A stretch of 55,980 bases of DNA from assembly GCA_028875655.1 (NCBI GenBank), contig JAPPCX010000104.1, forward strand, positions 1-55,980, read 5' to 3'. Position 1 is the stretch's first letter; every line of letters begins with the position of its first letter. The notes under the pieces are model-generated. The model was not told the DNA's origin. It did no database searches and worked only from the letters and a program-made list of their open reading frames with translations. Below, piece by piece: positions 1 through 55,980 of this stretch. A program made the position numbers and the translations under genes. This DNA is from Chloroflexota bacterium (lineage in GTDB: Bacteria; Chloroflexota; Dehalococcoidia; Lucifugimonadales; UBA3495).

Positions 1-678
1 GAGACTCAGCGGGCTGACCATGCCCAGCGCCAGGGCGACAATCACCGCCCCGCCCAAACCGCCGGCGGCGCCTTCCCAGGTCTTGCCGGGGCTGATGTTC
101 GGCGCCATCCGGCGCCGGCCGATCAGCCGCCCTACAAAGTACGCCGCTGTATCCGCCGCATAGACGGCAAGGATGGCGAGTAGCAGCCACCAGAGACCAA
201 TTCCCATGCCGGCCAATTGCGACGGCACCATGGAGTGGGAATCCGGTATCGACTCAATTCCCCTCAAAGCGACGGCGCAGGCCAACGCGCCGCCGACGTA
301 CATGGGAGTCAAATAGATCCACGCCGCTGCCAGCGCCGGCCGTTGCCCACGCCAGGCAGCAATCATCCACAATCCGCCAACGATGGAACCGGCGACGCAG
401 ATTGCAACCGCCGTTTTCGCGAAATCGTAGGGAGTGGCTGCCAGTTCGCCGCCGAGCACCAGCGCCGCCGACCATATTGCTCCCAACGGAGCGGGCAACC
501 CCTTGACCGAAATACCGCTGCCCTGAGCCACGCACCGGGGGTACAACCGATACGACTCCCAAACCCCAATCACCGCCGCCACACCAGCCAGCGCGGTTAC
601 CCAGGGCGGCCCGAACCAGACGGCCGCGAGGATGATCGGAACTGCGACCACGGCGGTCAGAACCCTGTGGATCAACAA
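1..678 (-). CDS. cdsA: Phosphatidate cytidylyltransferase, partial
   Basis: CdsA makes CDP-diacylglycerol from phosphatidic acid and CTP in the inner membrane, the entry to phospholipid synthesis. The 226 visible codons run off the window edge. They encode several hydrophobic helices, beginning LLIHRVLTAVVAVPIILAAV, and the family motif AADTAAYFVGRLIGRR followed by ISPGKTWEGAAGG near the break. The C-terminal CdsA signature lies outside the window. I chose the TTG at 678, four bases after the uppS stop (TAG 685-683); a second in-frame TTG follows at 675, and neither has a clear ribosome site. It is the last visible gene of the rpsB-tsf-pyrH-frr-uppS-cdsA cluster, the usual order in many bacteria. 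Family call firm, exact start uncertain. Confidence 0.85.
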   Translation of the reverse strand, partial: MLIHRVLTAVVAVPIILAAVWFGPPWVTALAGVAAVIGVWESYRLYPRCVAQGSGISVKGLPAPLGAIWSAALVLGGELAATPYDFAKTAVAICVAGSIVGGLWMIAAWRGQRPALAAAWIYLTPMYVGGALACAVALRGIESIPDSHSMVPSQLAGMGIGLWWLLLAILAVYAADTAAYFVGRLIGRRRMAPNISPGKTWEGAAGGLGGAVIVALALGMVSPLSL

Positions 679-682
679 GGTT

Positions 683-1438
683 CTATGCCTCTCCGTGTCC
701 GTGTTGCGCGTCCAGCGAGCCGAACCGTCTTTGCCTTTGTCTATACGCAGCCAGTGCCCGGTCCAGTTCTTGCTCACCCAGGTCGGGCCATAGCACCGGA
801 GTATGGTAGTACTCGCTGTAGGCGGCCTGCCAGATGAGAAAATTGCTCAGCCGCTGCTCCCCGCCGGTGCGGATGATGAGGTCCGGGTCGGGGCAACCGT
901 CGGTGTAAAGGTAGCGTCTGAATAAACCCTCGTCCACCTCGTCGGGGGCAACGCCGTCGGCAAGGATACGTCGGACGGCGTGCAATATTTCGTCCCGGCC
1001 ACCGTAATTGAACGCTATGTTCAGGATGAAGCGATCATTGGCCTCGGTGATGCGCTCAGCTCTGGCGATGGCGTCCTGCAACAAGCCGTCCAGGGGATTT
1101 GGATCACCCAGATGCACCAATCGCACTCCGGCTTTGTGCAGTTCTCGCGTCTGTGGTTCGATCTCCGCGGCCAGAATCTCCATCAACGCGTTCACTTCGG
1201 CGGTGGGACGTCTCCAGTTTTCCGTGGAGAAGGCATACAGCGTCACCACCTCTACACCGCGCTCCGCCAGCGTGTGGACAACGCTCTGGATGTTGGCTAC
1301 ACCCCGGTGATGGCCTGCAACCCTGGGCAACCGGCGCCTGGCCGCCCACCGACCGTTGCCGTCCATTATGATGGCAATGTGTCGCGGAATTGCGCTGACA
1401 TCACCGGCCGGGCCGGCGTTACGCGGTGTGGCGCTCAC
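683..1438 (-). CDS. uppS: Undecaprenyl diphosphate synthase
   Basis: Cis-prenyltransferase that condenses isopentenyl diphosphate units onto farnesyl diphosphate to give the C55 lipid carrier for cell-wall synthesis. The 251-residue protein has the substrate-binding motif IIMDGNGRWA with Asp26, the number it has in the E. coli enzyme. It also has FSTENW, FNYGGRDEI and the C-terminal signature RTGGEQRLSNFLIWQ. The start is a GTG overlapping the frr stop (GTGA, 1438-1435), indicating translational coupling. A 12-residue Pro/Gly-rich N-terminal extension precedes the catalytic domain. It sits in the lipid/translation cluster just before cdsA. Confidence 0.95.
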   Translation of the reverse strand: MSATPRNAGPAGDVSAIPRHIAIIMDGNGRWAARRRLPRVAGHHRGVANIQSVVHTLAERGVEVVTLYAFSTENWRRPTAEVNALMEILAAEIEPQTRELHKAGVRLVHLGDPNPLDGLLQDAIARAERITEANDRFILNIAFNYGGRDEILHAVRRILADGVAPDEVDEGLFRRYLYTDGCPDPDLIIRTGGEQRLSNFLIWQAAYSEYYHTPVLWPDLGEQELDRALAAYRQRQRRFGSLDAQHGHGEA

Positions 1439-2040
1439 ACCTCCATGATCTCCGCTTCTTTGCCGGCCGCCACCTCGTCGATTGTCTTGACGTGGGCGTC
1501 GGTGGTTTTCTGCAAGGTATCCTGGCTGCGCCGGCTCTCGTCCTGAGAAATCGCCTTGTCACGTTCCATTTTCCGCAGAGAGTCGACGCCGTCACGACGC
1601 ACGTTGCGAACGGCCACCTTGCTGTCCTCGGCCTTGCGTTTCAGCAGCCTTACCATCTCCCGGCGGCGTTCCTGAGTCAGCGGGGGAATGGGCACGGTGA
1701 TGACGTTGCCGTCGTTTGAGGGGTTGAACCCCATTTCCGACTGTGTGAGGCTCCTCTCAATGTCCCTCAGGGCCTGTTTATCCCAGGGCTGCACCATGAT
1801 GGCCCGGGCATCCGGAGCGGATATGGACGCGATCTGTTTGAGGGGCGTTGGTGTGCCGTAATAGTCCACTGCCAGGTCTTCGATCAGCGACGGGGTAGCG
1901 CGTCCCGTCCGCAAGGTACTGATGTCCCGGCGCATTGCCTCAATGGACTGGCCCATTTTTCGCTCGACTTCGTTCAGCACGTCTTCGATGGTCCGTTCCG
2001 GCTGGTCGTCGCCGGCGTCTCTTCCTCTGCGTTCAGGCAT
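1435..2040 (-). CDS. frr: Ribosome recycling factor
   Basis: With EF-G, RRF splits the post-termination ribosome. The 201-residue product has the typical long-helix pattern: VERKMGQSIEAMRRDISTLR, then GRATPSLIEDLAVDYYGT, the central domain with QPWDK, and the last helix ending IDEVAAGKEAEIMEV. I chose the ATG at 2040 because it directly follows the pyrH stop and has a GGAGGGG ribosome site eight bases upstream. A longer reading from 2091 would overlap pyrH and adds non-conserved residues. The N-terminus carries about 15 extra polar residues compared with the usual 185-residue family length. Its stop overlaps the uppS start. Confidence 0.95.
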   Translation of the reverse strand: MPERRGRDAGDDQPERTIEDVLNEVERKMGQSIEAMRRDISTLRTGRATPSLIEDLAVDYYGTPTPLKQIASISAPDARAIMVQPWDKQALRDIERSLTQSEMGFNPSNDGNVITVPIPPLTQERRREMVRLLKRKAEDSKVAVRNVRRDGVDSLRKMERDKAISQDESRRSQDTLQKTTDAHVKTIDEVAAGKEAEIMEV

Positions 2041-2041
2041 T

Positions 2042-2881
<840 letters not shown>

Positions 2882-3388
2882 TTATTCGCCCAACGCGAGC
2901 CGGCTGAAATGTACGATCCGCACGTTCTCGCCTGTTTGCGCGGCCGTCTCCCGCACCAAGTCAGCCAACGTCCGGGAACCGTCCTTGATGAACGGTTGCT
3001 GCAGAAGGCAAACCTGGGCAGCCGGTCGGTCATCGTCTTCTGGCAGGTCATCCTCGCTGAGGTACACCGGGGACATGGCGGCTACCTGCATGGCTATATC
3101 GTGGGCGAGGGCGCGGAACTCATCGGTACGCGCTACAAAGTCGGTTTCGCAGCCCAACTGGACCAAAGCGCCCACGCGCCCGCCGGTGTGGATGTAGGAT
3201 TCGATAAGCCCCTGCGACGTCTCACGGTCGGCTCGTTTGGCAGCCTGCTCAAAGCCTTTCTGCCGCAAGGCTTCAACCGCGCGCTCCAGGTCGCCACCTG
3301 TGTCTTCCAGCGCATTTTTGCAATCACTGATTCCGGCGCCGGTTTGCTCGCGAAGGGATTTGATTAGTTCAACGGTGACCGCAGGCAA
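2882..3388 (-). CDS. tsf: Elongation factor Ts, short form
   Basis: Guanine-nucleotide exchange factor for EF-Tu. The 168 residues contain the N-terminal UBA-like helix pair with the signature TGAGISDCKNALEDTGGD, then the core motif QLGCETDFVARTDEF. The protein stops soon after and so is much shorter than the 280-residue enterobacterial form; short EF-Ts proteins of this size are known from cyanobacteria and Chloroflexi. The start is a TTG at 3388, chosen because a strong GGAGGG site lies nine bases upstream and the family begins with a VELIKSLREQTGAG-like sequence. A hairpin lies between rpsB and this gene. Confidence 0.93.
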   Translation of the reverse strand: MPAVTVELIKSLREQTGAGISDCKNALEDTGGDLERAVEALRQKGFEQAAKRADRETSQGLIESYIHTGGRVGALVQLGCETDFVARTDEFRALAHDIAMQVAAMSPVYLSEDDLPEDDDRPAAQVCLLQQPFIKDGSRTLADLVRETAAQTGENVRIVHFSRLALGE

Positions 3389-3441
3389 GATCAGGCCCTC
3401 CTGGCTGCAATGTATTTTCGGGTTGGTTGGGGTGTTGGCAA

Positions 3442-3465
3442 CGCCTGTCCGGTCGGGGACAGGCG
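3442..3465 (-). promoter_or_regulatory. Hairpin in the rpsB-tsf spacer
   Basis: A perfect 9-bp stem (CGCCTGTCC paired with GGACAGGCG) with a six-base loop lies in the 91-base gap between rpsB and tsf. No T-run follows in the transcribed direction, so it looks more like a processing, stability or partial-attenuation element than a full terminator. In E. coli the rpsB-tsf gap also holds a partial terminator, so a similar role in setting relative expression is a reasonable inference. Confidence 0.45.
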
Positions 3466-3479
3466 CATGAGAAAGCCGA

Positions 3480-4349
3480 CTATTCCAGCGGCCGGGCGGA
3501 CATCATCTGTCCCAGCTCTTCCAGGGTTACGGTCTGTGCGAAGCGCGCAGCCTCTTCCGGGGATTGCTCTTCACCTTCGGCCGGCTCGGCATCGGCGGTC
3601 ATCATGGCTTCGCGCTGCGCCTGGCCTTCTTCGATGGCAGTGGCCATGCGGCCGGTGATCAGGCGTATCGAGCGAACCGCGTCGTCGTTGCCGGGCACGG
3701 CGTGGGAGACCAGACCCGGGTCGCAATCCGTGTCAACGATGGCGAAGATCGGAATGTTCAACCGGCGGGCTTCCGCGATGCAGATGTCCTCTTTGCCAAT
3801 GTCAATTACGAACAGGGCAGCCGGCAGCCGGTCCATGTTGCGCAGGCCGGTGAAATACTTCTCCAGCTTGTCCAGCGTGTGGGTAAGCCGCACCGTTTCC
3901 TTCTTCGGAAGGCGGGCCAGGTAGCCGGAATCACGTTGCTCCTGCAGGCGTTTCATGTGGTCGATGCGCGCCTTGATGGTCTGGAAGTTGGTGAGGGTGC
4001 CTCCCAACCAGCGCTGGTTCACGTACCATTGGTCGGTGCGTTCGGCTTCCGACGCGATGACGTCCTGGGCTTGCTTCTTGGTGCCGACGAACAGGACCTT
4101 TCCGCCGGAGGCCGCCACCTCCACCATCGCCCGGTACGCGTCGTTGATCAGCCCCATCGTTTGCTGCAGGTCGATGATGTGGATGCCGTTCCGCTGCGTG
4201 AAGATGTAGCGCCGCATCCTGGGGTTCCACCGCCTGGTCTGGTGCCCGAAATGCACCCCCGCTTCCAGCAGCGATTTCATTGTGATGGGTTCCAGTGCGG
4301 TTGCAGCACCCGGCTCAACTGCCGCCGGGCGTTCTGGGGCCTGTACCAT
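3480..4349 (-). CDS. rpsB: 30S ribosomal protein S2
   Basis: Small-subunit ribosomal protein S2. The 289 residues include the family opening [20 protein letters not shown] about 25 residues in, [43 protein letters not shown] and the late signature VDTDCDPG. I chose the ATG at 4349: it has a GAGG-containing leader, and the promoter lies 45 bases upstream. Longer readings to 4463 would extend through the promoter. It has a non-conserved N-terminal extension ([14 protein letters not shown]) and an acidic Glu/Ala-rich tail after residue 255. First gene of the translation/lipid cluster, divergent from the amidohydrolase gene. Confidence 0.95.
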
Positions 4350-4394
4350 AAGCTGTCCTGCCTCGCGTTTCGTGTTGTCGATTGAGCGCGCCCA

Positions 4395-4423
4395 AGTATA
4401 GCACAGGGCCAATTCAGCGGCAA
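4395..4423 (-). promoter_or_regulatory. Promoter of the rpsB cluster
   Basis: On the minus strand TTGCCG (4423-4418) and TATACT (4400-4395) are separated by 17 bases, and the -10 box is preceded by TGC, making an extended -10 (TGCTATACT). The box ends 45 bases before the rpsB start. This is a good sigma-70-type promoter for the whole growth cluster. Confidence 0.7.
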
Positions 4424-4507
4424 ACCGAACGCCGGGCCTTGGCGCGTATAATGCATACGCCACCCCGCAGACACATTCGCAGCGGACTTCAGCGGAGGTT
4501 CTTGCCC

Positions 4508-5713
4508 ATGTCCCTGGTACTCACAAATGCCAACCTGATCGACGCCGTCAACCCGAGCGTAGCGACTGACGCAACCGTCGTGATCGAGAATGGCCGCATC
4601 GTTGAAATCGGCGTCGGGCCGTCTTCGTCGTCCGGCGGTAATGCTCAAATGGTTGATCTCAAAGGCGCTTTTCTCGTGCCCGGGCTGTGGGACGTTCACA
4701 TTCATCCCGAGTATCCGGTGCCGCCCGGGACCACGCCGGCGCAGGAAACCGCCAATTTTGGGCGCGCGCTTTCCCTGGCGCTCACCGAGGCCGGCGTCAC
4801 CGGCGTGCGCTGCGGCGGCGCGGCGCATTTTATGGACGTGGCGTGGAGACGAGTCTTTGACGCGGGCGACGTGCCCGGCCCGCGCGTGTTCGCCTGCGGG
4901 CATTTCCTGACCACCACCGGCGGGCACTTCCTGACTTCCGGCCAAGCGCGGGAATGCGACGGCCCTTACGGATTCGTCCAGGCCATACGCGAACAAATCA
5001 AGAACGGCGTTGACCACATCAAGCTCAACCTCACCGGCGGCATCATGGGGCCGGACTGGGATCGCCACTGGCACTCGTTCCTGCTGAAGGAGGAGTTATC
5101 CGCGGCCTTCGCCATCTGCCGGCAGCGGGAGTTTCCGGTGATGGCCCACGCCGCGAACCCCGACGCGGTCAAGTCGGCGCTGAAGCTGGGCGCCCATACC
5201 GTCGAGCACGGCTACATCATGGACGAGGAGTGCATCGCTACCCTGTCGGAATCACCGACGTGGTACGTGCCCACGCTGGCGATTTCTCACCTGACCGAGG
5301 GGCAGGCGCAGAACGAGTACGAAAGGCAATGGCTAGCGCAACGCAATATCGCCGCCGAGTTGCAGTGCCGCGCCGATGCAGCCGCCGACGAGCACGCCCA
5401 CTGGTTCAAGCGCGCCCTGGACTCAGGCGCGAAAATGGCCCTGGGTTCGGACATACGCCCGCTCAAAGACGCCGCCTTGTTGGAAATGGGCCTATGGGTG
5501 CGCGACGGCGCAACCACTTGGCAAACGCTACAGGCCGCCACGCGCAACGCCGCCGAGCTGTGCGGTGTCGGCAATCAGTTGGGGACAGTTGAGGTCGGAA
5601 AACTGGCCGATTTGATTGTGGTGGGCGCTAACCCGCTGGACGACATTAACAACCTGCGGCAACTGCAACTGGTTATCAAGGGCGGGCGGATAGTTTCGGA
5701 CAAGCGTGGGTGA
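4508..5713 (+). CDS. Metal-dependent amidohydrolase
   Basis: Amidohydrolase-superfamily enzyme of 401 residues, closest in pattern to the prolidase/imidazolonepropionase-like group that hydrolyses cyclic amides or dipeptides. Motifs in order: a small N-terminal beta domain ([12 protein letters not shown]), the metal site [11 protein letters not shown], a candidate carbamylated lysine in [12 protein letters not shown], metal histidines in VMAHAAN and HTVEHG, the catalytic Asp in ALGSDIRP, and the C-terminal [13 protein letters not shown]. No signal peptide. The ATG at 4508 has GGAGG upstream; a TATAAT at 4447-4452 may be its -10 box, although no convincing -35 precedes it. Substrate not deducible. 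Confidence 0.85.
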
Positions 5714-5729
5714 TGACGAATATCCCACG

Positions 5730-6899
5730 CTAGTCATCGGCGGATGCTGCCTCAATTTGGTGGCCGCTGGCTTCCAGGTAAAGGTCGCGGATGGCCGCCA
5801 GGATTGGATCCAATTCGGATTCCTTTATTCTCGACAATCTCCGGTGTCGGACCCCGCTGCTTGACTTGACCTCGCCGATCAGGCCGTCAATTTCAGCTAG
5901 CGCATTGAGAGACAAACCGCCCTCGGAAGGCAAAAAGCTTATCTCTCCGCCACGTTCTTTACCGCTCTTCAAAAGGTTGTTGAACGATACCAAATTTTGG
6001 GCTGTACCCGGCACCGTGAGGTCGATCTTGTAAAAATCACCTTTGCGGCTGATATATGTGGACAGTTCGACGATCCTTTCCTGTTCCATCTGCATTGCCG
6101 TAACATAGAGTCGCTCCAACCCCGGTTGGAATTTTTCAGGGGCACGTCCGATACTCTCCTTGAAAGCGTCAGCCCCCTGAACGATTTGTACCTTCCCTGA
6201 ACTCACTGACCTTGCTTCCTGTTCCCGTTGTCCGAGTTGTGTTTGGTAGTCGGAAGCTTCCGGAAGGGGAATTACCACGCTTGCTTCGATCAAGATCTCA
6301 CCGCCATTCTTATGCGGCTGTAGCCGAACGCACTTGATCTCCTGTTTCGCGTTCCTCAGCCAAGAATCGTTCAGCCACAGTACGCACGTGGTCAATTCCT
6401 TACCGAAATCCTCTGAAGCCAAAATGATGCGGGGTATTGCAGTATCAATGGCTTGGTTATCGAGTTCCGCGATTTTCAAGTGTTCCCGGAGGTATGATTC
6501 CGAATCGCCTTCTTCGACAGGGCCGCGGTCTGGTTCATTGTCCGCTCGCTTTTCGAGGTATTTTTGATAGGCGTCCGTCACATCATCCAAACCCATGTTG
6601 GCGACCATCGCAGCGTACCGAATCGCCTGCAAATCCATTTGCTCGCCGGTATACCCTCGTTTCAACTCGATCACGACCAGGCGGCCTGCGGCGTCCAAGC
6701 CCAGCAGGTCGATTCGGCGTTTGGCATCCTGCCAGTTGCCGAATTCCTCTGAGATGATAAGCAGCTCATCCTCCAGCACTTCAGGCCGGTCACGCAGCAT
6801 ACGCTGTAACTCCCGTTCCCAAACGTCTTCCTGGCCTAACGATGTCGTATCAACCTTGACCAACTTTTCGTTATTCCCTTTGATTTTGTAGATGGCCAT
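5730..6899 (-). CDS. PD-(D/E)XK nuclease domain protein, NucS/DUF91-like
   Basis: Protein of 389 residues whose first third looks like a restriction-endonuclease-fold domain. VWERELQRMLRDRPEVL is followed by RIDLLGLDAAGRLVVIELKR, giving the catalytic triad pattern Asp64...Glu78-X-Lys80, and then QAIRYAAMVANMGLD. This matches the DUF91/NucS-like nuclease family. The rest (100-389) is a hydrophilic alpha/beta region I do not recognise. The ATG at 6899 has AGGAGAA eight bases upstream. It is 16 bases behind the duplicated 181-residue gene, which overlaps a DUF4258 gene, so the three probably form one operon. DNA repair or defence is plausible but unproven. Confidence 0.72.
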   Translation of the reverse strand: MAIYKIKGNNEKLVKVDTTSLGQEDVWERELQRMLRDRPEVLEDELLIISEEFGNWQDAKRRIDLLGLDAAGRLVVIELKRGYTGEQMDLQAIRYAAMVANMGLDDVTDAYQKYLEKRADNEPDRGPVEEGDSESYLREHLKIAELDNQAIDTAIPRIILASEDFGKELTTCVLWLNDSWLRNAKQEIKCVRLQPHKNGGEILIEASVVIPLPEASDYQTQLGQREQEARSVSSGKVQIVQGADAFKESIGRAPEKFQPGLERLYVTAMQMEQERIVELSTYISRKGDFYKIDLTVPGTAQNLVSFNNLLKSGKERGGEISFLPSEGGLSLNALAEIDGLIGEVKSSSGVRHRRLSRIKESELDPILAAIRDLYLEASGHQIEAASADD

Positions 6900-6915
6900 A
6901 CTGGTTCTCCTGGTG

Positions 6916-7461
6916 TCATCCTGTTGACTGCGGGGCCGTCGGTGTCTTCCGCCGCCCGGCTCCTTTCCGGGAAGGCTGCCAGGGCTCCACAACCGGCGTA
7001 ACGTCCACTGGCTCCAGGCGATAGACCTTGCCATACTGCGCGGCGGTTTCCAGATCCTCGGTTTCCAGGGCGGCACGAGCGGCGTCGAGGCGTTCGCAGT
7101 CGGGAAGGGATACGCTGGCGGCCCATGGTGAACCAATGCCCTTGAGCTCGGTCTGCACCTCTACGGCGTAGCCGTTGGCCTCCCGCATACGGGTGCGGTA
7201 ACGGTCATAGCGCGGGACCGTTCTGCCTCCTTTGGGCGTGATGTCCAGGGGGATCACCCGATACAAGTCGCCGTGAGAGGCGGCCACTTCCAGATAGCCG
7301 CGGTCAATGGCATCCCTAAAGTCCTCAACCCGGTCCAAGTCGAATATCAGAATATACGGAAAAGGACATTCGTTAGGGTCAGGGATACGCATCTCCATAT
7401 TCAAGGCATATCCCTTGTAGTAGATCACACGGGAAAAATACTCGAAATCGGTGAAGTTCAT
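6916..7461 (-). CDS. Hypothetical protein with internal 60-residue duplication
   Basis: I do not recognise this 181-residue protein. It consists of two similar halves, about residues 17-76 and 96-156. Each starts with GYA(L/V) and ends with a shared block: LEVAASHGDLYRVIPLDITP in the first, LETAAQYGKVYRLEPVDVTP in the second. The tail (157-181) is basic and Pro-rich. No signal peptide or membrane segment. Its start overlaps the DUF4258 stop (ATGA, 7461-7458), and the nuclease gene follows 16 bases after its stop, so it is probably a partner in that cassette. Confidence 0.65.
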   Translation of the reverse strand: MNFTDFEYFSRVIYYKGYALNMEMRIPDPNECPFPYILIFDLDRVEDFRDAIDRGYLEVAASHGDLYRVIPLDITPKGGRTVPRYDRYRTRMREANGYAVEVQTELKGIGSPWAASVSLPDCERLDAARAALETEDLETAAQYGKVYRLEPVDVTPVVEPWQPSRKGAGRRKTPTAPQSTG

Positions 7462-7772
7462 CGCTGCCTCCGGGTCATCAAATCAGGTTCCCAGCGGTCC
7501 AGGCCGGGGTAGTACGCGGTAATAACCAGCGCGTCGCCGGTGTCAGCATCAAACCCCCAGATTACGTGAACCGGCGTTCCACCGCTGTCCCGCTGCAATA
7601 ATAACACTGCGGGTCGTTCGCCAGGGTCATTGTACAATTCCACTACTATCGCCTCGCCAAGTCCGTGAACGAGGTCAGCGTTCTGGATCCCGCGCTGGTC
7701 GCGGCGTATTCGCCCATGCTCGCTAGGATCCCACCGCCCGGCGGCGACCAGCGCCTGTATCCGTTCCAGCAG
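7458..7772 (-). CDS. DUF4258 domain protein, start uncertain
   Basis: The frame is open from just after the stop of the upstream cyclase gene and encodes a recognisable DUF4258 protein. It shows a His-Gly..Arg segment (SEHGRIRRDQRGIQ), DLVHGLGEAIVVELYNDP, a hydrophobic LLLQRDSGGTPVHVIWG, and VITAYYPGLDRWEPDL. DUF4258 proteins are small, with a BECR/RelE-like fold, and are sometimes toxin-like. No ATG exists in the conserved part: the candidates are CTG at 7772 or 7769, or a GTG at 7643 that would cut off half the domain. I annotate from 7772, but the gene may have lost its start. It overlaps the next gene by four bases. Confidence 0.55.
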   Translation of the reverse strand: MLERIQALVAAGRWDPSEHGRIRRDQRGIQNADLVHGLGEAIVVELYNDPGERPAVLLLQRDSGGTPVHVIWGFDADTGDALVITAYYPGLDRWEPDLMTRRQR

Positions 7773-7805
7773 AGTAGGAATCGCGGTCGCCGCCGGACCG
7801 TAGCG

Positions 7806-8726
7806 TTACAGTATCGCTACCGGGTTGACGGGGGAGCCGGTGCCTCCCACCACGCGCAGGGGATTGATGGTGAGCATGAATTCCCAGCGTCCAGCCGCCT
7901 CGCACGCCTCTGCCAGCGGTTGCAACAAGGCGTTGTCCAAGAGGCCGATGCCGTAGGCGAAGATGCTGCCGTGCACTGCCCAAGGCAGATCGTAGCCGTT
8001 GGGAGTGTGGTCCATCATGTCCCACACCAGCACACAGCAATCGCTCTGGCGAATGAACTTCAGGGTCGATACGTGCAGGCCCGGCCTGAGCGCCGCGTCG
8101 CTGCCCCAGATCGGGTTGCCGTCTGCGTTCCACTTTTCGCGGCCACCGTACACCACCAGGGCGTCGCCGGGCTCCATCTGCACGCCTTGCGCATCGCAGA
8201 TTTCCTGCAACTCCCAGCCATGGATAGGCGTTTCCTGCGTAACGTAGTCGGTGCCTCGATGCCTCGGGACGTCCAGCAGCACGCCGCGCGTGATGATGCC
8301 TTCCTTCCAGTGTTCCACCGACCCGTACTTGGCGCCGTCGAACTGGATCATCTCGTTCGGGTCCTTGCCGTTCCACATCCCGTTGTGGTCCCACACGTGG
8401 CAGAGCGCGTCCAGGTGTGTGGTGGCCGTGCCGTGGTAGGAGATGCCGTAGTAGTCGGTGGACATACCGCCGCCGGGCTCGCGGGGGCCTTTGCGCATGT
8501 AGTGTATGGCCGGCGTGGGGTTATTCGGAGCCGGCGTTACGGGAAATTCACGGCTCAGCGAAACCGCCTGCCCGCTTTTTATCAGGCCGGCGGCCCGAAG
8601 CCGCTTAGCGTCGTCAACCAGGTTAACCGCGCCCTTCTGGTCGTCCGGACCCCAGCGGCCCCAGTTCACATCATCCTTCAGGTAGCCCAGGACTTCTTCC
8701 TTGCTGGGCACTTGGTAGGTGGTCAT
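7806..8726 (-). CDS. Cyclase family / kynurenine-formamidase-like hydrolase
   Basis: A 306-residue member of the metal-dependent cyclase family (PF04199), which hydrolyses formamides, cyclic imides or related amides. The diagnostic metal motif appears as YHGTATTHLDALCH, with two histidines, an aspartate and a further histidine, around residues 105-120. Later blocks GVLLDVPRHRG, GDALVVYGGREKW and WDMMDHTPNG fit the fold. I chose the ATG at 8726, which has GGAGGGACA about ten bases upstream; an upstream extension to 8771 is not conserved. No signal peptide. Substrate cannot be told; neighbours (TenA, M20 amidohydrolase) also act on C-N bonds. Confidence 0.83.
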   Translation of the reverse strand: MTTYQVPSKEEVLGYLKDDVNWGRWGPDDQKGAVNLVDDAKRLRAAGLIKSGQAVSLSREFPVTPAPNNPTPAIHYMRKGPREPGGGMSTDYYGISYHGTATTHLDALCHVWDHNGMWNGKDPNEMIQFDGAKYGSVEHWKEGIITRGVLLDVPRHRGTDYVTQETPIHGWELQEICDAQGVQMEPGDALVVYGGREKWNADGNPIWGSDAALRPGLHVSTLKFIRQSDCCVLVWDMMDHTPNGYDLPWAVHGSIFAYGIGLLDNALLQPLAEACEAAGRWEFMLTINPLRVVGGTGSPVNPVAIL

Positions 8727-8826
8727 GTCTTGTCCCTCCGGCGCAAGTTGCGCTGGAGGCAAGGTTGCCACGCGCCGATGGCAATGACAAGGGGCGCAGC
8801 GAGCGAGTCGCCGGCGCGGGAACGGA

Positions 8827-9129
8827 TTACTCCTGCGCTTTCAGCAGCCTTTGATATTCTCGTTCTTCCAGCCGCCGGAGCAATGCCTTCCCTCCGGCCG
8901 GTGCGAATACGCCGCAGCCGTGAGCCACCAGTCCAATCCCCCAACCGAACAGTCCCCAATAGAACCACCAGCCTGGCCCGGTTAGCGCGTCAATCACCAG
9001 CAACAGCAAGTTCACCACCAGAAACACTACGGCGTGGGAGTAGAAGGACATTTTGACTTTAGCCCGTTGACTGGCCTGCCGCCTCAGCTCGGTTTCATTG
9101 CCGATGTCATTGTTGGTTTCTGCCGCCAT
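8827..9129 (-). CDS. 2TM-domain membrane protein
   Basis: Small protein (100 residues) with a polar N-terminus, two hydrophobic segments (SHAVVFLVVNLLLLVIDAL and WWFYWGLFGWGIGLVAHGCG) and a charged C-terminal tail rich in Arg/Glu. This matches the 2TM-domain family of unknown function, often found alone or fused to sensor histidine kinases. The ATG at 9129 is preceded by AGGAAA. It follows tenA by 21 bases on the same strand, so co-transcription is likely. Confidence 0.7.
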   Translation of the reverse strand: MAAETNNDIGNETELRRQASQRAKVKMSFYSHAVVFLVVNLLLLVIDALTGPGWWFYWGLFGWGIGLVAHGCGVFAPAGGKALLRRLEEREYQRLLKAQE

Positions 9130-9150
9130 GGCCAAATTTCCTAAGTGTGC

Positions 9151-9828
9151 CTAACGTTGGTCGTGCCACTGTTGGCCGTGGTAATTCGCTTCCCAGAAGA
9201 GGTATTCGTAGCGGAGCGTGGTGCGGAAGATCCGCTCCAGATTAGCGGCTTTGGCATTGCTGGCGCGCTCGCCGGCGTCGTCGAGACGGGCCGCAAACCA
9301 CTCCACCAGGTCGCCCAGCACCGCCGGGCTGTGAATGTCGATCCAGCCTTGGTACACGGCGTTGTTGGGCTCGGCGCCGGCGTTGATCAGTCGGGATGCC
9401 CAGTCCAAGTAGGTTCCCTCGGTAACGTAGAACAGCGCGATCAGGTCGTCGAAGTCGCCTTCAAAGGCCGTGCGCACCATGAAGTCGCCGAACGCTTGCG
9501 TAACCGGATTGGCTTCGGTGGCCTTATATTGCTCCGCAGTCACGCCGAGGTCGTGGAAACCGTTGAGGAACAGATCGTTCTCGGCGGACAGGAAGTTGGT
9601 CAGGAACCCGTTGAGGATTTTGCCAGCCTCATAGTCCGGCGCGGCCTTGGCGATGGCTATGGACGTGAGCTTCACCAGGTCCTCGCAGAACACATAGTCC
9701 TGGCGGAAGTAATTTCGGAACTTGGCGATGTCCAGGCTGCCGTCGCCCATCTCCACCACGAACGGGTGGGTGACCATGGCCTCCCACTGGATGTGATGCG
9801 TGGCGCGGAGGTCATCTACGAATGGCAT
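9151..9828 (-). CDS. tenA: TenA family protein, cysteine-less (TenA_E) type
   Basis: TenA-family all-helical protein of 225 residues. Family members hydrolyse thiamine breakdown pyrimidines for salvage. Visible are the substrate-pocket residues in FRQDYVFCEDL (Asp44 region) and the C-terminal catalytic Glu motif LRYEYLFWEANY. The position of the nucleophilic Cys135 of B. subtilis TenA is occupied by glutamate (FYVTEGTYLDWA, Glu137), marking the TenA_E subgroup. Plant TenA_E proteins still act in pyrimidine salvage, so the protein need not be inactive. I see no TPP riboswitch upstream; instead a 92-bp inverted-repeat element separates it from coxG. Confidence 0.82.
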   Translation of the reverse strand: MPFVDDLRATHHIQWEAMVTHPFVVEMGDGSLDIAKFRNYFRQDYVFCEDLVKLTSIAIAKAAPDYEAGKILNGFLTNFLSAENDLFLNGFHDLGVTAEQYKATEANPVTQAFGDFMVRTAFEGDFDDLIALFYVTEGTYLDWASRLINAGAEPNNAVYQGWIDIHSPAVLGDLVEWFAARLDDAGERASNAKAANLERIFRTTLRYEYLFWEANYHGQQWHDQR

Positions 9829-9850
9829 GGTTTCCCCCTGAAATCCATAC

Positions 9851-9942
9851 GTCAGAATCAGGATTCACCGGATTAGCGGATTTTCAGGATTGATGCCAAC
9901 TAATCCTGAAAATCATCAAATCTTGAAAATCCTGATTTTGAC
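9851..9942. repeat. 92-bp imperfect inverted repeat (MITE-like hairpin)
   Basis: Two arms of about 42 bases (9851-9892 and 9901-9942) are imperfect reverse complements around an eight-base loop. Both are built from GGATT and GATTTTCAGGATT units. The whole would fold into a long hairpin. It lies exactly between the tenA start and the coxG stop. A solo arm with the same unit order recurs at 31694-31734. No coding capacity is seen. Confidence 0.65.
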
Positions 9943-9943
9943 G

Positions 9944-10378
9944 CTATACCGATTCGGCGAGGCAGCCGAAGAATCGATCCAGCATCCCTTTAGCTACCGA
10001 CCCCATCATGCGCTGCCCGACGCGGGCAACCGCTCCGCCTACCTGGCTGTCGACATCGACGTGAACTGTGGTACCGCCATCATCGGCTGGTGTGAGGGTC
10101 ACAGTGGACGTGCCGTTGACGAAGCCGAGGTTGCCGGAGCCTTCGATGGTCATGGTGTACGACTTCGGCGGGTCAAGGTCCGACAGGGCCACCGTGGCCG
10201 TGTAGTTGCCGCTCACCGGGCCGACGCGGACGTTCGCCACCGCCCGGTAGCGATTGGGGCCGTCGGTCTCGATGCTGCGACAGCCGGGGATGCAACCAGC
10301 CAGGACGTCAGGATTCATCAACCCGTCCCAAACGGCTTGCGGTGGCTTGGAGAAGTAATATTCGCCGGACAGTTGCAT
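9944..10378 (-). CDS. CoxG-like carbon monoxide dehydrogenase subunit G
   Basis: SRPBCC/START-fold protein of 144 residues of the CoxG family: MQLSGEYYFSKPPQAVWDGL, then PDVLAGCIPGCRSIE, YRAVANVRVGPVSGNY, IEGSGNLGFVNGTS and VDVDSQVGG. CoxG proteins assist or anchor molybdenum hydroxylases of the CO-dehydrogenase/xanthine-dehydrogenase type. The membrane tail found in some members is absent. No cox large, medium or small subunit gene is adjacent; the only Mo-hydroxylase subunit in the window begins at 54249. The ATG is only eight bases after a TATAAT box, so the mRNA may be leaderless. Confidence 0.82.
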   Translation of the reverse strand: MQLSGEYYFSKPPQAVWDGLMNPDVLAGCIPGCRSIETDGPNRYRAVANVRVGPVSGNYTATVALSDLDPPKSYTMTIEGSGNLGFVNGTSTVTLTPADDGGTTVHVDVDSQVGGAVARVGQRMMGSVAKGMLDRFFGCLAESV

Positions 10379-10386
10379 GGCAAGGG

Positions 10387-10414
10387 ATTATAACAGCAGA
10401 TTACCGGTCGTCAG
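10387..10414 (-). promoter_or_regulatory. Promoter of coxG, apparently leaderless
   Basis: On the minus strand CTGACG (10414-10409), a 16-base spacer and TATAAT (10392-10387) with an upstream TGT form an extended -10 promoter. Only eight bases separate the TATAAT from the coxG ATG (10378), so transcription should begin at or next to the start codon. The promoter overlaps the 3' end of the upstream M20 gene. Confidence 0.6.
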
Positions 10415-11639
10415 CGAGCAGTAGCGCGTTGAGAAGGACCTGCGCCCCGTTGGCGCAATCCTCCGGCGTGCTGTACTCCGCCGGCGCGTGGCTGACGCCG
10501 TTCACGCTGGGCACGAATATCATCGCCGCCGGCGTGATGGACGCGATGGCCTGCGCGTCATGGCCGGCTCCGCTGGGCATGGTGATGTGCGCCAGCCCCG
10601 CGACCTCGGCAGCGTCGGCTACCAACTGCTGCATGTTGCCGGATATAGGAACCGACGGCGTGTTCCGCTGGGCCGTCACCGCGATTCCCACCTGCTCGGC
10701 GTGGCCCACTTCCTCGGCGGTGCGCCGCAATTCCACCTCGGCGGCGGCCAGCGATTCCATGCGTTCGTCGCGGAACTCCACGCCCATCTGCACCCGGCCG
10801 GGTATCACGTTGCCGGCGTTGGGATGCACGTCCATGCTGCCGACGGTTCCCACGCGGCAGATCTCCATTTCGCCGGCAATGCTGCGTACCTTGAGAGCGA
10901 TTTGAGCCGCCGCGGACATGGCGTCCCGCCGCAGCGCCATGGGCGTAGTGCCGGCGTGGTTGGCCTCACCCACGATGTCCACGTGATACACCGAGCGTCC
11001 GGTAATGCCGGTGACAATGCCGATGGGGTAGCCGCCCCGGTGCATGGTCGGCCCCTGCTCGATGTGCAACTCCAGGTAGCAGGCCAACTCATCGGGCCGG
11101 CGTCGCGCTTCGGCGATATGGGAGATGTTGCCGCCGATGTCGGGCAGGCGCGATGTCAACGTGGCCCCGTCGTCGTGGACGGCGGAGAAGTCTTCCGCTT
11201 CCCAGAGGCCAGCGACGGCGCGACTGCCCAGCAGCCAGCGGTGAAAGCCGGTGCCCTCCTCGTTGGTGAAGACCATCACTTCCAGCGGGTGCCGGGTGGT
11301 TTGGCCGGCGTCGGCCAGCGCCTGCACTACCTCAATGGCCGCGATGACGCCCAGCGCGCCGTCGTACTGGCCGCCAGCCGGCACGGTATCCGTGTGGGAC
11401 CCCATGGCTATCGCCGGCAAGGAAGGGCCGCTGCCCTCGACGCGTCCGATGATATTGCCGGCGGCGTCGATACGCACTGTCATGCCGGCCCGGCGCATCA
11501 GTTCCGTCACATAGTCGCGCCCGGCAACGTCGAAGGAGGAAAACGCCACGCGCTGCATACCCTCGTCGGTGTTCCCGATTTGTCCCAGCGCGGTGAGGTT
11601 GTCGTTCAGACGGGTTGAGTTAATGGCAACGGCAGGCAT
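10401..11639 (-). CDS. M20 family Zn-dependent amidohydrolase (allantoate/N-carbamoyl amino acid type)
   Basis: Cytosolic dinuclear metallohydrolase of 412 residues of the allantoate amidohydrolase / N-carbamoyl-L-amino-acid hydrolase group. Motifs in order: AMGSHTDTVPAGGQYDGALG (metal ligands), VFTNEEGTGF (catalytic Glu pair), CYLELHIEQGP, NHAGTTPM in the lid domain, and MPSGAGHDAQ with GVSHAPAEY near the C-terminus. I chose the ATG at 11639, which has GGAGGG eight bases upstream. The exact ureido or carbamoyl substrate is not readable. Located between the ABC permease and coxG on the same strand with a 43-base gap upstream. Confidence 0.88.
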   Translation of the reverse strand: MPAVAINSTRLNDNLTALGQIGNTDEGMQRVAFSSFDVAGRDYVTELMRRAGMTVRIDAAGNIIGRVEGSGPSLPAIAMGSHTDTVPAGGQYDGALGVIAAIEVVQALADAGQTTRHPLEVMVFTNEEGTGFHRWLLGSRAVAGLWEAEDFSAVHDDGATLTSRLPDIGGNISHIAEARRRPDELACYLELHIEQGPTMHRGGYPIGIVTGITGRSVYHVDIVGEANHAGTTPMALRRDAMSAAAQIALKVRSIAGEMEICRVGTVGSMDVHPNAGNVIPGRVQMGVEFRDERMESLAAAEVELRRTAEEVGHAEQVGIAVTAQRNTPSVPISGNMQQLVADAAEVAGLAHITMPSGAGHDAQAIASITPAAMIFVPSVNGVSHAPAEYSTPEDCANGAQVLLNALLLADDR

Positions 11640-11682
11640 ACTTGCTCCCTCCAATGAAATTCAATCTCTGTTGCTAACCGTT

Positions 11683-12498
11683 TCAACTTTCCAAATCTCT
11701 CCTGCTGAATATCGCCAACGTCACCCAGCAGAACAACCCGGTGTAGGCCAGCAGGGCCGGGAGAAAGACTATCGCCTTTGGTTCGTCGTTGCCCAGCAAG
11801 CCATTGCTCACACCCTGCAACGTCCAGCGCAAGTAATCGACCAGCTCAATATCCCAAATGATACCCGCAAGCAGTCCGAGCAGCCGATAGCCAATCGTTT
11901 CAGCGACAACCAGACCGATGCCGACGCCCACACCGAAAGCCGTTGACCTGCCGATGACACAGAGCAACATTCCCAAAGCGAAGTACGCAACCGCCACGGG
12001 CCATGCGCTGACAATTTTTAATCCGGCATCGCCCCATCCCTCGGGAAAGCCGGGTGATTGCTGGATTATTCCGTCCGCCCCGTTTTCCCCTGCTACCAGG
12101 CCCACCAACGCCGCCAGGCACCAGGCGACGATCCAGATTACCACCAGAACGACCGCGCCCAGCAGTATCTTGAGCAGAATCAGCCGACTGGCCGGCATAC
12201 CGCGGGCCAGGGAAGCACGCCAGGTTCCCCAACCAAATTCTCCTCCAAAAATGAACCCCGCCAGAATGACGCCAAGGAACGGCGCCAGCGTTGACAACAC
12301 GTCGAATGCAACGTGAGGAAACCCGTACGCCGGCATCGTTTCGCCAACGGCGGGAACGAATCGCATCCCGACTGTGATCGCCAGAGCACCGGCCACGAAC
12401 AGCCCGAGGATCCCAACGATGGCCCAGAACCCGACGCGACGGCTCAAGCGGAACCATTCCCAGCGCAGGGCGACGATTGCAGGATTGATGCTGATCAT
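11683..12498 (-). CDS. ABC-2 type transporter permease
   Basis: Integral membrane protein of 271 residues with about six hydrophobic segments, for example FWAIVGILGLFVAGALAITV, LILLKILLGAVVLVVIWIVA and ALLAYTGLFCWVTLAIFSRR. This is the pattern of ABC-2 permeases used by exporters. Its ATG overlaps the stop of the ATPase gene (ATGA, 12498-12495), and the ATPase itself overlaps the FAD oxidoreductase, so all three are translationally coupled. Substrate unknown. Confidence 0.83.
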   Translation of the reverse strand: MISINPAIVALRWEWFRLSRRVGFWAIVGILGLFVAGALAITVGMRFVPAVGETMPAYGFPHVAFDVLSTLAPFLGVILAGFIFGGEFGWGTWRASLARGMPASRLILLKILLGAVVLVVIWIVAWCLAALVGLVAGENGADGIIQQSPGFPEGWGDAGLKIVSAWPVAVAYFALGMLLCVIGRSTAFGVGVGIGLVVAETIGYRLLGLLAGIIWDIELVDYLRWTLQGVSNGLLGNDEPKAIVFLPALLAYTGLFCWVTLAIFSRRDLES

Positions 12499-13469
12499 TG
12501 GTTATCACCTCCCGACTCGCCGGTAACTGACATGAAGCCGGCCTCCAGCGAGCCGCTAAGTGGGCGCAGTTCGGCGATATAGACGCCGACGTTGGCCAAA
12601 TCGCGGCTGATTTCCCATTCCCGGCCCGGCGTTACTGCGACATCCAGGCCATCCTCGGATTGGTCAATCAACTCCCAACCGGTTTCACTGAGGAGGTTGG
12701 CAGCGCGTTCATTGTCCGTGGTGCAGATATGCACGCGCCCAAATGCGGAGGTGGTTCCCATCTCGGACAACGGACCTGAGTAGAGCAGCTTTCCCCGAGC
12801 CATGACGCCGACATGATCGCAGACCTGCTCCACCTCGTTGAGGAGGTGGCTAGCCAGGATGATGGTGCGGGGTTTTCCGTTACCCGTCGAGGCTGCCCCG
12901 GCCAAGTCGCGAATCAACTCGCGGACTTCCACGATGCCCGCGGGGTCCAGGCCATTGGTAGGCTCGTCGAGAATCAAGAGCGACGGATTGCCGAGAAGAG
13001 TGGCGGCGATGCCCAACCGCTGCTTCATTCCGGTGGAGCAGGCCCGGAACTTGCGTGTCGCCGCGTCGCCGTCCAGGTTGACAGTGGCCAGCAGTTCTTC
13101 AATCTCGCCGTCTCCGCTGTGGGAAGCGTAGATGCCCTGCAAACATCGCAGGTTGTCCCTGCAGGACAGGTAGGGCCAGAAGGTGGGCCGTTCAATGAGA
13201 GTACCGATGTGACGCCGGGCAGCACGCTGTCCGGCGGAGCCGGTTTCCCCCAGCAGGCTTATCGTGCCGGCGGTGGGATGCAGGAAGCCGGTCAGCATGG
13301 AGAGCAGCGTGGTTTTGCCGGAACCATTGGGACCGAGCAGGCCGTACACGCCGCCGGCCGGGATGGTGAGCGTTACGTCGTCAACGGCGCGGACGCGGCC
13401 GAAATGCTTGGAGAGGCCGGACACTGTTACGGCGGGGGGTTGGTTATTTTCGGATAGTGTATTCATCAT
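12495..13469 (-). CDS. ABC transporter ATP-binding protein (exporter type)
   Basis: ABC ATPase of 324 residues. Walker A is LLGPNGSGKTTLLSML, the signature is ACSTGMKQRLGIAATLL, Walker B is LLILDEPTNGLDPAG, and the switch histidine is in ILASHLLNE. The signature loop reads CSTGMKQR, a variation of LSGGMKQR seen in drug/bacteriocin exporter ATPases. A C-terminal extension of about 90 residues after the NBD is typical of this group. It overlaps the preceding oxidoreductase by four bases and the permease by four bases. Together with the permease it forms an ABC-2 exporter. Confidence 0.9.
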   Translation of the reverse strand: MMNTLSENNQPPAVTVSGLSKHFGRVRAVDDVTLTIPAGGVYGLLGPNGSGKTTLLSMLTGFLHPTAGTISLLGETGSAGQRAARRHIGTLIERPTFWPYLSCRDNLRCLQGIYASHSGDGEIEELLATVNLDGDAATRKFRACSTGMKQRLGIAATLLGNPSLLILDEPTNGLDPAGIVEVRELIRDLAGAASTGNGKPRTIILASHLLNEVEQVCDHVGVMARGKLLYSGPLSEMGTTSAFGRVHICTTDNERAANLLSETGWELIDQSEDGLDVAVTPGREWEISRDLANVGVYIAELRPLSGSLEAGFMSVTGESGGDNQ

Positions 13470-14668
13470 GCCAGCACGTCAAATCCGTAGCCGATGTTAT
13501 TGAGTGCGCCCTGCCTGAACCGGGAGAGGCGCAAAGGGGATATGTCCATAGTAACAGCCTGGCCATTGGCAATCAGTTCGGCCATCAGCACACCCACCAT
13601 CGGCGACAGCTTGAACCCGTGCCCGCTGAACCCGGTGCACAGATACAGCCCATCAACGCCATTGAGTCGATCCATGATCGGGTGCGAGTCGGGCGTGTTG
13701 GTGTATAGTCCGGCGTATCCGGCAGCCAGTTCGGCGTCAGCGATGGGTGGGATGCGGCGGGCCACCCGCTGCCAGACGTCCTGGATGAACGCCGGGCTGG
13801 CCCGTTGGGCGAACACCTCCGGGTCGTCAACGACGTCGGAGTGGTTGCCATTGCCCACCAAGGTCAGCTCCCGGCCTTCGGGTCTGAAGTAGATGCGGTT
13901 GCTGATGTCGGCCCCGCCGGGATGGTAAGGCACCAGGTCCAGCGGCCGGCGGAAGTGCAGCACCTCATGCCTCGTGGCGACTACAGGAACCTCAATGCCG
14001 TGGGATTCCAGAAACCTCCCCGACCAGGGGCCGGTGGCTACCACCGCGATACCCGTCTCGATTCGAGCGACGCCAACTGATTTCACGGCAACAACCCGGC
14101 TGCCATCCGCGCTGGTCTCGATCTCCATTGCTGGCGTTTGCAGCCGGATGGATACTCCCTCCGCTCTCGCCCGCGTAGCGTAGGCGTAGGCAGTTCCCGA
14201 TGCGTCAGCGTGCCCTGAGTATGGTTCATACGCAATGGCGGCGGCGTCTTCCACGGCGAAACCGGGCGCAAGGCCGGCGGCGTCGGCTGCTCCGATGATG
14301 TCCGTAATCACTCCGACGGACTGTTGGGTGGCGATGTTGCTGCGGAAAGTGTCCAGGTCGTCCGCGCCGGCGAACACCAGGTAGCCCGTTTCAACGTAAC
14401 CGCAGTCGCCGCCGATGATCTCGCCAAAGTTGCGAAAGATATGCAGGCTCAACCACGCCAGCTCTGCATTCACCACCGTGGAGTAGTGCATACGGATGGC
14501 GCCGCTGCTGCGTCCGGTGGAGCCACTGCCCAAGGTGTCCCGCTCCAGGAGCACGATGCGGCGCAGGCCGTGGCTGCTGGCGGTGAGCGCCAGGTTGCAG
14601 GCGATGCTGCACCCCATGACGCCGCCGCCGATGATTACGACATCGGCGGTTTCGGTTGCATTAGCCAT
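13466..14668 (-). CDS. FAD-dependent oxidoreductase (DAO/sarcosine-oxidase-like)
   Basis: A 400-residue member of the D-amino-acid-oxidase superfamily (glycine/sarcosine oxidase-like). It opens with the FAD dinucleotide motif VVIIGGGVMGCSIACNLA, continues with the second flavin motif around GSGSTGRSSGAIR, and ends with a C-terminal flavin motif DGLYLCTGFSGHGFKLSPMV. No signal peptide or membrane helix. It should oxidise a secondary or primary amine of an amino acid or sarcosine-like compound. First gene of an operon with an ABC exporter, overlapping its ATPase by four bases. A TTGACT-18-TACTAT promoter lies just upstream. Confidence 0.88.
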   Translation of the reverse strand: MANATETADVVIIGGGVMGCSIACNLALTASSHGLRRIVLLERDTLGSGSTGRSSGAIRMHYSTVVNAELAWLSLHIFRNFGEIIGGDCGYVETGYLVFAGADDLDTFRSNIATQQSVGVITDIIGAADAAGLAPGFAVEDAAAIAYEPYSGHADASGTAYAYATRARAEGVSIRLQTPAMEIETSADGSRVVAVKSVGVARIETGIAVVATGPWSGRFLESHGIEVPVVATRHEVLHFRRPLDLVPYHPGGADISNRIYFRPEGRELTLVGNGNHSDVVDDPEVFAQRASPAFIQDVWQRVARRIPPIADAELAAGYAGLYTNTPDSHPIMDRLNGVDGLYLCTGFSGHGFKLSPMVGVLMAELIANGQAVTMDISPLRLSRFRQGALNNIGYGFDVLA

Positions 14669-14708
14669 CGGGAGGGCGCCCCTGACGGGAGAAGTTGGTC
14701 ATGGCAGC

Positions 14709-14738
14709 ATAGTACGAGCCGTCGTTCGGGACAGTCAA
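14709..14738 (-). promoter_or_regulatory. Promoter of the FAD oxidoreductase-ABC exporter operon
   Basis: On the minus strand TTGACT (14738-14733) and TACTAT (14714-14709) are 18 bases apart. The -10 box ends 40 bases before the ATG at 14668. The -35 box overlaps the last codons of the HNH gene upstream. Confidence 0.62.
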
Positions 14739-15136
14739 TTACGGTCCCGGGCGCGCCGGACCCGGAAGGTCGCGGCGCGTTGCTTTCGCATCCAGGTCAA
14801 GAACGCGGCGACGCGATGGTTGGCGCGCAGCAACTCCACGCTGTACAGTTCTTCGGCCAGCGTAGTTTCCGAAAACATGGCGTGGACCTGGCGGTGGCAA
14901 GTGGAACAAAAGCGCGCGGTGGGACCGTGATTCCCACCTCGGGCACGGGGCACCAGGTGATGCACCGTGAATCGCTCGACGGGGCGCTCGCACAGGGCGC
15001 AACGCAAGTCGTCCGGGCTGACGCGGCGCCGGGACGCCGAACGCTCTATGGTCGGGTTGCCTTGTTCGCCCGGAGACGGTGTTGGCGGGTTTCCATTGCC
15101 GCCACGCGAGCGGGTCCGGCCGCGCCTTTTAGCCAT
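14735..15136 (-). CDS. HNH endonuclease domain protein
   Basis: Small protein (133 residues) with a zinc-coordinated HNH nuclease fold. CALCERPVERFTVHHLVPRA gives the first Cys pair and the His-His of the active site, and RFCSTCHRQVHAMFSETTL gives the second Cys pair and last His. A basic N-terminus (MAKRRGRTRSRGG) precedes it. I start it at the ATG at 15136, which overlaps the stop of the preceding gene by eight bases. Such stand-alone HNH proteins may be nicking enzymes, but target and role are not known. Last gene of the histidine decarboxylase-hydroxylase strand. Confidence 0.75.
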   Translation of the reverse strand: MAKRRGRTRSRGGNGNPPTPSPGEQGNPTIERSASRRRVSPDDLRCALCERPVERFTVHHLVPRARGGNHGPTARFCSTCHRQVHAMFSETTLAEELYSVELLRANHRVAAFLTWMRKQRAATFRVRRARDRN

Positions 15137-15653
15137 TGCCGGAGGAACCGGACGTGTCCAGGAAACGCCAGCCGGGCAGGTCAACCTGCCACTGGGCGTC
15201 TTCGTACAGCATGGGAATCATCAACCCCGACATCAACGTGCTGCGCTGCACCACTGTCTCGTCGGTTACGCCGAAAGGGAGGAACACGAAGGCATGCTGG
15301 TCGTCAACGTAGCGTGTGGGTGCGGCGGCCAGATCGGACAGGTCCTCCAGGGGCCACAACCGCAACACCGTGGTGCGGAAGTCATCCAGCAGCGATGCCC
15401 GCATGGGGTGGCTGGAGTCGTAGGCGGCCCGGTATGCGATCTGCATGTCGATGCTCAGGCGCGTGGCCCACACGCCCATGCGCATGCCGCGCGTTTCCTT
15501 GGACAACATCGACCAGGCAAGGTCCATGTCGCCGTCCCGAATGGACTCGGCAAACAGCCCGGCTCGCTGCCCCACTTCGTCGGGTTCCTGACTCCGGCGC
15601 TGTCCGGGCATACGCATAGTGGCCGCCATGGTTCCGGGCAGTAATCGCGCCAT
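15129..15653 (-). CDS. Hypothetical protein, NTF2-like size
   Basis: I do not recognise this 174-residue protein. It is soluble, with an early helical part (AGLFAESIRDGDMDLAWSML) and a later beta-rich half (TRYVDDQHAFVFLPFGVTDE, QWQVDLPGWRFLD). That order is reminiscent of SnoaL/NTF2-like proteins, but no motif proves it. The start is uncertain: ATGs at 15677, 15653 and 15629 are all in frame, and I prefer 15653, which has a G-rich stretch upstream. It lies between the MOSC gene and the HNH gene, overlapping the latter by eight bases. Confidence 0.55.
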   Translation of the reverse strand: MARLLPGTMAATMRMPGQRRSQEPDEVGQRAGLFAESIRDGDMDLAWSMLSKETRGMRMGVWATRLSIDMQIAYRAAYDSSHPMRASLLDDFRTTVLRLWPLEDLSDLAAAPTRYVDDQHAFVFLPFGVTDETVVQRSTLMSGLMIPMLYEDAQWQVDLPGWRFLDTSGSSGNG

Positions 15654-15678
15654 TGGACGCCCCCGAACCAATCCCATT

Positions 15679-16515
15679 CTATGTGTTAATGGGGTGACCG
15701 GCAATTGTCGGTTCAATGGGGAAATCAGCAAACCGCTCGGGCATCACGTCGGTCCGGACTGTGACGATATCGCCCACACGCACCGCGCCGGGTTTCTCCA
15801 CTATGCCGTACACGCCGAAATAGCCCGCCAACGGGTTGGGGCGATAACCCAGGATGGAGCGAACGACTTCAGCGTCCGTCTCTCCGGTGACCGGGTCCTG
15901 ATCGACTATCGCGCATCGAGGGTCGGGCGCCAGGATGCGCACCACGGCATCGCCCACTGCCAGGGTGCGGTTCATCCAGCCGTCTTCTTCGTGAGCTTCG
16001 CATCCATCCAGCAGCAGCGTTGGTCGGAACCGGTCGGTAGCGAGGCACTGGTCATCAAACATCCCCATCTCCGCCGAAAGCCTTTCCACGGACGCCCTTG
16101 ACAGCACGGACACCGGAAACTCGTCGAAAACCTGGCAAGGCAGGTCGGACATCATCAGCATGGCCGGTTGCCCGCAAAACTCGCTGATAGCCCGCATCCA
16201 GTCGCCTTGCAAGGCCCGGCCACGGACGCGCCGGCCCCATACTATCGTCCACACCGGTCGGTCCAGCTCAGGCTTGCCTTCCACTATGGTTCCGTCGGGA
16301 AAGCGGATGGTAAGTTGTTCTCCGCCGGCGTCCCAAGACGTCGATAACTGAGCCAGTTTGCCCACCTGCCGCCGCGTCAGCAGCCGCCCGTGCTGGTTGA
16401 CCAGGTAAAAGCGCCGGTCATCGCGGATGCCGCCCAAATCAAGGTTAACGGATTCCAGGGGGACCAGCGCCATTGATTTTACCGGCGCGATGTTGATTTC
16501 GGCGACTGTGATCAT
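15679..16515 (-). CDS. MOSC domain protein
   Basis: A 278-residue protein with an N-terminal MOSC_N beta-barrel domain (ITVAEINIAPVKSMALVPLE, GIRDDRRFYLVNQHGRLLTR) and a C-terminal MOSC domain (RFRPTLLLDGCEAHEEDGW, LAPDPRCAIVDQDPVTGE). The cysteine in PDPRC aligns with the conserved Mo-ligating Cys of the mARC/YiiM families. Such enzymes reduce N-hydroxylated compounds or handle sulfur of molybdenum cofactor. The ATG at 16515 follows the HpaB-like stop by five bases with GGAG upstream, so the two are co-expressed. Confidence 0.85.
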   Translation of the reverse strand: MITVAEINIAPVKSMALVPLESVNLDLGGIRDDRRFYLVNQHGRLLTRRQVGKLAQLSTSWDAGGEQLTIRFPDGTIVEGKPELDRPVWTIVWGRRVRGRALQGDWMRAISEFCGQPAMLMMSDLPCQVFDEFPVSVLSRASVERLSAEMGMFDDQCLATDRFRPTLLLDGCEAHEEDGWMNRTLAVGDAVVRILAPDPRCAIVDQDPVTGETDAEVVRSILGYRPNPLAGYFGVYGIVEKPGAVRVGDIVTVRTDVMPERFADFPIEPTIAGHPINT

Positions 16516-16520
16516 GTCCG

Positions 16521-17975
16521 TTACTCCAGCGACAGAAATTCCTCGACCATGTTCCGTTGAGCGGTTCGGTCGTAAATCTGATACAGCAAAGCGGCATTGC
16601 GTGCGCCGTCGCCACCGAAGTATCTCTCGTACAGCGTCTGGCGGCTGCCGAAGGCGCTGCATGACACGTCCCAGGCCAACCGGAACAGGCGGATGCGTTC
16701 CTCAGCGGTGGCGGTGTCGGTATCCATGTAGCGGTGAATGTCCTCGGCCAGCGGCCCGTTCAGGTCGGCCTCCGCCGGCAGCGCCATCAGGCTGCTGGAT
16801 CCTAGCAGGTGCAGTATTTCGGCCATGCGCGGGTACATGTCGATCATCTTTTTGCGCGCCACCAGCAGGGGCCGGTAGTCGGGGCAGAAAACCCCCCATT
16901 CGTCGATGGATGCCTGCGCCTCGGATGCAGCCAGCAGCGCCTTGGTGATTTCCAGGTTCTCGATGATTTCAGCGATCATTTGCTGCGTAGGCGGCAGGTC
17001 GCCCGACCCCAGCGTATCCGCCATCAGGGTCGCCAGCCCCAGCATGAACTCGCATTTCACCACGTTCTTGGTGACCACCTGGTGCCCGGTGTGGGCGTTG
17101 CGGTTGGTCCGCTCACCCCACTGGTTGCACAGGGCTACGTCGTTGTACAGGAACACCCGCTCCCAGGGCACCAGCACGTCGTCGAAGAACACGATGGCGT
17201 CCATTTCTTCAAAGCGGCTGCCGGCGGGATGGTCAAAGTGGGAGCGGCCCAGGTCAAGGGAGTCGCGGCACTGGAACTTGAGGCCCTGGGTGTTGCAGGG
17301 GATGGAGAAACCGAAGGCGTACTTGCCTTCCTCTCCCGCCGGCACGCGCCGGGTGCGCGCCGGATAGACGGCGATTTCATCTGACAGAGGGCCCAGCGTG
17401 GCCAACACCCGCGCGCCGCGCACCACGATGCCGGCGTCGGTTTCCTTCACCACCGACAGGGCAACCTCGGTACGGTCGTCGAAGGGCGTAGCGCCGACGG
17501 AGCGGCTGCGTTGCAGGTTCACCAGGGTGTGGGTCATCACGATGTCGTTTTCGCGGATGTACTCGTAGTAGTCCAGGATGTTCCGCTTGAATTCCGGTCG
17601 GTTCTGGCCGGAGTAGTCCGCGGCCGCGGCCATCGACATCACCGCCACGTTGAGGAAATCGGGCGTGCGGCCCATCATGCCGCACGAATATTTGGCCCAG
17701 TTCCGCATCATCATGCGCCGGCGGGCCAGGTCCTCGGCGTTGCGAGGCATGATGAAAGAGAGGCCCACCGGGTCGCCGGTGGTGGGCGACGTATATGTCA
17801 TCTCATCTCGCGTCTCCGGGTCGTGCTGCATGTCCAGCAGGCCGGCTATGGTCTGGAGACCGCCGGCGAAGGCGGGGTGCCTGGTGACGTCTTTCACTCG
17901 TTCTCCGCCAATGTAGATTTCGGCGGCCCGGTCGCGCAGACCGGCGATGTATTCGGCTCCGGTTCGGGCTGGCAT
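16521..17975 (-). CDS. 4-hydroxyphenylacetate 3-hydroxylase family FAD monooxygenase
   Basis: HpaB/PvcC/4-hydroxybutyryl-CoA-dehydratase superfamily, 484 residues. Family blocks: RTGAEYIAGLRDRAAEIYIG at the N-terminus, MGRTPDFLNV, THTLVNLQRSRS, the flavin-contacting VKETDAGIVVRGARVLATLG, FFDDVLVPWERVFLYND, and late ERIRLFRLAWDVSCSAFGSR. Members use reduced FAD to ortho-hydroxylate phenols or, in the dehydratase branch, an FeS cluster; the Cys/His ligands of the latter are not apparent, so a monooxygenase is more likely. No flavin reductase partner lies next to it. Strong GGGAGG site before the ATG at 17975. Confidence 0.88.
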   Translation of the reverse strand: MPARTGAEYIAGLRDRAAEIYIGGERVKDVTRHPAFAGGLQTIAGLLDMQHDPETRDEMTYTSPTTGDPVGLSFIMPRNAEDLARRRMMMRNWAKYSCGMMGRTPDFLNVAVMSMAAAADYSGQNRPEFKRNILDYYEYIRENDIVMTHTLVNLQRSRSVGATPFDDRTEVALSVVKETDAGIVVRGARVLATLGPLSDEIAVYPARTRRVPAGEEGKYAFGFSIPCNTQGLKFQCRDSLDLGRSHFDHPAGSRFEEMDAIVFFDDVLVPWERVFLYNDVALCNQWGERTNRNAHTGHQVVTKNVVKCEFMLGLATLMADTLGSGDLPPTQQMIAEIIENLEITKALLAASEAQASIDEWGVFCPDYRPLLVARKKMIDMYPRMAEILHLLGSSSLMALPAEADLNGPLAEDIHRYMDTDTATAEERIRLFRLAWDVSCSAFGSRQTLYERYFGGDGARNAALLYQIYDRTAQRNMVEEFLSLE

Positions 17976-18013
17976 GGGGTTTCCTCCCTTACCTAGCTTT
18001 TGTAATTGCTGGA

Positions 18014-18031
18014 TTCCCGCTTTCGCGGGAA
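18014..18031. repeat. Short palindromic repeat, TTCCCGC hairpin
   Basis: TTCCCGC, tttc, GCGGGAA forms a 7-bp stem with a four-base loop within the sequence GGATTCCCGCTTTCGCGGGA. This is a common dispersed REP-like palindrome of many bacterial genomes. It lies in the 68-base gap between the ACT-protein stop and the HpaB-like start. Confidence 0.55.
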
Positions 18032-18043
18032 AGACGGAATGGG

Positions 18044-18454
18044 TCAGACGATGAAGTCGCTGCCTATCGCGGCTACAGCCTCGGCGCGGTTGTCGGTTTT
18101 CAGCGCAATCATAGTGTAACCGGCCTGGCGACTGAGGATGTGCATACTTTCAATGTTGACGCCGGCATCTTTCAGGCTGCCGGCGACGTTAGCCAAAGCG
18201 CCCGGTTCGTCGGGCAGTCTGACGACGAGGGCGTCGTCGCCGACGGCCTTGAAGCCGGCCTGGTTCAGGACGTAGAGAGCGCGGTCGTAATTATCGACAG
18301 TGAGGACAATTGCGCCATGTCCGCCGGTGGTTTCGGCGTTGATGGTTTCCAGGTTGATGCCTTCGTTGGCCAATGCGGCGGTGAGGTCGGCGATGATGCC
18401 CACCTCGTTATCCGCCATGATAACAATACGATTGACCAGGTTGGGCTGGTTCAT
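18044..18454 (-). CDS. Tandem ACT-domain protein
   Basis: A 136-residue protein made of two ACT domains, about 8-75 (RIVIMADNEVGIIADLTAAL, ALANEGINLETI) and 78-135 (VRLPDEPGALANVAGSLKDA, NIESMHILSR). ACT pairs bind amino acids and control enzymes of amino-acid metabolism. No catalytic domain is attached. The ATG at 18454 overlaps the histidine decarboxylase stop (ATGA) and has an AAGGAG site. The overlap suggests that it senses histidine or a related amino acid for the decarboxylase. That link is inferred. Confidence 0.83.
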   Translation of the reverse strand: MNQPNLVNRIVIMADNEVGIIADLTAALANEGINLETINAETTGGHGAIVLTVDNYDRALYVLNQAGFKAVGDDALVVRLPDEPGALANVAGSLKDAGVNIESMHILSRQAGYTMIALKTDNRAEAVAAIGSDFIV

Positions 18455-19596
18455 TGGGAAAACTCCTTGCTGGCGCAGTCGTTGACCAGTTCGTCGATCA
18501 TGTCGCGAGTTACGTGAGGCATGGTGATGATGTGGGTGATATCGCCCTCCGGGGCCATTTGCCACTTGAGGAACACCTCCGGAGCCGGGCGAGGGAACAC
18601 AACGGTGATGGAATTGCGGTGCCGCCATGCCGGTATGCCGCGCTCGTTGAACTGGCCCACGGCGTATTCCGCAGTATCAAGCGACCTGGCCACCAGCTTG
18701 CGGAATCCCTCGTAACCGTGCTGCGCGAAGGCATACCATATCATCAGTGGAGCCAGCGCGTTGCGCGAGCCGGACAGGGTGGTGTCTTCAACACCGACGT
18801 ACTCGATGGCGCGTCCGACCCGTTCCACGTAGGGGCGCTTGGTTAACACCACTCCGCAGGGCAACGGCGCACCGATCAGCTTGTGGCCGCTGATCGATAC
18901 GCTGTCGATACCGGCGTCGAATCCGTATGGTTGCGGGTTATCGACGAAAGGCAAGATCATCCCGCTCAACGCGGCGTCAGCGTGGATGTAGTGGCTGGTG
19001 ACCGCCTGATCGCGCAGAATATCGCGTATGCGGGCGATGTCATCCACCGCGCCGCGCATGGTGGTGCCCACATTGGCCATTATCACGGCCGGAACGTCGC
19101 GGTTGACCCGTATCATCGCCTCCAGGTCATCATAGTCGATCTCCCCATTGTCCTGGCGTCGGATCATGATGTGGCGAGCGTTCAACACCCGCACGTTCTT
19201 GAGCACGCTGTAATGGGTCTCTTCGGAGAAATAAAACATCGCGTTGGGAAACAGCTCGCGGGCCAGGTACAGGCCGTACATGTTCCCTTCGGTGCCGCCC
19301 GACGTTACGTAACCCCACGCCTCTTCAGACGGAATGCGCATCAGGCCGGCAAAGGTAGCGATAACGTCTCGCTCGATTTCGTGGGTGTTGCCCCAGAAAT
19401 TGCTGGGATAAAACGGGTCGCCGACGTTGTTGATTGAATAGTCCAGGAAGGGGAGCAGCGCCGAATAGTCGAAGTCCTGGTTCACCGGGTAGCCAATCTG
19501 CTGTCGGGTGGCCGAGTGAATGTCGCTCAACAGCCGGTCCAGGCGTTTTTGTATCTCCGACTGTGGCAAGGCGGTTGACGCGAGTGCGCTGGCCAT
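18451..19596 (-). CDS. hdc: PLP-dependent histidine decarboxylase
   Basis: Group II amino-acid decarboxylase of 381 residues; the short length and motifs match the bacterial PLP histidine decarboxylase (Morganella type, 378 residues), which makes histamine from histidine. Motifs: INNVGDPFYPSNFWGNTHE, WGYVTSGGTEGNMYGLYLAR, EETHYSV, IHADAALSGMILPF (cofactor Asp 207 region), and the Schiff-base lysine in SISGHKLIGAPLPCG (Lys239). I start at the ATG at 19596, which has GGAGAA upstream; a longer reading begins in a dispersed repeat. It overlaps an ACT-domain gene. Serine decarboxylase specificity cannot be excluded. Confidence 0.87.
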   Translation of the reverse strand: MASALASTALPQSEIQKRLDRLLSDIHSATRQQIGYPVNQDFDYSALLPFLDYSINNVGDPFYPSNFWGNTHEIERDVIATFAGLMRIPSEEAWGYVTSGGTEGNMYGLYLARELFPNAMFYFSEETHYSVLKNVRVLNARHIMIRRQDNGEIDYDDLEAMIRVNRDVPAVIMANVGTTMRGAVDDIARIRDILRDQAVTSHYIHADAALSGMILPFVDNPQPYGFDAGIDSVSISGHKLIGAPLPCGVVLTKRPYVERVGRAIEYVGVEDTTLSGSRNALAPLMIWYAFAQHGYEGFRKLVARSLDTAEYAVGQFNERGIPAWRHRNSITVVFPRPAPEVFLKWQMAPEGDITHIITMPHVTRDMIDELVNDCASKEFSQ

Positions 19597-19634
19597 AATC
19601 CCGGTTCTCCGATTGGCAGGTGTGTGGCGTAGCG

Positions 19635-19665
19635 GCGAGGCATGCGTTGCCCCTACGGGCACGCC
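19635..19665. repeat. Partial dispersed GC-rich repeat
   Basis: The stretch with CGAGGCATGCGTTGCCCCTA followed by CGGGCACGCCGGCG resembles one end of the GGGGC/GCCCC palindromic elements seen elsewhere in the window. Read as protein upstream of hdc it gives MPVGATHASP, typical of such repeats and not of the enzyme. It lies in the divergent gap between hdc and the alpha/beta hydrolase. Confidence 0.4.
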
Positions 19666-19702
19666 GGCGTGGTTGACCCAAATTGCTACTACGGCAAGGG
19701 TA

Positions 19703-19711
19703 TGCTATACC
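19703..19711 (+). promoter_or_regulatory. Extended -10 box of the alpha/beta hydrolase
   Basis: TGCTATACC has the same TGCTAT core as other extended -10 boxes in this window and ends 30 bases before the ATG at 19742. No convincing -35 box precedes it. Confidence 0.4.
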
Positions 19712-19741
19712 AGCCCAAACCGCAATCGCACGAGGTCACCC

Positions 19742-20563
19742 ATGCCTACCATCCAGCGCGGCGATGCTCAACTGCACTACTACCTAGACGACTTTACGGA
19801 CCCGTGGCGGGCCGCGCCGGACGCCATCGTGCTACAGCACGGATTCTCCCGCAACGGCAACTTCTGGTACAACTGGCCGCCCCTGCTGGGCCGGGAGTTT
19901 CGAGTCATCCGTCCCGACATGCGGGGCATGGGCCGGTCAACCATCGACCCCGACCGCTATGAACCCACGCTGGATACCTTGATGGACGACTTGCTTGCAA
20001 TCCTGGACGACGCCGGCGCAGAGCGGGTGGTGTACGTTGGAGAGTCCTTCGGCGGCATCATGGGTATGCAGTTCGCCCATGACCATCCCGACCGCTGCCG
20101 CGCCCTGGTGCTGTGCAACTCGCCCTGCCGCCTGACGCGCCGGGAGAACGCCACGCCCGGAGGGAGCTGGCTGGCCACCATGGAGCAGGGCGGCATCGGC
20201 GCGTGGTCGGCGGCCACCATCAACTTCCGCCTGGACATGCGCCACGCCGACGAGGGCCTGAAGGAGTGGTACATCTCCGAGATGGACAAGACGCCCGCCG
20301 AGATTGGCCAGGCCCTGCACCGCTACCTGGACAGCCTGGACTTCGGCCCGCACCTGAAGGACATCACGGTACCGACGCTGCTGCTGACGGGCGACGAGTC
20401 CCTCACCACCGGCATGGAGCAGCAGGAGTTCATGGCGTCGGAAATCCCCAACAGCCGGCTGGCAACATGGCCCGGCCTGGGCCACGGGGTCAACGTAATC
20501 TACCCGGAGTGGTGCGTTGACCGGATGCGCGAGTTCCTGGGCGAGATGAGCCGGCCGGGCTAA
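19742..20563 (+). CDS. Alpha/beta hydrolase
   Basis: A 273-residue alpha/beta-hydrolase-fold enzyme. IVLQHGFSRNGNFWYNWPPL carries the oxyanion HG motif, PDMRGMGRST follows, the nucleophile elbow is VGESFGG (serine), the acid is probably in LLLTGDESL, and the catalytic histidine is in WPGLGHGVNV. It resembles ester, lactone or C-C bond hydrolases and haloperoxidase-like enzymes. Start at the ATG at 19742 with GAGGT upstream. Divergent from hdc; the stop overlaps the convergent TPR gene by four bases. Confidence 0.85.
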   Translation: MPTIQRGDAQLHYYLDDFTDPWRAAPDAIVLQHGFSRNGNFWYNWPPLLGREFRVIRPDMRGMGRSTIDPDRYEPTLDTLMDDLLAILDDAGAERVVYVGESFGGIMGMQFAHDHPDRCRALVLCNSPCRLTRRENATPGGSWLATMEQGGIGAWSAATINFRLDMRHADEGLKEWYISEMDKTPAEIGQALHRYLDSLDFGPHLKDITVPTLLLTGDESLTTGMEQQEFMASEIPNSRLATWPGLGHGVNVIYPEWCVDRMREFLGEMSRPG

Positions 20564-21510
20564 TATCCGCCGCCGCGTTGTGCCCAGCGTCGCCGGGCCT
20601 TATCCAGGTTAGCGCGCGTCAAGTCGTCGTCGGGGGCCAGGGTCAGCGCGGCTTCAAAATCGGCGATGGCCTTCGGGTCATCGCCCAGGCAGAACTGGGC
20701 GTAGCCGCGTCCGTTGTAAGCGTCGGCAAAGGCGCGATCCAGGGAGATGACGCGGTTGAAATCGTTGACCGCCCGCTCGAACTGGCCCATGTGTCCCCAG
20801 GTGAGGGCGCGGTGGTACCACGCATCGGCGTGTTCCCGGTTGATGCTGATGGCCTTGCCGAAGCTGGCAATCGCCACCCGGAATTCGCCCTGCTGCCGGC
20901 ACGACACGCCATGCTGGATGAGGGCCACAATCTGCTCGCCGCCGTCAATGCCGGGCGTGGGAGGTATGACTGCCGGCTCCGGCTCGGTTGGCTGAGTGGC
21001 CGGCTCGGTGGGCGTATGTATCAGCTCAGCGGCGGATGCGACGGGCGCGCTCGCCTCCATGCCCGTGGCGGCGGTGGATTGCTCAGAACCGTACCGCCGG
21101 CGACGCAGGCGGTGCTTTGCCTTGTGGACCCGGTCGCTCTCGGCCTGCGCGCCCACGGCGGAGAGCAGTCGCCCGATGGAGTCCAGGGCCCGGTCCAGGT
21201 CGTCCTCGTCAAAGGGCTCCATGTGGGCCCAGCGATTGCGGGTTTCCCGAATTTCCGACACGAGACTGCGGGCGACGGGGCCCAGATGGTCGCGAAACAC
21301 CTCGTTCCACCCGCTGGCCATTGCCCGCAGCATGACGGCGACGTCGAATCCGACGTCGCCAAGGGTGCCCACGTCGTCAGGAACGTACTGACCCCGGCCG
21401 GCGGCCTCGCGCAACCGGTCGGATACGTAGGGCCCCAGGCCGACGCCCAGCAGTTGCAGGGCGTTGCCAACCAGGCTGTGATTGGTCGTATTGCTTGTAG
21501 TGGTGGTCAT
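20560..21510 (-). CDS. Swt1-like HEPN domain fused to TPR repeats
   Basis: A 316-residue protein. The N-terminal 15-110 segment (LVGNALQLLGVGLGPYVSDR, VFRDHLGPVARSLVSEIRET, RNRWAHMEPF) matches the Swt1-like HEPN domain, including an R-N-x3-H motif at Arg91-His96 typical of HEPN RNases. A Pro/Thr/Glu linker (about 150-190) leads to three or four TPR units (residues 195-310; AWYHRALTWGHMGQFERAVN, AYNGRGYAQFCLGDDPKAIA). HEPN-TPR proteins may be RNases or scaffolds in stress or phage defence. I chose the ATG at 21510 with AGGAAC upstream. A 9-bp GC hairpin (21537-21559) lies in its leader. Confidence 0.7.
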   Translation of the reverse strand: MTTTTSNTTNHSLVGNALQLLGVGLGPYVSDRLREAAGRGQYVPDDVGTLGDVGFDVAVMLRAMASGWNEVFRDHLGPVARSLVSEIRETRNRWAHMEPFDEDDLDRALDSIGRLLSAVGAQAESDRVHKAKHRLRRRRYGSEQSTAATGMEASAPVASAAELIHTPTEPATQPTEPEPAVIPPTPGIDGGEQIVALIQHGVSCRQQGEFRVAIASFGKAISINREHADAWYHRALTWGHMGQFERAVNDFNRVISLDRAFADAYNGRGYAQFCLGDDPKAIADFEAALTLAPDDDLTRANLDKARRRWAQRGGGY

Positions 21511-21536
21511 TCGAGCGTTCCTGCCGTGCGGCTTTT

Positions 21537-21559
21537 GGCCGGCGGACGCGCCGCCGGCC
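21537..21559 (-). promoter_or_regulatory. GC-rich leader hairpin
   Basis: GGCCGGCGG, ACGCG, CCGCCGGCC forms a perfect 9-bp stem 27 bases upstream of the HEPN-TPR gene and downstream of the decarboxylase beta-subunit gene on the same strand. No T-run follows, so I cannot decide between an incomplete terminator and a leader structure. Confidence 0.35.
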
Positions 21560-21655
21560 ACCGCAATCCCGTATTAGTCCAGGTCAAACTAGCACAAACG
21601 CGGGGAAGTCTGCCGCAACAGGGATGTGCGATTTCGGTGAATTGGCGAGACCGGA

Positions 21656-22258
21656 TCAGGCCGGGGGCTGTATTCCCAGCTCGGCCTGCATGTCGGCCAC
21701 GGCCTGGTTGCGCGTCTTGCGCTGCCACTGGGGACGGGCGTTGATCGGCTCGTTGATGATCTCAGGGTCGATCTTGAGCGCGACGAACACCGGTCCGGGC
21801 TGGCCCAGGATTTCCTCGATCTGGCTGGCGAAGTCCTCCAGGTTGTCGATGGCGTAGGTCGCCGGGTATCCGCAGCCCTGGGCCACCACCTCGTACTCCA
21901 TCTGCTCGGCGTTGGGCACCGGCTGTCCGCCCGTGGTGGCGTACACGCCGTTGTCCAGCATGAAGTGGTACAGGTTGGCCGGGGCTTTCTCCGCGATGGT
22001 GGGCAGCGCGCCCATGCCCATGAGCACGTCGCCCTCGGAGTCGAACAGCACCACCCGCTGATCCGGCATCGCCAGGGCCAGGCCCAGGGCGAAGGAGGCG
22101 TGGCCGCCCATGGCCGGGTCGCCGAGGGGGAGGTCCCGGTCGGGCTGGTCGCTGAGTTCGACCCAGAACCGGCCGCCGCGTCCCGGTATCACCACGGCGT
22201 CGCCGCGATGGCGCTTGAAGATTTCCAGCATTTCCGCCGTCTTCATCATTTCAGTCAC
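21656..22258 (-). CDS. ThDP-dependent decarboxylase, beta subunit (ComE-like)
   Basis: C-terminal-type thiamine diphosphate domain (200 residues), as in sulfopyruvate decarboxylase ComE and phosphonopyruvate decarboxylase. Motifs: LGDPAMGGHASFALGLALAM, the cofactor motif FDSEGDVLMGMGAL followed 22 residues later by FMLDNGVYATTGGQP, and VFVALKIDPE. The canonical GDG of the ThDP motif reads GDV. It begins three bases after its partner subunit's stop. Together the pair should form the active 2-oxo acid decarboxylase. The substrate could be sulfopyruvate, phosphonopyruvate or another 2-oxo acid. Confidence 0.78.
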   Translation of the reverse strand: MTEMMKTAEMLEIFKRHRGDAVVIPGRGGRFWVELSDQPDRDLPLGDPAMGGHASFALGLALAMPDQRVVLFDSEGDVLMGMGALPTIAEKAPANLYHFMLDNGVYATTGGQPVPNAEQMEYEVVAQGCGYPATYAIDNLEDFASQIEEILGQPGPVFVALKIDPEIINEPINARPQWQRKTRNQAVADMQAELGIQPPA

Positions 22259-22261
22259 TTC

Positions 22262-22771
22262 CTATCTACTCACGTTGAAGCCGTGGTATTCGTCGCCAAC
22301 CAGCACCGCGACCGGACGCTTCTCGCGCTGCGCTTCGGCAAAGGCGATGGAGATGCGGTCGGCGTCCTCGTCGGACTCCACCAGGTAGTAGTTGATATTG
22401 AAGGCGTGCAGGAACCGCTCGGTGTAGAAGGCCGCCGTATCGTTGATGACGCCGTGGCGGGTCCAGCCGCGATAGCCTACCATCATCACCACGGGGACGT
22501 TCATGCCGAGGCCCCAGCCGCGCAGGGAGTCGCCGGACTCCATCATGCCGGTGTTCTGGATCAGGATTACGGGCTTCTTGCCGCCGGCGGCGAGGCCGGC
22601 CGCCGTGGAGAAGGCGTGCCCCTCGCGGCTCACCGGCACCAGGTCCAGGCTGGGCTCCTCGCTCATCAGCACGTAGAGGAAGTTGGTTTCGCTGTCAGGC
22701 AGCCACACCACGTGGGTGGCGCCGTTCTTCTTGAGCTGTTCCAGCACGGTAGCCGGACTCAATTCGGCCAT
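22262..22771 (-). CDS. ThDP-dependent decarboxylase, alpha subunit (ComD-like)
   Basis: Pyrimidine-binding domain of a two-subunit thiamine-diphosphate decarboxylase, 169 residues. Visible are THVVWLPDSETNFLYVL, the catalytic Glu region VPVSREGHAFSTAAGLAAGG, ILIQNTGMMESGDSLRGWGL and VPVVMMVGYRGW. In sulfopyruvate decarboxylase ComD has the same length and motif order. It is the first gene of the pair, with a TTGACG-18-TATATC promoter 67 bases upstream. A role in C3-sulfonate or phosphonate metabolism is possible but not shown by neighbours. Confidence 0.78.
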   Translation of the reverse strand: MAELSPATVLEQLKKNGATHVVWLPDSETNFLYVLMSEEPSLDLVPVSREGHAFSTAAGLAAGGKKPVILIQNTGMMESGDSLRGWGLGMNVPVVMMVGYRGWTRHGVINDTAAFYTERFLHAFNINYYLVESDEDADRISIAFAEAQREKRPVAVLVGDEYHGFNVSR

Positions 22772-22837
22772 AGGGACACCTGCTTTGCAATGCTTGCGAT
22801 GTTTTCAGCGTCCGACTCCGCCGAACGCCGCGTTTAA

Positions 22838-22867
22838 GATATACCCGCCGGGCGGGGCGGGCGTCAA
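22838..22867 (-). promoter_or_regulatory. Promoter of the ThDP decarboxylase pair
   Basis: On the minus strand TTGACG (22867-22862) and TATATC (22843-22838) are separated by 18 bases, and the -10 box ends 67 bases before the ATG at 22771. It lies in the 221-base gap between this operon and the restriction enzyme. Confidence 0.55.
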
Positions 22868-22903
22868 CCGGGGCAGTGCGTGCAGGCCCGTCACGCTATT
22901 CGG

Positions 22904-22993
22904 CTAACCGCGATACACTTCCCGGCGATGCTGCACCCGGAGGACGGTTACTCGGCGGTAGGCGCGTTCCTCAAGTTCGAGGGAGTAGGGCAC
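22904..22993 (-). pseudogene. C-terminal remnant of a RelE/ParE-type toxin
   Basis: The frame starting at a GTG that shares one base with the restriction enzyme's TAG stop encodes 29 residues ending RRVTVLRVQHRREVYRG. The VLRV.HRREVYR ending is typical of RelE/ParE toxins, but the preceding 60 or so residues are missing and are replaced by the end of the type ISP gene. No matching antitoxin gene is seen. I read it as a truncated relic left at a recombination junction. Confidence 0.42.
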
Positions 22994-25900
22994 TAGTCCA
23001 ACCCCAGCCGGCGGATTACTTCTTCAATCGGCATCTTGGGATTAGCCAGCGACATTTCCTCGATCAGATCCATCTCGGATTCGGGACGCAACTCCAGCCC
23101 CTCGTCCGGGTCAATATCCGTCAACAAGTCAATTTTGAGGTCAACTATCTCCATCGTCTTCACGCTAACCGTGCAGACCCGCGCCAGCAGGTCGATCACC
23201 CGCTCCTTGTGGTCGGCGAAACGGTAGGTGTTGAACCGCTCGCGGATGGTGGGATCGCGGGGTTTCTTTTCCTTGTATTGGTCCAGCACCCATTCCACCG
23301 CCGAGCGGCTGCCCAACTCGTACACCCATGCTTGCCAGGGCACGCCCGCCAGCGTAGTCTCCTCGTCCAGGCGGATGATGTTGCGCTCCTTGTCGGCCCT
23401 CAAAATCGGTTTCGGCGTAGGGGCAACCCTTGTGGTTGCCCTGTGGCTGCCTTCCGGCTGGGCGCCCACGAGGGGCGCCCCTACATCGCGCCGTTCCAAC
23501 TCCCATGGCTCCACCGTCTCAAACCCCAGGTGCAGGTCCAGCAACTCCCGCCCCAGACGCGCAAACTCGGCAAACTCAGTCTGGAAATAGACCCGCGGAA
23601 ACTCCCGCCGCAGGTCGATCTCATAGTGCTGCCGGTACGCCGGGTCGTGGAGCATGGCGTACACGTAGGCGAAGATGTCCTCGTCGGTGATGGAGTCATC
23701 GCCGTAGTGCTCACGAAACTGCCGCCGCCCCCACTCCGTAATGTTGCTCACCCGCTCGCCATCCGCCGTGTAGCGGTAGAAGGGTAGACAGAACGTGCCA
23801 CCGTTGCCAGTGAAACCGCATTTATAATCAACCATTCTATCGGTGGCGAGAACTGAAAACCCTTCCGCAGCCGGCCCCTTGATGGAAATGATCGTATTTT
23901 CCTGATTCAGATCAGGCCCAAACATCGCATAATGGTTTCTGGTCATTACGTCATTCATTATGAAATTGGCGCAATGCCACTTGACCGTGAACGGACGGTA
24001 CAGCGATTGTATGCGTTCTGCCTCACTGTAGATAATGCGCCTGCCACGTCGGAATTCGTTACGCAAGTCACGGCTCCACTTGATAGTCGTATCATACGTT
24101 TGTCCTTTTTCATCCATTAGGTCATTGTATGTGTCGGCGAAGAAAAGGACTTTGTTCCGTAGATTAGAAACTTCAAAGTCATACACCCACTCATCGCGAC
24201 CAGTCATAACGCCGGGAGCATATAGTTTGAACACCGCCTGTTCTTCCTCAGTATTCGTTGCCTGCATCGTCGGCCTGTCTGCGATAGGGATTAGAGTGTG
24301 AAAATTGGTTACCGACTGTTCTAGCCAGTTGCTATCCGCATCAGGCTCAATGCTGTGCAATTCGACGCTGGAAAGTTTGGCATTGCCTAGATAGGCCAGC
24401 TTTTCCGTTGCCAACTCGGCGTCCTCACGCCGCGCGTAATGGATACCGCACTGGCCAAGCTTGGCCTTTTCCCGCACAAGGAAAGTGATGGCGACGCCGG
24501 TCTGTATGCCAAACACGTTGTGCGTGGTGCCGGATATTTTCGGGTTGCGGCGTACGTCGGAACTCAAGTCAAGAATGTAGATGTCGGTGAATTCCTGACC
24601 TGCTATCTGTCTGAATCCGTCGTCCTGTCGGGCGTCAAGGAAGCGACGATTGGTAATGAACCCAATAATTCCATCATCTGACAGTCGGTCAGACGCCCAA
24701 CGCATGAACCTCTTGTACATGTCATATTGGCTCGTTTTTTGCGCTGTGCCAGCGGCTATATACGTATCTCTGATTCGCTGGTCAATATCTGGATACTGGC
24801 GGTTGGCGCCGCCGTCGCCCCACAGGGTGGCACTGGAGTTGTAAGGCGGGTTGCCGATGATGACGCTGATGGGCTTTTCGTTCTGCTCCTGCACCCGGAT
24901 CCAGTTCTCTTCCGACAGCCCGCCCAGGTTGAACGCCGCCTGCCGCTGCACCGCGCCGCCGCTGGCTCCGGCCCCCTGCCAGTCCATGTTGTCCAGCGTA
25001 TCCACGAAGCACAGGTTCGGAAATTCCAGGTAGCGCCCCGTGCGTTCCTTGTAGGTGTACTCGATGTTCAGGTTAGCGATGTAGTAGGGCAGGATCGCCA
25101 CCTCGTTGGCGTAAATCTCGTTGAGATACTTATGCTCCAGGCGGTCGGCCGGCAGGTGGTTGATCAGGTTGGTGATGAAGGTGCCGGTGCCAGTGGCCGG
25201 GTCCAGGATGTTCACGTTGTCGTCGGCCAGCGTCTTGCCGAAGTGCTTTTGCAGCAGGTAATCCGTGCCCCGGATGATGAAATCGACCACCTCGTTGGGG
25301 GTATAGACCACCCCCAGGCGGTCGGCGGCGGCGGGGTTGTAAGCCTGGTAGAAGTCCTCGTAGATGGCCTTGAGGAACTGCTGCTTTTCGGCGTAGTCGG
25401 CGATCTCGTCGGCTGCCCGGCCGATGGCGCCGTAGTAGGCGCGCAGCCGGTCGATAGCCTGCCGGCGCACGTCGCCGGTGAAGAAGGTGCGCTCCAGCGC
25501 GTCCAGCTGGCGGGCCACGTTGTTTTCCCGGTGGAACTGGTCCTCGGCGAACACGCGCAGGAAGATGTCCTTGGTCAGGATGTGTTGCAGCAGCATCTCC
25601 CGCACGTCGGCGTCGGACACGTCGGGGCTGATGCTCTTGCGGCACAGCTCCAGGAAGGCGTCGGCGGCGACGCGGTACTCGGGGTTGCCGGCCTCGGCCT
25701 CGCCGACGGCCTCGCGCAGGCTGTCCAGCACGGCGGGCAGGTCGGCTTTGAACTGCTGGCGCGCCTGGCGGAACTCCTCAATCTCCGGCAGCTCGTAGTC
25801 CAGGAACCGCTGGATCAGGCGGTGCAACTCGCCCGCCCGCGTCATCTCGACGCGCATCGCCTCCGCGCCGTTCTGGAACAGCACGGCGGTTTCGGAGTCC

Positions 25901-26214
25901 TCAAAGACGATGTTGTCGCGGGGGTAGCCCCGGTTGAACTTGGCCTGGATTTCGGCGTCCAGGTCGTCGTGGGTATCCTTGGCCTCCCAGTACCCCCGCG
26001 CCATCCGCAGCGCGTCCTTCACCGTGCCATCGGGGATGTTGGAGCCGATGGCCAGCTCAGGCACCAGCAGCAAACGCTCCCGGTGGTCGCGGCAGTAGGC
26101 GGCCAAACACCCCTGAAACGCCGCCCGGATGTTCAGCTCGCTGTCCGACCCGCCGAACTCAATCAGCTCGGCCAGCTCGGCGCGGTAGCGCTCAATGTGC
26201 GGGTAGGATGGCAT
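22993..26214 (-). CDS. Type ISP-like restriction-modification enzyme without helicase
   Basis: A 1073-residue single-chain restriction-modification protein. Residues 1-120 form a PD-(D/E)XK nuclease domain (PELAIGSNIPDGTVKDAL, then GYWEAKDTHDDLDAEIQ with Glu77-X-Lys79). A helical linker (130-290) follows. The N6-adenine methyltransferase has motif X GVVYTPNEVVDFI, motif I LDPATGTGTF (338-347) and motif IV NPPY (455-458). The rest to the C-terminus resembles the type ISP specificity domain. Known type ISP enzymes (LlaGI, LlaBIII) also have an SF2 helicase between nuclease and methylase; none is present, so it probably acts more like a type IIG enzyme. A 68-bp dispersed repeat lies in frame near residues 910-935. 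Confidence 0.85.
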   Translation of the reverse strand: MPSYPHIERYRAELAELIEFGGSDSELNIRAAFQGCLAAYCRDHRERLLLVPELAIGSNIPDGTVKDALRMARGYWEAKDTHDDLDAEIQAKFNRGYPRDNIVFEDSETAVLFQNGAEAMRVEMTRAGELHRLIQRFLDYELPEIEEFRQARQQFKADLPAVLDSLREAVGEAEAGNPEYRVAADAFLELCRKSISPDVSDADVREMLLQHILTKDIFLRVFAEDQFHRENNVARQLDALERTFFTGDVRRQAIDRLRAYYGAIGRAADEIADYAEKQQFLKAIYEDFYQAYNPAAADRLGVVYTPNEVVDFIIRGTDYLLQKHFGKTLADDNVNILDPATGTGTFITNLINHLPADRLEHKYLNEIYANEVAILPYYIANLNIEYTYKERTGRYLEFPNLCFVDTLDNMDWQGAGASGGAVQRQAAFNLGGLSEENWIRVQEQNEKPISVIIGNPPYNSSATLWGDGGANRQYPDIDQRIRDTYIAAGTAQKTSQYDMYKRFMRWASDRLSDDGIIGFITNRRFLDARQDDGFRQIAGQEFTDIYILDLSSDVRRNPKISGTTHNVFGIQTGVAITFLVREKAKLGQCGIHYARREDAELATEKLAYLGNAKLSSVELHSIEPDADSNWLEQSVTNFHTLIPIADRPTMQATNTEEEQAVFKLYAPGVMTGRDEWVYDFEVSNLRNKVLFFADTYNDLMDEKGQTYDTTIKWSRDLRNEFRRGRRIIYSEAERIQSLYRPFTVKWHCANFIMNDVMTRNHYAMFGPDLNQENTIISIKGPAAEGFSVLATDRMVDYKCGFTGNGGTFCLPFYRYTADGERVSNITEWGRRQFREHYGDDSITDEDIFAYVYAMLHDPAYRQHYEIDLRREFPRVYFQTEFAEFARLGRELLDLHLGFETVEPWELERRDVGAPLVGAQPEGSHRATTRVAPTPKPILRADKERNIIRLDEETTLAGVPWQAWVYELGSRSAVEWVLDQYKEKKPRDPTIRERFNTYRFADHKERVIDLLARVCTVSVKTMEIVDLKIDLLTDIDPDEGLELRPESEMDLIEEMSLANPKMPIEEVIRRLGLD
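23417..23484. repeat. Dispersed 68-bp palindromic element inside the restriction enzyme gene
   Basis: The segment is bounded by GTAGGGGC and GCCCCTAC and contains two internal inverted pairs (GGGCAACC/GGTTGCCC and GGGCGCCC/GGGGCGCC). The same GTAGGGGC..GCCCCTAC boundary marks the palindrome at 46214-46243. In the enzyme it is read as a low-complexity peptide including VGAPLVGAQPEG and TTRVAPTPKP, between two conserved parts. It is an in-frame element insertion, apparently tolerated. Confidence 0.6.
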
Positions 26215-26221
26215 AACGAAA

Positions 26222-26604
26222 TCATCCAGCGAACGCGGCGGCGAGATTCCCGTCGAAGGTCATCAACTCGGTTATGCCGCGACGTTGGCAAGTAGCCAGG
26301 TGACAAAGGTCGCGAGCGGACAGGTGGGGATGCCGTTCGTAGAGTTGGCGGGCGAGCAGAACATCCTCGGCTTCGAGGGGCCAAACCTGAATGTTGAATC
26401 TCGCCAGCAGCGAAACCGCCGCGTCAAAGGACCCTCGCCGTCCCACCCGCAAGTACACATGGGCCAGCTCTTGCAAGACTTCCGATGAGGTACATAACGG
26501 CACGGCTAGCTCGCTTGCCTCCGCAAAAATGACCACACTGCCTCTTGCAGCGGATGAGGATTGCCCACTGCGTACACGAACACATTGGTATCCAGGAACG
26601 TCAT
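26222..26604 (-). pseudogene. PIN-domain (VapC-like) toxin, frameshifted
   Basis: The frame opens at the ATG at 26604 with MTFLDTNVFVYAVGNPHPLQ, a classic PIN-domain start with the first catalytic Asp, but ends at a stop after 31 codons. A second frame continues the domain: FAEASELAVPLCTSSEVLQE, PLEAEDVLLARQLYERHP, SARDLCHLATC and LMTFDGNLAAAF. The switch lies at a run of five A on the plus strand (26525-26529). One more T on the coding strand would restore a continuous 127-residue protein reading SFFAEASE. So it is a one-base deletion, a sequencing error, or slippage at the run. The antitoxin gene overlaps by four bases. Confidence 0.8.
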
Positions 26605-26879
26605 ACGTCAGGCAATCCCTGGCGGATAGATTCGTCCATGTTGCGCAAGTGTTCCTCCCAGTCCGGCTCCCGTTCCGGGCCATCTTGCCCGCTGATTTGA
26701 TGGAAATATGCCCATATCTCTTCACGAGACTGGAATGGCTTGCCTTCTTTAGGCTTCGGCGCGCTATGCTGCCGGGCCACCGAAATGAGCCAGGCGTCCA
26801 GCGTCTTGCCTTCGCGCTCGGCTTGCCTGGCGAACCGCTCGCGTTCGTCTTCGGGTATTTCCAGTTCTATCCTGACCAT
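26601..26879 (-). CDS. Antitoxin of the PIN-toxin pair
   Basis: A 92-residue protein starting MVRIELEIPEDERERFARQA, a short beta strand followed by a helix as in ribbon-helix-helix antitoxins. A Lys/Pro hinge (SAPKPKEGKP) and an acidic, Trp-containing C-terminal part (DWEEHLRNMDESIRQ) likely to wrap the toxin follow. Its stop overlaps the toxin ATG (ATGA, 26604-26601). I chose the ATG at 26879 because the family begins at that strand; a longer reading starts at 26891. The gene is intact although the toxin is not. Confidence 0.7.
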   Translation of the reverse strand: MVRIELEIPEDERERFARQAEREGKTLDAWLISVARQHSAPKPKEGKPFQSREEIWAYFHQISGQDGPEREPDWEEHLRNMDESIRQGLPDV

Positions 26880-26914
26880 CGAAATCAGCACCTGCTTTGC
26901 AATTCCTGTCTTTC

Positions 26915-26943
26915 AAGTTACCTACTTCAAACCGCATCGTCAA
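26915..26943 (-). promoter_or_regulatory. Candidate promoter of the PIN toxin-antitoxin pair
   Basis: On the minus strand TTGACG (26943-26938) and TAACTT (26920-26915) are 17 bases apart, ending 35 bases before the antitoxin ATG. The -35 is good, the -10 is weak. Confidence 0.4.
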
Positions 26944-26995
26944 TCCTGCTCTTGGCAACGGCTGCGGAGCGGAGGGCCAAGGGGTCAGCGCCCTG

Positions 26996-27004
26996 TGCTA
27001 TACT
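26996..27004 (+). promoter_or_regulatory. Extended -10 box of the FIST gene
   Basis: TGCTATACT, identical to the rpsB box, ends 47 bases before the FIST ATG at 27052. No -35 match is present at the right spacing, as expected for an extended -10 promoter. Confidence 0.5.
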
Positions 27005-27051
27005 GCCGCCAACCACAACGGTTTTCGCCGTAAGCCCGTGAGGTGCTCATT

Positions 27052-28242
<1,191 letters not shown>

Positions 28243-28293
28243 TCTCGTGTGCCCGCTCGCCAGAGGGCGGGCAGAGTTCAGGGTGTTTCCAGC

Positions 28294-29439
28294 ATGACAT
28301 CTCCCGCACAGATTAAAGCCGGCATCTCGGCATCGATTACCGGGCAGTTCGCCACCCAGGGACGGCAGGCGCTGGCCGGACTGACCGCGTGGGCGGAGTA
28401 CGTCAACGCGCAGGGCGGCCTGTCCCTGGATGGTCAAGTCCGTCAACTAACACTGGTTCATTACGACGACGGCAGCCTGGCCGAGGGCGCGCAGCAGAAC
28501 ACCGAACGCCTCATCACGCAGGACGGGGTTGACCTGCTGTTCGGGCCATACTCGGCCGGATTGACGACTGCCGCCGCCGAGGTCGCCGAATCCCACGGCA
28601 GGCTGATGTGGAACCACGGCGGCGCCGGCGACGCGCTGTACGCCCGGGGATACCAAAGGATCGTCAGCATCCTCACGTCCGCCGACCAGTACCTCGTCGG
28701 CGCGCCTTTGCTGGCCCGGCAGTGCAACCCCGACGCGAGCAAGCTGGTGATCCTGCGCATCGACACCGGCGCGTTCGCCCGCGTGGTGGCGCGAGGCGTT
28801 GAGTCCGCCGCCCACGAGCTGGGATTTACCACCGCGCTGGACCTGCGCTACCGTCCTTCCCAGACTCGCTTCGCCGAGATTGCCCGCCACGTGGCGGAGT
28901 TGGAAGCGGACCTGGTGGTCGGCATCGGGCGCATCCGGCATGACATCGCCACGGCGCGGGCGCTGGCTAACCTGACCAACCGGGACCGGATCGGGCTGGC
29001 CGTGGTGGTGGCCACGCCCATCGCCGAGTTCGCCAATGACCTGGGCCAACTGGCCGACGGTTTCATCGGCCCCAGCCAGTGGGAACCCGCCACTAGCGTT
29101 GCCCAACCCGACGTTGGCCCCAACTCCGGCGAGACGCTGCAGATACTGGCCCTGGCCGCGGCCGTTGCCGGTCTGCCGGTGGACTACCCGATGGCTCAGG
29201 CTTTCGCCTCCGGCCTCATTGCGGCACGCTGCGCGCAGGAAGCGGGGTCATTGGGCGATGACGCGCTGCGCGACGCCGCTGGCTCCCTGGATTGCACTAC
29301 CTTCTATGGTCGCTTCCGGATTGACGAGGCCGGTCGGCAGGTTGGCCACTCCGTTGCCCTGGTGCAGCGACAAGAAGGGCGCAAGGTGGTGGTGTGGCCG
29401 GCGGAGCAGGCGCAGTCGTCCGTGCGCTACCCCTTCTGA
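28294..29439 (+). CDS. Type I periplasmic-binding-fold protein without signal peptide
   Basis: A 381-residue member of the branched-chain amino acid/amide receptor (PBP type 1) family. IKAGISASITGQFATQGRQA, WAEYVNAQGGLSLDGQVRQL, VHYDDGSLAEGAQQNTERLI, DLLFGPYSAGLTTAAAEVAE and MWNHGGAGDALY follow the fold. Transport receptors carry a lipoprotein or Sec signal; here the mature strand begins at residue 6 with none, so the protein should be cytosolic, as AmiC-type sensors are. No transporter permease or ATPase gene is adjacent. The start is the ATG at 28294 with a CAGGGTG upstream. Probably co-transcribed with the FIST gene. Confidence 0.8.
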   Translation: MTSPAQIKAGISASITGQFATQGRQALAGLTAWAEYVNAQGGLSLDGQVRQLTLVHYDDGSLAEGAQQNTERLITQDGVDLLFGPYSAGLTTAAAEVAESHGRLMWNHGGAGDALYARGYQRIVSILTSADQYLVGAPLLARQCNPDASKLVILRIDTGAFARVVARGVESAAHELGFTTALDLRYRPSQTRFAEIARHVAELEADLVVGIGRIRHDIATARALANLTNRDRIGLAVVVATPIAEFANDLGQLADGFIGPSQWEPATSVAQPDVGPNSGETLQILALAAAVAGLPVDYPMAQAFASGLIAARCAQEAGSLGDDALRDAAGSLDCTTFYGRFRIDEAGRQVGHSVALVQRQEGRKVVVWPAEQAQSSVRYPF

Positions 29440-29483
29440 ATCCGGCCCAATCACTGCAGAGGGTCCGAGGGACGAAAACTTGC

Positions 29484-29508
29484 AGGGGCGGGTTTCAAAC
29501 CCGCCCCT
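29484..29508. terminator. Palindrome between convergent genes, likely bidirectional terminator
   Basis: AGGGGCGGGTTT, c, AAACCCGCCCCT is a perfect 12-bp inverted repeat with a one-base centre, in the gap between the convergent stops at 29439 and 29539. The same arm sequence recurs at 50797-50823, also between convergent genes. There is no T-run, so a repeat element acting as a roadblock or 3'-end protector is also possible. Confidence 0.5.
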
Positions 29509-29538
29509 ACCTTAATGAATCGGGATGCCGGACGGTTT

Positions 29539-30312
29539 CTACGATTCAAGCTTGACGGGGTTGCGGAGGACACCGATGCCGCTGATGTCGATTTCGCAGA
29601 TGGCGCCGTCGGCCATGTCCGAGGTGGTGCCCGGCGTGCCGGTGAAGATGCAGTCGCCCGGCTCCAGGGTCACGTAGCGGGTGATGAACTCGATCATGGT
29701 GGGCACGTCGAAGAGCAGGTGGTCGGTGGTCTCGTTCTGCTCCTCGTTGCCGTTGACGCGAGTGCGGAGGTGCTGGCCGGCGGGGTCAGCGTCGGTTTCG
29801 ATCCAGGGGCCCATGGGAGAGAAGGTGTCGGCGGACTTGGCGCGCCACCAGTCGGAGTTGTTCTCGTTGCGGTCGCGGCGCTGCCAGTCGCGGGCGCTGA
29901 CGTCGTTGCCGCAGGTGTAGCCGAGCACGTGGTTGAGCGCGTCTTCCTTGGACACGTTTTTGCAGGTGTCCTTGATGACCACGACCATCTCACCCTCGGC
30001 GTCGAACCGCTCAACTTCCCCGGGGCGAATGATGGTGTCGTCGGGGCCGATGACGCTGGTAGGAGTCTTGTGGAACACCATGGGATAGGGCGGGGCCGGC
30101 CGGTCGCCGATGTGGCTGGTGTAGTTGAGGCCCATGGCCAGGATCTTGCCCGGCATAACCGGAGCCAGCAGCTTGACGTCGGAGAGGGCGTGGGTGTGGT
30201 CGGTGAGCTGGATGGGCGAGTCAAAAATGGTGCCCTCAATGGCGGTTACATTGTCGCCGTCAATGACACCGTAGTGCTCGGACCCGTGGGCGATGTAGCG
30301 AGCGATTCTCAT
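29539..30312 (-). CDS. Fumarylacetoacetate hydrolase family protein
   Basis: A 257-residue FAH-family enzyme (hydrolase, decarboxylase or isomerase of acylpyruvates). The N-terminal small domain (RIARYIAHGSEHYGVIDGDN) precedes the catalytic part: KILAMGLNYTSHIGD, YPMVFHKTPTSVIGPDD, the metal carboxylates in FDAEGEMVVVIKD, YTCGNDVSARDWQRRD, and CIFTGTPGTTSDM near the end. Lengths and motifs fit 2-hydroxyhepta-2,4-diene-1,7-dioate isomerase-like members of aromatic-ring degradation. A DWQRRDRNENNSDWWRAKS segment is typical of the group. Located between a convergent binding-protein gene and an alcohol dehydrogenase on the same strand. Confidence 0.87.
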   Translation of the reverse strand: MRIARYIAHGSEHYGVIDGDNVTAIEGTIFDSPIQLTDHTHALSDVKLLAPVMPGKILAMGLNYTSHIGDRPAPPYPMVFHKTPTSVIGPDDTIIRPGEVERFDAEGEMVVVIKDTCKNVSKEDALNHVLGYTCGNDVSARDWQRRDRNENNSDWWRAKSADTFSPMGPWIETDADPAGQHLRTRVNGNEEQNETTDHLLFDVPTMIEFITRYVTLEPGDCIFTGTPGTTSDMADGAICEIDISGIGVLRNPVKLES

Positions 30313-30387
30313 AGCGGAACTGCCTCCGTGAATGTTGATGGTTTGACCGTGTTGGCGGCGGCTATTGTATCACCTGACGCCGGGCGG

Positions 30388-31422
30388 TCAGTGCTCGATG
30401 ACGAGCTTGCCGAAAAAGTCGCGGTCGTGCATCACTTGGTGGGCCTCGGCCACGGCGTCCAGCGGGAACGTGCGGCCGACGATGCCGCGCAACGCGCCCT
30501 GGTTGACCATCTTCATGGCGTCGGCCATGGTGCGCCGGCTGCGCCCGCCGCTGCCCATCAGGTGGAGGGGCTTACCGTGCAGCACCGACAGGTCCATGGG
30601 GGTTTGACTGCCGGAGGTCACTCCGGTGATGACCAGCCGGCCCTCGTGCTTGAGGGACAGCATGTTCTCGTGCCAGACGTCCGCGCCGACGCAGTCGAAC
30701 ACGACGTCCACGCCCTGGCCGTCAGTGAGTTCCTTCACCCGCTGGCTGATGCTGTCCACCTCGCGGTAATTGATGACCTCATCCGCGCCCCACTTTTTGG
30801 CCTCCTCGAGCTTCCAGTCGCTGCCGGCGGTGGTGATGACGCGGCAGCCCATCATCTTGGCGATCTGGATGCCCATGCTGCCGACGCCAGAGCCGGCGGC
30901 CTGCACCAGCACATCGTCCCAGGGCTGCAGCTTGGCCTGGGTAATCAGGCAGTGCCACGAGGTATGCAGGGCGATGGGGAGGGCCGCCGCCTCGGCGAAG
31001 GACATCTCATCAGGGATGGTGTAGGCGTTGATGGCCGGGGCGACTACGTATTCGGCGTGTCCGCCGTCCAGGTCAACGCCGATGCGCTGCTGGCGTGTGC
31101 ACCACTGGTCGTGTCCCGAGGCGCAATGCTCGCACAGGTTGTGCCCGCCGCACTTGACACGGTTGTCCACCAGCACGCGGTCGCCGACTTTCAAATCGGT
31201 ACCGGCGTCGGGGCTGATCTGCGTCACCTCGCCGGCGAGGTCGCAGCCGAGGACGTGGGGGAACCGGTTGCAGTTGCCGGCGCGCAGGTTAAGGTCCAGG
31301 TGGTTCAGGGCGCTGCCGCCGACTCGGATGAGGATTTCGCCGGGGGCGATTTCCGGGTCAGGGCGGTCGCCGTAGGTGAGGACGTCGGTTCCGCCGGTGT
31401 GGTTGATGTACACGGCCTTCAT
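30388..31422 (-). CDS. Zinc-type alcohol dehydrogenase / quinone reductase
   Basis: Medium-chain dehydrogenase/reductase of 344 residues. GroES-like domain 1-130 with the structural zinc cysteines in CGGHNLCEHCASGHDQWC; Rossmann domain with QAAGSGVGSMGIQIAKMMGC; and VDVVFDCVGADVWHENMLSL. The catalytic-zinc Cys near residue 35 (normally GICGTD) is replaced by GGSALNHLDLNLRAG, as in quinone oxidoreductase-like and YhdH-type members, while the structural zinc lobe is kept. Starts at the ATG at 31422; a 460-base G-rich gap lies upstream. Substrate unknown. Confidence 0.87.
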   Translation of the reverse strand: MKAVYINHTGGTDVLTYGDRPDPEIAPGEILIRVGGSALNHLDLNLRAGNCNRFPHVLGCDLAGEVTQISPDAGTDLKVGDRVLVDNRVKCGGHNLCEHCASGHDQWCTRQQRIGVDLDGGHAEYVVAPAINAYTIPDEMSFAEAAALPIALHTSWHCLITQAKLQPWDDVLVQAAGSGVGSMGIQIAKMMGCRVITTAGSDWKLEEAKKWGADEVINYREVDSISQRVKELTDGQGVDVVFDCVGADVWHENMLSLKHEGRLVITGVTSGSQTPMDLSVLHGKPLHLMGSGGRSRRTMADAMKMVNQGALRGIVGRTFPLDAVAEAHQVMHDRDFFGKLVIEH

Positions 31423-31882
31423 AGGGTTCCCTCCGCGTTGGCAAGAATGACGGTGGCAGTGTACAGGGCCTTATGGGGTTTTGCATGGATGGACAGGATT
31501 AGGGATTGGAGTGGGATGGCGGGGGATTTTGGGAAAACCTGCTCATTTCCGCTTATTTCCTGTCATTTGAGTAGGGCGTTGGGGTGGGGCGAGGGCGTGG
31601 ATGGGTGCGGATTGGGCGGGTTTTGGGGATGATTCCAGGGGTTTTGACCGGGCGGTGGGAGGGTTTGGGGCGGTGTTGGGACGGTTAGTGATTGTCGGAA
31701 TCAAGATTATCGAGATTAGAGGATTTTCAGGATAGGGGGTTCCGGTCGCTTGGACTGGGGCGGTTGGATGGTTTAGTTAATGGTATGGATGGGTGGATGT
31801 CGGGGCAAGGGGAAGGTGTCAGTGGATTGTCATCCGCTGATAAACTCCACCGAACATTCCAGAGGGAGGAACAAGGTCAGTG
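31423..31882. other. Long G-rich intergenic region with G-quadruplex motif
   Basis: This 460-base divergent gap, the longest without a gene, is strongly G-biased on the plus strand. At 31574-31595 four G-runs (GGG, GGGG, GGGG, GGG) with loops of 4, 1 and 3 bases fit the G-quadruplex rule. Further GGGG/GGTGGG runs follow to about 31680. At 31694-31734 lies a solo arm of the repeat also found at 9851-9942. I see no conserved protein, although short open frames exist. The GNAT ribosome site GGGAGGA lies at its end. Confidence 0.6.
31694..31734. repeat. Solo arm of the GGATTTTCAGGAT repeat
   Basis: The segment GTCGGAATCAAGATTATCGA followed by GATTAGAGGATTTTCAGGAT aligns with the left arm of the inverted repeat at 9851-9892 over about 40 bases with a handful of differences. 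The second arm is missing here. It lies in the long intergenic region upstream of the GNAT gene. Confidence 0.55.
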
Positions 31883-32287
31883 ATGGAGCTTGTTGATGAC
31901 CCCACCGACACCCAGGCCGGCGAGATTGAACGCGGGTTGGATGACTACAACGCCACTGTAGCATCAGCACGATCTACCACGGCAATAAAAGCCGTCTTTG
32001 TCGATTCGGGCAGGGTTGTGGCCGGTATAACCGGCGCGGCTTATTGGGGAAAGCTCCATATACGAATTCTGTGGGTGCATCCGGATTACCAGTCCAAGGG
32101 GCTGGGCAGCCGCTTGATGGATTGGGTGGAAAAACGCGGCAGGGAACTGCGCTGTACGTCGGCGCTGGTTGACACGATGTCTTTCCAGGCGCCGGCGTTT
32201 TACGAGCGACGGGGATACCGCCGATTTGGAGTGTCCGAATGCTATGAGGGCGGAGCCAGCCGATACTATTTCGAGAAGGAATTGTAG
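31883..32287 (+). CDS. GNAT family N-acetyltransferase
   Basis: A 134-residue GNAT-fold protein. The acetyl-CoA motif A is HIRILWVHPDYQSKGLGSRL, with the Q/R-x-x-G-x-G/A loop (QSKGLGS), followed by CTSALVDTMSFQAPAFYERR and GYRRFGVSECY, the usual motif B (FYERRGY). The first 40 residues carry the beta1-alpha1-alpha2 part. Typical family length is 140-150 residues. ATG at 31883 with GGGAGGA about twelve bases upstream; a GTG one codon earlier is possible. The acceptor cannot be deduced. Confidence 0.85.
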   Translation: MELVDDPTDTQAGEIERGLDDYNATVASARSTTAIKAVFVDSGRVVAGITGAAYWGKLHIRILWVHPDYQSKGLGSRLMDWVEKRGRELRCTSALVDTMSFQAPAFYERRGYRRFGVSECYEGGASRYYFEKEL

Positions 32288-32311
32288 GCGCAGAAACCTC
32301 GCGTGATTTCC

Positions 32312-32320
32312 TGCTACAAT
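32312..32320 (+). promoter_or_regulatory. Extended -10 box of the Ldh-family dehydrogenase
   Basis: TGCTACAAT (TGn-TACAAT) ends 47 bases before the ATG at 32368, the same distance as at the FIST gene. The -35 region is poor. Confidence 0.5.
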
Positions 32321-32367
32321 CTGCGGCATTAATGCCAGCGATTTCCTCGCGCTATGGAGGCTGTCCC

Positions 32368-33420
32368 ATGCCCACGTTCACTCCCGAATATCTGCACAAG
32401 GCGGCGTCCGCCATCTATCAGGCCAAGGGGACGCCGGCCGACGAGGCTGAAATCGTGGCCGCGCACCAGGTCAAGGCGAACCTGGTGGGGCACGACTCCC
32501 ACGGCTGCATCCACATACCCGAGTACTGCGAGCGCATCGACCGGGGCCACATCGTCCCCGGCGCGCCTTTCGAGGTGCTCAGCGAAACGCCGACCACCGC
32601 CGTCGTGGACGGACACTGGGGCTTCGGTTTCGTCGTGACCGAAAAGGCCACGCGCATGGCCATTGACAAGGCCAAGCAATCCGGAGTAGCCGCCTTCACC
32701 ATCCGGCGACAGAGCCACATCGGGCGGCTGGGCGACTACCCGACGATATGTGCCCAGGAGGGCATGATCGCCATCCTCACTGCTGACTCCGGTGCCGGCC
32801 CCAAGGCGGTGGCGCCCTTTGGCGGACGCGCTCGACGGTTGGGCACCAACCCCATCTGCATCGGCGTTCCCAGCAACCTGCCGGGGCAGGTGCTGCTGGA
32901 CATGGCGACCTCGGCGGTCGCCGCCGGCAAGATCGGACTGGCCCGCAACCGGGGGGAGCAGGTGCCCACCGGCTGGATCGTCGATAAGGACGGCAATCCC
33001 ACTAACGACCCCAACGACTACGCGGCCGGCGGAGCAATACTGCCCGTGGGCGCGGACCAGGGGCACAAGGGCTTCGGATTGTCATTCATGGTGGAGATGT
33101 TCTCGGGTCTGCTCACCGGCCTCGGGTTCGGCATCGACCCGCAGGCGCGCCACAACGACGGCTGCTTCCTGGCCGTGTTCGACGTGTCCAAGTTCCGGCC
33201 TCTGGAGGACTTCAAGCAGGAAATGACCGAGTTCGCCGAGTTCGTCAAAACATCGCCGCCGGCATCCGGGTTCAGCGAGGTCTTCTATCCCGGCGAGATC
33301 GAGTACCGCACCGAGTTGCAGCGGCGGGAAAACGGCATCTTCATCGAGGACGAGACCTGGCGGCAGATCACCGAGCTGATGCAGGAGGTCGGCGTCGCGG
33401 AGTCGGTGGGCCAGCCCTGA
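32368..33420 (+). CDS. Ldh family malate/L-lactate-type dehydrogenase
   Basis: NAD(P)-dependent oxidoreductase of the type-2 malate/lactate/ureidoglycolate/sulfolactate dehydrogenase family, 350 residues. Blocks: AAHQVKANLVGHDSHGCIHI with the family DSHG motif, RQSHIGRLGDYPTICAQEGM around the active-site His, GTNPICIGVPSNLPGQVLLD, NRGEQVPTGWIVDKDGNPT and QGHKGFGLSFMVEMFSG. The ATG at 32368 has GGAGG upstream. No signal peptide. With a ComDE-like decarboxylase also in the window, sulfolactate is a conceivable substrate, but nothing in the sequence proves it. Confidence 0.9.
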   Translation: MPTFTPEYLHKAASAIYQAKGTPADEAEIVAAHQVKANLVGHDSHGCIHIPEYCERIDRGHIVPGAPFEVLSETPTTAVVDGHWGFGFVVTEKATRMAIDKAKQSGVAAFTIRRQSHIGRLGDYPTICAQEGMIAILTADSGAGPKAVAPFGGRARRLGTNPICIGVPSNLPGQVLLDMATSAVAAGKIGLARNRGEQVPTGWIVDKDGNPTNDPNDYAAGGAILPVGADQGHKGFGLSFMVEMFSGLLTGLGFGIDPQARHNDGCFLAVFDVSKFRPLEDFKQEMTEFAEFVKTSPPASGFSEVFYPGEIEYRTELQRRENGIFIEDETWRQITELMQEVGVAESVGQP

Positions 33421-33468
33421 CAGACACGCTAGCCGGCATAGATTCGGGTCGGGTAAGGAGGTGCGCCG

Positions 33469-34311
33469 ATGCTCCTCTCCGATTTCGGATTGCCTTCAAA
33501 TCTGGCGGTGTGGCTGGCCGCGCTGCTGTTGGGGCTGTCGCTGGTCATTGGCCTGCTGGGCGGTCTGATCGGCTTGTCGCTGGGCACCGTGCGGTTGCCC
33601 GCGATGCTGATGCTGGGCGTACCCCTGCCCGTGGCCGCCAGCGCCAATATCTTTGTCAGCAGCGTGGTTGGCGTAACCGGGAGTTATCGTCATTTCCGAG
33701 ACGGACGGGTCAAGCTGCTGCTGGTTGTCATAATCGGGGCGCCGGCATTTGTCGCCGGGTTCCTGGGCGGCTATTTCAGCAATCAAGCGCCGACGAACCT
33801 CCTGATCGCGCTGGCCGGCGGGCTGATTCTGTGGCAGGGCGTTGAGCTGGTCTTGCTGGCGCGGCGGCGCCGCCGCGATGCCGGGTCAGACCAGCCGGGG
33901 GAAGATCAACTGGAGGGTTCGGCGGGACAGTTCACGATTGCGCGCACCGTCGGCGGAGCGGGCGCGAGCTTTGGCATCGGATTGCTGGCGGGGGCCATCG
34001 GCTTGGTGCTGGGTTCCGTGAGGTTGCCGCTGATTATCAGAGTGCTGCGGGTGGATCCACGCATCGCCGCCGGCAGCAACCTGTTCATCGGCATGACCAT
34101 GGGGGCGCTGGGATGGTTGGGCCACATGCTGCACACGCGGCCAGACTTGCCACTCTTGGTAATATTGCTGGCGCCGGCGGTCGTGGGCAGCTATATGGGT
34201 GCCAAATTTACGGGCAGGATCAGCGTCAACCTGTTGCTGCTGGTGATGGGCTCACTGCTTACCGCATCCGGCGGCATGATGCTCTGGAGAGCGGCGAGCG
34301 TGCTGTTCTAA
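33469..34311 (+). CDS. TauE/SafE family sulfite/anion exporter
   Basis: Membrane protein of 280 residues with about eight hydrophobic segments and the two internally similar halves of the TauE/SafE family. First half: LVIGLLGGLIGLSLGTVRLP and GVPLPVAASANIFVSSVVGV. Second half: LLAGAIGLVLGSVRLPLIIR and DPRIAAGSNLFIGMTMGALG. The repeats GLIGLSLGTVRLP and GAIGLVLGSVRLP show the duplication well. Start ATG at 33469 with AAGGAGGTG. Family members export sulfite, sulfoacetate or other C2/C3 anions. It follows the Ldh-type dehydrogenase by 48 bases and precedes a chromate-transporter gene by eight. Confidence 0.87.
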   Translation: MLLSDFGLPSNLAVWLAALLLGLSLVIGLLGGLIGLSLGTVRLPAMLMLGVPLPVAASANIFVSSVVGVTGSYRHFRDGRVKLLLVVIIGAPAFVAGFLGGYFSNQAPTNLLIALAGGLILWQGVELVLLARRRRRDAGSDQPGEDQLEGSAGQFTIARTVGGAGASFGIGLLAGAIGLVLGSVRLPLIIRVLRVDPRIAAGSNLFIGMTMGALGWLGHMLHTRPDLPLLVILLAPAVVGSYMGAKFTGRISVNLLLLVMGSLLTASGGMMLWRAASVLF

Positions 34312-34319
34312 GGCGCAAG

Positions 34320-35564
34320 ATGGAAGAACTGACCGAGAAGCCTGACCTTGATTCTACTCCCTCGCTGGCCCGCCGGCTGGCCGAGGTGGCCTGGGCCTTC
34401 CTGCCCTTCGGTTGGATAGCCTTTGGCGGACCCCAGGCCCACATCGCCCTGCTACAGGAACGGTTTGTGGCCCGGCGGCGCTGGCTGGACGAACAGCGTT
34501 TCGTTGAGCTGCTGGGTTTGGGCCAGGGGTTGCCCGGCCCTACCTCGACTCAAATGGTGGTGGCTGTGGGCACGGCCCGGGCCGGGCCGCTGGGCGGGTT
34601 GCTGGCCTTTCTGCTCTTTCTGTATCCGGCGGCGACGATAATGGCCCTGGCCGGCCTGGGCGTGGCGACTTTCCTGGACGAAGGAGAGCGCCCGCTGTGG
34701 CTGGACGGGGTGCAGCCGGCCACGGTGGCCCTGGTGGCGGTGGCGGCCTGGCGGCTGGGCACGGCGGTGGTCAACACGCGGCTGACCATGGGCCTCATGC
34801 TGTTCGGGGCAGTGGTGACCATCCTGGTGCGCCAGCCCTGGGCCTTTCCCGCTGCACTGGCATTGGGAGGGATGGTGACGGCGGTGGCGCTGCGATCCCA
34901 ACGGCACGATGCAATTGACCGGTCGGGAAGCAACCCGCTGGACAACCTGGGGATTTCCCGGGTGGCCGGATTGCTGCTGCTGCTGTTGTTCTTCGGGCTA
35001 CTGGGCGGGCTGATCCTGGCGCGGCTGGCGCTGGACTGGTCGTGGCTGCAAATCCTGGAGTCCTTTTACCGCACCGGGTCGCTGATTTTCGGCGGCGGGC
35101 AGGTGGTATTGCCCATGTTGAGCGCCGAGGTGGTGGAACCTGGGTGGGTAACGGAGCAGCAGTTCCTGGACGGGTTGGCCCTGATGCTGGCCCTGCCCGG
35201 CCCCCTGTTCAGCTTCAGCGCTTATCTGGGGGCAGTAGCCGGCGGGGTTCAGGGATTGCTGCTGGCCTTTGTGGGACTCTTCCTGCCGGGGGTCCTGATA
35301 ATCTTCGGAGTGCTGCCCTTCTGGGAGCAGGTGCGGCGCTATCCGTGGGTGAGGATAGCGTTGACGGGAGTGAATGCCACGGCCATCGGGCTGGTGGTGG
35401 GCGTGGTGTTCCTGCTGTGGGAGCGGGCCGACCCGAGCGCCGGCGGGGCGGTGATTGCCCTGCTGGCTTTCGGGTCGGTGATGTTTTTCCGAGTACCGGC
35501 GCCGCTGGTGATTGTCGGCGCTGGGGTACTGGGCTGGTTTTTCGGTTGGGCGGGGCTGCTGTAA
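34320..35564 (+). CDS. chrA: Chromate transporter, long-chain ChrA type
   Basis: Membrane protein of 414 residues with the two homologous CHR domains of long-chain chromate transporters. First half: FLPFGWIAFGGPQAHIALLQ and GLGQGLPGPTSTQMVVAVGT. Second half: FYRTGSLIFGGGQVVLPMLS and GLALMLALPGPLFSFSAYLG, giving the paired FGGP/FGGG and GLPGP/LPGP signatures. About ten or more transmembrane segments. I start at the ATG at 34320, eight bases after the TauE-type stop; the site before it is weak, suggesting translational coupling. Chromate efflux is the described role, but sulfate-like anions may be the natural substrate. Confidence 0.87.
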   Translation: MEELTEKPDLDSTPSLARRLAEVAWAFLPFGWIAFGGPQAHIALLQERFVARRRWLDEQRFVELLGLGQGLPGPTSTQMVVAVGTARAGPLGGLLAFLLFLYPAATIMALAGLGVATFLDEGERPLWLDGVQPATVALVAVAAWRLGTAVVNTRLTMGLMLFGAVVTILVRQPWAFPAALALGGMVTAVALRSQRHDAIDRSGSNPLDNLGISRVAGLLLLLLFFGLLGGLILARLALDWSWLQILESFYRTGSLIFGGGQVVLPMLSAEVVEPGWVTEQQFLDGLALMLALPGPLFSFSAYLGAVAGGVQGLLLAFVGLFLPGVLIIFGVLPFWEQVRRYPWVRIALTGVNATAIGLVVGVVFLLWERADPSAGGAVIALLAFGSVMFFRVPAPLVIVGAGVLGWFFGWAGLL

Positions 35565-35573
35565 GAGCCGGGT

Positions 35574-36173
35574 TTAGATCAGGGCGAGCAGCGTCCGCAC
35601 GGCGCTCTCGACCTCAGGGGCCTCCGGGCCGCCGAGGATCGACCATTCGATTATCTTGATGATAATCCAGGGGATGAATCCGATCACGGCTGAGAGCAAG
35701 ACCACGCCAATGGCCCGGCCGGTGGACTCGAAATCCATTGCCTGGCGCACTGCGACGATGACGGCGGCCAAAGTCCAGCAGAAACCGATAAAGGGGAAGA
35801 GCCCGCCAATGGCGGGAATGAACGCGAGTATGGACAGGACGCCCGGCGTGTAAGCGAAACCCATCACGCGGCCCAATTCTCCCCAACTGGTTTCCGTGTT
35901 GCTGGCGCGCAGCATCTTGCCGCCGACCAGGTACATCACGGTTACCCACAGGGCCCAGCGCACGATGCCGAACACCAAACCGCCGATAGCGCCCAGCACG
36001 ATGCCAAGCACCGGCTCTCCGCTCATCAGCCCGTTGACAATGCCGCCGACAATGCCGCACAGCGTGACCAGCAGCACCACGCCGACGGCCTGCCCCAGGG
36101 CTCCCTGGTCGGCTTCTATTTCCTCGTAAGTTTGGCGGTTGAACAACGCCGCGCCAATCATTCTCTGAATCAT
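35574..36173 (-). CDS. YIP1 family membrane protein
   Basis: A 199-residue protein with about five transmembrane segments matching the Yip1 domain. An N-terminal cytosolic part ends FNRQTYEEIEADQGALGQAV; then come VGVVLLVTLCGIVGGIVNGL, LGIVLGAIGGLVFGIVRWAL and the middle motif ASNTETSWGELGRVMGFAYT. Next are FIPAIGGLFPFIGFCWTLAA and AVRQAMDFESTGRAIGVVLL. Function in bacteria is unknown. Convergent with chrA (nine bases between stops) and divergent from lysS. ATG at 36173 with GAGGTG upstream. Confidence 0.82.
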   Translation of the reverse strand: MIQRMIGAALFNRQTYEEIEADQGALGQAVGVVLLVTLCGIVGGIVNGLMSGEPVLGIVLGAIGGLVFGIVRWALWVTVMYLVGGKMLRASNTETSWGELGRVMGFAYTPGVLSILAFIPAIGGLFPFIGFCWTLAAVIVAVRQAMDFESTGRAIGVVLLSAVIGFIPWIIIKIIEWSILGGPEAPEVESAVRTLLALI

Positions 36174-36295
36174 TGATGCACCTCAGTGGCCAGGTTGAAA
36201 TTGAAGCGAGTCGCCCCGTGGCAAGCGCCCTGCCATTATAGTGATGCGACCAGCGGGGCCACCACCAAAAGGAAAGCACGATTCTGCGAGTTTGC

Positions 36296-36324
36296 TTTAC
36301 ATTCCAGAAACACCCGCTTACGAT
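36296..36324 (+). promoter_or_regulatory. Promoter of lysS
   Basis: TTTACA (36296-36301) and TACGAT (36319-36324) are 17 bases apart; GATAAT at 36322 with a 20-base spacer is an alternative. Its position downstream of 36241 argues that lysS does not begin at the earliest in-frame ATG but at the TTG (36361) or GTG (36373). Confidence 0.5.
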
Positions 36325-36372
36325 AATTGTCAGAACTTTCCAACCCGCCAAGAATCGGCTTTGCCAATTACC

Positions 36373-37950
36373 GTGCCTGAACAAAACCCGAAACCCGAAA
36401 CCGATTCCGAAGCAAATCCGGGCAGCCTTGAGGCTAACCTGGAAAGCCGGCGTTCCAAGCTGGACCGCATCCGCCAGCGGGGAATCGACCCTTACCCGCC
36501 CCGTTTCGAGCGAGACTGCACCGCGGCCGCGGCCATAGCGCGGTTTGAGGCCGCGGAATCTGAAGGCGTACCGGACAGTGTTGAGAGCATCAACGTGGCG
36601 GGGCGCATCGTATCCATGAGGGTCATGGGGCGCGCCGCGTTTCTGGACCTGCGCGATGCGTCGGGCGTGGTGCAGGCGATGCTGCGTCAAAACGTGCTGG
36701 GCGAAGACTACGCGCTGTTGCAGGACCTGGACCTGGGCGATTTCCTGGGCGTTTCCGGCAACATGATGCGGACGCGCACCGGCCAGTCAACCATCGAGGC
36801 CCATTCCCTGACAATCCTGGCCAAGGGGATGCGTCCGCTTCCCGAAAAATGGCACGGGCTGCGCGACGTGGAGACCCGCTACCGGCAACGGTACTTGGAC
36901 CTGATCGCAAACCCGGAAGTCGCCGATACCTTTGTGCAACGCAGCCGGATTATCATCGGAATCCGCCGGTTCCTGGACGGCCGTGGGTTCGTGGAAGTCG
37001 ATACACCCATCCTGGTGCCGATACCGGCCGGGGCACACGCGCGGCCCTTTATCACCCATCACAACGCCTTGGATGAACAACTCTACCTGCGCATTGCCAC
37101 CGAGCTGTACCTCAAGCGTCTGATAGTGGGCGGGCTGGACAAGGTGTACGAAATCGGGCGTGTCTTTAGAAACGAGGGCATTGACCAGGACCACAATCCC
37201 GAGTTCACGCTGCTGGAATCATACGAGGCTTATGCCGACTACAACGCCGTGATGGAGATGGTGGAATCGCTGATTGCATCGCTGGCCTACGACATTCATG
37301 GCGACATGCGGATTGCCATGGGCGACCAGGTCATTGACTTCGCTCCGCCCTGGCCCCGGTTGTCGTTGCGCGAGGAAGTGCTGAAGCATAGCGGGATTGA
37401 TATTGAAGACTACCCGGACTCTGAATCCCTGACCCGTGTATGCCTCGACCTGGGTTTGCAGCCGGGGCCGCGCGAGGCGCGCGGACGACTGATCGACAAG
37501 ATGCTGTCCGTGTACGTGGAACCGCACCTGATCCAGCCGACTTTCCTCATGGACTATCCGGAGGATATGTCTCCCCTGGCTAAAGGACATCCCGACAAGC
37601 CCGGCTATGTTGAGCGGTTCGAGGCTTTCGCGGCCGGCATGGAGATTGCCAATTCCTACACCGAGTTGAATGATCCCGAAGTGCAGCGGGCGCGATTCGC
37701 CGGCCAGGAGCACCAGCGGGACGCCTACGGGAACGAGGAGGCCGACCGCACCGATACGGACTTCCTCACTGCGCTCGAATACGGCATGCCGCCCACCGGC
37801 GGTTTGGGCATCGGCATCGACCGGCTGGTGATGTTGCTGACCGGGCAGTCCACCATCCGCGATGTGCTACTATTCCCGCAGATGCGCTCTCTCTCCGGCG
37901 GCGGCGAACACGCGACAACGCCGGAGGGCACGACGGAGAGATTAGGATGA
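36373..37950 (+). CDS. lysS: Lysyl-tRNA synthetase, class II
   Basis: Charges tRNA-Lys. The OB-fold anticodon domain (RQRGIDPYPPRF, VAGRIVSMRVMGRAAFLDLR) is followed by the class II core: motif 1 in GRGFVEVDTPILVPIPAGAH, motif 2 YEIGRVFRNEGIDQDHNPEF, and motif 3 GLGIGIDRLVMLLTG near the end. The usual motif 1 end EAGARPF reads PAGAHARPF here. The start is uncertain: GTG at 36373 gives 525 residues, and TTG at 36361 would add four; an ATG at 36241 lies upstream of the likely promoter. Neither candidate has a good ribosome site. The last codon overlaps the Uma2 gene (ATGA). Confidence 0.9.
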   Translation: MPEQNPKPETDSEANPGSLEANLESRRSKLDRIRQRGIDPYPPRFERDCTAAAAIARFEAAESEGVPDSVESINVAGRIVSMRVMGRAAFLDLRDASGVVQAMLRQNVLGEDYALLQDLDLGDFLGVSGNMMRTRTGQSTIEAHSLTILAKGMRPLPEKWHGLRDVETRYRQRYLDLIANPEVADTFVQRSRIIIGIRRFLDGRGFVEVDTPILVPIPAGAHARPFITHHNALDEQLYLRIATELYLKRLIVGGLDKVYEIGRVFRNEGIDQDHNPEFTLLESYEAYADYNAVMEMVESLIASLAYDIHGDMRIAMGDQVIDFAPPWPRLSLREEVLKHSGIDIEDYPDSESLTRVCLDLGLQPGPREARGRLIDKMLSVYVEPHLIQPTFLMDYPEDMSPLAKGHPDKPGYVERFEAFAAGMEIANSYTELNDPEVQRARFAGQEHQRDAYGNEEADRTDTDFLTALEYGMPPTGGLGIGIDRLVMLLTGQSTIRDVLLFPQMRSLSGGGEHATTPEGTTERLG

Positions 37951-38657
37951 CGACGACAGCCTTGCCAAACGCGCCTGATGCGGCGGCGGTAGAAACTGCA
38001 TCGCCGGTTTCCATTGTGGCCGATATTGGGCTGTTCCCCATCAAGCTGCGGCTGCCGGAGGCGGTGATAGCGGCCGGGCCGGATGCCTGCGAAAGGTGGT
38101 TTACTGACTTAACACTGGCGAATGCTGATTCCATCTGGCAAATGGAACTCACCCCCGGCGGTGAGTTGGAGGTGAGAATGCCGCCCTTTGCGCCGACCGA
38201 CAATCAGGAGGTGAAGTTTATTGTCGGTCTGGAAAACTGGAACACCGCCGGCGGAGCGGAACTTGGCAAAGCAACCGGTTCCAGCGGCGCCTACCGGCTG
38301 CCCAGCGGCGCAATTCGCTACCCAGATGCCGCCTGGACTCCACTCGAAAAGATACCCTTTTTCCCGACCGACACTCCCACCGCCCGGCCATATTGCCCTG
38401 ACTTCGTGGTGGAAATTCGCTCCACTTCACAATCGCGCCCATCGGACCTGGGCGAACTGCTTAACAAGATGCAGGAATATATGGACAATGGCGCCTTGCT
38501 TGGTTGGCTCATTGATCCTATCGAGCGCACTGCGCGCGTTTACCGGTCCGGCGTCGCGGAGCCGGAATTACTGAATGACCCTGAGACGCTGGACGGTGAG
38601 GCCGTGCTGCCCGGGTTCACTTTCGCCGTCCGGCAACTGATTTTTGACTTGACGTAA
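37947..38657 (+). CDS. Uma2 family (DUF820) putative endonuclease
   Basis: A 236-residue protein of the Uma2 family, which has a PD-(D/E)XK nuclease fold. The expected catalytic strand pair is visible: GAIRYPDAAWTPLEKIP followed by YCPDFVVEIRSTSQSRPSDL, and then the helix LLNKMQEYMDNGALLGWLID and RVYRSG. The catalytic pattern reads D...E-I-R rather than E-x-K, common in this family. Uma2 genes are numerous in cyanobacteria and Chloroflexi; their role is not known. Its ATG overlaps the lysS stop by four bases, an odd coupling to a tRNA synthetase that is probably fortuitous. Confidence 0.83.
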   Translation: MTTTALPNAPDAAAVETASPVSIVADIGLFPIKLRLPEAVIAAGPDACERWFTDLTLANADSIWQMELTPGGELEVRMPPFAPTDNQEVKFIVGLENWNTAGGAELGKATGSSGAYRLPSGAIRYPDAAWTPLEKIPFFPTDTPTARPYCPDFVVEIRSTSQSRPSDLGELLNKMQEYMDNGALLGWLIDPIERTARVYRSGVAEPELLNDPETLDGEAVLPGFTFAVRQLIFDLT

Positions 38658-38669
38658 CGATAGCTGCTT

Positions 38670-39950
38670 ATGCTTTCCATTGAACAGATTCGCAACGAGA
38701 CCGACACGGTCCGCGCCGCCCTGGTCCGCCGGGCCGAGGATGAGGACTGCCTTGACGACATACTGACGCTGGATACGCGCCGGCGGGTCGCGATTACCGA
38801 GGGCGACGAACTGCGCGCCCGTCGGAACCAGGTATCGCGGGAAATTGGGCAAGCGCGCTCACAGGGGGACCAGCCGGCCGATGACATCATCGCTGAGATG
38901 CGCGAAGTAGGCCAGCGCATCAGCGGCCTGGAGGACGAGGTGCGGGACCTGGACAGCCGCATTAACGACGCCATGATGGCGCTGCCGAACCTGCCCGACG
39001 CCAGCGTGCCGGACGGGACCGACGAAACCGCCAACTTGGTGCTGCGGCACTGGAGTGAACCGACGAAGCTGGACTTTGAGGCGCAGCCGCACTGGGACAT
39101 TGCTGAGCGGCTGGGCATCATCGACTTCCAGCGCGGGGTCAAGCTGTCCGGCAGCCGGTTCTACACGCTGAACGGCTATGGGGCGCGGCTGGAGCGGGCC
39201 ATCATCGCGTGGATGCTGGACCTGCATGGCAATGAGCATGGCTATACGGAGATGTCCCTGCCCATCATCGTGCGCCGGGAAACCATGGAGGGCTCCGGCA
39301 ACCTGCCGCTGTTCGCCGACAACCTTTACCACGACGAAGAGGATGACCTGTGGCTGATCCCCACCGCCGAAGTGCCGGTCACCAACCTGCACCGGGACGA
39401 AATCCTGGACGCCGGCCAGCTTCCCATGTACTACGTGGCGCACACTCCGTGCTTCCGGCGGGAAAAGGCTGCCGCCGGGCGCGACACCCGGGGCATCAAG
39501 CGCGTCCACCAATTCAACAAGGTGGAGATGTACAAGTTCGTCGAGCCGGATACGTCTTTTGACGAGCTGGAATCCCTGTTGGGCAACGCCGAGACCGTAT
39601 GCCAACGGCTCAACCTGCCCTACCGCATTCTGCAACTTTGCGCCGGGGACATATCGTTCCCGTCGGCCAAGTCCTACGATGTGGAGGTGTGGGCCGCCGG
39701 CTCGCAGGAATGGCTGGAAGTCTCCTCCTGCTCCAACTGCACGGACTTCCAGGCGCGCCGGGCCAACATTCGCTACCGTCCCGGCGTGGGCGAGCGACCG
39801 CGTTTCGTCCACACCCTGAACGGCTCCGGCCTGGCGCTGCCGCGCGTAATCATCGCCATCCTCGAAAACAACCAGCAGCCCGACGGGTCGGTGGTGATAC
39901 CGGAGGCGCTGCGGCCCTATACCGGGTTTGACGTGATACCGGCGGCGTAG
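38670..39950 (+). CDS. serS: Seryl-tRNA synthetase
   Basis: Charges tRNA-Ser and tRNA-Sec, 426 residues. The N-terminal coiled-coil arm (about 25-100; ELRARRNQVSREIGQARSQ) is followed by the class II core: HWDIAERLGIIDFQRGVKLS, GSRFYTLNGYGARLERAI, IPTAEVPVTNLHRDEI, CFRREKAAAGRDTRGIKRVH (motif 2) and LNGSGLALPRVIIAILENNQ (motif 3). Start at the ATG at 38670, twelve bases after the Uma2 stop. It leads directly into the NodB-type hydrolase gene 20 bases downstream on the same strand. Confidence 0.95.
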   Translation: MLSIEQIRNETDTVRAALVRRAEDEDCLDDILTLDTRRRVAITEGDELRARRNQVSREIGQARSQGDQPADDIIAEMREVGQRISGLEDEVRDLDSRINDAMMALPNLPDASVPDGTDETANLVLRHWSEPTKLDFEAQPHWDIAERLGIIDFQRGVKLSGSRFYTLNGYGARLERAIIAWMLDLHGNEHGYTEMSLPIIVRRETMEGSGNLPLFADNLYHDEEDDLWLIPTAEVPVTNLHRDEILDAGQLPMYYVAHTPCFRREKAAAGRDTRGIKRVHQFNKVEMYKFVEPDTSFDELESLLGNAETVCQRLNLPYRILQLCAGDISFPSAKSYDVEVWAAGSQEWLEVSSCSNCTDFQARRANIRYRPGVGERPRFVHTLNGSGLALPRVIIAILENNQQPDGSVVIPEALRPYTGFDVIPAA

Positions 39951-39970
39951 GAGTTAGCGGGAGGAACAAA

Positions 39971-40789
39971 ATGGCAGGCATCTGGCCCGACGACATCCGA
40001 TGTGTCGCCCTTATCACGTTTGATGTGGATGGCGTTTCGTCGTGGCTGCGGCGCAACGCTGATTTCATCAATTACCCCAGCTTGCTGTCGATGGCCGAGT
40101 ATGGGCCGAGCGTCGCCACGCCGCGCATCCTGGATATGCTGGACGATCAAGGCGTTCAGTCGAGTTTCTACATTCCCGGTCAGGTGGCCGAAACACATAC
40201 CGAGTTGGTACGTGAGATCGCCGGGCGTGGGCACGAAGTTGCGCACCATGGCTATCTCCACGAACCGCCCGCAACCATGACGCCGGCCGAGGAGGAGGAA
40301 GTCCTGATCAAGGGTATTGAGATACTGGGTGAATTGACCGGAGAGGCGCCGGTTGGCTACCGTTCCCCGAGTTGGGAACTGAGCGCGGTGTCTCTGGACT
40401 TGCTGGCCAAGTACAACTTCCGTTACGACAGCAGTCTGATGGGGGACGACGCGCCCTACTACGTAGAGGGCGGAGAACCTCCGCGGCAGATGGTCGAGTT
40501 GCCCATTCACTGGCTGCTGGACGATGCCCCCCACTTCGCCTATGCACCGTCGGCCAACCGCCTCGGCCCCATGCGCAACCCCGACGAGGTGTTCGACAGC
40601 TGGGCCGCTGAATTTCGCGGCATCTACCGGTATGGCCGCTGTTTCAACCTGACGATGCACCCGCAGTACATCGGGCGTCCCGGCCGGCTGCTGATGCTGG
40701 AACGGCTGATTGAATACATCAAGACCTTCCCCGGCGTGCGGTTCATGCGAGCCATTGACGTTGCCGAGATGTGGGAAAAAGGAGCGTAA
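39971..40789 (+). CDS. NodB-fold polysaccharide deacetylase / imidase-like hydrolase
   Basis: A 272-residue NodB-homology enzyme. Motif 1 TFDVD (Asp20) and motif 2 HEVAHHGYLHE (His93, His97) give the metal triad. GYRSPSWELS, LMGDDAPYYVEGG, VELPIHWLLDDAP and NLTMHPQYIGRPGRLLML closely follow the H. pylori HpPgdA / allantoinase PuuE / cyclic-imidase subgroup, which hydrolyses C-N bonds of small imides as well as acetylated sugars. No signal peptide, which also favours a small cytosolic substrate. The gene for the nitrile-hydratase beta N-half starts four bases after its stop, so I infer a joint pathway. Confidence 0.83.
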   Translation: MAGIWPDDIRCVALITFDVDGVSSWLRRNADFINYPSLLSMAEYGPSVATPRILDMLDDQGVQSSFYIPGQVAETHTELVREIAGRGHEVAHHGYLHEPPATMTPAEEEEVLIKGIEILGELTGEAPVGYRSPSWELSAVSLDLLAKYNFRYDSSLMGDDAPYYVEGGEPPRQMVELPIHWLLDDAPHFAYAPSANRLGPMRNPDEVFDSWAAEFRGIYRYGRCFNLTMHPQYIGRPGRLLMLERLIEYIKTFPGVRFMRAIDVAEMWEKGA

Positions 40790-40793
40790 CAGT

Positions 40794-41096
40794 ATGCCCG
40801 CAGTACACGACCGGGGCGGCTGGCCCGACGACACGCCCATCGACCGCAGCGAGCATGAATACAGCGACTGGGAGCGGCGCGTAGATGCCGTGCACCAAGT
40901 GCTAGGGGCGCAGGGCATCCGCACTACCGACGAGATGCGTCGAGCCATCGAGAGCCTGCCACCTGAACAATATGAATCCCTGTCCTACTACGAGAAGTGG
41001 ACGGCAGCGTTGGAAATCCTGCTAATTGAGAAGGGGATACTGACGGTGGCGGAGATTGACGCGAAGGTGGCGGAGTTGCGGGGGCGAGGGCTTTAG
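40794..41096 (+). CDS. Nitrile hydratase / thiocyanate hydrolase-like subunit: beta N-terminal half
   Basis: A 100-residue protein equal to the N-terminal helical half of the nitrile hydratase beta subunit. It has the HDRGGWP motif near the start (family HDxGG) and the helical block SYYEKWTAALEILLIEKGIL followed by TVAEIDAKVAEL. In thiocyanate hydrolase the beta chain of nitrile hydratase is likewise split into two proteins. The matching C-terminal half is encoded at 42798 and the metal-binding alpha chain at 45569. ATG at 40794 with AAAAGGAG upstream, four bases after the NodB-type gene. Confidence 0.8.
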   Translation: MPAVHDRGGWPDDTPIDRSEHEYSDWERRVDAVHQVLGAQGIRTTDEMRRAIESLPPEQYESLSYYEKWTAALEILLIEKGILTVAEIDAKVAELRGRGL

Positions 41097-41161
41097 CAGC
41101 GGGCAATTATGGTAAAGTGCTCACCGATACGAAACCTCACCACATCCGCCTAGGAGCCAAT

Positions 41162-42781
41162 ATGACCACGCAACGGCACCGCGTCTCCATTACCCCGGAA
41201 CAGCGTGCCAAGCTAGAGCCGCTTCTGTTGAATAGGCAGTCGGGCAAGTGTTACATCTGCGACGAGCCCATTGATCTCGAACTTCAGCACGAAGATTTAG
41301 AGATCGACCACATTGATCCGTTCAGTCAGGGCGGGGCTGATTCGGCTAACAACTATGCGCTCGTTCATCAGCGCTGCAATCGGAGCAAGGGGGCCTCTGA
41401 TATCCGGGTGGCACGACGTCTTGCTGAAATGGAGAAACTGCATCAGCAGGCCAAGGCCGAAGGTGAACGTGGAGCTAATTTACGCCACGTTCTCACCAAA
41501 TACGGTGGTGGGAAAGCACGATTGCGCGTTAGGCGAGAATCTGACCGAGTTGAATTCAGCTTCTCCGAAACAGCCGATCCTCGGGTACAATCCGTTCCGC
41601 TTTACAGGGACAAATTGAGCGGAGCAGAATACTTTTTTACGGTGGCACCGCTCGAATACCTTCATCATGACGACCGTATCAATCCGCGTGATATAGGGGC
41701 CAATGTCCGCAACCTCATTGAAGAGTTTTTGCAGGGCCGGCCACAACTACACATCGGCTTGGCTTGGTGGGCAGCAGAAGAGGATGGTGCTGGGACTCTG
41801 AAACTTTTTGACGGTCAACACAAAGCTGCGTCGCAGATTATGCTGGGCGTCAAGGAACTTCCGGTTCGCGTTTTCATGGAACCTGACGTTGACGTTTTGG
41901 TGACGACCAACACTAACGCAGGAAGTAGCCTCAGGCAAATCGCTTTCGACAAAGCAACTATGCGGCATCTCGGTAGCACGCTGTACGCTGACCGTGCGGC
42001 ACAATATAGGAAGATGCGCCAATTGCCGGATGATGACCTTTCATTCAGCGAGCAAGATTTGGTGCGCCATTTCAGAGGCGAGCACCGTCAAATGGAGAAG
42101 TACATCATTGACGCGCAAAGGGATTTCATCACACACAACCCCGACAACCGCCTCACTGAGTTTGTCGAAATGGGCGGCAGGGGGACCTCTCGGCCTCTGG
42201 CTTATGCCACAGTCGAGAGAGCGTTTTTCCAGTTGCTGCACCAAAAAGCGCTGAATTCTGCCATTGACGAGGGCCTTGAGTCCGGTTCCAATCCTCGGGA
42301 TTTGGAACGCACCCAGATGATACGGCTGATGAACATATTTGCTGATGTGTTCTTTGTGGACAAATGGGACCCCGACGTTGGTGGGTACCAATTGGAGAGC
42401 CGCATTTTTAAAGGCGATGAGATTGCCGAACAACACTTGCGCGCCTGGAGGATCGCTCGGGATGAAGTGGCAGTGAACGTCATTCGCTGGGTCAAGCTGG
42501 TAATTACACACTATTTCGCCTTCACCGGGAAAATGGTGGACGACGAGCGTTTGCTCCACGCGAGATTGCCTGACGCTTTATGGGAGCGTATAGCGGCTTT
42601 CTTTGAAAACCTCTCCGCGTTGCCGTGTTGGGTCGATAAGAACATGGCCCAATCCGTGTTTGGTCCCAAGCAGAATTTTGATTATTGGAATCAAGTCTTC
42701 CAGACAGGCGAATCTACTGACGGCACCAAAGTTCTTGCAGAAGGGCTGAGCATCCAAGAAATGATTTCCAGTCGCCCATAA
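41162..42781 (+). CDS. HNH nuclease with DGQHR-type domain
   Basis: A 539-residue protein. Residues 28-80 are an HNH nuclease with zinc Cys pairs (Cys30-x2-Cys33; CYICDEPI, LEIDHIDPFSQGG, LVHQRCNRSKGASD). Residues 155-260 hold a segment with FDGQHKAASQIMLG (217-221) and VLVTTNTNAGSSLRQIAF. This recalls the DGQHR motif of DndB-like and ParB/DUF262-related proteins, in which the motif binds nucleotide. The long helical C-terminus is unassigned. The gene looks more AT-rich than its neighbours and separates the two halves of a split nitrile-hydratase beta subunit. A role in defence is likely by analogy. ATG at 41162 with TAGGAG upstream. Confidence 0.72.
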   Translation: MTTQRHRVSITPEQRAKLEPLLLNRQSGKCYICDEPIDLELQHEDLEIDHIDPFSQGGADSANNYALVHQRCNRSKGASDIRVARRLAEMEKLHQQAKAEGERGANLRHVLTKYGGGKARLRVRRESDRVEFSFSETADPRVQSVPLYRDKLSGAEYFFTVAPLEYLHHDDRINPRDIGANVRNLIEEFLQGRPQLHIGLAWWAAEEDGAGTLKLFDGQHKAASQIMLGVKELPVRVFMEPDVDVLVTTNTNAGSSLRQIAFDKATMRHLGSTLYADRAAQYRKMRQLPDDDLSFSEQDLVRHFRGEHRQMEKYIIDAQRDFITHNPDNRLTEFVEMGGRGTSRPLAYATVERAFFQLLHQKALNSAIDEGLESGSNPRDLERTQMIRLMNIFADVFFVDKWDPDVGGYQLESRIFKGDEIAEQHLRAWRIARDEVAVNVIRWVKLVITHYFAFTGKMVDDERLLHARLPDALWERIAAFFENLSALPCWVDKNMAQSVFGPKQNFDYWNQVFQTGESTDGTKVLAEGLSIQEMISSRP

Positions 42782-42797
42782 CGATAATGGACCGTGA

Positions 42798-43106
42798 ATG
42801 ATAACCATGACGACACCTGCTGAATCCGTGCTCTACACCGACGGGGCAGCCGTCCGCGTCCGCACCGGCGCTCCAGCACACCACTTCCGGACGCCGGCGT
42901 ATATTCAGGGGCACACCGGGGTAGTGGATGCGCTGTGCGGCGTTTATCCCAACCCTGAGTCGCTGGCACATGGGGACGACGGTTTGCCGCGCCAGCCGTT
43001 GTATCGCGTTCGGTTGCGGCAGACCGATCTTTGGCCGGACTACTCGGGCAGCCCAGCCGACACCTTGCTGGTGGACGTGTACCAGCATTGGCTGGAACCG
43101 GCCTGA
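42798..43106 (+). CDS. Nitrile hydratase / thiocyanate hydrolase-like subunit: beta C-terminal half
   Basis: A 102-residue protein equal to the C-terminal SH3-like barrel of the nitrile hydratase beta subunit. Family blocks: VRVRTGAPAHHFRTPAYIQG, HTGVVDALCGVYPNPESLAH, GLPRQPLYRVRLRQTDLWPD and LLVDVYQHWLEPA. In nitrile hydratases this is one chain with the helical half, which here is encoded 1.7 kb upstream. The start is either the ATG at 42798 or the one at 42807; neither has a clear ribosome site, which may reflect the adjacent HNH-DGQHR gene. Confidence 0.82.
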   Translation: MITMTTPAESVLYTDGAAVRVRTGAPAHHFRTPAYIQGHTGVVDALCGVYPNPESLAHGDDGLPRQPLYRVRLRQTDLWPDYSGSPADTLLVDVYQHWLEPA

Positions 43107-43110
43107 TTTG

Positions 43111-43119
43111 TGCTATCCT
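43111..43119 (+). promoter_or_regulatory. Extended -10 box before the DSD1-type pair
   Basis: TGCTATCCT ends 35 bases before the TTG start at 43155. It fits the TGCTAnnnT pattern seen at other promoters here. No matching -35 box. Confidence 0.4.
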
Positions 43120-43154
43120 GCCGGCCAGAGCCGCTATTGAGAGGTGCATGAGCG

Positions 43155-44288
43155 TTGGAGCGACCGATATTACAGCCCGTTGGCACGCCCGCAGAGGAAC
43201 TGGATACGCCGGCCCTGGTGGTTGACCTAGGTGTAATGGAGCAGAACATCGCGGTGCTGCACGGCGCTGTTGGCGGATCAGCCGGCGGTCAAGTCAGGGT
43301 TCGGCCTCATGTCTCCTGTCATGGCTGCCCTGAGATCGCCCGTTTGCAGTTGGCTGCCGGAAACAACTCCGGCGGCGTGGCGGTCAGTTCGCTAGGGGAG
43401 GCCGAGGCGTTTGCCGGCGGCGAGGACGATTCGCCGGCGATTGAGGACATACTGATAGCGGGCCGGGTGGTCACCTCTGCAAAGATTCGCCGGCTGGTAG
43501 CTCTGGCTGGCCGAATTGCGTTGAGTGTGGCCGTGGACGACTCCCGCAACGTCGAGGATCTTGCCGAGGCTGCGCAGGCCGCCGGCGTTAGCCTGGGCGT
43601 GTTGGTGGACATTGACGCCGGCTACGGGTTTGGCGGCTTGGCGCCCGGGCATGATGCGGTTGAGCTGGCGCGAAAAGTCGTGGAGGCTCCGGGTTTGGCG
43701 TTCGCCGGGATCATGGCCTACGAAGGGCCGTTGACGATGACCGACCGGGATGAGTTGGCCGCCGAGACCCGTGGGCGTTTGCAACCGGTACTGGACACGC
43801 GAGGCGACCTGGAGCGGGCTGGTATAGAGGTTGCGACGGTGAGCGCGGGCAGTACCTATAGTTATGACGTGGTCTCGCAACTGCCCGGCATCACTGAGAT
43901 TCAGGCTGGAGTGTATCCCTTGATGGATGTGGAGACCTTGCGTGTCCGCCCGGAATTTCAACCGGCGGCCAAGATTCTGGCCACAGTCATCAGCCATCCC
44001 GTGGCGGGCCGGGCGGTCGTGGATGCCGGGCACAAGACTACCGGGCCAGACTTCGGCGTACCTGTTCTGGACGGCTTTCCGGGCGCCGTTGCCAGGAGGT
44101 TCAGCGCGGAGCACGGAATCCTGGATCTGGATGGGCCGGCTACCGAGCAGTTGATGCCCAACGACAAAGTGCACCTGGTGCCGTATAACCTGGCTCTCTG
44201 CGTCAACCAGTATGACTACATACGCGCGGTGCGGGACGGGAAGTTGGTGGGGTATTGGCGCATTGCCGGGCGGGGACAGTTGGGGTAG
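43155..44288 (+). CDS. DSD1/D-threonine-aldolase-fold protein lacking the PLP lysine
   Basis: A 377-residue member of the fold-III alanine-racemase-like DSD1/D-threonine aldolase family. ELDTPALVVDLGVMEQNI is followed by RPHVSCHGCPEIARLQ at 50-65. Active members read RPHVKTHK, and both lysines, including the Schiff-base one, are replaced (Ser54, Gly57). VSAGSTYSYDVVSQLPGITE and VDAGHKTTGPDFGVPV are kept. The metal His near the end (family PxHxxxTVN) reads PYNLALCVN. The protein thus seems unable to bind PLP normally. Start is TTG 43155 with GAGAGGTG upstream. A paralogue with the lysines follows. Confidence 0.78.
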   Translation: MERPILQPVGTPAEELDTPALVVDLGVMEQNIAVLHGAVGGSAGGQVRVRPHVSCHGCPEIARLQLAAGNNSGGVAVSSLGEAEAFAGGEDDSPAIEDILIAGRVVTSAKIRRLVALAGRIALSVAVDDSRNVEDLAEAAQAAGVSLGVLVDIDAGYGFGGLAPGHDAVELARKVVEAPGLAFAGIMAYEGPLTMTDRDELAAETRGRLQPVLDTRGDLERAGIEVATVSAGSTYSYDVVSQLPGITEIQAGVYPLMDVETLRVRPEFQPAAKILATVISHPVAGRAVVDAGHKTTGPDFGVPVLDGFPGAVARRFSAEHGILDLDGPATEQLMPNDKVHLVPYNLALCVNQYDYIRAVRDGKLVGYWRIAGRGQLG

Positions 44289-44295
44289 TTCTTGT

Positions 44296-44400
44296 GGGAT
44301 TCTCATTGCGAGGACCTCAACGACGCGGCAATCCCGTTACCGTGGAGCCGGCGATTACCCCCGACGAGATTGCCGCGCTACGCTCGCGATGGCATTTTGC
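44296..44400. repeat. Degenerate dispersed repeat between the DSD1 paralogues
   Basis: TCATTGCGAGGACC with ACGCGGCAATCCCGTTACC, and further on GAGATTGCCGCGCTACGCTC and GCGATGG, form an imperfect inverted pair. It resembles the very common CATTGCGAG...GCAATC type of repeat of bacterial genomes. It fills the 154-base gap between the two paralogous genes. Confidence 0.5.
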
Positions 44401-44442
44401 ATTGGCCCAAATGAGATATGCGGAAACCTTGGAGGTAGGTCC

Positions 44443-45558
44443 ATGACGGAAACGTTTGAACCCCAACCCGGCACTCCGATTGCCGAACTGGACACGCCAT
44501 GCTTGATACTGGACATGGACGCGCTGGATCACAACATGGATGTGATTGCCGATTTCTATGGAGACCGCCACAGCAAGTTGCGCGGGCACAGCAAGAATCA
44601 CAAGAGCCCGGCCTTGGCCCTGCGGCAGATCCAGCGCGGCGGCACCGTCGGCGGCGTGTGCGCGGCCAAGGTCGCGGAGGCCGAAGTGATGGTGCAGGGT
44701 GGAGTGGCCAGCGTGTTCGTTACCAGCGAGGTGGTTGCGCCGCCGAAGATTGCCCGGCTCTGCGCGCTGGCGGACGAGGCTGAGATCCTGGTGGCCTGCG
44801 AAAGCGAGGCCAATGCCCGCGACCTTTCCGAGGTTGCCACGGCTCAAGGCGTAGATCTGGGTGTAGTCATCGAGCAGGAAACCGGGTTGCTGCGGTGCGG
44901 CGTGCAGGAGGGAGAGCAGGGAGTGGAATCCGGCGTCGCTCTGGCCCGGTTAATCGATTCGCTGCCCGGACTGTCTTTGAAAGGCGTGATGAGCCACCAG
45001 ATGATGGCCGAGCCATCCGGTGACCTGGAGGACCGGGCCACTGAAGCGCACCACCTTATCCAGCCGGTTTTGGATCTGCGGGAAGCCATGCTTGCCGACG
45101 GCCTGCCGGTGGAGATCGTATCGACGGGCGAGACCTGGAGCTACGACATCGCCGGTGACATGCCGGAGGTTACCGAGATCCAGGGCGGCTCCTACCTCGT
45201 GATGGAAACCTCATACGATTACATGCAGGACTTTCACCTGGCCGGCAAAGTGCTGAGTACCATTATCAGCGTGCCACGGCCGGGAACGGCGGTCGGCGAC
45301 GCCGGCGCCCGCGCGGTATGCGGCATCAAAGGGTTGCCGCTAGTGGAAGGCCGACCAGGGGTAGAAGCCGTTGATATGGACGCTGACCGCACCGTGTTCC
45401 AGGTGGCGGAGGGGGTTGAACTCGCCGTTGGCGACCAGGTGATGCTGCTTCCTGGCCAGCAGGACGCCATGGTCAGCCGCTGGGATCGTTTCATCGGTAT
45501 ACGCGACGGAGTGGTGGAGGCGGTTTGGGACATCGAGGCGCGGGGCTGCCACAACTAG
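44443..45558 (+). CDS. DSD1/D-threonine-aldolase-like PLP protein
   Basis: Paralogue of the preceding gene, 371 residues, of the DSD1/D-threonine aldolase family. The PLP motif is KLRGHSKNHKSPALALRQ with both lysines (Lys51, Lys54), so it can form the Schiff base. ELDTPCLILDMDALDHNM, VIEQETGLLRCGVQ, VSTGETWSYDIAGDMPEVTE, VGDAGARAVCGIKGLP and WDIEARG follow. The metal His of the family is replaced by Gln in LLPGQQDAMV, while the Asp is retained. The likely activity is lyase, deaminase or epimerase on a D-hydroxyamino acid; specificity unknown. ATG at 44443 with GGAGG upstream. Confidence 0.82.
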   Translation: MTETFEPQPGTPIAELDTPCLILDMDALDHNMDVIADFYGDRHSKLRGHSKNHKSPALALRQIQRGGTVGGVCAAKVAEAEVMVQGGVASVFVTSEVVAPPKIARLCALADEAEILVACESEANARDLSEVATAQGVDLGVVIEQETGLLRCGVQEGEQGVESGVALARLIDSLPGLSLKGVMSHQMMAEPSGDLEDRATEAHHLIQPVLDLREAMLADGLPVEIVSTGETWSYDIAGDMPEVTEIQGGSYLVMETSYDYMQDFHLAGKVLSTIISVPRPGTAVGDAGARAVCGIKGLPLVEGRPGVEAVDMDADRTVFQVAEGVELAVGDQVMLLPGQQDAMVSRWDRFIGIRDGVVEAVWDIEARGCHN

Positions 45559-45568
45559 GGAGAGAAGT

Positions 45569-46186
45569 ATGACTACTGCAATCCACGTTGAAGACCATGT
45601 ACATGACCAGCCCATGAGTGAAGTGGCGCTCCGCTCGGTGGCCATAGAGGCGCTGCTTGCTGAGAAGGGGTTGCTGACTGCTGATGAAGTGCGGCGGCAG
45701 GTTGACCTGATGGACGGTCGCACGCCGGCGGACGGCGCTCGCGTCGTTGCCCGCGCCTGGGTGGATGACAGTTTCAAGGCTCGCCTGCTGGCCGATTCCC
45801 GGTCCGCCCTGGCTGAAATGGGCATTGCCATCCCGGAGGAAACGCCGCATCTCGTCGTGGTGGAAAACACCGACGACGTGCATAACCTGGTGGTGTGCAC
45901 TCTCTGCTCGTGCTACCCCAGGATGTTGCTGGGCCGGCCGCCGGACTGGTACAAGAGCCTGGCCTACCGGTCGCGGGCGGTCAGCGATCCGCGCGGCGTG
46001 ATGGCCGAATTTGGGACGGCGCTGCCGGCGGACATCCGCGTTGACGTGTTGGACAGCACCGCCGACATGCGCTATTTGGTCCTGCCGCGCCGGCCGGAGG
46101 GAACGGAGGGAATGAGCGAGGACGAGTTGACCCGCCTGGTAACCCGCGACAGCATGATCGGCGTGACCGACGCGCTGACGCCGTAG
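45569..46186 (+). CDS. Nitrile hydratase alpha / thiocyanate hydrolase gamma-like subunit, Co type
   Basis: Metal-binding subunit of 205 residues. The claw motif VVCTLCSCYPRML has Cys110, Cys113, Ser114 and Cys115; Thr in CTLC marks the cobalt type (iron enzymes have CSLC). Other blocks: VAIEALLAEKGLLTADEVRR, ARAWVDDSFKARLLADSRSA and LAYRSRAVSDPRGVMAEFG, with the conserved arginines of the active site. Nitrile hydratases add water to nitriles; the related thiocyanate hydrolase makes COS and ammonia. Split beta halves upstream favour the three-chain thiocyanate-hydrolase-like architecture. No P14K/NHase-activator gene is present. GGGAGAG site before the ATG. Confidence 0.87.
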   Translation: MTTAIHVEDHVHDQPMSEVALRSVAIEALLAEKGLLTADEVRRQVDLMDGRTPADGARVVARAWVDDSFKARLLADSRSALAEMGIAIPEETPHLVVVENTDDVHNLVVCTLCSCYPRMLLGRPPDWYKSLAYRSRAVSDPRGVMAEFGTALPADIRVDVLDSTADMRYLVLPRRPEGTEGMSEDELTRLVTRDSMIGVTDALTP

Positions 46187-46211
46187 GCAGCCTCACTACA
46201 GCAGCCATAAC

Positions 46212-46244
<33 letters not shown>

Positions 46245-46270
46245 TCATTCGTCGCATTCCCTTTGCGCGT

Positions 46271-46720
46271 TTACGATGTGAGCCGCTGCGGTTCCCCGTC
46301 GATCTGGTTGATGCGACGCAGGTGTCGCCCGCCCTCGAACTCCGTGGTCAGCCACACGTCCACGATTTCCCGCGCCGTTTCCCACGACACCAGCCGCTGC
46401 CCCATGGACAGCACGTTGGAATCGTTGTGCTCCCGTCCATAGCGCGCCGACTCCGCGCTCCAGCATAGCGTGCAGCGCACTCCCGGCACCCGGTTGGCGA
46501 CTATCGCCTCGCCGTTGCCGGACCCTCCCAGCACGATGCCCCGGTCAACTTCGCCGGCCGCTACCGCCTCGGCTACCGGGCGTATCCATTCGGGGTAGTC
46601 GGTGGACTCTTCGGAGTACGTCCCGTAGTCCACCGCCTCGTGTCCCAGGTACGCCAGCAGCGACAGCAACTTGCCCTTGTACTCAAAACCGGCGTGGTCG
46701 GATCCAATCGCTATCTTCAT
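46271..46720 (-). CDS. rpiB: Ribose-5-phosphate isomerase B
   Basis: RpiB/LacAB-family sugar-phosphate isomerase of 149 residues, interconverting ribose 5-phosphate and ribulose 5-phosphate. MKIAIGSDHAGFEYKGKLLS, EESTDYPEWIRPVAEAV, LGGSGNGEAIVANRVPGVRC and YGREHNDSNVLSMGQRLVS are visible. The base position, Cys66 in E. coli RpiB, appears to be taken by the Glu of GNGE as in the mycobacterial enzyme. ATG at 46720. Divergent from the zinc alcohol dehydrogenase, with an extended -10 box (minus-strand TGCTATGCT) 35 bases upstream. Confidence 0.92.
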   Translation of the reverse strand: MKIAIGSDHAGFEYKGKLLSLLAYLGHEAVDYGTYSEESTDYPEWIRPVAEAVAAGEVDRGIVLGGSGNGEAIVANRVPGVRCTLCWSAESARYGREHNDSNVLSMGQRLVSWETAREIVDVWLTTEFEGGRHLRRINQIDGEPQRLTS

Positions 46721-46755
46721 TGCCGTGGCGCTCCCTTTGGGCCTGATACGCTGCC

Positions 46756-46764
46756 AGCATAGCA
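46756..46764 (-). promoter_or_regulatory. Extended -10 box of rpiB
   Basis: On the minus strand TGCTATGCT ends 35 bases before the rpiB ATG at 46720. It shares the TGCTAT core with rpsB and FIST. No clear -35 box. Confidence 0.42.
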
Positions 46765-46831
46765 CAAACCCGCAACCGTTATGCTAGGATACCGCCAATC
46801 TGAAACATGAACGCAACCGGAGGGAATCACC

Positions 46832-47938
46832 ATGAAAGGACGCATTGTCGTCGTCAAAGAGTACGGCAAACCTTTTGAAATCGAGGAGTACGACGTGCCC
46901 GAACCGCAGCCCGGCGCTGTCCTGCTCCGCATGACGCAAGCGGGCATCTGCGGCTCCGACCTGCACACCTGGCGCGGCGACCAGACCCAGGAACACCTGC
47001 CCCTGCCCGAGACGGGGCGCGTCATGGGACACGAAGGAACCGGCGTTATCGAGTATCTGGGCGACGGCGTCACCTCGGACTACTACGGCACCGAGGTCAA
47101 GGAGGGCGACCGGGTCATCTACGCGGCCGTCTTCCCCTGCTATCACTGCCACATGTGCCTGCGCGGCAACACCAACTGGTGCGTCAACCGCCAGTATCCC
47201 GCCGCCGGCATCTGGCCTTACTTCACCGGCACCTACGGCGATTTCCTGTATTTGCCGCCGCGCCATCCCTTCTTCCGCGTGCCGGATGAACTGCCCGACA
47301 GCATCCTGGGGCCGGTCAACTGCGCCATGGGCACCGTCACCACCGGCCTCGAGCGCGCCGGCATGAGTCACGGACAGTCCGTCGTCATTATGGGCACCGG
47401 CGGCCTGGGCATCCACGCCACGGCCATGGCCAAGGAGCGCGGGGCGGATCGTGTCATCGTCCTGGACAGGTTGGAGAACCGTCTGGCCCTGGCCGAGGAA
47501 TTTGGCGCCGACCACACCATCAACATCGAAGAATTCAACACGCCGGAAACCCGTGTCCGCCGGGTCCGCGAGCTGACCCGGGGCCGTGGCGCCGACGTGG
47601 TGATGGAGTTGGTGGGCCGGGCCGACCTGCTGAAAGAGGGTATAGACATGCTCTCCAACGGAGGCACCTTCGTCGAGATCGGCGATATCGTGCGTGGGCA
47701 GGAGGTGTCCATAGACCCGTCCAAGCTTTTGCAGGGCAAGAACATCGTGGGTAGCTTGATGTACCGGCCGTCGCTGCTTCCGGAGTTGCTGGACTTCCTG
47801 GTCCGCAACCAGGACCAGCTGCCCTTCAACAAGCTGGTCTCCCACACTTTCCCCCTGGCCGACGTCAACGAGGCTTTCGAGGCGGCGGAGTGGAGCCAGC
47901 GCCAGACGGAGATCACGCGGGCGATGCTGGTGCCGTAA
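46832..47938 (+). CDS. Zinc-dependent alcohol dehydrogenase
   Basis: Medium-chain zinc dehydrogenase of 368 residues. The catalytic zinc Cys is in QAGICGSDLHTWRG and its His-Glu in MGHEGTGVIE; the structural zinc cysteines are in FPCYHCHMCLRGNTNWCV. The cofactor motif is VIMGTGGLGIHATAMAKERG, followed by IVLDRLENRLALAEEFGADH (Asp after the strand favours NAD). Typical of threonine/sorbitol dehydrogenase-like enzymes; substrate unknown. GGAGGG ribosome site before the ATG at 46832. Divergent from rpiB. Confidence 0.9.
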   Translation: MKGRIVVVKEYGKPFEIEEYDVPEPQPGAVLLRMTQAGICGSDLHTWRGDQTQEHLPLPETGRVMGHEGTGVIEYLGDGVTSDYYGTEVKEGDRVIYAAVFPCYHCHMCLRGNTNWCVNRQYPAAGIWPYFTGTYGDFLYLPPRHPFFRVPDELPDSILGPVNCAMGTVTTGLERAGMSHGQSVVIMGTGGLGIHATAMAKERGADRVIVLDRLENRLALAEEFGADHTINIEEFNTPETRVRRVRELTRGRGADVVMELVGRADLLKEGIDMLSNGGTFVEIGDIVRGQEVSIDPSKLLQGKNIVGSLMYRPSLLPELLDFLVRNQDQLPFNKLVSHTFPLADVNEAFEAAEWSQRQTEITRAMLVP

Positions 47939-48000
47939 CGTCTCTACAATCGCGTCGTGATGGCTAATCGGATCTTGGGATTCCCTGAATTGACAAAGAT

Positions 48001-48023
48001 GGCCACGGTTTTTCGCTGTGGCC
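48001..48023. terminator. Weak hairpin between convergent genes
   Basis: GGCCAC and GTGGCC (6 bp) flank an eleven-base loop in the gap between the alcohol dehydrogenase stop (47938) and the mazF remnant stop (48043). A short T-containing stretch follows on the plus strand. The stem is modest. Confidence 0.35.
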
Positions 48024-48042
48024 CATATCTTTCAGCGTTCCT

Positions 48043-48222
48043 TTATCCCAATAACGCGCTCACTTTGCCGATCACCTCTTGCACGACGCCGTCCGTGGTT
48101 TCGCACTCAAACTGCGCGCGTCTTGCCTTCCAGTCCAGGTTCCTGATCTGATCGGCCAGCACTACCCCGGTGATCCTTCCATCCGGAGGCAATCCTACTT
48201 CAAACGGGTAACCCGTCACCAT
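48043..48222 (-). pseudogene. MazF toxin, 5'-truncated
   Basis: The frame from the ATG at 48222 codes for 59 residues that match only the C-terminal half of MazF: VTGYPFEVGLPPDGRITGVV, LADQIRNLDWKARRAQFECE and EEVIGK-like VQEVIGKVSALLG. The N-terminal half with the RNA-binding loop and the first catalytic region (normally WLNFDPQ..GHEQAGRRPALV) is missing. Its place, directly behind the mazE stop TGA (48218-48216), holds the join: mazE ends GKEIW as usual and toxin sequence begins at once. A clean deletion of about 55 codons is inferred. The residue cannot be an active mRNA interferase. Confidence 0.83.
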
Positions 48223-48455
48223 ATCTCTTTACCCTGCGGCTCACCGGCGTCCTGCTCGCCGTGAACGTTGTCAGGCGTGATATTAGCCAACAGAGCTCCC
48301 AGATCGTAGGTGTGCTTACGCAGGATGAGCGTATCTCCATCGGGAACCAGTTCCACCGCGGAGCCGGCGCTCACTCCCCATTGGTCTGCGATGGGTTTGG
48401 GAATTCGGATCGCCAAGCTTGAGCCCCATGTCGCTATTCGCGTTCTCGCTGCCAT
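48216..48455 (-). CDS. mazE: MazE antitoxin (AbrB/SpoVT type)
   Basis: A 79-residue antitoxin. The swapped-hairpin DNA-binding part reads RTRIATWGSSLAIRIPKPIA, DQWGVSAGSAVELVPDGDTL and ILRKHTYDLGALLANI, and an acidic tail ends EPQGKEIW. GAGGAGG ribosome site before the ATG at 48455. A near-consensus promoter and a perfect 21-bp palindrome overlapping its -10 box lie just upstream, as expected for an autoregulated TA operon. The cognate toxin is truncated. Confidence 0.88.
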   Translation of the reverse strand: MAARTRIATWGSSLAIRIPKPIADQWGVSAGSAVELVPDGDTLILRKHTYDLGALLANITPDNVHGEQDAGEPQGKEIW

Positions 48456-48473
48456 GAGATTTGCCTCCTCGAA

Positions 48474-48494
48474 CGTATCTATATTATAGATACG
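48474..48494. promoter_or_regulatory. Palindromic operator of the mazEF locus
   Basis: A perfect inverted repeat with 10-bp arms (CGTATCTATA and TATAGATACG on the minus strand) around one central base. It covers the -10 box of the mazE promoter and ends 19 bases before the ATG, the right place for MazE or MazEF binding and autorepression. Confidence 0.7.
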
Positions 48495-48511
48495 AAAAAC
48501 ACCCGCCACAA
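48483..48511 (-). promoter_or_regulatory. Promoter of mazE
   Basis: On the minus strand TTGTGG (48511-48506), a 17-base spacer and a perfect TATAAT (48488-48483) are present. The -10 box is contained in the 21-bp palindrome. Confidence 0.75.
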
Positions 48512-48570
48512 CTTACACAATATCGTTAGGACGGCTATCTCATGCCGGCCAACCGGAACTGCCATCCGAC

Positions 48571-48579
48571 TGTGATAAT
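48571..48579 (+). promoter_or_regulatory. Candidate extended -10 box of the LLM oxidoreductase
   Basis: TGTGATAAT fits a TGn-GATAAT extended -10 and lies 68 bases before the ATG at 48648. The -35 region is poor. Confidence 0.35.
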
Positions 48580-48647
48580 ATCGCCGCACAAACTGACCAC
48601 CTGCCGTTCATCTCTAAGAAGGACAACGGTCTGAGGAGCAAAGCACC

Positions 48648-49718
48648 ATGAAATTCGGTTTGATGTACGAAATCCAGGTTCCGGAACCCCACTACCCAGG
48701 GATTGAGGCCGAGCGTTACAAGCAGGTCATGGCCCAGGTGGAGCTGGCTGACGACGTTGGCTTTGATTACTTCTGGACGGTGGAGCACCACTTCCTGCGG
48801 GAGTTCTCCCACTGCTCCGCGCCCGAAGTCCTTTACGGCGCTCTGTCCCAGCGCACCAAGCGCATTCGCATCGGCCACGCCGTCGCCCTGCTGCCCGGCG
48901 CTTACAACCACCCGGTTCGCGTCGCGGAGCGCGCGGCTGTGCTGGACATAGTGAGCGATGGGCGGATGGATCTGGGAACCGGTCGCTCCACTACCCTCAT
49001 TGAGATGGACGGTTTCGAGGTCGATCCCGAAACCACCAAGGCCCAGTGGCGCGAGGCCATCGGCATGATCCCACGCATGTGGACGGAAGACCCGTTTTCA
49101 CATGCCGGCGAGTTCTACAACATCCCGCCGCGCTCCGTGATTCCCAAGCCCGTCCAGGACCCGCACCCACCCATGTGGATGGCGTGCAGCCAGCCAGCCT
49201 CATTCGGCGAGGCCGGCGAACTCGGCGTCGGCGTCCTGTGCTTCAACCTCGGCGGACACGAGCAGCTTGTCGAGCGCGTGCAGATTTACCGCGATGCCGT
49301 CAAGAACGCCCAACCCATCGGACGCATGGTCAACGACAACATCGCCGCCCTGTGTATGGTCCACGTCGCCGAAACCGACGAGGAAGCCTACGCATCCGCC
49401 GCCCATGAGGGCGAATGGTTCGTAGGCAAGGCCGAGGAACTATACGCGCCCTGGGCCGGACGGAACGTTCCCCAGAGTTACCAGTTCGCCGTCAACGCCG
49501 TCCAGGAAGAGCGGGTTGATAAGACCGCCGCCGACCACATCGCCTCCGGCGCTTTCGCCATGGGCACCCCCGAAACCGTCATCAAGACCCTTGAAAAGTA
49601 CCAGGAGGCCGGCGTCGATCAGATCCTCTGCTTCATGCAGATGGGCAACTTGCCCCACAGCAAGATAATGAACAGCATCCGCCTCTTCGGAAAGTACGTC
49701 ATCCCCCACTTCCTGTAG
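48648..49718 (+). CDS. LLM class flavin-dependent oxidoreductase
   Basis: Bacterial-luciferase-like monooxygenase of 356 residues with a TIM-barrel fold. Visible: MKFGLMYEIQVPEPHYPG, ADDVGFDYFWTVEHHFLREF with the characteristic EHH, RIRIGHAVALLPGAYNHPVR, AERAAVLDIVSDGRMDLGTG and FNLGGHEQLVERV. The enzyme uses reduced FMN and oxygen (or F420) on an unidentified substrate; LLM enzymes are strongly expanded in SAR202-type Chloroflexota. GAGGAG ribosome site before the ATG. Stands alone. Confidence 0.9.
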   Translation: MKFGLMYEIQVPEPHYPGIEAERYKQVMAQVELADDVGFDYFWTVEHHFLREFSHCSAPEVLYGALSQRTKRIRIGHAVALLPGAYNHPVRVAERAAVLDIVSDGRMDLGTGRSTTLIEMDGFEVDPETTKAQWREAIGMIPRMWTEDPFSHAGEFYNIPPRSVIPKPVQDPHPPMWMACSQPASFGEAGELGVGVLCFNLGGHEQLVERVQIYRDAVKNAQPIGRMVNDNIAALCMVHVAETDEEAYASAAHEGEWFVGKAEELYAPWAGRNVPQSYQFAVNAVQEERVDKTAADHIASGAFAMGTPETVIKTLEKYQEAGVDQILCFMQMGNLPHSKIMNSIRLFGKYVIPHFL

Positions 49719-49728
49719 GCGAAAACCG

Positions 49729-50067
49729 TTGCCCCGCTGTTCCAATCACAAGGGATGGCGGGGCGACGTAACCCTTCTAGCGAGCGCGGGGAGCATCATC
49801 GTGGTAATCGGATTCCTAAAGGACAACCGTGTGGAACAGGAGCGCCAACGCACGGAGCAGGAGCGCCAACGCACGGAGCAGGAGCGCCAACGCACGGAGC
49901 AGGAACGACAGCGCGCCGACGCTGCCGAAGCCAGGTTACAGCAGGAACGTGAGCGTGCCGACCGACTGCTGGCCGAGCTACTGGCGACCCGCAAAGAGAA
50001 CCGGGATATGATGGAAGCCCGCATCCGTCGCCTAGAAGAACGACTCGAAGGCGATGGTGAGCAATAA
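49729..50067 (+). CDS. Small membrane-anchored coiled-coil protein with heptad repeats
   Basis: A 112-residue protein. One hydrophobic segment (LLASAGSIIVVIGFL, about 16-30) is followed by a long Glu/Arg/Gln coiled coil. Its first part is nearly four perfect copies of the heptad RQRTEQE, encoded by 21-base tandem repeats. A second coil (LQQERERADRLLAELLATRK, MEARIRRLEERLEG) follows. Start at TTG 49729, eleven bases after the LLM stop; a GTG at 49801 has a better ribosome site but would remove the membrane segment. Function unknown; likely accessory DNA. Confidence 0.6.
   Translation: MPRCSNHKGWRGDVTLLASAGSIIVVIGFLKDNRVEQERQRTEQERQRTEQERQRTEQERQRADAAEARLQQERERADRLLAELLATRKENRDMMEARIRRLEERLEGDGEQ
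49836..49907 (+). repeat. 21-bp tandem repeat inside the coiled-coil gene
   Basis: The 21-base unit GAGCGCCAACGCACGGAGCA(G) is repeated three times almost without change and then degenerates. As 21 is three heptads of bases, copy number can vary without breaking the frame and would change the length of the coiled coil. Confidence 0.7.
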
Positions 50068-50082
50068 GCTAGGAGAGATACA

Positions 50083-50766
50083 ATGCCGCACACTTGGCAG
50101 AAGGCACTTGACAAATACGAATACCCGGTTCGCTTGGCCAAGTTTAAGGACCGTCAGATGTACCCGGGTTGGTTCAAATGCGATACCGGCAATGGCGACC
50201 GAGCCCGTACCATTGAGTTCGAAGAGCGGTTCAGAAGGCTCGCGCCCGACCACTTGGAAGTGTGGTACGAGGTGGTGTTTTGGAAGATGCATTCTCAAGG
50301 GCGACGCGATTATGTTACGCGAAATGCTATTGCCAATATCAATGATTCAGAACCGACCGCCAAGCGTCTGTATGAGCTCTGCCTGAGATACATGGCTCAT
50401 CAAGATAGAAGGACGTTTCGCGACTTTCAAAAGAATCTATTTCCAAGCGATGCAGTACCAGTTGCCGCCACCTTCCCGGCGTTTCTCTGTCCGGATGACT
50501 TTCCAATGGTTGATAATCAAGTAGCCAGTTGGGTAAAAGCAAAAGGGCACCATCACATTTACAGGAATAGCAGTGGCATGGTCCAGTGGCCGCCTATTAC
50601 TGGTGTGAACTCGGTTAGCGGTTTCGTCCTTCCATGGTACGAATGGTGCCGATGCACAGCCAGAATACTCAGCCAGCGCACGGAACGCCACTGGCGGGCG
50701 CGGGATGTTGAGATGGCCGTTTTCACGGCGCAACGCGACGGTTTGTCGCTAAATCCTCTCCGCTGA
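50083..50766 (+). CDS. Hypothetical protein
   Basis: I do not recognise this 227-residue protein. It is soluble and rich in aromatic residues, with a helical start (WQKALDKYEYPVRLAKFKDR), an internal VWYEVVFWKMHSQGRRDYVT, and a Cys/Trp patch near VLPWYEWCRCTARIL. No signal peptide or membrane segment. TAGGAG ribosome site before the ATG at 50083, 15 bases after the coiled-coil gene, suggesting one operon. Base use looks more AT-rich than neighbours, so recent acquisition is likely. Confidence 0.6.
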   Translation: MPHTWQKALDKYEYPVRLAKFKDRQMYPGWFKCDTGNGDRARTIEFEERFRRLAPDHLEVWYEVVFWKMHSQGRRDYVTRNAIANINDSEPTAKRLYELCLRYMAHQDRRTFRDFQKNLFPSDAVPVAATFPAFLCPDDFPMVDNQVASWVKAKGHHHIYRNSSGMVQWPPITGVNSVSGFVLPWYEWCRCTARILSQRTERHWRARDVEMAVFTAQRDGLSLNPLR

Positions 50767-50796
50767 TTCCGTGGCCAACCCTTTAGCCCATAGCGC

Positions 50797-50828
50797 AGGG
50801 GCGGGTTTCCAAAACCCGCCCCTCTTTT
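50797..50828. terminator. Palindrome with T-run between convergent genes
   Basis: AGGGGCGGGTTT, CCA, AAACCCGCCCCT is a perfect 12-bp stem with three-base loop, followed by CTTTT on the plus strand. It sits between the convergent stops at 50766 and 50852 and is a good intrinsic terminator for the plus-strand gene. The arms are identical to those at 29484-29508. Confidence 0.65.
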
Positions 50829-50851
50829 GATCCGGTCGCTACTTTGGCTCA

Positions 50852-51154
50852 CTAGTCCGACGACGGCAGTTGTTTGGCCTCCTGCAACTCCATCGGCTCG
50901 CCGTTCAGCCGCAGGTCGCACTTGCCTGCCTTGGTGATCAGCACCGATACGCTGCCGTCGGCTGAAGTCAGGCGCTTGCCCATGGTCACTTCCGGCGCGT
51001 CGTCGGCCGTCGCCGCCCCGTCAAAATCGACGTTTGGCCCCTTGATTTGCAGCTCGATTTCGCCGTCGGTCAAATCGCCGTCGCCGCTGGCCTTGCTCAC
51101 TATCATTTCCGCCCCGCCGGGGCCGACATAACGCTGTCCGGTTTTCAGATTCAT
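50852..51154 (-). CDS. Small protein, desulforedoxin-like with lost cysteines (tentative)
   Basis: A 100-residue soluble, beta-rich protein beginning MNLKTGQRYVGPGGAEMIVS and ending LRLNGEPMELQEAKQLPSSD. The frame TGQRY-x-x-P-x-G-A and the closing GxPM resemble the desulforedoxin/desulfoferrodoxin N-terminal metal knuckle (RYxCxxCG ... CCGxPM). Here glycine stands where the first two cysteines would be, and only one Cys (GKCDLRL) remains. The relationship is therefore tentative. The middle 30-70 is acidic. A strong promoter and a motif shared with the DUF2680-like gene lie upstream. Confidence 0.55.
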   Translation of the reverse strand: MNLKTGQRYVGPGGAEMIVSKASGDGDLTDGEIELQIKGPNVDFDGAATADDAPEVTMGKRLTSADGSVSVLITKAGKCDLRLNGEPMELQEAKQLPSSD

Positions 51155-51169
51155 CGCTGGTGAAACCTC

Positions 51170-51184
51170 ATAATTTCTTAATAT
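51170..51184. promoter_or_regulatory. Candidate operator ATAATTTCTTAATAT, copy 1
   Basis: This 15-base sequence is identical to 53420-53434. Here it lies downstream of the TATAAT of the small minus-strand gene, in the transcribed leader, where a bound regulator would repress. It flanks the two-component system on one side; the other copy flanks it on the other side. Confidence 0.45.
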
Positions 51185-51193
51185 GTTGCGGGG

Positions 51194-51223
51194 ATTATAG
51201 TCAGCGAAATCCCGGAGCGTCAA
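51194..51223 (-). promoter_or_regulatory. Promoter of the 50852-51154 gene
   Basis: On the minus strand TTGACG (51223-51218), an 18-base spacer and TATAAT (51199-51194) are present, with the -10 ending 40 bases before the ATG. Confidence 0.7.
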
Positions 51224-51255
51224 ACTTGCGACGATGGTTCCCGCACGGCGCCGTG

Positions 51256-51264
51256 TGCTACGCT
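51256..51264 (+). promoter_or_regulatory. Extended -10 box of the two-component operon
   Basis: TGCTACGCT ends 28 bases before the response regulator ATG at 51293. It has the TGCTA core of other boxes in the window and no clear -35. Confidence 0.42.
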
Positions 51265-51292
51265 TACCTGACGCACCCCCCTGGCGCAGCCA

Positions 51293-51988
51293 ATGTCAAC
51301 GCCAAAGAACGTTCTTGTAATTGAAGACGACCCGGGCATTGCCCGCGTTGTTCGTCTCTACCTGGAGCAGGATGGCCACCAGGTGGCAACCGCCGGCGAT
51401 GGCGTTGCCGGCCTGAAGTTGGCCCGGCAGTGTGATCCGGATCTCATAGTGCTTGACCTGATGCTGCCGCGCCTGGATGGGATGGAAATCTGTCGCGCCC
51501 TCCGCGCCGAATCCAACGTGCCGATTATCATGGTCACCGCCCGGGTTTCGGAGGGCGACCGCCTCGCCGGCCTCGATTTAGGTGCGGATGATTACGTGCT
51601 CAAACCTTTCAGCCCGCGCGAGTTGGCCGCACGCGTCCGGGCGGTGCTCCGCCGTACCGCTCGCACGGCAGCCGCTGATCCCCCGTCCACTACCGAATTC
51701 GAAGGCATCAGCATCAACCACCAAACCCAGGCCGTCGCCGTCGGTGAACATAAGCCGGATTTGACCCCGACCGAATTTCGCCTCCTGTCCATGCTGGCCT
51801 CCTCGCCGGGTCGCCCCTTCACCCGCGATCAGATCATTGAAGGTGTTTTCGGCTACGACTTTGACGGTTTTGACCGCACCGTCGATGTCCACGTCGCCAA
51901 CCTGCGCCGCAAGATAGAATCCGACAGCAGGAAACCGCGCTACATCCAGACCGTGCACGGCGTCGGTTATCGGTTCGGCGATGCCTAG
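51293..51988 (+). CDS. OmpR/PhoB-family response regulator
   Basis: DNA-binding response regulator of 231 residues. Receiver domain 1-120 with the acidic pocket IEDDPG (Glu11-Asp12-Asp13), phosphorylation site Asp55 in LIVLDLMLPRLDGM, and Lys104 in DDYVLKPFSPREL. The winged-helix domain 135-230 has LTPTEFRLLSMLASSPGRPF, FDGFDRTVDVHVANLRRKIE and IQTVHGVGYRF. It overlaps its kinase gene by eight bases. A 15-base motif found on both sides of the operon is a candidate binding site. Confidence 0.95.
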   Translation: MSTPKNVLVIEDDPGIARVVRLYLEQDGHQVATAGDGVAGLKLARQCDPDLIVLDLMLPRLDGMEICRALRAESNVPIIMVTARVSEGDRLAGLDLGADDYVLKPFSPRELAARVRAVLRRTARTAAADPPSTTEFEGISINHQTQAVAVGEHKPDLTPTEFRLLSMLASSPGRPFTRDQIIEGVFGYDFDGFDRTVDVHVANLRRKIESDSRKPRYIQTVHGVGYRFGDA

Positions 51989-53420
51989 GTGGCGAGTCGG
52001 CCTTCAGCTCCGTCTCATCCTGGGCTTCGCCGCGGTGTTGGCGTTGTCCATGTCCGCCGCCGCAGTCTGCACCGGCTTCGCTGCCCACAGCGAGGTTTCC
52101 CGGATCCAGGTGGAACAGGATCGCGTCCGTGCCCTTCGGATTCACGCCGCCCTCGGCGAATACTACGCTGCCAGCGGCGGATGGAACGGGGCGCAAGACT
52201 TTGTGAATCGAATCGGATTCCAGTCCGAGCGCGAAATCGTGGTGCTGGACGTTGACGGCAACGTGGTTGCGGACAACCGGCCCATCCGCCGCCGCCACGA
52301 CGACCGAGGCCACCGGGTTCTGTTCAACGCTGGCATTCCGCGTGGCCCGTTGCCTCCCGCTCAGTATTTCGTTCCCATAGTGTCCGGCGGCCGGGAGGTG
52401 GGAGCCGTCGCCATCGCTGCGGGGCGCCGCGGCGCCCCTGATTTTATCTTCCCGCACGCCCATGCGGATGAACTTCACGACGCAGAACCGCCGCTGACCC
52501 AATTCACCGAGCGGGTCACAAAAACCTTGATACTGGCCGGCCTGGTTGCCGGCGTGGTGGGTGTTTTGCTGGTATTGCTCCTGTCCCGCCGGATGCTGGG
52601 TTCAATCGGGAATCTCACTGCCGCCGCCCGGCGCCTGGGTCGAGGGGATCTGTCCAGTCGCGTGCCCGTGCGGGGCAACGATGAAGTTGCGGAACTCGGC
52701 CACGCTTTCAACAACATGGCTGATGCGCTGGAGGATTCCGAACGGCAGCGCCGGGCCATGGTATCCGACGTCGCCCACGAGTTGCGCACGCCCCTCGCCA
52801 ACATCCAGGGCCACATCGAAGCCATGCAGGACGGCTTGATGCAGCCCAATGCTGAGAACCTGGATACCGTCCATCAACAAACCCTCCACTTGAATCACCT
52901 GATCTCCGACCTGCGGCTGCTGGCCGAAACCGAAGCCAGGGAACTGTCTCTTTCGATGGAGCCCATTTCGATAGGGGAAATTGTCAACGACGCCGTAGGA
53001 TCCTTTCGCACCCGTGCCGATAGCGCATCAATACGGATTTCCACGGAGATTGCTGATGCTTTGCCAGCTGTGTCGGTGGACCGATTACGCATCCAGCAAG
53101 TGTTGGGCAACCTGATGGACAATGCCATCCGGCATACGCCGGCGGGTGGCGAGGTAACGATCGCCGCTCTGCACCAGGAGGGCGGGGTTCGGGTCGAAGT
53201 GGCCGATACCGGTTCGGGCATCCCGCCCGACGCGCTGCCCCACGTGTTTGACCGCCTCTATCGGGCAGACCCCTCCCGGGACCGCGCCACGGGCGGTTCG
53301 GGTCTTGGCCTTACCATCGCGCGCCAGCTCATCGAAGCCCACGGCGGAACGATCTGGGCAGAGAGCGAGCCCGGTCAGGGCAGCCGTTTCGGGTTCGACT
53401 TGCCCGCTGCCGAGCATTGA
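51981..53420 (+). CDS. Sensor histidine kinase (BaeS-like)
   Basis: Membrane histidine kinase of 479 residues. TM1 (about 10-30), an extracytoplasmic sensor region (31-180), TM2 (VTKTLILAGLVAGVVGVLLV, 181-203), HAMP (204-257), and HisKA with the phospho-acceptor His266 in SDVAHELRTPLANIQGH. The ATPase domain has the N box VLGNLMDNAIRHTP, G1 VEVADTGSGIPPD, F box HVFDRLYRAD and G2 GGSGLGLTIAR. It probably controls the secreted DUF2680-like gene that starts 90 bases downstream. Confidence 0.95.
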   Translation: MPRWRVGLQLRLILGFAAVLALSMSAAAVCTGFAAHSEVSRIQVEQDRVRALRIHAALGEYYAASGGWNGAQDFVNRIGFQSEREIVVLDVDGNVVADNRPIRRRHDDRGHRVLFNAGIPRGPLPPAQYFVPIVSGGREVGAVAIAAGRRGAPDFIFPHAHADELHDAEPPLTQFTERVTKTLILAGLVAGVVGVLLVLLLSRRMLGSIGNLTAAARRLGRGDLSSRVPVRGNDEVAELGHAFNNMADALEDSERQRRAMVSDVAHELRTPLANIQGHIEAMQDGLMQPNAENLDTVHQQTLHLNHLISDLRLLAETEARELSLSMEPISIGEIVNDAVGSFRTRADSASIRISTEIADALPAVSVDRLRIQQVLGNLMDNAIRHTPAGGEVTIAALHQEGGVRVEVADTGSGIPPDALPHVFDRLYRADPSRDRATGGSGLGLTIARQLIEAHGGTIWAESEPGQGSRFGFDLPAAEH

Positions 53421-53434
53421 TAATTTCTTAATAT
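53420..53434. promoter_or_regulatory. Candidate operator ATAATTTCTTAATAT, copy 2
   Basis: Second exact copy of the 15-base sequence at 51170-51184, starting at the last base of the kinase stop codon and 77 bases before the DUF2680-like gene's ATG. Here it would lie in the promoter of that gene, where a bound OmpR-type regulator could activate. Confidence 0.45.
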
Positions 53435-53510
53435 CGCCTATCTATCCTGCCTCCCATCAGAACCGCCGGACACAACAAACCAACCCGTCCGGCGATCAAG
53501 GGAGGCAAAT

Positions 53511-54125
53511 ATGTTCAATAGAATTCGCACCGTCAGGAAACGCTGGCTCATCGTCTTCACTGCGTTGGCGCTGCTGGCCGTGGGCCTGGTGTCCGGGGCC
53601 GCGTTCGCTGCCGACGCCCGCTCAGACTATATCGCCAAGTCCTTGCGCGGAGGAGACGGTTACGGTCAGGGCAGAGGCGGACATGAAGGCTCTGCCGCTC
53701 TGATGGCCCGTGTCGCCGAGATATTGGGCATCGAGCAAGCCACCCTGGAATCGGCTTTCACCACCGCCATCGACGAACAGGCCGAGATCAAATTCGACGC
53801 TCGCGTTGCCCAACTGGTTACCAACGAAACCCTAACCCAAGAGCAGGCCGACGCGGCGACCGCCTGGTTCGAAGAGCGGCCCGAGCTGTCGGGCCCCGTC
53901 GCCATCCGCTTGGCCGGCACCTCCGATTCTGACAAGGTGGACAACTTCCTGGCCAAAATGGTGGAGAAAGAAAAACTCACCCAGGACGAATCGGAAGCCC
54001 TGAATGAATGGCATGACGACCGGCCCGAATCTCTGCCCGAAACTGAGCGCAAGCACAGGCGTCATCACGGCGGCGACGGGGACGGCGATGATTCCAACGG
54101 CGATAGCAGCGGCGACGACGCCTGA
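53511..54125 (+). CDS. Secreted DUF2680-like protein
   Basis: A 204-residue exported protein. Sec signal peptide (RKRWLIVFTALALLAVGLVS, cleavage near AFA-AD), a Gly-rich spacer, then two helical hairpin units of a kind seen in DUF2680-like proteins: ARVAEILGIEQATLESAF with LTQEQADAATAWFEERPE, and KVDNFLAKMVEKEKLTQDES with ALNEWHDDRPE. The C-terminal tail is His-rich then Asp/Gly/Ser-rich (DGDGDDSNGDSSGDDA), possibly metal-binding. GGGAGG site before the ATG. It lies behind the two-component genes and is probably their target. Confidence 0.75.
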   Translation: MFNRIRTVRKRWLIVFTALALLAVGLVSGAAFAADARSDYIAKSLRGGDGYGQGRGGHEGSAALMARVAEILGIEQATLESAFTTAIDEQAEIKFDARVAQLVTNETLTQEQADAATAWFEERPELSGPVAIRLAGTSDSDKVDNFLAKMVEKEKLTQDESEALNEWHDDRPESLPETERKHRRHHGGDGDGDDSNGDSSGDDA

Positions 54126-54159
54126 TTGAAAATCCGGCAGCATGTACCGGCGCCGCTGG

Positions 54160-54182
54160 GGGGCAGTCCAAACGACTGCCCC
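54160..54182 (+). terminator. Intrinsic terminator behind the DUF2680-like gene
   Basis: GGGGCAGTC, CAAAC, GACTGCCCC forms a perfect 9-bp stem with a five-base loop 35 bases after the stop, followed by GTTTGGTTTG. Confidence 0.65.
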
Positions 54183-54248
54183 GTTTGGTTTGTGGTAAAT
54201 TACGGCCATCTCTAGCGCCAACTTCGTCAATAGGGAGATCGCCGCTCA

Positions 54249-55980
54249 TGCTCGACTACAAACCCAACATCGTGCTTTCCGACCCCGAAGAAAACTACCG
54301 CGTGGTCGGCACGCGGCCGGTGCGCCACGACGGTCCCGACAAGGTGATGGGCCGCGCCCGCTACGCCGCCGACATCCACCTGCCGGGAATGCTGCACGGC
54401 AAGATCCTGCGCAGCCCCCACGCACACGCGCGCATACGGAGCATTGACGCCAGCCGTGCCCTGGCTTTGCCTGGCGTACATGCCGTCGTCACCTCCGCCG
54501 ATTTCCCGGAGGTTTCCGCTGAGATCAAGGACCAGGAAGAGGGAGCCGCCGTCAACTACGGTTTCTACAGCCGCAACGTGATGGCTCGCGAGAAGGCTCT
54601 GTACCGGGGCCACGCCGTCGCCGCCATCGCCGCCGATTCGCCGCACCTGGCCGAGGAAGCCCTGAACCTGATCGACGTGGACTGGGAAGTGCTGCCCGCG
54701 GTTTTGACCGCCGATGAGGCCATGGCCGCCGGAGCGCCGGCCGTCCACGAGCGTCTCGCCACACTGGCTAATCCGGGCCAGCGCTCCGGCGGTTGGCTCG
54801 ACGAGGATCCCACCGACGCCTCCAACGTTTCCAACCACTTCACGTTCAGCCTGGGCGATCTCGATGCCGGTTTCGCCGAAGCCGACGCCATCGTGGAGCG
54901 TGAGTACAGCACGCGCCAGGTCCACCAGGGCTACATCGAACCCCATTCGGCAACCGCCCGCTGGAACACCGATGACACCGTGACCATATGGGCCAGCAGC
55001 CAGGGGCACTTCGCCCTGCGCGACCACACCAGCCGTATCCTGGGCGTTTCCGTCGGCCAGGTCAACGTCGTACCCATGGAGATCGGCGGCGGATTCGGGG
55101 GGAAAGGTCAGGGTGGCTGCTACCTTGAACCCGTCGTCGCGGCCCTTGCCCGCAAGACCGGGCGTCCAGTCAAGATCGCGATGACCCGCACCGAGGTCTT
55201 CACGGGGACCGGGCCAACCTCCGGCTGCCAGATCAAGGTTAAAGTCGGTGGCACTCGCGACGGTCGTTTCACCGCAGCCCAGGCTACCCTGATCTACGAG
55301 GCCGGCGCGTTTCCCGGCTCGCCGGTGCCCAGTGGGTGCCGCACCATGTTCGGCCCTTACGACGTGCCCAACGGTTTTGTTGAAGGCTACGACGTGGTAA
55401 CCAACGTGCCTAAGGCTGCGGCCTACCGCGCTCCGGGCTCGCCGGCTGCGTCGTTCGCCGCCGAGCAGGCTATCGACGAGCTTTGCGAGAAGCTGGAAGT
55501 CGATCCCGTCGAGTTCCGTCTCAAGAACGCATCCAAGGAAGGCACTCGGCAGATTGCCGGTCCCACCTACCGGCGCATTGGCATGGTTGAAGTCCTGCGA
55601 GCCACCCAGGAACACCCGCACCTGGCGTCGCCCGTGCCGGAACCGTCCGCGCCCGGACGCCTCACCGGTCGGGGCATCGCCGCCGGCGCGTGGTTCAACG
55701 GAACCGGGCCGGCCAGCGCGGTCGCCAGTGTCATGCCGGACGGCACGGTCAGCCTGATTGAAGGCTCGCCGGACATCGGCGGTTCGCGCGCCGCCATGGC
55801 GATGCACGTCGCCGAAGTGCTGGGCCTGCCGGCCGAGCGCATCAAGCCGTCCATCGTCGATACCGACAGCATTGGGTACAGCAGCGGCGCCGGCGGCAGC
55901 GGCGTTACCTTCAAGATGGGCACTGCCGTGTACCAAGCCGGCGAGGACGTGCGCCGCCAACTGATCGAACGGGCCGCCCG
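54249..55980 (+). CDS. Xanthine dehydrogenase / CO dehydrogenase family molybdopterin subunit, partial
   Basis: Large molybdopterin-binding subunit (CoxL/XdhA type), 577 codons visible before the window ends. The aldehyde-oxidase a/b hammerhead domain is first (VGTRPVRHDGPDKVMGRARY, MLHGKILRSPHAHARI). The molybdopterin domain follows: HQGYIEPHSATARW, VPMEIGGGFGGKGQGG, VAALARKTGRPVKIAMTRTE, AYRAPGSPAASFAAEQAIDE and EGSPDIGGSRAAMAMHVAEV. The AYRCSFR loop of true CO dehydrogenases reads AYRAPGSPA, so it is not a form I CODH; substrates could be purines, aldehydes or N-heterocycles. ATG at 54249 with GGGAG upstream. Confidence 0.9.

Follow-up and report, generated by a model that had tools for sequence, protein, structure and literature searches.

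A DUF4258 gene and a tandemly duplicated module gene as a probable toxin-antitoxin pair in Chloroflexota

In the window, by which we mean the whole 55,980-nucleotide stretch of Chloroflexota DNA that was analysed (contig JAPPCX010000104.1 of assembly GCA_028875655.1), a DUF4258 gene and the gene for the middle protein of a three-gene cluster, here called MID, probably form a type II toxin-antitoxin pair; in it, an undescribed module that is duplicated in one genus would stand in place of an MqsA-type antitoxin. A first-pass annotation of the sequence had considered that these two genes and an adjoining PD-(D/E)XK nuclease gene could be a toxin-antitoxin-like or defence system. The toxin-antitoxin part of that proposal is supported for DUF4258 and MID: DUF4258 and either MID or its single-module relative occur in the same order and with the same overlap across Chloroflexota, with the module at the position of MqsA-type antitoxins. 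For the nuclease it is not supported. If an unrelated-looking partner holds the place of the MqsA-type antitoxin, the pair would offer a clean example of antitoxin replacement, and this in DUF4258, a large toxin family of unknown activity. In the under-studied Chloroflexota, the module would also supply a new profile with which to search for such pairs.

Gene arrangement at the locus

The features of the locus are listed below in the order of their coordinates.

4508..5713, plus strand: amidohydrolase gene (PF01979), convergent, one border of the slot
6899-5730, minus strand: PD-(D/E)XK nuclease gene, 389 aa, ATG start, matching the PADLOC candidate PDC-S11
6900-6915: gap of 16 bases between MID and the nuclease
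7461-6916, minus strand: MID, 181 aa, predicted antitoxin built of a tandemly duplicated module
7000..7203, minus strand: MID module 2, closer to the single-module proteins (101.5 bits with profile A1, which contains module 2)
7240..7455, minus strand: MID module 1, the more diverged copy (104 bits with profile A1, which contains module 1)
7458..7461, minus strand: ATGA overlap of 4 bases between the DUF4258 stop and the MID start
7458..7781, minus strand: DUF4258 gene (PF14076), predicted BECR-fold (RelE/MqsR-like) toxin, probable ATT start
7806..8726, minus strand: cyclase gene (PF04199), second border of the slot, lying upstream of DUF4258 at 24 bases from its start

The three genes, their four-base overlap and the 16-base gap were all confirmed as first described, with all three genes on the minus strand. 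In other families too, DUF4258 and the module gene of intact single-module pairs are joined by this ATGA overlap, which would link translation of the antitoxin to translation of the toxin. The internal duplication of MID was likewise verified: local alignment of one half with the other gave a BLOSUM score of 88, far above 2,000 shuffles (mean 23, sd 4, maximum 52), and the motif L-E-x-A-A-x-x-G-x-x-Y-R-x-x-P-x-D-x-T-P, which had been read from the protein, is found in both halves, as LEVAASHGDLYRVIPLDITP and LETAAQYGKVYRLEPVDVTP. Furthermore, a profile made of single-module relatives only (A5) finds both halves, module 2 with 45.9 bits and module 1 with 16.7 bits.

The start of the DUF4258 gene had to be revised. 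A CTG start had been assigned to it. Three codons further upstream, at 7781-7779, the window reads ATT where the relatives have their ATG or GTG, and the frame in the window contains no usable ATG, GTG or TTG. Because the relatives start with ATG or GTG at the position that aligns with the ATT, the true start is probably this ATT at 7781, or else translation is weak; the copy either begins at a rare codon or no longer has its usual start. With ATT at 7779-7781, the toxin allele of the window may be weakened. A copy without a standard start may be weakly expressed, which counts against the reading as a toxin-antitoxin pair.

The DUF4258 protein and its downstream partners

The DUF4258 protein scored 44.4 bits against PF14076, where the cut-off is 25, and its invariant residues include H22, Y50, Q63, H72, Y90 and R104. 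In the predicted model (pLDDT 87), the secondary structure elements follow one another as helix-strand-helix-helix-four strands. Among solved structures, MqsR matched it best (Z 8.4, rmsd 2.8 over 83 residues, 13% identity in the structural alignment), followed by BrnT (Z 6.8) and then many HigB, RelE and YoeB toxins; most of the remaining matches above Z 5 were toxins of the RelE/HigB/YoeB type, as for a BECR/RelE-like fold. Foldseek matches to the model were weak (best E 0.009), and this counts against the pair reading, as does the finding that MID has no recognised DNA-binding (HTH) domain. From family and position, we infer that DUF4258 encodes an RNase toxin that belongs to the RelE/ParE (BECR) superfamily, has a predicted fold closest to that of MqsR and would act by cleaving RNA. 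DUF4258 is listed as a BECR toxin family of unknown activity in a 2025 survey, in which DUF4258-MqsA fusions are also reported (PMC11980606), and in a survey of E. coli the partners of DUF4258 were strictly downstream (PMC10790755).

Over 395 genomes, the DUF4258 profile gave a clean score gap, with values either above 150 bits or below 75 bits. All 30 DUF4258 loci that were fetched carry a same-strand downstream partner, which is a relative of the MqsA-like zinc finger in 24 and the module in 6; no locus has both, and none has neither. The partners follow the score gap, since all six high scorers (>150 bits) are found with the module and all 24 low scorers (<75 bits) with the zinc finger. Some of these 30 loci supplied the sequences for the zinc-finger profile, but others that did not contribute to it match as well, such as L085 (74.9 bits) and L091 (78.8 bits). 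In addition, the Pfam MqsA_antitoxin model finds four of the five zinc-finger partners scanned, one above the cut-off and three below it. The zinc-finger genes mostly overlap DUF4258 or lie within 31 bases of it, with an ATGA overlap in many loci, and the module is located directly downstream of DUF4258, at the position of the MqsA/YgiT antitoxin. At the 30 loci the module is found where the MqsA-like antitoxin otherwise sits and never together with it, and it therefore takes the place of the known antitoxin, as a substitute from an unnamed family. We consider this exclusivity of partners the strongest evidence for the module as an antitoxin. At three loci (L089, L092 and L099), the partners of DUF4258 resemble MqsA zinc-finger proteins but lack the cysteines; zinc-free antitoxins of the MqsA line may exist too.

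The pair can be set beside three known systems. DUF4258 with an MqsA/YgiT-type zinc finger shares with it the toxin family, the order of toxin then antitoxin, the small downstream partner and, in many loci, the ATGA overlap; MID, in contrast, has neither zinc-finger cysteines nor a detectable sequence relation to MqsA, and is duplicated in the genus. MqsR-MqsA likewise has the toxin gene first, and no solved structure matches the DUF4258 model better than MqsR, whereas DUF4258 is a separate Pfam family and MID carries no MqsA zinc domain or recognised HTH domain. In Synechocystis, slr1421/ssr2377 combines DUF4258 with a HicB-like partner (PMC4963859) and resembles our pair in that DUF4258 is joined to a small protein other than MqsA. 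The order there, however, is antitoxin-toxin, and the module has no HicB match in Pfam.

The duplicated module and its distribution

The first-pass annotation could not assign the module to a family, and this was borne out by searches of Pfam, NCBIfam, PHROGs and PADLOC, none of which gave a match. Neither MID nor the single-module proteins matched the MqsA profile PF15731. With respect to the zinc ligands of MqsA/YgiT, MID contains no CxxC motif and the single-module proteins in A5 have no conserved cysteine. Two candidate identities were rejected, namely a degenerate MqsA zinc finger, for which profile-profile comparison with hhalign gave no support (probability 0.7%), and a HicB-like protein, for which Pfam gave no HicB match at E up to 0.5. 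The predicted model of MID (pLDDT 82) consists of two copies of strand-strand-helix-helix-strand; searched as one model with both modules together, it had no match of note in Foldseek or VIA-align (best Z 3.2), a result that does not by itself prove a new fold.

As the predicted antitoxin, MID would use its two copies of the ~65-residue module to bind and block the DUF4258 toxin. Covariation with DUF4258 over 8 sequences gave r values of 0.70 for module 1 and 0.74 for module 2; both modules correlate, and the toxin-contacting module is therefore not distinguished. We tentatively suggest, as a possibility that stops short of being probable, that the module is a new antitoxin family, possibly with an unseen fold, which replaced the MqsA-type antitoxin, and that in the genus it forms a single-chain pseudo-dimer whose copies could divide the labour, one holding the toxin and the other serving, for example, in regulation. 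The natural duplication lets one ask which half of MID neutralises the toxin.

With the module profile, the module was found in 9 of 400 genomes of the phylum, in 7 of 294 genomes of the window's class and in 2 of 158 genomes of another class, where the phylum and class draws overlap and the genome searches were centred on Chloroflexota. This patchy distribution resembles that of toxin-antitoxin elements. Outside the genus, the module occurs mostly in single-module proteins of 69-72 aa, encoded in most loci directly after a DUF4258 gene that is either intact or frameshifted. The single-module protein is the form in most Chloroflexota that have the module, and the tandem duplication the form in the window's genus. 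Small, overlapping and co-directional DUF4258 and module genes are conserved together, as in a type II pair. Searches of plasmids, phages and viral contigs with the module, MID and the single-module DUF4258 subfamily found nothing, and therefore no mobile carrier was seen.

Twenty-five module loci were studied in detail. Both genes are intact in 14 of them, the module is intact beside a frameshifted DUF4258 in four (L055, L056, L059 and L066), an intact module occurs without DUF4258 in two (L048 and L049), and at the remaining loci the module is damaged too. The DUF4258 frameshift of L066 seems to involve a short duplicated stretch, DEYPP. Some of the frameshifts may be assembly errors, several of them coming from metagenome-assembled genomes. 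The decay pattern, in which the module stays intact where DUF4258 is frameshifted or absent and no partnerless DUF4258 occurs among the 30 loci, counts for a toxin-antitoxin pair. The four frameshifted genes beside intact modules would also suit an explanation in which MID is an orphan protective (anti-toxin) gene and the window DUF4258 is a decaying, inactive relic, and so would the change of its start from ATG to ATT. We consider this very unlikely, as the window DUF4258 has retained all invariant alignment columns, with a dN/dS of 0.10 against the copy of L063.

The slot between the cyclase and amidohydrolase genes

The family was surveyed in 49 genomes. Of the 13 that belong to the window's genus, 7 carry MID, and a different genus contributed one single-module relative. 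Every copy of the pair that was checked in the genus sits between the same cyclase and amidohydrolase genes, adjoining rpsB where this is visible. At six of these loci (L014, L015, L017, L018, L063 and L065), the end of the amidohydrolase gene lies ~10-50 bases from MID, so that no nuclease is present there. In L016 there are two tandem paralogous pairs, and behind them an insert of 1.7 kb (6592-8191) that contains a membrane-protein frame. The slot was also inspected in six members of the genus without the pair, in one of which the cyclase was not found. It is empty after the cyclase in L069 and L072, is occupied by the nuclease alone in L071 (311-1435; 63% identical over 380 residues), and contains a GIY-YIG gene in L070 (672-1424) and a GIY-YIG gene (2765-3529) plus a remnant of the pair in L073. 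The gap between cyclase and amidohydrolase is a small variable slot in the genus, holding the nuclease, a GIY-YIG gene, a membrane-protein frame, one or two pairs, or nothing. It shows how unrelated small accessory genes that collect at one spot can be mistaken for a single system.

The nuclease of the window matches the PADLOC phage-defence candidate family PDC-S11 (E 1.7e-80, residues 1-237). This likeness concerns the neighbouring nuclease only, PDC-S11 being a stand-alone gene and not the pair. The core is a NucS-C-like PD-(D/E)XK domain in which the D-(13)-ExK motif is kept, and D64, E78 and K80 are conserved in all seven relatives aligned. The match to a phage-defence candidate family, the shared strand and the 16-base gap would be compatible with a three-gene defence system, with the nuclease as effector under the control or guard of the DUF4258/MID pair. 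However, the suggested conserved trio was not supported by the comparison: the window is the one place where nuclease and pair are neighbours, no other examined locus combines all three genes, and the nuclease otherwise occurs by itself in the L071 slot or scattered, with no pair beside it. The six loci listed above contain the pair alone, and the closest other relatives of the nuclease, found elsewhere in the class (L020-L025), have no conserved companion gene. Moreover, the G+C content of the nuclease is 52.5%, compared with about 60% for the pair (59-61%) and 62.0% for the window. On these gene neighbourhoods the trio as a unit is rejected, and a three-gene defence system is the least likely of the alternatives, with hardly any probability left to it. 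Because six other genomes of the genus have the pair with no nuclease beside it and L071 has the nuclease alone, nuclease and pair are independent occupants of one variable slot. The nuclease is a separate, probably recently acquired defence-candidate gene, and its low G+C content fits such a separate and recent arrival.

The pair also has to be judged against its neighbours in the slot. DUF4258 and MID are under purifying selection yet evolve faster than the neighbouring genes. Their dN/dS values are 0.07-0.32 for DUF4258, where the window copy gives 0.10-0.32 against relatives, and 0.11-0.26 for MID, whereas the cyclase has 0.03-0.06 and the amidohydrolase 0.07-0.12. No promoter of the sigma-70 type was found in 5600-8850. 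Because no promoter was found and the pair starts 24 bases after the cyclase gene, it may be transcribed together with the cyclase in the genus. Such dependence would be unusual for a self-regulating toxin-antitoxin operon and would count against the pair reading. An alternative is that DUF4258 and MID form a non-toxic regulatory or RNA-processing complex, perhaps domesticated and tied to the cyclase transcript; the fixed position a few tens of bases behind the cyclase, the purifying selection, the lack of a detected promoter and the non-standard start codon of the window copy all point in this direction. Nevertheless, we regard a non-toxic complex as unlikely. Its occurrence is patchy, with 2 of 158 genomes of one class; together with the empty slots, the deletion remnant, the tandem paralogous pairs of L016 and the fast evolution, this is the pattern of toxin-antitoxin elements rather than of housekeeping genes.

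Two observations concern the recent history of the pair. In the window, 6919-7781 is a mosaic, in which module 1 has 94% DNA identity to L014, while DUF4258 has 77% to L014 and 85% to L063; this suggests recombination inside the pair. The DUF4258 relative in L063, which has an ATG start, is 86% identical. In L073, the remnant at 2442-2598 consists of the first 27 residues of DUF4258 fused to the last 20 of MID via an internal deletion.
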